Below, one piece after another: positions 1 through 33,120 of a stretch of DNA of 33,120 nucleotides (position 1 is the stretch's first letter; each line of letters begins with the position of its first letter). The notes beneath the pieces are model-generated. The model saw nothing but the letters and a program-made list of their open reading frames with translations. It searched no databases and had not been told where the DNA came from. Position numbers and translations under genes: made by a program. The DNA is from Balneolaceae bacterium (GTDB taxonomy: Bacteria; Bacteroidota; Rhodothermia; Balneolales; Balneolaceae), in the NCBI GenBank assembly GCA_020832415.1, contig JAFIES010000031.1:1-33120 (forward strand). Direction: 5' to 3'.

Positions 1-1
1 C

Positions 2-1354
2 CTGGGTGATCGCGCCGTTACCCGCGACCTGAGCTGGGGCGTACCCGTGCCTCTGCCCGATAATGATGGCAAAGTTCTCTACGTATGGTTCGATGCTCCC
101 ATAGGCTACATTTCTGCAACAAAAGAGTGGGCTGAACAGAAAGGAGATCCGGAAGAGTGGAAAACCTGGTGGCAGGATGATGAAACGAGCCTGATCCATT
201 TCATCGGAAAAGATAACATTGTATTTCATTGTATCATGTTTCCTGCTACGCTAAAACAACACGGAGATTATGTGCTTCCCGAAAATGTACCCGCCAACGA
301 GTTTCTGAATCTCGAAGGCAGAAAACTCTCTACATCAAAAGGGTGGGCAGTTTGGCTGCATGAGTATCTGGATGATTTCGAACCCGATCTGCTCCGCTAT
401 GTGCTCGGAACAACCCTGCCGGAAACAAAAGATTCTGATTTCTCCTGGAAAGATTTTCAAAGCCGGGTGAACAGCGAACTTGCAGATATTCTCGGGAATT
501 TTGTTTTCAGAACCACAAGTTTTACCCATCGCTTTTTTGATGGCATTGTGCCAACGCTGAGCAACGCAACAGAAACAGACCTCGCAGCTCTGAAGGATAT
601 ATCTGTTCAGAAGAAGAAGGTTGAAGAGGCTTACAGTTCGTACAAATTTCGTGAAGCGATCAACGAAACAATGCACCTTGCCAGAATTGGCAATCGCTAT
701 TTCACTGAAACCGAACCGTGGAAAACACGCAAAGAAAATCCGGAAGCCTGTGGCAATACTCTCTATGTATGCCTGCAAATTTGTGCGGCATTGTCTGTGA
801 TGTTTCAGCCGGTTCTTCCCGGCAAAATGAGTATCCTCAGAAATCAGCTTGGAATTCCCGATCAAACCGACTGGAACAGCATTAACGATCATCTTATTGC
901 GGCAGAGCAGGTAATTGCCGAAGGTGAGATTCTATTTGCAAAAATTGAAGATTCCGTTGTGGATGAGCAGGTTGAAAAACTAAAACAGAAAGAGGCTGCA
1001 CTGAGTAGCGAAAAATCGTACGAACCACTGAAAGAGGTCTCAGATTTTGGAAATTTCGCAGCTCTTGATCTGAGGGCAGGAATCATCGAATCTGCTGAAA
1101 AGATCAAAAAATCGAAAAAACTGCTCAAAATCATCGTTGATCTCGGTTTTGAAAAACGCACCATACTTTCGGGCATTGCAGAATCGTTTTCACCGGAAGA
1201 ACTTACCGGACAGCGAGTTTGCGTTGTTGCTAATCTGTCTCCAAAAAAAATGATGGGTATTGAAAGCAACGGAATGATCCTGATGGCTGAAAATGAAGAC
1301 GGATCATTTAAGTTTGTGGAAACCTCAGCAGAACCCGGCAGTCCCATAACCTGA
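2..1354 (+). CDS. metG: Methionyl-tRNA synthetase, C-terminal part (5' truncated by window edge)
   Basis: Charges tRNA-Met with methionine in the cytoplasm. The frame is open from base 2, and its first residues include DRAVTRDLSWGVPVP, a stretch typical of MetG before the second half of the Rossmann fold. The first ATG in the window (base 47) is internal and not the start. The class I signature appears as RKLSTSKGWAVWLHEY near bases 320-365, a variant of KMSKS common in MetG of Bacteroidota. An anticodon-binding helical region follows, then a C-terminal EMAP II-like tRNA-binding domain from about base 1037, beginning near DFGNFAALDLRAG. The appended domain matches the long, dimerising form of MetG. 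The next gene begins 6 nt after the stop, so the two are probably co-transcribed. The call is secure; only the N-terminal catalytic half is missing. Confidence 0.96.
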   Translation: MGDRAVTRDLSWGVPVPLPDNDGKVLYVWFDAPIGYISATKEWAEQKGDPEEWKTWWQDDETSLIHFIGKDNIVFHCIMFPATLKQHGDYVLPENVPANEFLNLEGRKLSTSKGWAVWLHEYLDDFEPDLLRYVLGTTLPETKDSDFSWKDFQSRVNSELADILGNFVFRTTSFTHRFFDGIVPTLSNATETDLAALKDISVQKKKVEEAYSSYKFREAINETMHLARIGNRYFTETEPWKTRKENPEACGNTLYVCLQICAALSVMFQPVLPGKMSILRNQLGIPDQTDWNSINDHLIAAEQVIAEGEILFAKIEDSVVDEQVEKLKQKEAALSSEKSYEPLKEVSDFGNFAALDLRAGIIESAEKIKKSKKLLKIIVDLGFEKRTILSGIAESFSPEELTGQRVCVVANLSPKKMMGIESNGMILMAENEDGSFKFVETSAEPGSPIT

Positions 1355-1360
1355 TATTTA

Positions 1361-3343
1361 ATGAAGCAAGCAGTTACAGAAGTACAGATGGGTTGCAGCT
1401 TATCTGAAAATTCCACCCATTTCAGGTTTTATTGCCCTAAAGCCCGCACCGTACATTGTGTAATTTTTGATAATTACGATGCCGAAAGTGGCAGGCATGT
1501 TGAAATGCAAAAGAATTCAAAGGGGTACTGGCAGCTAAACATCCATCAAAACCTCGAAGGCAAGTGGTATGGATACAAAGCTTCTTTCAGTGATAAAGAT
1601 AAACCAGACTCTCCCTATGCTGATAAGATTTTTGCAGACCCGTACAGTAAACATGTAACGGTAAAAAATAATTATCGCCAGGAAGCAAGAAGTTACATTT
1701 TTAATCACGACTACGATTGGGAAGGCATTGGCCATCAGTTCCCGGATGATCCGCGTGATCTGGTTATCTATGAAACTCACTTAAAAGATATGGCTGCTCA
1801 CCGCACATCGGGTGCATCCGGGCTGGCATGTTATCAAAAATTTATCGATCGCAATCAAAAAGGTGGTATCAATCACCTAAAAAAACTGGGAGTAAATTGT
1901 GTTGAGTTTCTCCCACTGCAAAAGTACTCCCCTATCGAACCACCATTTGGCGTTGTAACTGAGGAAGGTTTCCATAATACGTGGAATGTGTATGCAGCCA
2001 ACTACTGGGGATATATGACCTCCTTTTTCTTCGCTCCGGAAAGCTCTTTCGCTTCCGACTACAGCAATCGCTATTCCGGCAAAACAACGGCAGCTGTAGA
2101 TGAGTACAAAAATGTAGTGAAAGAACTTCACAAAGATGGTATAACTGTTCTGATGGACGTGGTGTACAATCATACCTCCCTGTTTGATCTGAATCCGCTG
2201 CCCCACCTGATGCCTGACATTTATCTGCGAAAAGATGAAAAAGGGCGCTTAATGAACCGAAGCGGAACGGGTAACGAATTCCAGTCAGAAAATCCAATAG
2301 CGCGTAAATTGATTATTGACTCGCTTCTCTACTGGATGGATGAGTACAAGATCGATGGATTTCGGTTTGATCTTGCTGCTCTGCTTGACAAAAAGACCTG
2401 GGATGAAATCAAAAAGGCGATTCATAAAAAATATCCAAAAGCTGTACTTATTGCGGAACCCTGGGGTGGATATTACTCACCACATACATTTTCCAATCAC
2501 GATTGGGCATCCTGGAATGATCGCATTAGAAACAGTATAAAAGGAGCTGATCCGCTCCACGACAGAGGATTTATCTTTTCTGAATGGCAGCATGAAACCA
2601 GGCGCCAGCGACTCGAAAACATTTTTAAAGGCACACTCAACCATGGGGATGGTGGTCTCTATCAATCCTCAGAACACAGTGTAAACTACCTGGAAAGCCA
2701 CGACGGCTATACACTGGGAGACTTCATTCGAATTGGGTTGAACCCGGAGATTCACGATCAGCCTGTTGAAAATCGCGAAGAGCACGTTAAGCTCAACAAG
2801 ATTCAGCTGAAACTATCTAAACTGGCTGCACTCTGTCTTTTTACAGCCCAGGGTATCACGATGATTAATGCCGGACAGGAATTTGCCCGATCAAAAATCA
2901 TTGCAAAATCACCTTATGATGATCCTGATGAGGGAAAAATAGATCACAACAGCTATCAAAAAAATAATATCACCAACTGGATTAATTTTGATGATATTGC
3001 CCTGAACCGCGATCTGTTTGAATATTATCGTGGTTTAATCTCCATCAGAAAATCATCCCCGGCATTAAGAAAGTGCATTCTGTCAGAAATCTGTTTCGAC
3101 TATTTTGGTGATCCGCTGCTAATCAGTTTCTTTGTTAATGGCGAATCCACGGGAGACATGTACAACTATTTTGTAATACTGAACGGTAATGCATTCCAAC
3201 ATAATGAACAAAAATTACCTAACGGAACGTGGGAAGTGATTGCAAACAACAAAATTGCATCCACTCAAGCCGTCGAATTTGTAAACGGAACAATGAATAT
3301 TCCGTCCCAAAGCGGAATCTTACTCAGAAAGTTGCGACATTAG
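1361..3343 (+). CDS. GH13 alpha-glucan debranching-type enzyme (isoamylase/GlgX/pullulanase-like)
   Basis: 660 residues with no signal peptide, so probably acting on cytoplasmic glycogen or maltodextrin by cleaving alpha-1,6 branches. A CBM48-like N-terminal beta domain (about 1-110) precedes a GH13 TIM barrel. The four conserved regions are visible: DVVYNHT (266-272), GFRFDLAAL with nucleophile D337, LIAEPWGG with acid/base E366, and ESHDG with transition-state stabiliser D448. The phrase YWGYMTSFFFAPE resembles the isoamylase/GlgX branch more than plain alpha-amylase. A short all-beta C-terminal domain follows. It starts 6 nt after metG, and no other glycogen gene is nearby, so its substrate cannot be inferred from context. 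The GH13 assignment is firm; debranching rather than branching or amylase activity is inference. Confidence 0.88.
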   Translation: MKQAVTEVQMGCSLSENSTHFRFYCPKARTVHCVIFDNYDAESGRHVEMQKNSKGYWQLNIHQNLEGKWYGYKASFSDKDKPDSPYADKIFADPYSKHVTVKNNYRQEARSYIFNHDYDWEGIGHQFPDDPRDLVIYETHLKDMAAHRTSGASGLACYQKFIDRNQKGGINHLKKLGVNCVEFLPLQKYSPIEPPFGVVTEEGFHNTWNVYAANYWGYMTSFFFAPESSFASDYSNRYSGKTTAAVDEYKNVVKELHKDGITVLMDVVYNHTSLFDLNPLPHLMPDIYLRKDEKGRLMNRSGTGNEFQSENPIARKLIIDSLLYWMDEYKIDGFRFDLAALLDKKTWDEIKKAIHKKYPKAVLIAEPWGGYYSPHTFSNHDWASWNDRIRNSIKGADPLHDRGFIFSEWQHETRRQRLENIFKGTLNHGDGGLYQSSEHSVNYLESHDGYTLGDFIRIGLNPEIHDQPVENREEHVKLNKIQLKLSKLAALCLFTAQGITMINAGQEFARSKIIAKSPYDDPDEGKIDHNSYQKNNITNWINFDDIALNRDLFEYYRGLISIRKSSPALRKCILSEICFDYFGDPLLISFFVNGESTGDMYNYFVILNGNAFQHNEQKLPNGTWEVIANNKIASTQAVEFVNGTMNIPSQSGILLRKLRH

Positions 3344-3394
3344 TTTTCACGGAATATTTTAGTGCATTGTTTTTAACTCAAAATCCTGTTCGAT

Positions 3395-4747
3395 TTGGCA
3401 ACTAATCCTTCTACCTCACGGGGCACCTGGAATACAAAACTTGGATTTATTTTGGCCGCAGCCGGCTCAGCTGTTGGCCTGGGAAACATTTGGCGTTTTC
3501 CAACAGAAACAGCATCAAATGGTGGCGCTGCATTCTTAATTGTTTATTTGGTCTGTGTGCTGCTTATAGGCCTTCCGGTTATGATTGCTGAACTCTCCAT
3601 TGGCCGCAGTTCAAAGAAAAATCCGGTTGGGGCATTCAGGGCACTCTCAAATAATAAGTTTTTCCCTCTGGTTGGTATCTGGGGCGTTTTATGTGGTGTG
3701 ATGATATTAAGTTTCTATACCATCATTGCCGGCTGGACATTCAGCCATGTATTTGTTGAAATCTTCACCTATACCGGCATGGATGGCGCTGCTTCCTTAC
3801 TCAGCGATTTTGGAAATGGCTATGTGAATGCAATTTTTGCACTTCTTTTTATGGGTTTAACCATCACAATTATTCGTGGCGGGGTAAGTGATGGCATAGA
3901 AAAAGCGACTAAGTTTATGATGCCCCTTTTGATTTTGATCCTGCTGATAATGACTGTGTTTGTGCTCTTCCAACCGGGAGCTTCTGAAGGCCTACGGGTT
4001 TATCTGATGCCCGATTTCTCCATGGTAACCACCGATCTCGTTTTGGCTGCACTTGGTCAGGCTTTCTTCTCACTCTCTCTTGGCATGGGTGCTTTAATAA
4101 CATATGGATCCTATCTAAGCAAAAAAGAGAATATTGTTGAAGCAGCCAGTTATGTAACCCTCGCCGATGTTGGAATTGCGTTTCTCGCAGGACTGTTAAT
4201 TATGCCAACCATTTTTCTTGCGCAAGCTCAGGGAGTTCAGATTTACGATGCCGATGGCAGTTTCCTTGCAGGACCGGCACTGATTTTCCAGATTTTACCT
4301 CAGCTATTTGCTCAGATTGGCGGAATTCTCGGGCTCATTATTGGTGTGTCTTTCTTCTTTCTTTTGAGCCTTGCAGCACTTACTTCAACCATTTCTCTGC
4401 TCGAAGTACCAACCTCTTATGTAATTGATGAGCACGGTGTTTCCAGAAAAAAAGCTGCACTCTATGTAGGCCTTTTTGTATTGACGATTTCAATGGTCAT
4501 CTCTTTTAACACAGGATTGATCGACAACATCGATTATATATTCAGCGTAATTGGTTTGCCGCTTGGAGGCCTGCTGATCTGTATATTCATCGGCTACTTC
4601 TGGAAAACACAAAGTGCCGTTGATGAGATGAAAAATGGCTTTAAAGATATCCGGGATTCATGGTTTACTGCCCTTTGGTCAATATTCATTAAATTTATCT
4701 GTCCGATTATCATCATCATTATTTTGGCACAAACAATCTTCGGTTAA
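3395..4747 (+). CDS. Sodium-dependent symporter, NSS/SNF family (amino-acid type)
   Basis: Inner-membrane Na+-coupled importer of amino acids or related amines. The start is TTG at 3395. An in-frame TAA at 3374-3376 limits the reading frame, and no ATG lies between, so TTG is the best start and yields MATNPSTSRGTWNTKLGF. Transmembrane segment 1 carries the family hallmark GSAVGLGNIWRFP (residues 24-36), whose unwound part binds sodium and substrate in LeuT-fold transporters. The protein has about 11 hydrophobic segments in 450 residues, the usual size of bacterial members such as MhsT and TnaT. It lies 51 nt behind the GH13 gene and may belong to the same transcript. The substrate cannot be read from the sequence. 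Confidence 0.93.
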   Translation: MATNPSTSRGTWNTKLGFILAAAGSAVGLGNIWRFPTETASNGGAAFLIVYLVCVLLIGLPVMIAELSIGRSSKKNPVGAFRALSNNKFFPLVGIWGVLCGVMILSFYTIIAGWTFSHVFVEIFTYTGMDGAASLLSDFGNGYVNAIFALLFMGLTITIIRGGVSDGIEKATKFMMPLLILILLIMTVFVLFQPGASEGLRVYLMPDFSMVTTDLVLAALGQAFFSLSLGMGALITYGSYLSKKENIVEAASYVTLADVGIAFLAGLLIMPTIFLAQAQGVQIYDADGSFLAGPALIFQILPQLFAQIGGILGLIIGVSFFFLLSLAALTSTISLLEVPTSYVIDEHGVSRKKAALYVGLFVLTISMVISFNTGLIDNIDYIFSVIGLPLGGLLICIFIGYFWKTQSAVDEMKNGFKDIRDSWFTALWSIFIKFICPIIIIIILAQTIFG

Positions 4748-4839
4748 ACAGACACCTTTAAATTCGGTATCTTTACGGCTTCAGGTTGTTATCTAATAGC
4801 ATCAGCAGTATTTTGAGATAATTTGAACTAAAAAATTCT

Positions 4840-5412
4840 ATGGGAAAAATTAGCACCTCCGATTTTAGAAACGGCATCAATATAATTCTTGATGGCGAAA
4901 TCTATACAATTGTTGAATTTCAGCATGTAAAACCCGGAAAAGGTCCGGCATTTGTACGCACTAAATTGAAGGGCGTAGAAAACGGTAAAAACATTGATAA
5001 GACGTACCGGTCGGGTGAAAATATGGAATCTGTTCGGGTAGAGCGGCAGCCATTTCAATTTCTCTATTCCGACGGGGATATGTTCTTCTTCATGAACCAG
5101 GAAACTTACGAGCAAATACCACTTGAACGTTCAAGAGTTGAAAAGCCCGAGTTTGTTACAGACGGTTTAATCTGTACACTTGTGGTTGATGTTGAAAACG
5201 AAAAAATTCTTTACGCTGAACCACCGGATCAAGTAGAGGCTGAAGTGATTGAAACAGATCCCGGCGTGCGTGGAGATACTGCTCAGGGTGGCAGTAAGCC
5301 GGCTACCATTTCAGGCGGTGCTGTTGTTCAGGTTCCGCTTTTTATTAACCAGGGTGAAAAGATACGAGTAGATACGCGCACGGGCGACTATATAGAACGA
5401 GTAAAATCATAA
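4840..5412 (+). CDS. efp: Elongation factor P
   Basis: Relieves ribosomes stalled on polyproline stretches. 190 residues, the normal length, with the KOW-like N-terminal domain and two OB-type domains. The loop that reaches the peptidyl-transferase centre reads HVKPGKGPAFVRTKLK and keeps lysine 34, the residue modified in many bacteria; whether it is modified here cannot be told, since no epmA or epmB is in the window. The C-terminal signature GDYIERVKS is present. The 92-nt gap upstream suggests its own promoter, and the start is preceded by AT-rich sequence instead of a Shine-Dalgarno. It is followed by accB after 43 nt, an arrangement (efp-accB-accC) seen in many phyla. Confidence 0.97.
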   Translation: MGKISTSDFRNGINIILDGEIYTIVEFQHVKPGKGPAFVRTKLKGVENGKNIDKTYRSGENMESVRVERQPFQFLYSDGDMFFFMNQETYEQIPLERSRVEKPEFVTDGLICTLVVDVENEKILYAEPPDQVEAEVIETDPGVRGDTAQGGSKPATISGGAVVQVPLFINQGEKIRVDTRTGDYIERVKS

Positions 5413-5455
5413 TGCCCATTTTTGAAAAGAAACTATAATTAACCAACTATTTACA

Positions 5456-5923
5456 ATGGATTTAAAACTGATAAAAAACTTACTTGATCTCATTTCTGAA
5501 AGTGATGTAAATGAAGTTTCGATTGAAGAGGGTGATTTCAAACTGAAAGTAAAAAAACAATCTGAGGCCGCCCCTGCTGTTCACTATCAGGCATCTGTAC
5601 CACAGCAAGCCGCAGCTCCTCAGGCATCTGCTCCGGCACCGGATAACAAACCGGAAGCTGCAAAGGCAGAATCAAAACCGGCCGGCGATGTTGTGAAATC
5701 TCCGATTGTGGGTACATACTACGAAGCTCCGTCTCCCGATTCCGATCCTTTTATTACAGTTGGCCAGCGAATTGAAAAAGGTCAAACCCTCTGTATTATC
5801 GAGGCAATGAAGATCATGAACGAAATTGAAGCTGAAATTTCAGGAACCGTTGAAAAAATCCTGGTGGACAACGCTTCACCTGTAGAGTTCGATCAGCCAC
5901 TATTTATCATCAAAAAAGACTAA
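5456..5923 (+). CDS. accB: Biotin carboxyl carrier protein of acetyl-CoA carboxylase
   Basis: Carries the carboxybiotin arm between biotin carboxylase and carboxyltransferase in the first step of fatty-acid synthesis. 155 residues: an N-terminal segment, an Ala/Pro/Gln-rich flexible linker (about 37-78), then a biotinyl domain starting at [11 protein letters not shown]. The biotin attachment site is EAMKIMNE with lysine 119. It is 8 nt upstream of accC, so the two are translated from one transcript, as is usual for this pair. Length and layout are normal. Confidence 0.97.
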
Positions 5924-5931
5924 AACTCTTT

Positions 5932-7284
5932 ATGTTCAAAAAAATATTGATTGCAAACAGGGGTGAGATTGCCCTAAGGGTCATCAGAACCTGCAAAGAG
6001 ATGGGCATAAAGACTGTTGCAGTATACTCTACGGCAGATGAAAACAGTCTGCACGTAAAATTTGCGGATGAGGCAGTTTGTATTGGCCCGCCGGCTAGTA
6101 AAGACAGTTATCTCAAAATTCCTGCCATTCTCTCTGCAGCCGAAATAACCAATGCAGAAGCCATCCATCCCGGATATGGGTTCCTGGCTGAGAATGCGGA
6201 ATTCAGCCGTATTTGTGGCGAACATGCGCTGAAATTCATTGGGCCATCGCCAGAGATGATCAGCACCATGGGCGATAAAGCCACAGCCAAAGCCACGATG
6301 ATTAAGAACAATGTGCCGGTAGTACCCGGATCAGAAGGCGTTGTTGATAATCTGCAGGATGCCCAAATTATTGCAGAAGAGATTGGCTATCCCGTGATTA
6401 TCAAAGCTACTGCCGGTGGCGGCGGGCGAGGTATGCGGGTTGTTCATAAAGCCGAAGAATTTAAAAATGCCTATAGCACCTGCAAGAATGAAGCAGAAGC
6501 TGCTTTCGGAAATGCAGGGGTTTATATCGAGAAATTTATAGTAAATCCGCGCCATATTGAGATCCAGATTCTTGGAGATCAGCACGGTAATGTGGTACAC
6601 CTTGGTGAACGGGAGTGTTCTCTGCAGCGCAGGCATCAGAAAATTCTTGAGGAGGCCCCCTCTCCTGTAATGACTCCGGAAGTTCGGGAGAAAATGGGAC
6701 TCGCAGCTGTTAATGCCGGCAAAGCTATTAATTATGAAGGTGCCGGAACTGTAGAGTTTATCGTGGATAAAGATCTCAATTTTTATTTTATGGAGATGAA
6801 TACCCGTATTCAGGTGGAGCATCCCGTAACCGAAGAGATTACATTTACCGATTTGGTTAGAGAACAGATCATTGCAGCATCGGGTGGAAAAATCAGTACC
6901 AAACCTTTGAAAATGCGCGGGCATGCCATTGAATGCCGAATTAATGCAGAAGATCCGGGCAAAAATTTCCGTCCTTCCGCAGGTACTATCACCACATTCA
7001 ATATTCCGGGTGGCCGAAGTGTTCGCGTTGATACACACGCTTATTCAGGTTACACAATTCCGCCACATTACGACTCAATGATTGCAAAACTGATCGTGAG
7101 TGCCCCAACCCGGGAAGAAGCTATACAGAGGATGAAACGATCACTTGAAGAGTTTGTTATTGAAGGAGTTAAAACTACAATTCCTTACCACATGCAGCTA
7201 ATGAACGATCCCGGTTTCCTGAAAGGAGAGTTCAACACGCAATATCTTGAAACGTCATTCAAATTCAATCCAGAAATCAGTTAA
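5932..7284 (+). CDS. accC: Biotin carboxylase subunit of acetyl-CoA carboxylase
   Basis: ATP-dependent carboxylation of biotin carried by AccB, using bicarbonate. 450 residues, close to the 449 of E. coli AccC. The N-terminal part begins [19 protein letters not shown]. The ATP-grasp glycine-rich loop is AGGGGRGM (161-168). Further marks are [18 protein letters not shown] and the metal and biotin site [15 protein letters not shown], with E288, N290, R292 and E296. The accA/accD carboxyltransferase genes are not in the window. It follows accB by 8 nt and is followed by gcvH after 8 nt, which argues for one operon. Confidence 0.97.
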
Positions 7285-7292
7285 AAATATTT

Positions 7293-7673
7293 ATGAAACT
7301 TCCTGATGATTTAAAATACACCAAAGAACACGAATGGGTTCGTAATAATGGTGATGGCACAGTAACCGTGGGCATTACAGATTTTGCCCAGGGAGAGCTT
7401 GGAGATATCGTTTTTGTAGAACTGGAACCGGAAGGTTCTGAATTTGATCAGGATGAAGTGTTCGGAACCGTTGAAGCGGTAAAAACTGTGTCTGAACTAT
7501 TCAGTCCGGTAAGCGGAGAGATCACAGAAATCAACGAACTGCTGGAAGATGATCCGGAACTGGTAAACAACGATCCTTACGGCGATGGCTGGATGGTAAA
7601 AATAAAGCTTGGTGATGCTTCCGAACTGGATTCCCTGCTCTCGGTTGAAGAGTACAAAGAACTGGTTGGCTGA
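7293..7673 (+). CDS. gcvH: Glycine cleavage system H protein
   Basis: Lipoylated carrier that shuttles the aminomethyl group between the P, T and L proteins of the glycine cleavage system. 126 residues, the usual size. The lipoyl-lysine motif is GTVEAVKTVSELFSPVSGEI, with lysine 64. The N-terminal phrase KYTKEHEWVR and the C-terminal NDPYGDGWMVKIK are typical. It lies 8 nt after accC and is the last gene before a strong terminator, so it is the end of the efp-accB-accC-gcvH unit. The other glycine cleavage genes are absent here. Confidence 0.97.
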   Translation: MKLPDDLKYTKEHEWVRNNGDGTVTVGITDFAQGELGDIVFVELEPEGSEFDQDEVFGTVEAVKTVSELFSPVSGEITEINELLEDDPELVNNDPYGDGWMVKIKLGDASELDSLLSVEEYKELVG

Positions 7674-7709
7674 TCGATCAGCTTAAAAAAGATACTTTTA
7701 CAATATCTG

Positions 7710-7743
7710 ATCATCCCTGCAAGTGATTTCCGGGATGATTTTT
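7710..7743 (+). terminator. Rho-independent terminator after gcvH
   Basis: Perfect 8-bp inverted repeat ATCATCCC (7710-7717) and GGGATGAT (7732-7739), followed by a run of T to 7743. It lies 36 nt after the gcvH stop and before guaA, so it probably ends the acc/gcvH transcript. A second, weaker candidate lies just downstream: GCCGGC at 7758-7763 and 7783-7788, followed by TTTATTTT. Confidence 0.8.
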
Positions 7744-7812
7744 ATATCTCACCCAATGCCGGCTTTAATCCACCTGAACGTGTGCCGGCTTTATTTTAAA
7801 TAGTAATTTTCT

Positions 7813-9363
7813 ATGCAAACTCATCACGATGAGTGGATTCTGATCCTTGATTTTGGTTCTCAATACACACAACTAATTGCCCGAAGAGTCCGGGAACTGA
7901 ACGTATACTGTGAAATTCACCCCTACAATACACCGGTTCAAAAGTTCTCCGCATCCCCGCCAAATGGAGTTATTTTATCAGGAGGGCCAAAAAGCGTATA
8001 TGATGAAGACGCACCTGAACTGAACCTTGACTATCTAAACCTCGACAAACCCGTTTTGGGTATCTGCTACGGGCTGCAGTCACTCTCACACGCCATTTCG
8101 GGTGGCTCTGTAGAGAAGGCGGAAAAACGTGAATTTGGCAGGGCTAAGCTAATTGTGGACGATCACACTGATCTCTTGAAAAACATCTCTAAAAATTCCG
8201 TGGTATGGATGAGCCATGGCGATCACATCAAAAAACTGCCTGAGCCCTACAAGGTTATCGCACACACTTCAAACGCGCCGGTTGCAGCAGTTCGCCATGC
8301 TGAAAAGCCAATTTTTGGTGTACAATTTCATCCTGAAGTAGTTCATACCGACGAAGGGAGTGAAATTCTTAAAAACTTCGTGAAAGATATTTCCGGTTGC
8401 ACAGGCAGCTGGACACCGGCTTCATTTGTGGAAACCGAAATTCAATCCATTAAAGAAATTGTCGGAGAGGATAAAGTAATTTGCGGGCTTTCCGGCGGAG
8501 TGGATTCCACTGTGGTTGCATCACTGATCCATAAAGCCATTGGCGATCAGCTTTTGTGTATTTTTGTGGATAATGGCCTGCTCAGAAAAAATGAGTATCT
8601 CGAGGTACTTGAAACCTACAAAAAACATCTGAAACTACCTGTTGTAGGTGTTGATGCATCAGATCTGTTTCTCGATAATCTGGAAGGAGTGTCCGATCCC
8701 GAAGAGAAACGCAAGATCATTGGCAGCACATTTATCGATGTGTTTGATAAAGCTATTTCGGAAAAAAACGGATACAAATATTTGGCTCAGGGAACACTCT
8801 ATCCCGATGTGATAGAGAGCGTTTCCTTTAAAGGCCCGTCAGCAACCATAAAATCGCATCATAATGTGGGTGGTTTACCTGCTAAAATGAATCTGAAACT
8901 ACTTGAACCGGTACGCGAACTCTTTAAAGATGAAGTGCGTCGTGTTGGGCGAGAACTTGGAATCCCAGAAAACTTTATTGGCCGACATCCCTTCCCCGGT
9001 CCCGGCCTTGGTATTCGGGTTTTGGGTGGCCTGTCGCGATCAAAACTGGACCTTCTGCGTGAAGCTGATGCAATTTTCATCCAGGCATTACGAGATGAAG
9101 GATTATATGATAAGGTTTGGCAGGCTCTCGCTGTGTTACTGCCGGTTCAGTCGGTTGGTGTGATGGGTGACGAGCGTACCTATGAATTCACCATCGCCCT
9201 GAGAGCTGTAACCAGTGTGGATGGAATGACCGCAGACTGGGCTCATCTCCCCTACGATTTTCTCGCTGAAGTAAGCAACCGTATCATAAACGAAGTACGC
9301 GGAGTGAACCGTGTTGTGTATGATATCAGTTCGAAGCCGCCGGCTACCATTGAATGGGAGTAA
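7813..9363 (+). CDS. guaA: GMP synthase (glutamine-hydrolysing)
   Basis: Last step of guanine nucleotide synthesis: XMP to GMP with ATP and glutamine. 516 residues with the full two-domain layout. The class I glutamine amidotransferase has catalytic C85 in GICYGLQS, and H173 and E175 in FGVQFHPEV. The ATP pyrophosphatase domain has its PP-loop at SGGVDS (227-232). The C-terminal dimerisation domain ends PPATIEWE, as in E. coli GuaA. It is a single gene between a terminator upstream and a 60-nt gap downstream. guaB is not in the window. The segment upstream (7744-7812) should hold its promoter, but I cannot point to a convincing one. Confidence 0.97.
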
Positions 9364-9423
9364 TACGGAACTATTGATATCCGTTCGTCTATATCAGGTA
9401 ACAACAAATCTGCATTTTTTATC

Positions 9424-11211
9424 ATGAAACAGTTTTTGCTCATTTCCATACTCTCTTTTTGCATATTCTCTGCGATATCTGCACAAAGTTTTGATGATGC
9501 AATGGATCACTACAACGATGAGCAATTCAGTGAAGCGATTGAAATTTTTTCACAGTTTAATGATGACAGATCCCTTCTTTTTACCGGCAAAAGCCATCTT
9601 GCTCTTTCAGAGTATTCAACGGCTAATAACTATCTGAACAGGGCTGCTCAAAGCAGAGATGAAGCCATCAGGGAAGAGGCTCTTTACTCGCTGGCACTCT
9701 CCAATTTTGAGCTGAAAAATTATGCCCTAAGCCTTGAAAACCTTTACAAAGCTGTAGAGAGCAATAACATGTCTGGCTTAAGGCAAGATGCCCGCAGGTT
9801 CTACGTAGAAATTCTGAACTACCTGAGTGCAAGAGAACGGTTTGAGACACTACAACAACTTAAAACTTCTTCTATTCGGTTTGATTTGGTGAACCGATCG
9901 CGTTCGTACCTTGAATCTGAACAGTATGCAGAACTCGTTGATGAACTCAAAAACCTGACTACGAATCCGGCAACGCTTGAGAGAATTGAAAGTGAACTGG
10001 CTTCCACATCTCCCATTCAAACATTTGTACATCCTTATCCAGAGGCTCCTATCGGGAAAGTCTACAATGTTGGCGTAATTTTGCCAACATTCAATGAAAC
10101 CGATCCTGATTTTACCATTCCCAGAAATCTCTATTTTGGAATGCTAATTGCAGCGGATGAATTCAACAGCAGAAATACAGACCAAAAAGTGCGGCTGTTA
10201 TTCAGAAATTCATACGAACATCCCGACTCCTCAGCGGCAGCATTCAGAGATCTTGTTGAATCCCAACGTATTGACGCTGTCATTGGTCCACTTTTTTCAG
10301 AACCTGCTGTACGTATGGCTTCAATTGCCGATGAACTTAATATCCCTATGCTCCCTCCCCTGGCAAATTCAGACAATCTGAATGCTGATTTTGAATTCAT
10401 TTTTCAAATGAACCCTACTCTTGAGACTCATGGAAAAATGATGGCACGATATGCTGTTGAAAATCTTGGATTGAAACAGATTGCAATTATGATTGAGCAG
10501 GACGACCCCGGTAAACCATCAGCTATCTCTTTTCGGAATGAGGCAGAGCGCCTTGGCGCAAACATTACCTATTTTATCGAAGAAAATTTCGCAGTTCGCG
10601 GGTATGATCTATCAGATATTACAGAAGTATTTACGTCGAACAGAAATCTTGCAGATTCATTGGGTTATAGATCATCCGAAGCCATTTATGCTCCATTTTC
10701 AGGCCAGGCATCCACCACAATGATGAATCTTTTGATGAACGACCTGGAAAGTATGAGGAATAACTTGACAATTCTTGGTACTGAAACATGGGAGGATGCC
10801 ACCTTAACAAACTTTCAGCAGCGCTTTTTTGAGATTTACTATTCGCAGCCATTTTCTCCTTTCACTGAAAGAAACTCATACAGCTTTTTTTCTGAGGATT
10901 TTGAAAACAGGTTTGGCACCAATCCCGATCGTTTTGCAATGATTGGATATGATACAGCCTCCTACCTGTTTCTTAGCCTTGAAACGGCAGGAAATCCTGA
11001 ATACACAAGCCGTGCGTTACAAACTATGCCTGAGTATGAAGGGGTTATTATGAGAGTTAATTTTGACGGGCAAAGAGTAAATCAGCATCTGTTTATTCAT
11101 CCCATGACTGAAAGAGCCCGGCAACGTAAAGTTGAGGATGAAAATGAAGCAGAGGTTGAAATAGACATTGAATCTGAAGCTGATGATGAAAGTGAGGAGA
11201 ATAATAATTAA
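9424..11211 (+). CDS. Secreted TPR + periplasmic-binding-protein-fold (Peripl_BP_6) protein, LpoA-like architecture
   Basis: 595 residues. A signal peptide (about 1-20, ending FSAISAQ) targets it to the periplasm; no lipobox cysteine is seen. Residues 20-200 are alpha-helical with TPR-like phrases (DHYNDEQFSEAIEIFSQF, ALYSLALSNFELKNYALSLE). From about residue 216 (NVGVILPTFNE) comes a type I periplasmic-binding fold with IDAVIGPLFSEPA, typical of branched-chain amino-acid binding proteins. It ends in a strongly acidic tail (about 572-595). A helical TPR module plus this fold is the architecture of LpoA, the outer-membrane activator of a penicillin-binding protein, and the next gene, mltG, also acts on peptidoglycan. 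No permease is nearby, so ABC import is less likely. The link to cell-wall synthesis is inference. Confidence 0.72.
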   Translation: MKQFLLISILSFCIFSAISAQSFDDAMDHYNDEQFSEAIEIFSQFNDDRSLLFTGKSHLALSEYSTANNYLNRAAQSRDEAIREEALYSLALSNFELKNYALSLENLYKAVESNNMSGLRQDARRFYVEILNYLSARERFETLQQLKTSSIRFDLVNRSRSYLESEQYAELVDELKNLTTNPATLERIESELASTSPIQTFVHPYPEAPIGKVYNVGVILPTFNETDPDFTIPRNLYFGMLIAADEFNSRNTDQKVRLLFRNSYEHPDSSAAAFRDLVESQRIDAVIGPLFSEPAVRMASIADELNIPMLPPLANSDNLNADFEFIFQMNPTLETHGKMMARYAVENLGLKQIAIMIEQDDPGKPSAISFRNEAERLGANITYFIEENFAVRGYDLSDITEVFTSNRNLADSLGYRSSEAIYAPFSGQASTTMMNLLMNDLESMRNNLTILGTETWEDATLTNFQQRFFEIYYSQPFSPFTERNSYSFFSEDFENRFGTNPDRFAMIGYDTASYLFLSLETAGNPEYTSRALQTMPEYEGVIMRVNFDGQRVNQHLFIHPMTERARQRKVEDENEAEVEIDIESEADDESEENNN

Positions 11212-11250
11212 CGTGAGACCGGTATAAGGTTGAGTTAGAATAATTGAATA

Positions 11251-11399
11251 CGTCATAATGAGCTTGCCTCAGCGGCAGACAGGCGCATCCCGATGCAGTT
11301 CAATCGGGTGAAGCCGCTTATCTGTTGCACGCGTAGCCATATATGAGTTTTCGACTCCGCTCCGATCAAAAAGAGATCGAATCTGCACTCAAACTGACG
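11251..11399. repeat. Intergenic element with terminal inverted repeats, copy 1
   Basis: The gap between two convergent genes holds a 149-bp element that opens CGTCATAATGAGC and closes with an imperfect inverted copy (GCACTCAAACTGACG). Inside is a nested stem: AGCGGC (11271-11276) pairs with GCCGCT (11313-11318), enclosing CCCGAT (11289-11294) and ATCGGG (11303-11308). It shares the core ATATGAGTTTTC and both end motifs with the element at 27241-27350 read on the other strand. There is no coding potential. This looks like a non-autonomous, REP- or MITE-like repeat. Confidence 0.6.
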
Positions 11400-11430
11400 A
11401 TATCTTTGAATTTATATCGAACTCCGATAA

Positions 11431-12489
11431 TTAACCTTCCGCCCCGGCTCTCTCCTGCTCTTCGCGAATTCGGGTCTGCTCTCGAATCCATCGGCGCCAG
11501 ACTTCACTCGCTTCTCTGTGCTCCTGAAATGTACGTGAAAAATGGTGTGTTCCTTCAGGTGTAGCAACCATAAAAAGATAATCATGCTGTTCCGGATTCA
11601 ACACAGCCCGGATCGATGACAAATCAGGATTGGTGATTGGCCCCGGTGGCAGCCCCTGAATGAGATAGGTATTATAGGGATGCTCAAATCTGTAATCCTC
11701 AAAGAGTAACCTTCTGCGTTCACCCAGAGCATAGGCAACGGTTGGATCCGCCTGAAGCATCATATTCCGGTCCAGCCTGTTGAGGTAGAGCCCGCTTATT
11801 TTTGGTTTTTCATCATTAAACCGGGCTTCCCACTCCACAATTGAAGCTAGCGTAAGGATTTCATCCAGAGTGAGCTCATTCGATTCAATCTCTGATTGAT
11901 ATCTGACTTCGACCAATCTTTCAAATTCACGTAAAACCCTTCGAATGGTATTTTCAACGGATGATGTCCAGTACATTTCGTAGGTATTTGGAAGCATTCT
12001 TGCAAAAACGTGCTCCCCGGATAATCCAAACTCAAGTGCAATTGATGAACTGTCAGAGAATATTTGATGAAACTCGGAGCTGTCTGCTCGCATTTGATTT
12101 CCCAGGCTGCGAGATAATCTTGCTATATCTGTGCCGGGTATGATGGTTACTCTTGCCGGATCTTGCAAACCTCGTGCTGCTTTGGATAAAAAATCACTGT
12201 ATGATGTTGCTCCTTCAATCTCGTAACGGCCGGGACGGAAAAATCTCCAGCCAAGTGTTTGCCCTGCCCAAATCAATTCATCACTATTAATATCGAGACC
12301 GAGTTCCAGAAGTGCGTTTGAAAGACCCTCAAGATCTGTGCGTTCGTGCAACAGCAACTCCACTTTAAAATCAGTTACTATGGCTCTGTCGCCATGCAGC
12401 CTTGTTGACCGTGAGATGAATACCAGCAAAAAGATTATACTGAAGAGTGCTGCCAGATAAAGATAATCTCGTAAAGAAAAAGGACTCAT
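11431..12489 (-). CDS. mltG: Endolytic murein transglycosylase MltG (YceG-like)
   Basis: Inner-membrane enzyme that cleaves nascent glycan strands and helps end peptidoglycan polymerisation. 352 residues: a short cytoplasmic start, one membrane helix (about 9-25), a LysM-like region containing RFFRPGRYEIEG, then the catalytic domain. The family signature is LASIVEWEA with catalytic glutamate E219; further conserved phrases are ADPTVAYALG, PYNTYLIQGLPPGPITNP and YLFMVA, followed by HHFS. The C-terminus is a short Arg/Glu-rich tail. It is convergent with the LpoA-like gene on the opposite strand. Its promoter should lie within 12490-12600; an inverted repeat CGTTA-aga-TAACG is found there, of unknown meaning. 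Confidence 0.95.
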   Translation of the reverse strand: MSPFSLRDYLYLAALFSIIFLLVFISRSTRLHGDRAIVTDFKVELLLHERTDLEGLSNALLELGLDINSDELIWAGQTLGWRFFRPGRYEIEGATSYSDFLSKAARGLQDPARVTIIPGTDIARLSRSLGNQMRADSSEFHQIFSDSSSIALEFGLSGEHVFARMLPNTYEMYWTSSVENTIRRVLREFERLVEVRYQSEIESNELTLDEILTLASIVEWEARFNDEKPKISGLYLNRLDRNMMLQADPTVAYALGERRRLLFEDYRFEHPYNTYLIQGLPPGPITNPDLSSIRAVLNPEQHDYLFMVATPEGTHHFSRTFQEHREASEVWRRWIREQTRIREEQERAGAEG

Positions 12490-12648
12490 TTATATCTCAA
12501 TTTTTTATAATAGCATCGTTAAGATAACGTTTTCTCTATATAAAGATTGAGCTTCTGTCTGTGCTCAAATTTTCTGAGTATTAACTTTTTTTTACGCTAA
12601 GTCTCTCTTAATTACTCATTGGCACGCAACAAATTTCACAACTCTTCG

Positions 12649-12656
12649 TATATTTG
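12649..12656 (+). promoter_or_regulatory. Possible -7 promoter element TATATTTG
   Basis: TATATTTG fits the TAnnTTTG -7 element of Bacteroidota sigma-A promoters. It lies just upstream of the two-hairpin RNA candidate, which would then start near 12661. A TTG occurs at 12619-12621, but the spacing of 27 nt is longer than the 19-21 normally seen, so the -33 element is not supported. Confidence 0.3.
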
Positions 12657-12660
12657 GTAC

Positions 12661-12738
12661 ACACGAATTTTGGTAACCGAAAGGTACCAAATGCCCTAAA
12701 GAACAGTCTCAGGCTTTGATCGGCCTGGGACTTTTTTT
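12661..12738 (+). ncRNA. Candidate small structured RNA (two hairpins, intrinsic terminator)
   Basis: About 78 nt in the gap between mltG and the Omp85-type gene, both on the minus strand, so the element does not lead into a plus-strand gene. The first hairpin has a 9-bp stem (12669-12678 with 12683-12691), a single bulged A at 12676 and a GAAA tetraloop of the GNRA class. After a short A-rich linker comes a 10-bp terminator hairpin followed by seven T. The absence of an ORF, two well-formed stems and a candidate -7 box upstream suggest an sRNA. It does not look like 6S, SRP, tmRNA or RNase P RNA by length or motif. Expression is unproven. Confidence 0.42.
12705..12738 (+). terminator. Intrinsic terminator (plus-strand strongest)
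   Basis: Stem AGTCTCAGGC (12705-12714) pairs with GCCTGGGACT (12723-12732) through ten pairs including one G.U, with an 8-nt loop and then T at 12732-12738. On the minus strand the same stem is followed only by GTTCTTTA, so it would be a weaker terminator for the Omp85-type gene ending at 12769. It may serve both directions. Confidence 0.72.
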
Positions 12739-12768
12739 ATTTCAGGGTATTTTACATGCAATCAGCTG

Positions 12769-14181
12769 CTAAAAGGTGGGGTTTAAGCGTACCCAGAATA
12801 TGGGTGAAGAATCAAATGTGCGCAATGGCCAGGCTAGCTCAAGCCGAAAAACACCTGAACCGATACCAATTCCGGCATCGTGCTGTAAATCTGCAAATGA
12901 GAAGTCCGAGAAGCTGTTTGAGGCGCCATTTTGTGGTGTGATAATTGGGCCGGGACCTATAACAATTACTGGCTCCCTGCTATCAACTGTAGTCCACCCG
13001 GAATCGAGAAAGAGTAAAATGTGGAAATTATAATCTCTTATCCACTCTCCCGCACGCCTTGAAGGCCTGCCGAATTGAACTTCCAAATTGCTCAATAGCA
13101 TTCTGTCACCGGAGAAGAATTTATAGGGTGAACCTCTAAGTGTACCGATGCCGCCAAGATGGAAGTTCTTAAAGTCTGGCGCATCCCCGCTGATTTTACC
13201 ACCCTGTACCCTCAATCTGAGCACAGAACCGGGCTCAAAATTATAGAACATCTTTGCTTCAGCTCGGTATTTGTTGAAGCGATACTCTTCATCACTCGCA
13301 CCATTATCTGCCAGTTCAGCCACAATGGTACCTGCCGCAGTGAAGTGATTTGTGATAAGAATATTTCTTGGGTTCAGGGAAAGGGATACACTGTATATAT
13401 CCAGGTCAATTTCATCTGAAAACCAGTCTATTGCCGGATTTGGCCTGTATGTACGCGAATATCCAAACATGGTGTAGGCGGTATTTTGCTCAATGGAAGT
13501 GAACGTATTTCGATTATAAGAAAAAGCAGCTTCAACCCAGCGGTTGGTTCTGTATGCAGTATAAATTCCAAAACCTTCCATATGGTGGTAATCCAGATAA
13601 TCGTAACCGGCAAGAAATGAAGTTATGGAAGTTTCAACAAGGCCAACACGCCGGAAATCTTCGGTTGCTGTTGCATTATGATATTCAAACCCTACCAGTA
13701 ATCGGTTGCTTCTGCCGATCATTTTTTCAAGGCCAATGGCGTAGTCCCAGCTTCTGGATGCAGTACCGTAACCAATAAAACCGTGCACATCTATTTGCGG
13801 AATGTTTAAAAAAGAACTTCGCCTGTGCCACTGCATTCGCTCTTTTTTCACACCAATAAACAACCCGTTTACCCTGTTGAAGTGAAACGCAGGCAAATTG
13901 GGATACTGGCTGTAAAGTGCATTACTGTAGTAAGGGCCTGCTTCAAAACTTCCGCCTAAATCCACCCCCGAAACAGACAGCCTGCGTACCACATTATTCA
14001 GCTCGGCTGTTTCTCTTTCAGTTTCTACATCTTCCCGGGTTTGAGAAATACCCAACAACTCATCTAATGATTTTGTGAAGATGGGATCACGTTTAAAAGG
14101 ATCCTCTTCATCGCTCTGCTGAGCAATTGCAAGAACCGGGAATAGCAGGATGAAAAAAAGAAGTATTGTAGGCTTTCTCAT
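12769..14181 (-). CDS. Outer-membrane Omp85-superfamily (BamA/TamA-type) beta-barrel, no visible POTRA repeats
   Basis: 470 residues with a signal peptide (about 1-20, ending LAIAQ). After a short charged, probably disordered stretch (about 22-70), alternating hydrophobic/aromatic strands fill the rest. The phrase LGGIGTLRGSPYKFFSG near residue 345 resembles the LRG/VRG loop motif of the Omp85 superfamily, and the last residue is phenylalanine in WVRLNPTF, a usual beta-signal for barrel insertion. No POTRA repeats are apparent between the signal and the barrel, and 470 residues leave little room for them. It is the last gene of a probable operon, 34 nt behind the SpoIIE phosphatase gene. A plain surface-antigen (D15-like) label is safe; transport or lipid-linked roles are not shown. 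Confidence 0.7.
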   Translation of the reverse strand: MRKPTILLFFILLFPVLAIAQQSDEEDPFKRDPIFTKSLDELLGISQTREDVETERETAELNNVVRRLSVSGVDLGGSFEAGPYYSNALYSQYPNLPAFHFNRVNGLFIGVKKERMQWHRRSSFLNIPQIDVHGFIGYGTASRSWDYAIGLEKMIGRSNRLLVGFEYHNATATEDFRRVGLVETSITSFLAGYDYLDYHHMEGFGIYTAYRTNRWVEAAFSYNRNTFTSIEQNTAYTMFGYSRTYRPNPAIDWFSDEIDLDIYSVSLSLNPRNILITNHFTAAGTIVAELADNGASDEEYRFNKYRAEAKMFYNFEPGSVLRLRVQGGKISGDAPDFKNFHLGGIGTLRGSPYKFFSGDRMLLSNLEVQFGRPSRRAGEWIRDYNFHILLFLDSGWTTVDSREPVIVIGPGPIITPQNGASNSFSDFSFADLQHDAGIGIGSGVFRLELAWPLRTFDSSPIFWVRLNPTF

Positions 14182-14215
14182 AGTTTCACTTTTTTTACTG
14201 AATACGTTTCGCCGT

Positions 14216-16318
14216 TTAATCTGTTACACTTGGTGAAGAATTATTTGTGGACCTATTACATCTAAATACAAGCAGAGTGATATCATCATGTGGTTCGGAG
14301 CCGTTCAGCCATTCATCAATTAACTGTTTGAGATTTCCGATCACTTTTTCGGCACATTCATGGCCTGATCGTATCAGAACTTCCTCAACGGGCTTCATGC
14401 CAAGCATTTCCCTGTTGGGGTTAAACAGTTCTGTAAGGCCGTCACTCATCATTAAAAGCATATCACCGGCCTCCAGATTTACGCTTTTACTTTTATATGG
14501 GTACTCCACACTGCTGCCTAATGGCAGTGCTTTCAGGGTAATTTTTTCAACTATATTTTCACCCTTTCTGTATAAAAGTGCAGGAGGCATTCCGGCCGTT
14601 GAAATTTCAAGCCGATTACTGCTCACTTGTGCAAGCATCATTCCCATATACATCATGCGCATATTCATGTTGAAAAGCCCTTTGGACATACGGCTCAATA
14701 AAGTACTTCCATCACTTTGATGTACCAAAGAGTGGAAATAGCTTTTTGCTGCAGCCACCATAATTCCTGCCTTCATTCCATGACCTGTGGCATCACCCAG
14801 TGCCAGTACCAGCGATCCGTCATTCCCGACACTGTAATCGTAATAATCGCCACCAACCTCAGTAGCCGTTTTCATATAAACAGCCATATCACATCCGGGT
14901 AGCTTTGGCATCTCTTTTGGAAGCATGGATAACTGCAGTGCCCTTGCTTCTTCAAGCTCGTTTGTTTTTCGATCGTTTTCTGCCTGAAGCAATCGTTTCT
15001 CAATTTCTCTCTCTTTACTGAGCCTCTCCTGCTCAATTGTTTTGTCTGATAGAATTTTTACTTCCGTTAATTTTGTCTGGAGATTTTTCTGGGTCTGGGC
15101 CACATTTCTCGAAAGGAAAATGGACATTGAAAGCACCAGTGCACCGGAACCCGCCATGTTTGCAATTTGTATGCTTCCGGACAGGTAGTTGAAATTGATC
15201 AGCACTGCATAAAATATTGCCGCTATAAAAATGAGAACACCTGTTCCCAAAACCCATGCATCTCCCCTGTTTCTGTAGAACATCACCAGGAGCGACCGTA
15301 AAATTTCAACGATGAATATGATTACAGCAAGCTCTCTGAGCCAAATAAGTTGTTCTGGAAAATTCCAGATGAGCACACTTACAAATACTCCAAAAACCAC
15401 CAGAGAGTTTGAAAAAACAGCGCTGAACAATTTATCTATGCTGTGGGTAAAACGTGCCGCAAAGGTAAGGACCAGAACCTCACTTACTACCAAAGAACGG
15501 ATAAAAAAGAGTGTATCCACAGTGTTTTCAGCAAGTTCAGCCCTGTAAATCAAGTATGTGAAGATGCCCAAAAATGCCACAAACACAGCAAAGTAGAGAT
15601 TCCGTTTTTCGCCTGGATAAAAAAGAAAGAGCAACAGATGAATCACCGAAAAAGCCATCAACATGCCAATATAGAACATGTTGCTGCCGGTCCACTGCGC
15701 AAGGAAATTAATGTTCTGATTTTGATGAACCGACCAATCGCCCAATAAAAAGCGGAAACCGTTATATCCCATCAGGCGTCCTGTCATGGCATAGTCGGGA
15801 TTGATGAACCGAACAGCCATTGTTTGAATCTCATCACCATTAAACACGATAGGAACCGGCTTCTTGCTGTTGTAGCTGATTACCTCAGCGGGCTCTGTGG
15901 AAAAATTTCCCAGTTCATAGATTTTTTCTCCATTCAGATAAATTTCAGACGCTCCCAGATGGCGATCAATGATCAGGGCGATTGGTTTTCCTGAGAGCTT
16001 TTCATCAACCTTAAAATCTTTTCTGAACCATCCGATACCCTCAAAATCGAGAAACGACAAATCGGGCTCGATTAAATTGGTACTGATTGTTACCCAATCA
16101 CTGTCATCATATTGCTGAGCTGCCCGTTCGGGATCATCACCCGCTTTAAATTTCCACCGATCCTGAATAAAAATGATGCTATCCTCATTGAGCATCGCAT
16201 CGGGTGTGAGAACTTCCAGCTCATCCGCAAATTGAAAAAAGGTATCCTGAGCATGCAAATCCTGGGCAAATGCACTCAGTAATCCCCAAATAAATATGAT
16301 GAGTGAATATCGGTTCAC
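14216..16318 (-). CDS. 7TM-DISM sensor with SpoIIE/PP2C-type serine phosphatase output
   Basis: 700 residues. A signal peptide (1-23) is followed by an extracytoplasmic beta domain (about 45-200) resembling galactose-binding jelly rolls (WFRKDFKVDE, IYLNGEKIYELG). Seven hydrophobic segments (about 211-405) form a 7TMR-DISM module, then a coiled coil (about 405-465) leads to a PPM/SpoIIE phosphatase domain. Its metal-binding acidic motifs are intact: GGDYYDY with D491, ALGDATGHG with D509, MSDGLTE, and EPHDDITLLV. The enzyme likely dephosphorylates an anti-sigma-factor antagonist or another partner in response to an external ligand or envelope state; no STAS or anti-sigma gene is adjacent. The stop of the upstream DUF4097 gene lies 11 nt before its start, so the two are one operon. 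Confidence 0.86.
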   Translation of the reverse strand: MNRYSLIIFIWGLLSAFAQDLHAQDTFFQFADELEVLTPDAMLNEDSIIFIQDRWKFKAGDDPERAAQQYDDSDWVTISTNLIEPDLSFLDFEGIGWFRKDFKVDEKLSGKPIALIIDRHLGASEIYLNGEKIYELGNFSTEPAEVISYNSKKPVPIVFNGDEIQTMAVRFINPDYAMTGRLMGYNGFRFLLGDWSVHQNQNINFLAQWTGSNMFYIGMLMAFSVIHLLLFLFYPGEKRNLYFAVFVAFLGIFTYLIYRAELAENTVDTLFFIRSLVVSEVLVLTFAARFTHSIDKLFSAVFSNSLVVFGVFVSVLIWNFPEQLIWLRELAVIIFIVEILRSLLVMFYRNRGDAWVLGTGVLIFIAAIFYAVLINFNYLSGSIQIANMAGSGALVLSMSIFLSRNVAQTQKNLQTKLTEVKILSDKTIEQERLSKEREIEKRLLQAENDRKTNELEEARALQLSMLPKEMPKLPGCDMAVYMKTATEVGGDYYDYSVGNDGSLVLALGDATGHGMKAGIMVAAAKSYFHSLVHQSDGSTLLSRMSKGLFNMNMRMMYMGMMLAQVSSNRLEISTAGMPPALLYRKGENIVEKITLKALPLGSSVEYPYKSKSVNLEAGDMLLMMSDGLTELFNPNREMLGMKPVEEVLIRSGHECAEKVIGNLKQLIDEWLNGSEPHDDITLLVFRCNRSTNNSSPSVTD

Positions 16319-16329
16319 TGGTTCGTCTG

Positions 16330-17322
16330 TTAATGTTTCTCTGAAACCCGAATTGTGCCGGATACTGTAGCCATCTGAACCGGTATATCGCCATCGCGCA
16401 ATACGATATTGCGTTCGTTCATTCTTTGTGATTGCCGTGATATAGATGTTTGCTGAACACCTGTAAGATCGAACCGCAATGCCCTTCCTTTAATGTCGTA
16501 CCCATTATCTGAAGGTATGGCAAGGTGAACGTTTCCGCTCACCGTTTCAAGATAAATTCCGCTGGTAACATCGGTAAAATCTGTGATGATATCGCCGCTT
16601 GTTGTAGCCGCTGCCAAATCTCCGTTCATTCGCTCTACAAAAATACTGCCGGAAGTTGATCTCACTCTCACTTCACCTTCATTGTCCGCTATATTGATAT
16701 CACCGGTAACGGTTTTTGCAAAAACAGTTCCTCTCAAACTCTCTAAATCCATACTTCCTGTGGCTGATATAACCCGAATTTCTCCGCTGGAATTTTTTAC
16801 CGATAACTCACCATGTTGATTCTGTAAATAGTGAATTCCATTTGCTCCATCAAGATCGATGTTGCCATTAATCGTTCTTAAATCTGTTGATGCATCCGCA
16901 GGAACCTGAACCACAAAATGGAACTGCACATCACCACCTCTTCTGGAGGAACCTCCCCGGCTTCGGTCTTCTACCGATGCAATGATTTGATTGCCTCTTT
17001 TCTGAACTACAATCCTGAAATTATCGAGATTTCGGGTGCCCGACCATAACGAGAAGCTGCGTTCAACATACAGATCCACCTGCACTCCATTAATTGCAGA
17101 ATTTTGGTACACATCAATATTTCCATTGATGGTATTTACAGAAATTTTGGGTGAGCTTCCTACCTGAAAAAATTCAGATATGTAGGGATCATCAATTGTA
17201 ATTTCTGTAGATGGCAGCACGATATTTGCTGCAGCTTGCTGGGCTGAAACACCATCAAACAGAATAAGTGGCAGTGTGAGCAGAAGAGCAAGCTTTATGA
17301 TGTGAGCATTCACAATTTTCAT
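16330..17322 (-). CDS. DUF4097-family secreted beta-helix (putative adhesin) protein
   Basis: 330 residues from the ATG at 17322. An upstream in-frame ATG (17391) would add 23 residues in front of a clean signal peptide (MKIVNAHIIKLALLLTLPL, ending VSAQQ), so I chose the downstream start. The body is a series of short beta repeats with GN/GD/GE turns (TINGNIDLDG, TVTGDINIADNEGEVRV, TTSGDIITDF, TVSGNVHLAI), the mark of DUF4097, a secreted right-handed solenoid family often labelled putative adhesin. The protein is exported; anchoring is not obvious. It is the first gene of the DUF4097, SpoIIE phosphatase, Omp85-type operon. In many bacteria DUF4097 genes lie by envelope-stress regulators, which fits here, but the function is unknown. 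Confidence 0.8.
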   Translation of the reverse strand: MKIVNAHIIKLALLLTLPLILFDGVSAQQAAANIVLPSTEITIDDPYISEFFQVGSSPKISVNTINGNIDVYQNSAINGVQVDLYVERSFSLWSGTRNLDNFRIVVQKRGNQIIASVEDRSRGGSSRRGGDVQFHFVVQVPADASTDLRTINGNIDLDGANGIHYLQNQHGELSVKNSSGEIRVISATGSMDLESLRGTVFAKTVTGDINIADNEGEVRVRSTSGSIFVERMNGDLAAATTSGDIITDFTDVTSGIYLETVSGNVHLAIPSDNGYDIKGRALRFDLTGVQQTSISRQSQRMNERNIVLRDGDIPVQMATVSGTIRVSEKH

Positions 17323-17479
17323 ACGCTTAATAGTTGATGATATAAGTATTCTTTTCTGAGAGAAGCACGATTTATCATCTGCTGCAATCAACTATATGTA
17401 CGCTTTGATGTGATGGAAGTTGCAGACCGAAAAAATCAAATCACAGAGTATTAATTAAGAACTCTTTAGCCGGCTTTAG

Positions 17480-18277
17480 TTACTCTTTGATGTGGGCAAT
17501 GATTCTGAGCGGAGCGCCACTCCCATCTTTTATTTTCATGGGAAGGGCAACAACATAAGCACCTATCGGTGGCAAACGATCTAAATTAGCCACATTTTCA
17601 AACCCGGGGATATTTTGTTCGAACAAAATCTGGTGGCTTTCAAACAACTCTGATTTGCCAAAATCGAGTGATGGCGTATCAAGACCTACCGCTTTGATGG
17701 TTCTGTTATCAACCAGCCATTGCGCAGTTTCAGGATGAATACCCGGAAAGCTTAATTCGGCCACTCCCTCTTCGCCTCTTTTTTCTGTACCAAGATATGC
17801 TGCGGCATCCGGCCAAAAAGCTCCCATACCGGTATGAAAAAGAAGAATCGATCCATCCGGTATTTCGCCATGTTCAATCTCCCATGTAGTCAAATCAGAT
17901 ATTTGTATTTCATAATCTCTGTTTTGTGATACCTGCTCGGTTACATCCACAACAATTGCTCTTCCTGTTAGCTGATCAAGCCCTAACTCATCTACAGTTT
18001 TTCTGTTTTCGTAGAAATGAATCGGGGCATCAAGATGGGTACCGCCATGTTCGGCTGTGCAAAATTCGAACGATTCGTAGTAAAATCCGCCATCGGTGAT
18101 GCCTACAAAAACTGTATCGATCTTAAATGTGCTCGACGTGGGCCAGAATAGTGTTTCTTCAGAATATTCGTGAGTCAGGTCAATCCAGGTACCATCTTCC
18201 CACTCAACTGTTTCATTTTGTATGCAGGAGATCAGAAGTCCGGTAATCAGGAGTAACGGGAGTAATTTGTTCATCAT
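17480..18277 (-). CDS. Cyclase / kynurenine-formamidase-like lipoprotein (PF04199 family)
   Basis: 265 residues. The N-terminus LLPLLLITGLLISC ends in a lipobox with cysteine 18, so the protein is probably a lipoprotein outside the cytoplasm. The catalytic metal motif HGGTHLDAPIHF is intact (H77, H81, D83, H87), as in bacterial KynB arylformamidases and related metal-dependent amidohydrolases. A second conserved stretch is GLDTPSLDFGKS. KynB is normally cytoplasmic, so a lipidated member probably hydrolyses some other extracellular or periplasmic substrate. No tryptophan-catabolism gene is nearby. It lies 64 nt downstream of the channel gene on the same strand, and 157 nt separate it from the DUF4097 gene. 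Family assignment is firm; substrate is unknown. Confidence 0.85.
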   Translation of the reverse strand: MMNKLLPLLLITGLLISCIQNETVEWEDGTWIDLTHEYSEETLFWPTSSTFKIDTVFVGITDGGFYYESFEFCTAEHGGTHLDAPIHFYENRKTVDELGLDQLTGRAIVVDVTEQVSQNRDYEIQISDLTTWEIEHGEIPDGSILLFHTGMGAFWPDAAAYLGTEKRGEEGVAELSFPGIHPETAQWLVDNRTIKAVGLDTPSLDFGKSELFESHQILFEQNIPGFENVANLDRLPPIGAYVVALPMKIKDGSGAPLRIIAHIKE

Positions 18278-18341
18278 AATTGGATGGATTTCAATTGACT
18301 CCCGAAATAAATCAATAATATTCTAAATAACAATCAATGGA

Positions 18342-19604
18342 TTACGGTTTTGTAAGATGCTGAAAATCAAAACCCGATGGCTGCTGGAAAATTCTCAATC
18401 CAAACTCAGGAGCTACGGCAATCAGATGATCAAAAATATCCGCCTGAATCGCTTCATATTCTGCCCATGCTGTGGTGTCGGTAAAGAGGTAAACCTGCAG
18501 TGGAAGTCCTCTTTCCGTGGGTTCGAGCTGCCGAACAAGCATCAGTAAGTTTTTATTTGATCGCGGATGCTTCTTAAGATATTCTATGATGTACGCCCTG
18601 AATGTACCGATGTTGGTGAGCCAGCGCCCATTGGTTAATGTAGTGCGACTATCTTTAAGGTGCTTTGAGTTGTAGGTGTTAACATCGTCCATCTTTTTTG
18701 AGATGTACTCGTCAAGCAAGTGGGATGTGCGCAATCGCTGAATCTCCTTCCATGAAAGAAATCGAATGCTGGATATATCGATATTGAGCGATCGCATGAT
18801 TCTCCGCCCGCCCGATTCCTGCATACCGCGCCAGTTTCGAAAGCTGTGATCCAGAAATTTATGGGTTGGAATAACTGTGATGGTTTTGTCCCAGTTCTGT
18901 ACTCGCACAGTATTCAGGGCGATATCAACCACATCCCCATCAGCACCAAAGTTCGGCATTTCAATCCAGTCGCCCACACGAATAAGATCGTTATTGGTGA
19001 GCTGTACACTGGCCACCAGCGAGAGCAAGGTATCCCTGAACAAGAGAAGTATTATCGCCATAATGGCACCAATACCACTTAGAAAGAACCACGGTGATTT
19101 GTCTGCCAGACTTGAAATAATGAAGAAACCGGCAAGTACATAGATAACCACTTTTCCCAGCTGTATGTAACTCTTAATGGGTGCTTTATTCTCTTGCGGC
19201 CTCATCAAATAGAGTGTATGAACGGAAGAGAGAAATGCATCAAATACCCTTGCCCCTACAAGTATCATGGTGGCAGCAGCAATTCTGATCACAAATTCAG
19301 TGAGAATGGAGTGTATTTCAGGTAATAATCCCAGGCCGTTGTAAATAATCTGTAACGGTACTATAAACAGTGCACGCTGTGGCAGCTTGTGTTTCAAAAT
19401 TACCGCATACCACTCTGTGGTGGTTTTTTCATCCAGCTTGTGAAGCAGTTTAATAATCCAGTAGCGAATTATGAGGTGTATAATCCCGCTCACCAGAAAA
19501 ATGATGGCGAGTGCAAGTCCCTCCTGTGCATAGGGAGTTTGCATCTCTTGCGGAAGAAATCCAACAATATTGTCTAAAAGCTGGTTTTGAATGAAGTACA
19601 TCAT
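18342..19604 (-). CDS. MscS-family mechanosensitive channel (YbdG-like)
   Basis: 420 residues from ATG 19604. A longer reading starting at 19631 begins inside the stem of a terminator, so I reject it. The N-terminal half has about five membrane segments. The pore-lining helix and the MscS beta domain follow, with FRDTLLSLVASVQLTNNDLIRVGDWIEM and VQNWDKTITVIPTHKFLDHSFRNWRGM in the spacing typical of the family. The long C-terminal domain, with RGLPLQVYLFTDTTAWAEYE, is the mark of the YbdG/MscM branch, and length also agrees. It probably releases solutes on osmotic downshift, which suits a salt-adapted organism. Preceded by a terminator, it should have its own promoter close to the start. Confidence 0.9.
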   Translation of the reverse strand: MMYFIQNQLLDNIVGFLPQEMQTPYAQEGLALAIIFLVSGIIHLIIRYWIIKLLHKLDEKTTTEWYAVILKHKLPQRALFIVPLQIIYNGLGLLPEIHSILTEFVIRIAAATMILVGARVFDAFLSSVHTLYLMRPQENKAPIKSYIQLGKVVIYVLAGFFIISSLADKSPWFFLSGIGAIMAIILLLFRDTLLSLVASVQLTNNDLIRVGDWIEMPNFGADGDVVDIALNTVRVQNWDKTITVIPTHKFLDHSFRNWRGMQESGGRRIMRSLNIDISSIRFLSWKEIQRLRTSHLLDEYISKKMDDVNTYNSKHLKDSRTTLTNGRWLTNIGTFRAYIIEYLKKHPRSNKNLLMLVRQLEPTERGLPLQVYLFTDTTAWAEYEAIQADIFDHLIAVAPEFGLRIFQQPSGFDFQHLTKP

Positions 19605-19615
19605 AATATTTGTGT

Positions 19616-19645
19616 AAAAAAAAGACCCCATTAATTTATGAGGTC
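19616..19645 (-). terminator. Intrinsic terminator between the unknown lipoprotein and the MscS-type channel
   Basis: Read on the minus strand, GACCTCAT (19645-19638) pairs with ATGGGGTC (19631-19624) with one G.U pair and a 6-nt loop, followed by eight T (19623-19616). It lies 73 nt behind the stop of the lipoprotein gene. Its stem contains the ATG that would extend the channel gene, which settles the channel start. Confidence 0.82.
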
Positions 19646-19717
19646 CGTTTTTCTGTTTTTAAAAATCTGAAATATTCTGTGCCTTAAGTTAGCACTTCTT
19701 ACACCTTAATTCAGTTC

Positions 19718-21181
19718 TCAATTTAATCTTTCCATACTGTTTTCAAGCAAGCGGATATGATCAAATTTGACATCATAAAGCATTCGGCTTCTTTCTGCAA
19801 CTTCGCTTGATACTGAGCCCCAATCAGATGCGCGTTCAAACGCAGATCCTTTCCGGTAGATATTACCCGCAGTGGTGATGAACATTCCGGTAGTGGAAAC
19901 TCGTAACGTCTCATCGAGCACAGACCCATCATCATAATTAACCGTACTCACCAATCGACTTTCTGAATTGAGGTGATACTCAAGTGCACCGAGCAGTGCT
20001 GTATCCGATAACTCACCGATCACCTCAAAGAGATCTTCTCTCTCGTTGGTGATATACATAGACGTACCTTCTCGTTCACGGTCAAATGAATAGCCGCCAC
20101 CGATATGGTTCAGAAACTGGTACCAGTCATATATATCTACTTCATCTGAGGCAGCTGAGGCGCCATCATAAGTGAACTCAATTTCGGAGGGCAATCCCCA
20201 CGGGCGAACTAGAGGATTCACGGCTTCAAACATTGAAACGGTTCGTTCGAAAATGGTGTGTGCTGTTTCACGGTCTTCATCAGTTCCAAACATGTAAAGC
20301 ATATCATACATCGATTTTTTTCCGCGAATCATCGCGCCTACAGCATCGAGCATCCAGATAGTTCCATCACCAAAATCATAAATGGATGCCTCTTCAATCC
20401 AGGCATCATCGAGTATCTCAGCAATTGAGCGATAGATCTCTACCATCTCATCCGTGCTGTAATTTAGCCACGCTTCAAGTGATTCCTCAGGCATTAAACC
20501 CATATTGTCTTCCCCACCGGGTTTGGCCCAGATAATCCAGGCGTAAGCGTGCCCATGAATTCCGCCCAGGCCATAACTCATGCTTTTGTGATCCACTGTA
20601 CCATCTTCGTTCAGAAACTTTCCATCAAACAGCACTTCATCCAAGAGATATCTGCCAGGCATCACCAGATAGTTGGATGGCTCACGTGATAATCGATCGT
20701 ACAAAATCTGGTCATTATAACGATCGCCGCGATGGTGCATGTGATATGAATAGACAAGGTGTGGATAGACAGATAAATCTACTGCACCCGATGGTTTATA
20801 ATCACGTCCAACCTTTTCGTGATACGAGTAAAACTTTCCGTTCTCATGGAAAAAGAGATCAATCTTATTTACAAGATCCAGCCAGTTCTCTGCCCTCTGG
20901 TTCATCATATCCGGATAAAGTTCTGGCATGTACGCTTCAGATGCATATTCAGAATCCCTTGAATTACCGGATATCATAAAAATTGCATGCAGCAGATTGC
21001 TGTAATCATTCACATAGATTTTTTCATCTTTGAAAACCGGTTCGCCACTCTCTGAAATTGCATAGGGTATGATAACACCGGGTTGTATTGGCTCACCCAG
21101 ATCAGATTCCTCAGATGTACATCCGATCAGAACTGCCAGTATGAATATTGAAAAAAGGCTGAGTCGAAGAGTTGTATTCAT
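19718..21181 (-). CDS. Acidic lipoprotein of unknown function
   Basis: 487 residues from ATG 21181. An upstream ATG at 21295 would add 38 residues rich in Lys and Phe in front of an ideal lipoprotein signal, so the shorter start is preferred. The signal peptide MNTTLRLSLFSIFILAVLIGC ends in lipobox cysteine 21, followed by acidic residues. The mature part is rich in Asp, Glu, Tyr and Trp, with phrases such as SYGLGGIHGHAYAWIIWAKP, DFGDGTIWMLDAVGAMIRG and DWYQFLNHIGGGYSFD. The helix-rich, aromatic pattern may suggest an alpha/alpha toroid like some glycan-active enzymes, but I recognise no catalytic motif. It is monocistronic: AT-rich gap upstream, terminator downstream. Confidence 0.75.
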   Translation of the reverse strand: MNTTLRLSLFSIFILAVLIGCTSEESDLGEPIQPGVIIPYAISESGEPVFKDEKIYVNDYSNLLHAIFMISGNSRDSEYASEAYMPELYPDMMNQRAENWLDLVNKIDLFFHENGKFYSYHEKVGRDYKPSGAVDLSVYPHLVYSYHMHHRGDRYNDQILYDRLSREPSNYLVMPGRYLLDEVLFDGKFLNEDGTVDHKSMSYGLGGIHGHAYAWIIWAKPGGEDNMGLMPEESLEAWLNYSTDEMVEIYRSIAEILDDAWIEEASIYDFGDGTIWMLDAVGAMIRGKKSMYDMLYMFGTDEDRETAHTIFERTVSMFEAVNPLVRPWGLPSEIEFTYDGASAASDEVDIYDWYQFLNHIGGGYSFDREREGTSMYITNEREDLFEVIGELSDTALLGALEYHLNSESRLVSTVNYDDGSVLDETLRVSTTGMFITTAGNIYRKGSAFERASDWGSVSSEVAERSRMLYDVKFDHIRLLENSMERLN

Positions 21182-21506
21182 TTTCTTTTTCTTGATTTCT
21201 TTTTCCGATTCGAAAATTGATAAGAGTAAGATAGATCTCTTGCGTAAAAATAGCGCACAGAAAATCTTTAAAGTAGTGAAGAACTGGTATTGCACGAGAT
21301 GAGAAAGGACTTTTGATTAGTGCAACTCTTATTAATATAGCTGTGATTAACCCTTCTTTACAAATCAATTTTGTATTGTATAAGTAATGTATACTTATAA
21401 TTAGTTTATATGATATTATACTTGCTTAATTATAACCTAAATAGCTCTATTAATGGTAATAATTGAACAAAATGAGTATGTGCTTTGAAGGAAATCATAG
21501 AAAAAG
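21182..21506. other. AT-rich gene-free intergenic region with a palindrome
   Basis: About 325 bases with no convincing ORF. Both flanking genes are on the minus strand, so it should hold the promoter of the lipoprotein gene and the end of the ABC-F transcript. At 21379-21399 a palindrome has perfect 8-bp arms (TATAAGTA and TACTTATA) around 5 nt and could be an operator. At 21500-21518 a 7-bp hairpin (GAAAAAG/CTTTTTC) overlaps the ABC-F stop codon and may be a weak terminator. Confidence 0.5.
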
Positions 21507-23405
21507 TCACGCTTTTTCAGCGAGCTCAAGCCATCGCAAGGTCACTTCATCAATTTCATCTTCTGTTGATTTGTACTCAGCAGCTTTTTCCTGTAGTTCT
21601 TCATAATTCAACCCGCCGATATTCATCTGCTTCTCAATCTCAGCCTTCTTTTCCTCCAGCTTCGCTATCTCTTTTTCCAGTTTTGTAAGCTCTTTCTTCT
21701 CAGAAAATGTGAGTTTCTTTTCTGAGGATTTCTTTGTCTCTGCAGATTTTGGTTTTGTTTTGGCTGCCGTAATCTCTGATTTTTGTTCCCGTTTCTTCTG
21801 CTGATCTTCCAGTAGTTTAAGCTCCCGATACTCAGAATAGGTTCCATGATGATCGAGTATATTTCCATCTCCTTCAAACACAAAGTAGTGATCTACCAGT
21901 TTATCCATAAAAAATCTATCGTGAGATACAATGATCAGGCAGCCGCCAAATCCTTCCAGAAATTCCTCAAGCTTTTGAAGGGTCTGCAGATCAAGATCGT
22001 TGGTTGGCTCATCCAGAATCATAAAATTGGGATTCTTGATCAAAGTCATCATCAGCCCCAACCGTCTCTTCTCCCCGCCACTAAGTTTCTCTGCCGGTGT
22101 GTATTGCATCTCCGGGGTAAACATAAAATGCTCAAGAAATTGAGAAGCAGAAATTTTACTGCCGTCGGCAAGTTGAATCACCAGAGCGATATCTTTAATA
22201 ATATCTATCACCCGCATCCCTTCATCGATGGTGATACCCTGCTGGCGATAGTGCCCGAATACAATGGTTTCTCCGGTAATAATCTCACCTGAATCTACGG
22301 GTTCATCCCCTGTTAAAATGTTTAAAAATGTACTCTTGCCCGCTCCGTTCTTCCCGATAATTCCAATTCTTTCACCACGATTAAAAGAGTAGCTGAATTC
22401 ATCCAATATCACCAGATCATCAAACTTTTTGGTGATTTTTTTCACCTCTAAAACCTGTTTGCCCATTCGGCTCATGGTTGTTTCAAGGCGCATTTCACTA
22501 TCGGGAGAATTATCCTGAGCTTTCTTTTTGGTTTCATAAAACGCTTTAATTCGGCTCTTCGATTTGGTTGTGCGCGCTTTTGGGCCTCGGCGCATCCACT
22601 CCAGCTCCTGTTTAAACAGCTGCCCAGCTTTGGCAAGCTCAGTTTGCCGTACAGCTTCCCGTTCTGCCCTCTTTTCAAGAAAGTACTGGTAATTTCCTTT
22701 GTGATGGTACAATTCACCATCGCTCATCTCGATGATGTGAGTACAAACCCTGTCAAGAAAATAGCGGTCGTGAGTTACCATCAGGAGTGTAGTTGTCGAC
22801 TTTTCCAGGTACGCCTCCAGCCATTCAATCATCTCAACATCCAGATGGTTGGTCGGTTCATCCAGAATCAGCAGATCGGGATCGTCAAGCAACACAAAAG
22901 CAAGTGCCACACGCTTCCTCTCTCCACCGGAAAGTGTTGAAATGGATTGCTCCAGATTGTGGATATTTAAAACACCCAAAATCTGCTCCATCCGTTGCTC
23001 ATAACCCCAGGCGTTGGCAGCATCCATCTTTGCGATGGCTTTTTCAAATGCCGCGGCAGTTTCATCGTTGTAATTTTCAGCCTGTGCATTGGCTGCCTGC
23101 TCGTAAGCTCTTACAATTTTCCCTGTATCTGAGTGTCCTTGCGAGATAAACTCACTGATTGTGAGATGCTCATCAAGTTCGGGTTCTTGTTCCAGATAGC
23201 CAATTCGAATGCCATTTCGAACCATCACCTCACCGGAATCAGCTGTCTCCTTACCCGCTAAAATTTTCAAAAGGGTTGATTTACCCGTTCCGTTTTCTGC
23301 GATAAGTGCCGTTTTATCGCCTTTTGATATGCCAAATGTAATATTCTCGAAAAGTGGTTTAAGGCCAAAGCTTTTCGAAAGGGAGTCAGTAGAGAGATAG
23401 GTCAT
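21507..23405 (-). CDS. uup: ABC-F family ATPase, Uup-like
   Basis: Soluble twin-ATPase protein of the ABC-F family, which acts on ribosomes and has no membrane domain. 632 residues, against 635 for E. coli Uup. The first nucleotide domain has Walker A AENGTGKST (36-44), signature LSGGERKR, Walker B LLILDEPTNHLD and the switch THDRYFLD. A linker follows (about 240-320) with the charged phrase ELEWMRRGPKARTTKSKSRI, typical of Uup. The second domain has Walker A GKNGAGKST, LSGGEKRRLGL, ILDEPTNDLD and SHDRFFMD. The C-terminal region (about 540-632) is Lys/Glu-rich and coiled-coil, the DNA/RNA-binding tail that marks Uup rather than EttA. The symbol rests on length and tail. Confidence 0.9.
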   Translation of the reverse strand: MTYLSTDSLSKSFGLKPLFENITFGISKGDKTALIAENGTGKSTLLKILAGKETADSGEVMVRNGIRIGYLEQEPELDEHLTISEFISQGHSDTGKIVRAYEQAANAQAENYNDETAAAFEKAIAKMDAANAWGYEQRMEQILGVLNIHNLEQSISTLSGGERKRVALAFVLLDDPDLLILDEPTNHLDVEMIEWLEAYLEKSTTTLLMVTHDRYFLDRVCTHIIEMSDGELYHHKGNYQYFLEKRAEREAVRQTELAKAGQLFKQELEWMRRGPKARTTKSKSRIKAFYETKKKAQDNSPDSEMRLETTMSRMGKQVLEVKKITKKFDDLVILDEFSYSFNRGERIGIIGKNGAGKSTFLNILTGDEPVDSGEIITGETIVFGHYRQQGITIDEGMRVIDIIKDIALVIQLADGSKISASQFLEHFMFTPEMQYTPAEKLSGGEKRRLGLMMTLIKNPNFMILDEPTNDLDLQTLQKLEEFLEGFGGCLIIVSHDRFFMDKLVDHYFVFEGDGNILDHHGTYSEYRELKLLEDQQKKREQKSEITAAKTKPKSAETKKSSEKKLTFSEKKELTKLEKEIAKLEEKKAEIEKQMNIGGLNYEELQEKAAEYKSTEDEIDEVTLRWLELAEKA

Positions 23406-23507
23406 GTATATTTTTGACTTGAAAAATAATTTCTCAAAAGATAATGATTCTATATGAAGGAAACGGGGAATCTGCTCCTATTTTATCCGTGCAGAATTGT
23501 AGAGTTT

Positions 23508-23753
23508 CTAATACTTTTTTGGACTGCTAAACCGCATTTCAGAGCCGGTTCGAAGATTTTTATGCTTGGTTTTTCGGCCGGCAACTCTCTTTCTCCACAT
23601 TTTAAAACTTGATGACTGCATTTCTTTACGCATCAATGCAATGACCTCTTTTTCGCCAAGGTTAAACTGAACTTCAATCGCTTCGAAGGGAGTTCGATCT
23701 TCCCATGCCATTTCAATTATGCGGCTTATTTCAGATTTCTTCAGATTATTCAT
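23508..23753 (-). CDS. TIGR03643/DUF2805 family small basic protein
   Basis: 81 residues, basic, no signal peptide. The sequence RIIEMAWEDRTPFEAIEVQFNLGEKEV followed by MRKEMQSSSFKMWRKRVAGRKTKH matches my memory of the TIGR03643 family. The predicted helix-turn-helix-like first half (EIE-type helix, turn, LGEKEVIALMRK) suggests nucleic-acid binding, but the function is unknown. It lies 102 nt upstream of the ABC-F gene on the same strand and 145 nt from the divergent TonB-dependent receptor. Confidence 0.82.
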   Translation of the reverse strand: MNNLKKSEISRIIEMAWEDRTPFEAIEVQFNLGEKEVIALMRKEMQSSSFKMWRKRVAGRKTKHKNLRTGSEMRFSSPKKY

Positions 23754-23898
23754 TTATCCGGATTTAGAAATAAAAACACCGAAATTCGCTGAATCGTTTT
23801 AACATTTTAGACATATGCCAAAGAATAAGACATGCTAATCTCTTATCTTTTCGCACGATTTAATCTTCAACTACAGAGTTTTATTGATACCAATACCG

Positions 23899-25899
23899 AT
23901 GAAAAAACTTGTTCTCCTTTTCATTCTGTCTGCAATCATTTCACCTCCCCTATTTGCTCAAATAAGTGCTGAACTCGACAGTATCACCGTAACAGCATCA
24001 AGAATTACTACCACAATTTCTGAAAGCGGCAAAAGTGTTTCCGTTATCACTCAGGAGAATATACGTTCGATGGCTGTTACCTCAGTTGATGAACTTCTTC
24101 GTTCTCTTCCCGGAGTAAATATTAATGCAAGGCAAGGATTTGGGGTTCAGGCTGATGTTGGCATTCGGGGAAGTACGTTTTCGCAGGTACTATTTATGCT
24201 GGACAATGTACCACTGAACGATCCACTTACTGCTCATTTCAACACAAATATACCTGTTTCACTTTCTGAAATCGGACAGGTTGAGCTGATCAGAGGGCCT
24301 GCCAGCACATCATTCGGGGCCGATGCCGTAGGTGGTGTGGTTCACATCAAAACAAAGATGTACCTTGAACGGGAAATTGACACCCGAAATGGTTTTCTTC
24401 ACCATTTCAATACCGATGTTGCAGCAGGCGAAAATGGCTTACAAATGCTCGATACAGCTGCCGAATTCCAGGCAAACCGGTGGAGATTCAGTGCTTCTGT
24501 TCGGGCAAGCAGTTCTGATGGTGAAACGTTTGCCAATCCCGGTTTTGCAGAGGGAATATCCGATCAGCAGGAGTACAACAGCTACTTTAAGCTCTTTAAT
24601 ACCTCCGCTGCCGTTTCGCGCCGGTTTAATGATAACTGGTCGTGGTATGTACGGGGAGGATACGATAAACGGGATTTCGATGCCCGCTACTTCTACACCC
24701 GCAGTATTTTTGATGAATCTGTTGAAGAGATCACAAACCGATGGGGATTAACATCTCTAAACTACAATAACGGAAATCACAGAACGGAATTGAATGCCTC
24801 ATACAGAGTGGTGGATGACATTTTTGATTTCAACCCTGCCATTGCACCGGCAAATGAGCATACCACCGGCCTACTGTTTCTCAATCTTTCCCATCAGTAT
24901 GAATTTGATGCAGAGAAATTTCGATTCCTGGGTGATCGGCTAAACAGAGTTCGCCTGATGGTTGGTGCTCAATATCTTGATAAGAAAATTGAGAGTACCG
25001 ATCGGGGGAATCATCAGGAATCGATGGGCGGAATTTACGCAATCAGTTCTGCCCGGTGGAGCGGCGGTTTAAATATCACCACAAGTTTACGCCTGCAATT
25101 TGATGCCCTGGGAAATGCCGATCTGCTGCCGCAACTCAGCACATCCTACAACCTTGAAACCATCACATTCAGAAGTTCTATTGGTCAGGCCGTTCGAACT
25201 GGTGATTTTACCGAAAGATATATCTCCTCTGCCCTGCCAAACCTAACACCACTCAGAAATATTGGTAATCCCGATTTAGAACCGGAAAAATCCCTCACGT
25301 TTGATGCCGGTTTCGATTGGACTCCCGTGCACCAGATCAAACTATCGCCAACTTTTTTCTATCGTTCATCAAGTAATCTGATTGATTATGCACTCACCAA
25401 CTCCGGTCAGATTACAAATGCATCGAACTTACTGCCGGATGAAGACTATTTTTACGCTTCAAATATTTCAAGCAGCAGTGCACGCGGTGTGGAAATTTTT
25501 CTGAATGGAAATTTCAGGCTTACAAACAGCCGTTCCGTTGCAGCAAATACCGGATACACCTATATCAAAACTACCAGCGATCAGGAGACTGTATCGAGAT
25601 ACATTGCCAATCATCCATCGCATCAGGCTAGTTTTTCTGCAGATTACAGGAGCTCTTTTTTCACAATTCAGTCTCAATCGAGCTACAATGTTCGTTCACC
25701 TGAAGCGGATGCCATTGTTTCCGGAGATGTGCCTTCATCTTATTTTATGACTCATCTGAGGTTTGCCGTTTCGCCATTTGGTGAAGGTGTTCAGTTCTAC
25801 AGCAGAATCATTAATCTCACCAACACTCAATACCAGGAGATTTTAGGTGCACCCATGCCGGGCCGCTGGGTAATGGGAGGAGTTCAAATCTCATTGTAG
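23899..25899 (+). CDS. TonB-dependent outer-membrane receptor
   Basis: 666 residues from ATG 23899; a TTG five codons upstream would spoil the signal peptide (MKKLVLLFILSAIISPPLFAQ). A short TonB-box-like stretch (LDSITVTASR) precedes the plug: SVDELLRSLPGVNINARQGFG, ADVGIRGSTFSQVLFMLDN and VELIRGPASTSFGADAVGGV. The remainder is a 22-strand-type barrel ending MGGVQISL. The plug resembles BtuB-like receptors rather than the large SusC type, and no SusD partner is present. The phrase LRNIGNPDLEPEKSLTFDAGF is common in this family. It transports an iron chelate, vitamin or similar small ligand using TonB energy; the ligand cannot be told from sequence or neighbours. The 145-nt gap to the divergent TIGR03643 gene should hold both promoters. 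Confidence 0.94.
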   Translation: MKKLVLLFILSAIISPPLFAQISAELDSITVTASRITTTISESGKSVSVITQENIRSMAVTSVDELLRSLPGVNINARQGFGVQADVGIRGSTFSQVLFMLDNVPLNDPLTAHFNTNIPVSLSEIGQVELIRGPASTSFGADAVGGVVHIKTKMYLEREIDTRNGFLHHFNTDVAAGENGLQMLDTAAEFQANRWRFSASVRASSSDGETFANPGFAEGISDQQEYNSYFKLFNTSAAVSRRFNDNWSWYVRGGYDKRDFDARYFYTRSIFDESVEEITNRWGLTSLNYNNGNHRTELNASYRVVDDIFDFNPAIAPANEHTTGLLFLNLSHQYEFDAEKFRFLGDRLNRVRLMVGAQYLDKKIESTDRGNHQESMGGIYAISSARWSGGLNITTSLRLQFDALGNADLLPQLSTSYNLETITFRSSIGQAVRTGDFTERYISSALPNLTPLRNIGNPDLEPEKSLTFDAGFDWTPVHQIKLSPTFFYRSSSNLIDYALTNSGQITNASNLLPDEDYFYASNISSSSARGVEIFLNGNFRLTNSRSVAANTGYTYIKTTSDQETVSRYIANHPSHQASFSADYRSSFFTIQSQSSYNVRSPEADAIVSGDVPSSYFMTHLRFAVSPFGEGVQFYSRIINLTNTQYQEILGAPMPGRWVMGGVQISL

Positions 25900-25941
25900 A
25901 TTCTTCCTTGCTGAATTCATTGAACTTTTACAGATTGATGA

Positions 25942-27210
25942 ATGGCCTTTTTTATAAGAAAAGCATTTCGATCCGGACCTCTCAGACTTAATCTATCCAA
26001 AGGCGGACTTGGCCTCTCTGTTGGTATTACAGGTGCCAGGCTTGGGGTTAATCGGCGCGGAACCTATGTCTATGGAGGCAGACACGGCCTTTACTACCGC
26101 AAACAGCTCGGTTCTAAATCGCGTAAGAAGGGGAGTTCAAATCAAACCGGGCACAAAGGCGGAACCCGACGGGGCGAAACAGTTGATCTTTTCACTGATA
26201 CAGGCACTACTTTCCAGCCGGTATTCAAAGGGTTTAAAGCCTATCCACTACCCGATTTACAAAGAGAGAAAGATTGGTTTTTGAACCCAATTATCATTCT
26301 CATTTTACTGGCTCTTGCTGCTTTTGGTGTAATTCAAAATTCGATCGCTCTATGGGCGATTATGATGATTCTGCTTGCCCTGCTTACAGTTTTCTGGATC
26401 AGAAACTATATCTGGGAAAAGAGAGGAAAAAGCCTCGTTGAACATACTACTAAAGTTTTTGAACGTAGTCCCGAATCGGTTGATCATACAGAAATTCTTG
26501 CGTTTTCTGCTAAAGCCCCGAAAACGCATAAAGCCCATTATCTCGGGGATCTCTACACCCTATTACTTCAAATAGCACTTGAGCAACCTGATGATGTTCA
26601 CATAAGAGTATTTAATACTCTTGAGAAACAGATCCCTCTTTCAAATGCCATCAAAAACAAAATCAAACGCGCATTTCTCTCTCAGGCTCTGGACAATGTA
26701 CTTGAAGATCATCTGTTGAGTGAAGAGGAAGAGAATCAGATGAGAAATCTGGTCCAAAAATTAAATCTGCCGGAAGATTTTGCCCGTGAAGAACTGAACT
26801 ATCTTGCTATAGGAGCTGAAATCAGAAGAGAGATCGAGTCTCCCTTGAGCGAAATTGAAGCCCCCATTCCGCTGGTGAGGGGTGAGCGCTGTTTTGCAGT
26901 TTTCGATGATGCTCGCCTGCTCGAAGAACGTGTGTTGAATCGTTTTCAGCGAAATCTTGTACAGTACAGGGAGCTCGGTTTTGAAATCCAGCTGAGCGGA
27001 ACATTAACAGTAACCGACCGAAGAATAGTGTTGACCGGCAGGGGATCAAGAGAGTACAGGCTTAATCGTATTGCAGACATTATTACTGATCTTGAAGCTA
27101 ATGTAATCGAACTGATTCTCACAAATCGAAAAAACCCTGTGTTTATTACACATTCAAAGATATTACTTCTCGCATCACGAATAGAAAAAGTACGCTCAGC
27201 ATTTATTTAG
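25942..27210 (+). CDS. DUF4236 membrane protein with C-terminal PH-like domain
   Basis: 422 residues. The first 60 residues (FFIRKAFRSGPLRLNLSKGG, then LGLSVGITGARLGVNRRGTYV) are a DUF4236 domain, a short beta module found in many phyla and of unknown role. A basic linker leads to two adjacent membrane helices (about 113-155). The middle (about 175-290) is helical and acidic, with LEDHLLSEEEENQMRNLVQKL reminiscent of TerB-like folds. The last 110 residues (LVRGERCFAVFDDARLLEER onward; later LTVTDRRIVLTG) look like a bacterial PH/GRAM-type domain. It lies 42 nt behind the TonB-dependent receptor and may share its transcript. Only the DUF4236 call is firm; the function is unknown. Confidence 0.72.
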   Translation: MAFFIRKAFRSGPLRLNLSKGGLGLSVGITGARLGVNRRGTYVYGGRHGLYYRKQLGSKSRKKGSSNQTGHKGGTRRGETVDLFTDTGTTFQPVFKGFKAYPLPDLQREKDWFLNPIIILILLALAAFGVIQNSIALWAIMMILLALLTVFWIRNYIWEKRGKSLVEHTTKVFERSPESVDHTEILAFSAKAPKTHKAHYLGDLYTLLLQIALEQPDDVHIRVFNTLEKQIPLSNAIKNKIKRAFLSQALDNVLEDHLLSEEEENQMRNLVQKLNLPEDFAREELNYLAIGAEIRREIESPLSEIEAPIPLVRGERCFAVFDDARLLEERVLNRFQRNLVQYRELGFEIQLSGTLTVTDRRIVLTGRGSREYRLNRIADIITDLEANVIELILTNRKNPVFITHSKILLLASRIEKVRSAFI

Positions 27211-27240
27211 TTTGATTTCGATATAACATATAGAAAGAAT

Positions 27241-27350
27241 CGTCAGTTAGAGCGCAGTCCCGACGCTTTTCAGGAGGGACGAAGTTGAAAACTCATATTT
27301 CGACTTCATTCCTCGGAAAAAGCACCCTCGGAATTGCGCTCAATATGACG
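27241..27350. repeat. Intergenic element with terminal inverted repeats, copy 2
   Basis: A 110-bp element upstream of purK. Its ends CGTCAGTTAGAGCGCA and TGCGCTCAATATGACG are inverted repeats matching at 13 of 16 positions. Inside, GTCCC and GGGAC form a small stem around 27257-27280. Read on the opposite strand it shares end motifs and the core ATATGAGTTTTC with copy 1 at 11251-11399. The rest of the gap to purK (27351-27472) is AT-rich and should hold the purK promoter; none stands out. Confidence 0.6.
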
Positions 27351-27472
27351 GATTCAGTCATATTGTTCATTCTTATATCGAACTTGCGTTATTATAAAAG
27401 CTGATGATTGAGGTTCACTTTCCATTCTAAAAGCGATACCTTTTTGAAAAAATTAATTCAGCTAACAGCAGG

Positions 27473-28630
27473 ATGAAAAACCCACTCTCTTCAGATTTTG
27501 TCATTGGATTTTTAGGCGCAGGACAACTCGCACGAATGTCGGCATTGCAGGCTTTTCGATATGGAATGCAGGTTGCCGTTTTCTCCGATCGTCCGGAGAA
27601 TGAACCTGTTCAATTCATGACGCCTCACTCTGTCTCCGGCTCATTTGATGATGTGGAATCGATGCTTGATTTCGCTAAAAAATGTGATGTGATTACTCTT
27701 GAAAATGAGTTTATTGACTCCACTGTACTTGAGAAACTCCGGGAAAGATCCGGAACACCCATCTTTCCATCACCTGAAAGTTTCAGATTGATTGAAAATA
27801 AATTGATTGAGAAACAGACATTCGAAGCCGCGGGGATTCCTGTAACACCTTATAAGCTGATCAGAAAAAAAGAAGACATCGTTCAGTTTGGTGAAGAATA
27901 TGGCTGGCCCTATCTGCTTAAATCATCAAAAGGCGGGTATGATGGTTACGGCAATGAAACAGTGAAAAATGCAGAGGACGCTGAGCATGCATTCAAAAAA
28001 CTTGGCGGAGAAAAGGGGCATGATATTTTGGCTGAAGCATTCGCAGATTTCACTCATGAACTTGCTGTTCAGGTAGCCCGTAATGAAACAGGTCATGTTG
28101 TTTACCCCTGCTGTGAAACTGTTCAGAAAAATCACATCTGTGTGGCTGTAAAGTCGCCAGCGCCGGTATCAGAAAACATCCAAAAGCAGGCGCAAGATCT
28201 TGCTCTTAAAGCCACCGAGGCCATTGATGGAAAAGGTATTTTCGCTTTTGAATTTTTTCTTACTACAGATGGAAGGTTACTTCTTAATGAATCGGCTCCA
28301 AGGCCTCACAATTCCGGACACTACACCATTGAGGGGTGTATTACGTCTCAGTTTGAGAACCATGTGCGTGCTGTTTGCGGCCTGCCGCTTGGGAGTTCAG
28401 AAATGATTCGTCCGGCAGCAGTTATGATCAATCTTTTGGGAACGCATAACCGTAATGCAGTGGTGGAAAATGCAACGGACGGAATGATTGAAACGGATAC
28501 CCATTTGCACTCCTACGGAAAACTTGAAAGTAAACCCGGGCGGAAAATGGCTCATTTTACCATGCTGGGAGATGATCTCGAAATAACATACCGCCGTGCA
28601 ACAGAACTGACCAATTCCATAGAGATTTAG
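27473..28630 (+). CDS. purK: N5-carboxyaminoimidazole ribonucleotide synthase
   Basis: Converts AIR, bicarbonate and ATP to N5-CAIR in purine synthesis. 385 residues, close to the usual 350-390. The N-terminal pre-ATP-grasp domain begins VIGFLGAGQLARMSALQAFRYG. The ATP-grasp part includes PYLLKSSKGGYDGYGNE, and the family hallmarks FAFEFFLTTDGRLLLNESAPRPHNSGHYTIEGC with MINLLG downstream are complete. purE, its usual partner, is not adjacent. Its stop codon overlaps the stop of the convergent prsW gene by 4 nt, so there is no space for a terminator between them. Confidence 0.95.
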   Translation: MKNPLSSDFVIGFLGAGQLARMSALQAFRYGMQVAVFSDRPENEPVQFMTPHSVSGSFDDVESMLDFAKKCDVITLENEFIDSTVLEKLRERSGTPIFPSPESFRLIENKLIEKQTFEAAGIPVTPYKLIRKKEDIVQFGEEYGWPYLLKSSKGGYDGYGNETVKNAEDAEHAFKKLGGEKGHDILAEAFADFTHELAVQVARNETGHVVYPCCETVQKNHICVAVKSPAPVSENIQKQAQDLALKATEAIDGKGIFAFEFFLTTDGRLLLNESAPRPHNSGHYTIEGCITSQFENHVRAVCGLPLGSSEMIRPAAVMINLLGTHNRNAVVENATDGMIETDTHLHSYGKLESKPGRKMAHFTMLGDDLEITYRRATELTNSIEI

Positions 28631-29664
28631 ATTGACTGATCTTTCCCTGAACTTTGATTTTTTTGCATCATGGAAAGCTGCCATAAATCGGTGTTATTCA
28701 GCTTTAGAAGTGGCTGCATGGCAAGTTTTCCTGTTTTTCCAATTTGCTTTTCGAGGTAGTTCAATTCAGAAAATTGTGCTTCAATCTCGGGGTCGGGAGG
28801 CAGATCAAAGCCGCTCTCCTTCATAATTAATATTCCTTTCGCTTTGATTGATAGTTCCAGGTAGATCCTTAGATAGCAGATAATATCACCCACAATTGCC
28901 GGTGTGAATTTATTTTGTATCGAGCTTAGATATTGCCCCAGCCGGGTTTCAGAAATATTACCGGCCATGAGAAGCCTCAGTATCTCCATATCTGAATCGA
29001 GGCCGGTACCCAGCCAGTTTCGGGTATTCTGCTCACTCTGTTTAAAAATCATGATAAAAATCGGTGGAAGAAACAGAAGAATAAGCAATGCTGATGTTAG
29101 TGGAGGCAGAATAAACATGTTAAATGCTGCATGAAGTACGATGGCTGCAAACAAACCGGGCATAAAAATGAGTAAATCCGGCCACTCTTTACGGTCTGAT
29201 AAATCTTTTGATATCACCGCGGCAATTGCCACAGTTCCGCCATGCATAATAGCCGTTCCAAATCCGCGCACAAACCATGTGAGCAGACCTGCATCGGTGA
29301 GCATATTCATGTAGTAGATGTTTTCAATGATTGCAAAACCGGCACCGACAGCAAACCCCAGAATTGCAGCATCCACCATAAAACCAACCTTTCGTGCTCT
29401 TATAAGGTACAAGATGAATAGAATTTTAAGTATCTCTTCAGAAACAGGAGCTACATATCGTGAAAATGAGACGATATCTATTTCCAAATGGCTGATTAAA
29501 CCTGAATTGACAAAAATTGCTGCAAATGCTGCTGAAAACCCAATCATTATAGCTGTAGCAACCTGCTTTATTTTTACCAGCTGGTAACTATCCATCACCT
29601 TCATGAACAGAAGAAAGAACAGTATGGGTAAAAAAGCGATGGCAATTTCAGCTGCTGTCTGCAT
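28627..29664 (-). CDS. PrsW-family intramembrane metalloprotease with long C-terminal extension
   Basis: 345 residues with about seven to eight membrane helices in the first 210. Family motifs are all visible: PVSEEILK with the glutamate pair E76/E77, FAIIEN with E114, GTAIMHGG with H131, and LHAAFN with H178. In Bacillus subtilis PrsW makes the first cut of an anti-sigma factor; many relatives have other substrates. The C-terminal about 130 residues are cytosolic, helical and not part of the PrsW core. The gene begins 19 nt after the peptidase-propeller-barrel gene, so the two form an operon. No sigma/anti-sigma pair is adjacent. Confidence 0.88.
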   Translation of the reverse strand: MQTAAEIAIAFLPILFFLLFMKVMDSYQLVKIKQVATAIMIGFSAAFAAIFVNSGLISHLEIDIVSFSRYVAPVSEEILKILFILYLIRARKVGFMVDAAILGFAVGAGFAIIENIYYMNMLTDAGLLTWFVRGFGTAIMHGGTVAIAAVISKDLSDRKEWPDLLIFMPGLFAAIVLHAAFNMFILPPLTSALLILLFLPPIFIMIFKQSEQNTRNWLGTGLDSDMEILRLLMAGNISETRLGQYLSSIQNKFTPAIVGDIICYLRIYLELSIKAKGILIMKESGFDLPPDPEIEAQFSELNYLEKQIGKTGKLAMQPLLKLNNTDLWQLSMMQKNQSSGKDQSI

Positions 29665-29683
29665 AAATAGTAAGGTTATCTGT

Positions 29684-32647
29684 TTACCTCATTAATCTTA
29701 GTGATATCATCACTTCATCACTTCTCTCACCCGTTATATCATTCCAGGCGGAAGCATATCCGGCTGAAAACGTAGATTGAAGAATTGAGAACATCACAAG
29801 GCGAATATCCAGCTGAGCACCAACATTATAATATCTTTCCCGAAATTCATCACTGTCGAGATTAGTCACCAGACCGGTTGAAAAGAGACTGAATTGTGCC
29901 CAGTTTGCATAGAGATTCATAAATCCCGCACGCCGAAATCTGATTGGTGGTAAAATCCATTCAGCCATTAATTTGGTGTAGTTGGTACCTCCTGCTTCGT
30001 TCAGTTCCGTGCCGGGGAGTGAGTAAAATGACCGATATCGCCGGCTCGGCTGATAATCGATCCAGTTATTGCCAAACCCGCCGAAGTAGAAATTTCCAAG
30101 TGGTTCTCTTCTGGGTGAGAACGAGATACCTGCCGAAGATCGAATCCAGAAAGATGAGTGGTTTATCGGCAGGGCAAATCCGTAATCGAGGTTTTGATTG
30201 ATCCGCGGAAACAGCCTCCCCTCCACCAGATTATTCGAACTGTAGAGATCCCACATAATTCCTTTTTCATGATCAACCGCACCCAGTGAAAAGAGTGTTG
30301 ATCGATAACTTAAACGGGCATTTACACTCAAAAAACTACTGAACGAAGTAAGGATATTCTGAAAATCAGGCAGCCTTTCCATTCCACCATAATATGCTGT
30401 GGTAATATTGAGATCCATATTTCGCGGCACCTCATAAATCAGGTTTTTATTATAGCTTAACCCGACTGAATAGCCCTTACGGCTGGTTTTTGTAGGGCCA
30501 AACAGATCATAAAAATCTGCCGCATTGTAGTTGGCAAAAAGTCGCCATGATGGCAGCTGATAGCTGAATGAGGCGTGAAATTGCTCATCATTTGGCACAT
30601 TTGTGTGCGGAGACCATGATGCTGAAATGCTCATACTATGAAGACGAAGCAGGTCATTAAAATCTGCCCTCATTCCTCCAGCTACATAATCTTTATACCC
30701 CTGAACTACAGGATAGGCCGAACTGAATTGAAGATTGCTGAATGATGAGTAATCAGACTGACTGATAATCAACGTATCAACATCGATGGTGGCTGGTGAA
30801 GGAGGTGCAAGCATCAGATCGATCACCATCGGGTGAGTTTCTACAATTTCCTGGCCCAAAAACCGAATAGCGCTAACCCTCTCAACGGGTTCATTGGGAA
30901 TTTTTACAGGTAAAAAACCCTCCCCTGTGTATTCAAATGCAATTAGAGAATCCTGCCATACAGGTATGGGTTTGAAAAAGCCTGTCTCAGCATTGGTGAG
31001 CCATCTTATCTCTTCACTCTCAAGTTCATAACGTACAATGTTCGAAACACCACTATAATACGTTGAACCAAAAATAAAGTCGCCATCGGGCGAGAACGTA
31101 AATCCTGCAGGAGAACTTTCTGCAAAATCGAAAATTTCCCGGGGATTGAATTTGCCGGCAAGCAGTTCTTCAGTCTCCATCATCATTAACTTTTGGTACC
31201 CGCTAACATCTGCTATAGCCGCAGTGAGTAGTTTCCCATCAGGCGACAGATCAATATCAAAGATATCTTCCCCATATGGCATGGAATGAATTCTGTTCCA
31301 TTCGGTATAGGGGTAAGGAATTCGAACGATGGATACAATTCCGTTATAGTGGCGCACACCCCAAAGAGATTTATCAATCGGGTTGAATGCCAGATCTCCG
31401 GTTCGAACATTCCTGATCAGCCGCTGACTTTGACCTGTTTCAACATTAACTGAATACAGATTTCGCCAGCCGTTATTATCATTTGTGTAGAAAAGAGTTG
31501 ATGTCCCCGGGTCATAAGCGAGTGAACTCACAAAATAGAGTGCAGGTCCTTTGATATCCACGAGCCTGCGCATAGACCCATCGTTTGGGTTGATGATGGC
31601 AATGTGAGCTACTTGACCCGGATAGGCAATTGCAGCGAAAATCCGGTCATTCTCCTCATCATAAATAGCCCTGGAAACTCCGCCTAATGGTAAATTTGTG
31701 ATTGGTTTTCCTTCTGTTATCGGGTTTGATCTTATACGTTCAAGATTTGCCTTCTGCCACTCATTTTCCCACTCAATCCATTTCGACCATTCATTATCGA
31801 GGGAAGTGCCATATACATTTTTAAACTGGCGTGAAAAATAGCGCTTACTATCATCCGACCGTGCCGTCCATTCGATCAGCTTATCAGGCCCGTACTGCAG
31901 AGCCAGATACGACATGAACCTGGTACCGTACATATAAGAGTGTGCCCCCACCTGAAAGTCGATCGTAGTGCCCTCCGATTCAAGCCCAACAGCATCATAA
32001 ATATATGCCTCATCACGTACCATCGTTCGGAACATCATTTCGTCGTAAGCTCCCATCACCCGGCCAATTCCACCAGACATCCAGGTGGTTAAAAATTCTG
32101 CAATACCCTCGTGGTACCATCGGGGTGAATATCTGCGGGGTGTGGTCATGTATCCGTAAATCATGGATATCGGATCACTTTGTGCGGGGTCTACTTTGCC
32201 CATAAACAGATTTCTGTAAAAGCGGTCAGATCGTGAAGCTTTATCCAATGCTACAATGTGAACCAGTTCGTGATTGGCCAGAACATTAATTCTCTCATTG
32301 GCGGGATTGGTTTCGTATGCGTAATGGAATGGTGCAATGCCCATGAATACTACATTTTGAGGAACAGCAGATGCACCGGCATTCCCAAAATCGCCAAAAT
32401 CCTGCATAATAACAGTAATCTGCTCGGATGGCTCATAATTAAAAAGTGCCCGATGGAAATTGAGAGCATTGGTATAGCTGCGAATTGTGTGATTAAGCAG
32501 GTACTCGTGCCCGAAATCGTAGTAGATCAGATTAAAATCTTCGGTTTGTACCGATTTAAACTGAGCCTGTACAGGTTGTTGATACAGAAAAAAGGACAAA
32601 AAACCAGTTAGAATTATACCGGCATATCGAATGGAAGTGAATGGCAT
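29684..32647 (-). CDS. Secreted HExxH peptidase-like domain + beta-propeller + outer-membrane barrel fusion
   Basis: 987 residues with a signal peptide (about 1-29, ending PVQAQF). The first domain (about 30-330) has a gluzincin zinc site: HELVH at 126-130 and HEGIAEF around 179-185, giving H126, E127, H130 and third ligand E180, as in peptidase-MA-type folds. From about 335 to 640 there are repeated TolB/WD40-like propeller blades (SLAYDPGTSTLFYTND, DIDLSPDGKLLTAAIAD, FTFSPDGDFIFGSTYY). The last third (about 655-987) alternates aromatic strands and turns in the manner of an outer-membrane barrel (FGGFGNNWIDYQPSRRYRSF). Each part is recognisable; the whole is annotated in Bacteroidota as a Tol-type or hypothetical protein. 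The prsW gene follows after 19 nt. Substrate unknown. Confidence 0.8.
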   Translation of the reverse strand: MPFTSIRYAGIILTGFLSFFLYQQPVQAQFKSVQTEDFNLIYYDFGHEYLLNHTIRSYTNALNFHRALFNYEPSEQITVIMQDFGDFGNAGASAVPQNVVFMGIAPFHYAYETNPANERINVLANHELVHIVALDKASRSDRFYRNLFMGKVDPAQSDPISMIYGYMTTPRRYSPRWYHEGIAEFLTTWMSGGIGRVMGAYDEMMFRTMVRDEAYIYDAVGLESEGTTIDFQVGAHSYMYGTRFMSYLALQYGPDKLIEWTARSDDSKRYFSRQFKNVYGTSLDNEWSKWIEWENEWQKANLERIRSNPITEGKPITNLPLGGVSRAIYDEENDRIFAAIAYPGQVAHIAIINPNDGSMRRLVDIKGPALYFVSSLAYDPGTSTLFYTNDNNGWRNLYSVNVETGQSQRLIRNVRTGDLAFNPIDKSLWGVRHYNGIVSIVRIPYPYTEWNRIHSMPYGEDIFDIDLSPDGKLLTAAIADVSGYQKLMMMETEELLAGKFNPREIFDFAESSPAGFTFSPDGDFIFGSTYYSGVSNIVRYELESEEIRWLTNAETGFFKPIPVWQDSLIAFEYTGEGFLPVKIPNEPVERVSAIRFLGQEIVETHPMVIDLMLAPPSPATIDVDTLIISQSDYSSFSNLQFSSAYPVVQGYKDYVAGGMRADFNDLLRLHSMSISASWSPHTNVPNDEQFHASFSYQLPSWRLFANYNAADFYDLFGPTKTSRKGYSVGLSYNKNLIYEVPRNMDLNITTAYYGGMERLPDFQNILTSFSSFLSVNARLSYRSTLFSLGAVDHEKGIMWDLYSSNNLVEGRLFPRINQNLDYGFALPINHSSFWIRSSAGISFSPRREPLGNFYFGGFGNNWIDYQPSRRYRSFYSLPGTELNEAGGTNYTKLMAEWILPPIRFRRAGFMNLYANWAQFSLFSTGLVTNLDSDEFRERYYNVGAQLDIRLVMFSILQSTFSAGYASAWNDITGERSDEVMISLRLMR

Positions 32648-32713
32648 GTTTTAAGCCCCGTTTAGCATGATGTTATCGTACCCCGTTAATGTTGCATACT
32701 TCACAAAATGAAA

Positions 32714-32743
32714 AAATACCCCGGACTTATACCCGGGGTATTT
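32714..32743 (-). terminator. Intrinsic terminator after the nonapeptide-repeat gene
   Basis: Perfect 11-bp inverted repeat AAATACCCCGG (32714-32724) and CCGGGGTATTT (32733-32743) with an 8-nt loop. Read on the minus strand it is followed by a run of T (the A tract 32711-32716). It lies 27 nt behind the stop of the repeat protein and ends its transcript, separating it from the peptidase gene. Confidence 0.88.
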
Positions 32744-32769
32744 GTAACATGGCTAAAGTGATTTTCCAG

Positions 32770-33120
32770 TTATCTGCTTTGCAGATTGAAAGCTTCCCTG
32801 TTCATTAGCTCAAAAAATGCAGGTGAATTCATCATTGTGAGGAAATTGGGATTATTTGCAAGTTCCAGGAATGAAGCGTTATTAGCTAATTCATTAAATG
32901 ATGGATTTGCAGCCAGTTCAGCAAACGATGGGTTTGCGGCCATTTCATTGAATGATGGGTTAGCAGCCAGCTCAGCAAACGATGGATTAGCAGCCAGTCG
33001 GGCAAACGATGGGTTTACAGCCAGTTCCATGAACGATGGATTTGCGGCCAGCTCAGCAAACGATGGATTCGCGGCCAGTCGGGCAAACGATGGGTTTGCA
33101 GCAAGCTCCATAAAGGCAGG
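32770..33120 (-). CDS. Nonapeptide-repeat protein, C-terminal part (5' truncated by window edge)
   Basis: The frame is open to the right edge and continues upstream of the in-frame ATG at 33111 (the edge reads PAFMEL, itself repeat), so the true start lies outside. Twelve complete 9-residue units are present, consensus ELAANPSFA, plus a fraction of another at the edge. The first eight are nearly identical; the last four diverge (LELANNPNF, LTMMNSPAF, FELMNREAF) and the protein ends NLQSR. Each unit has Asn-Pro as a likely helix N-cap, then Phe and Leu three to four residues apart, so a stack of short amphipathic helices is plausible. No catalytic residue, signal or membrane segment is visible in this part. 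I do not recognise the family; a loose resemblance to STI1/DP-type NP motifs is noted without claim. Confidence 0.7.
   Translation of the reverse strand, partial: PAFMELAANPSFARLAANPSFAELAANPSFMELAVNPSFARLAANPSFAELAANPSFNEMAANPSFAELAANPSFNELANNASFLELANNPNFLTMMNSPAFFELMNREAFNLQSR

Follow-up and report, generated by a model that had tools for sequence, protein, structure and literature searches.

What protein do the nine-residue repeats at the end of a Balneolaceae contig belong to, and what might such a chain do in the cell? The window, by which we mean the whole stretch of 33,120 nucleotides that was analysed (positions 1 to 33,120 of contig JAFIES010000031.1, C86 below), breaks off inside the gene. 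We therefore looked for its missing part, for the genes around it and for its counterparts in other genomes.

The repeat gene across two contigs

The minus-strand open reading frame at the end of the window encodes 116 amino acids and stays open up to the contig end. After one partial unit, its array consists of 12 adjoining nonapeptides in strict register: NPSFARLAA, NPSFAELAA, NPSFMELAV, NPSFARLAA, NPSFAELAA, NPSFNEMAA, NPSFAELAA, NPSFNELAN, NASFLELAN, NPNFLTMMN, SPAFFELMN and REAFNLQSR. Identity at an offset of nine residues was 0.667, far above 2000 shuffles of the array (mean 0.124, maximum 0.234), and reached 0.646 and 0.656 at offsets of 18 and 27. At the DNA level, TRF reported a 27-bp period with 7.7 copies and a 74% match. 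The original prediction had counted at least twelve adjacent units in a gene that leaves the window, and both points were borne out, the window end being the end of the contig. It had also described an invariant NPSF core that decays at the C-terminal end only. Phenylalanine alone is constant in 12/12 units, with NPSF in 8/12, and the first units after the linker on the second contig are degenerate too.

The repeats had been considered unassignable to pentapeptide, RTX, TPR, HEAT or Sel1 families, and indeed no Pfam model of these repeats was listed as a match at E values up to 1; an NCBIfam TPR-end model stayed below its cutoff (30.5 vs 32). Matches to Plasmodium_HRP, MoCo_extend_TAT, ALTTAQ, DUF826 and CbiG_mid were rejected, as they vary with the unit and look compositional. 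The sole match in a PDB sequence search with the repeats was coagulation factor V (E 2.7e-6), whose B-domain contains tandem nine-residue units. Protein and context are unrelated, and the likeness is most likely convergent and compositional.

A second contig of the same genome (C56, locus L006) opens with the same repeats as the window end and carries the 5′ part of the gene (Table 1). Its part of the protein begins MKQEIIDSIQAEIDGENSP and continues through a hydrophobic segment at about residues 104–123 and a linker into further nonapeptides. C86 ends in 59 nt that recur unchanged at C56:143-201, and both contigs read this overlap in the same frame. In a genome of the same genus (G004), one unbroken 541-codon gene has both ends, including the C-terminus seen in the window (NSPAFFELMNR...), and lies before the orthologue of the window’s 987-aa gene, 91% identical. 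The overlap in a shared frame, together with this unbroken gene, makes the join well supported. The contig extension that had been proposed yielded the 5′ end of the gene and an N-terminal anti-sigma-like domain with a membrane helix. A broken gene or decaying fragment is ruled out by the open frame on C56, which is intact just upstream of the window, by the same frame in the overlap and by intact orthologues; no described family spans the whole protein. Over C56:1-142, the array continues with a different sequence and stops after EANPTIG. This stretch is probably an assembly branch or a second or strain allele, since it comes after the 59 nt common to both contigs and does not have the C-terminus of G004 and the window.

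Table 1. Features of the repeat gene and its 3′ neighbours, in window positions unless a locus is named
Feature	Position	Strand	Remark
PrsW-family intramembrane protease, last cluster gene	28627..29664	-	PF13367 E 5.9e-21
987-aa protein, constant neighbour of the repeat gene	29684..32647	-	no Pfam family
Terminator-like hairpin between repeat gene and 987-aa gene	32714..32743	-	13-bp stem and T-rich tail; consensus match only
Nonapeptide-repeat gene, C-terminal part, 12 units	32770..33120	-	stop codon at 32770-32772
Repeat gene, 5′ part: anti-sigma domain, membrane helix, linker, more units	L006 1284 to about 202	-	

Protein architecture and gene neighbourhood

The complete protein comprises an N-terminal RsiW-shaped domain, one membrane helix, a conserved linker (QP..DV.GTIG..VERAERYR..Q) and the nonapeptides, which number 16–46 per protein and 27–46 in Balneolota fusions. 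We hold this anatomy, from anti-sigma-like domain to repeats, with high confidence. The membrane helix, the only one between the N-terminal domain and the repeats, is a hydrophobic segment recognised from sequence and prediction. The juxtamembrane linker is the best-conserved part and is common to stand-alone repeat proteins.

AlphaFold modelled the protein with a mean pLDDT of 61 and a pTM of 0.36 from 16 sequences, values at which the global shape is not reliable. Locally, the model contains three confident N-terminal helices, a membrane helix predicted at residues 104–123 and one 7-residue helix per nonapeptide (pLDDT mostly 62–74), which supports the earlier suggestion of a solenoid of very short Asn-Pro-capped helices. 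In a fold search, RsiW of the SigW–RsiW complex was the top row for the N-terminal domain, matching model residues 1–61 at Z 7.5 and 1.9 Å over 59 residues, a score below 8 obtained with a predicted fold. The ZAS zinc motif HxxxCxxC is absent from the aligned N-termini; anti-sigma factors outside the ZAS subclass do not require it. An ECF sigma factor gene lies directly upstream of the repeat gene on C56, as it does in almost every orthologous locus. We infer that residues 1 to about 60 form a cytoplasmic, zinc-less, RsiW-like anti-sigma domain that would hold the adjacent ECF sigma factor. The repeats may then be the extracytoplasmic (periplasmic) domain of a single-pass inner-membrane partner of that factor, an assignment to which we give slightly less than an even chance. 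Their own fold search returned no significant natural match, which does not make the fold new. Weak matches were to TAL-type solenoids and designed repeats; the nearest, the de novo helical repeats 8g8i and 8eoz, scored without significance and are artificial, with longer helices than here.

The cluster runs in the order RsbW-like HATPase, STAS protein, ECF sigma factor, repeat protein, 987-aa protein and PrsW. Sequence recognition rather than a profile search gave the names HATPase and STAS; that of the sigma factor comes from Pfam Sigma70_r2/r4, and the PrsW of the window scores 75.3 bits with PF13367 against a cutoff of 23.5. A terminator-like hairpin lies between the repeat gene and the 987-aa gene, whose transcription may therefore start at a separate promoter or be subject to attenuation.

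The 987-aa protein combines an N-terminal hydrophobic segment, a metallopeptidase-like motif HELVH...WYHEG(I)AE, a TolB-type beta-propeller at about residues 310–590 and C-terminal strands compatible with an outer-membrane barrel. Its HExxH...E motif is kept in all aligned members. The propeller is modelled confidently and the protease and barrel parts poorly, so that these two assignments rest on the motif and the strand pattern, and the outer-membrane site is presumed. The propeller resembles that of TolB of the Tol-Pal system (Z about 22.7, 3.1 Å over 243 residues) and many other propellers equally. Unlike in TolB, the propeller is joined to C-terminal strands and a region with HExxH, and the protein lies far below the family cutoff (TIGR02800, 16.1 bits vs 343.15). 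None of four cluster proteins matched PADLOC’s anti-phage defence models. In the open-licence literature we found no description of the nonapeptide repeat, the cluster or an internal start in an anti-sigma gene, and the cluster and the repeat protein are apparently undescribed.

Divergent genes next to the cluster (L006:3108-6193) encode a Ser/Thr kinase with a TPR-like C-terminus and another STAS protein; their homologues are found at the same place in G004 (L039) and G017 (L048).

Homologous loci, unit turnover and a putative nested start

The cluster was found in Balneolota, other Bacteroidota sensu GTDB, Gemmatimonadota and Gammaproteobacteria. Almost all Balneolota loci preserve its gene order, which recurs with variations elsewhere (gemmatimonadote L055; gammaproteobacteria L054 and L187). 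An ECF sigma factor directly upstream, and PrsW directly 3′ of the 987-aa gene, occur in nearly all Balneolota loci and likewise in gammaproteobacteria (L054, L140, L167, L168) and a gemmatimonadote (L055, L141). In a split form (L054, L062, L063), one gene encodes the repeat protein and another an anti-sigma-like protein that is equipped with a membrane helix and an extracytoplasmic part of its own.

Three tiers of homologues of the 987-aa protein can be told apart. Tier 1, at about 39% identity or higher, is mostly accompanied by the sigma factor, the repeat protein and PrsW. In tier 2 (about 31–33%), sigma factor and PrsW are not alongside; the gene upstream codes for a protein with a signal peptide, in which the same motif VE.A.RYR..Q precedes repeats of 15 or 16 residues, such as SGSQLDELGSKYGWVR in 16 copies. 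Tier 3 (about 22–26%) has ordinary, unrelated neighbours. A clear upstream tandem repeat was present in 23 of the 29 close-homologue loci with a visible upstream gene (self-match 0.38–1.0) and in 0/15 distant-homologue loci (best self-match 0.36). The close loci without a clear repeat were L115, L118, L120, L189 and L190, with L122 partly masked; in L115, L118 and L120 the partner protein is non-repetitive. In a maximum-likelihood tree of the 987-aa protein, the 15/16-mer class forms one supported clade and the gammaproteobacterial members another. The absence of sigma factor and PrsW beside the 16-mer class argues that the core pair of repeat protein and 987-aa protein also works without the circuit, and the linker, which tier-2 proteins share in the absence of both genes, more likely serves the 987-aa protein than PrsW.

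Several loci depart from these patterns or illustrate them further. Five tier-2 loci (L123:4244-5203, L131:629-1348, L130:4520-5089, L128:4515-5000 and L124:5462-5938) carry VE.A.RYR..Q with 6–16 near-identical 16-residue units, near-identical even in DNA (0.96) in some. Two genomes of the same class (L137:2322-5421, L139:176-3100) have the cluster without repeat protein and 987-aa protein, in the order HATPase, STAS, sigma factor, short anti-sigma-like protein and directly a PrsW-looking protein. In G011, of the same genus as the source genome, the cluster ends after an 84-aa anti-sigma-like stub (L135:2358-4060). The three genes that normally follow, for the repeat protein, the 987-aa protein and PrsW, are missing here, and the locus looks like a remnant.

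The unit itself changes from lineage to lineage. We found NPSFAELAA, SPDFSRLMA, SADFNRLLA, REPAFTELM, DARFAELAK, VEDFRNMLA, SEALREALN, NPAYRELSA and HPQALQAFAQ; the predicted unit ELAANPSFA is a real repeat and one lineage version among many. Nonapeptides within one array share 0.24–0.79 identity. In regular arrays, amino-acid identity among copies comes near that of the nucleotides or exceeds it, and roughly every second codon difference is synonymous, which indicates that the units are old and kept by selection at the protein level. Between species, identity was 94% for the neighbour against 67% for the repeats in one pair, and 81% against 38% in another; across phyla, the 987-aa neighbour remains 45–90% identical while the repeat sequence changes. 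In four species the part after the linker has an equal length of 307 aa. From the sequences, turnover combined with constant length is what a spacer or tether would show, and is no proof of one. Behind the same anchor and linker, L186:726-2309 (minus strand) carries another periodic array (EQRLNNIESRLNIP.../RTAPATDQ), which suggests that even the type of repeat is exchangeable.

Most fused genes contain an internal ATG with a conserved Shine-Dalgarno (SD) sequence where stand-alone repeat proteins start. This codon, M94, is nearly invariant in fused genes and has AAGGAGG, ACGGAGG or GCGGAGG upstream of it at a suitable spacing. Over 20 genes, the mean energy of the anti-SD duplex was −8.4 kcal/mol at M94 vs −2.5 kcal/mol at the annotated gene start (Wilcoxon p 1.4e-4), and a strong internal SD was present in 5/7 fused genes tested outside Balneolota. 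GGAGG is missing at the internal start in 8/20 representative fused genes. In the other 12, the residue before Glu is K, T, A, R or Q and that after it E, G, A or V, while the nucleotides are constant. Given codon usage and taking the genes as independent, the joint probability of keeping GGAGG in all 12 is about 1e-12, a figure that exaggerates the case, as the genes share ancestry and the motif was the reason for their choice. Met 1 of a stand-alone gammaproteobacterial repeat protein aligns to M94, in a profile that included that sequence. Initiation at M94 would produce a repeat protein without the anti-sigma domain, such as split-gene lineages make from a gene of their own.

A candidate envelope-sensing circuit and its rivals

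RsiW is a substrate of PrsW (PMC3498285). As in the SigW–RsiW–PrsW system of B. subtilis, an ECF sigma factor gene, an RsiW-shaped domain on a membrane protein and a PrsW-family protease occur together here. The present system differs in an anti-sigma domain without zinc ligands, a long nonapeptide array outside, an internal start and additional genes for an RsbW-like ATPase, a STAS protein and the 987-aa HExxH/propeller protein. In the circuit that we propose, the anti-sigma domain would hold the ECF sigma factor encoded just upstream, and the repeat chain in the periplasm would act as a spacer, tether or sensor engaging the neighbouring HExxH/TolB-propeller protein, probably in the outer membrane. 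If envelope damage ended this engagement or cut the chain, PrsW might make the site-1 cut near the membrane, after which a site-2 protease would free the sigma factor. That the protein serves at the envelope as a sensor or tether, linked by PrsW to an ECF sigma factor, seems to us nearly an even bet. The gene order and its conservation, the anatomy of the repeats, the selection on the units at the protein level and the conserved internal SD are observations, and the anti-sigma fold, the chain of short helices and the propeller are predictions. For the mechanism, in which sigma binding, contact with the neighbour, cutting by PrsW and the tether or sensor role are inferred, our confidence is a little lower.

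The repeats could instead form a periplasmic STI1-like chaperone or sensor, in which Asn-Pro-capped helices with Phe, Leu and Met would make up a groove for exposed hydrophobic segments, such as those of misfolded outer-membrane proteins, and occupancy of the groove would trigger the sigma factor. The two parts of the protein in this genome score 47.6 and 34.5 bits with PF17830 (STI1-HOP_DP; gathering threshold 29.1), and the DARFAEL array of L063 scores 33.5. One STI1 domain is described as having six helices, a Met-rich hydrophobic groove that binds transmembrane segments and prolines at the inter-helix turns (PMC13083928), and the window repeats, with their NP turns and F, L and M residues, resemble this, as they do the STI1 of ubiquilin in having Asn-Pro or Asp-Pro turns between very short helices and hydrophobic residues. 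The STI1-like flavour noted at the outset is reflected in a score above the gathering threshold, but this score sums partial matches, the best stretch covering 21/55 positions, and membership in the family is tentative. STI1 is moreover a closed domain of about six helices (PMC13083928), whereas 16–46 near-uniform units are found here and NP is not kept in homologous arrays. The SEALREALN array (L054), which lacks NP, has no STI1 match, L066 reaches only 18.8 bits, below the cutoff, and no STI1 chain was listed among the PDB structural matches of the repeat protein. Fast turnover of the units is also unexpected of a conserved binding groove, and we regard this explanation, though a serious rival in view of its Pfam score, as unlikely.

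Somewhat less probable still, the repeat protein could be a polymer that is secreted or displayed on the surface, or a polyprotein that the HExxH neighbour cuts into repeated peptides, with the sigma factor merely controlling production. The fully kept metallopeptidase-like motif next door would fit, as would the 16-mer class, with a signal peptide rather than an anchor and near-identical units ending in Arg or Lys; lineage-specific repeat sequences are likewise seen in surface proteins. In most of the sigma-linked class, however, the repeats are fused to or lie behind a membrane helix, and in Balneolota they follow the anti-sigma domain; the divergent nonapeptides of one array would not yield one peptide. 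Tandem arrays expand easily and the units differ strongly among lineages, so a neutral expansion at the gene end without a role was also weighed. It is very improbable given the open frames in complete orthologues, the share of synonymous changes in regular arrays, the equal lengths between species and the recurrence of repeats beside the same partner across phyla.

Returning to the envelope circuit, its regulatory half is of a known kind, comprising an ECF sigma factor, an anti-sigma factor and PrsW. The sensed part is an extracytoplasmic domain of tandem repeats that can vary freely in sequence, and it is apparently undescribed. We tentatively propose an envelope system, spread across phyla, that pairs an outer-membrane protease/propeller protein with a membrane-anchored repeat chain. 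The state of the chain would be read via an ECF sigma factor and PrsW, and the repeat protein would be made in two forms, one of them lacking the anti-sigma domain, from nested in-frame starts. With a similarly cautious degree of belief, the unit of this system (9, 10, 12, 15, 16 or 18 residues, or none) may be renewed lineage by lineage, with no change in architecture and linker. Three ideas can be put to the test in this system: that an envelope sensor may work mechanically or by length, that a gene embedded by fusion may retain its start site, and that a natural helical repeat can be as short as nine residues.
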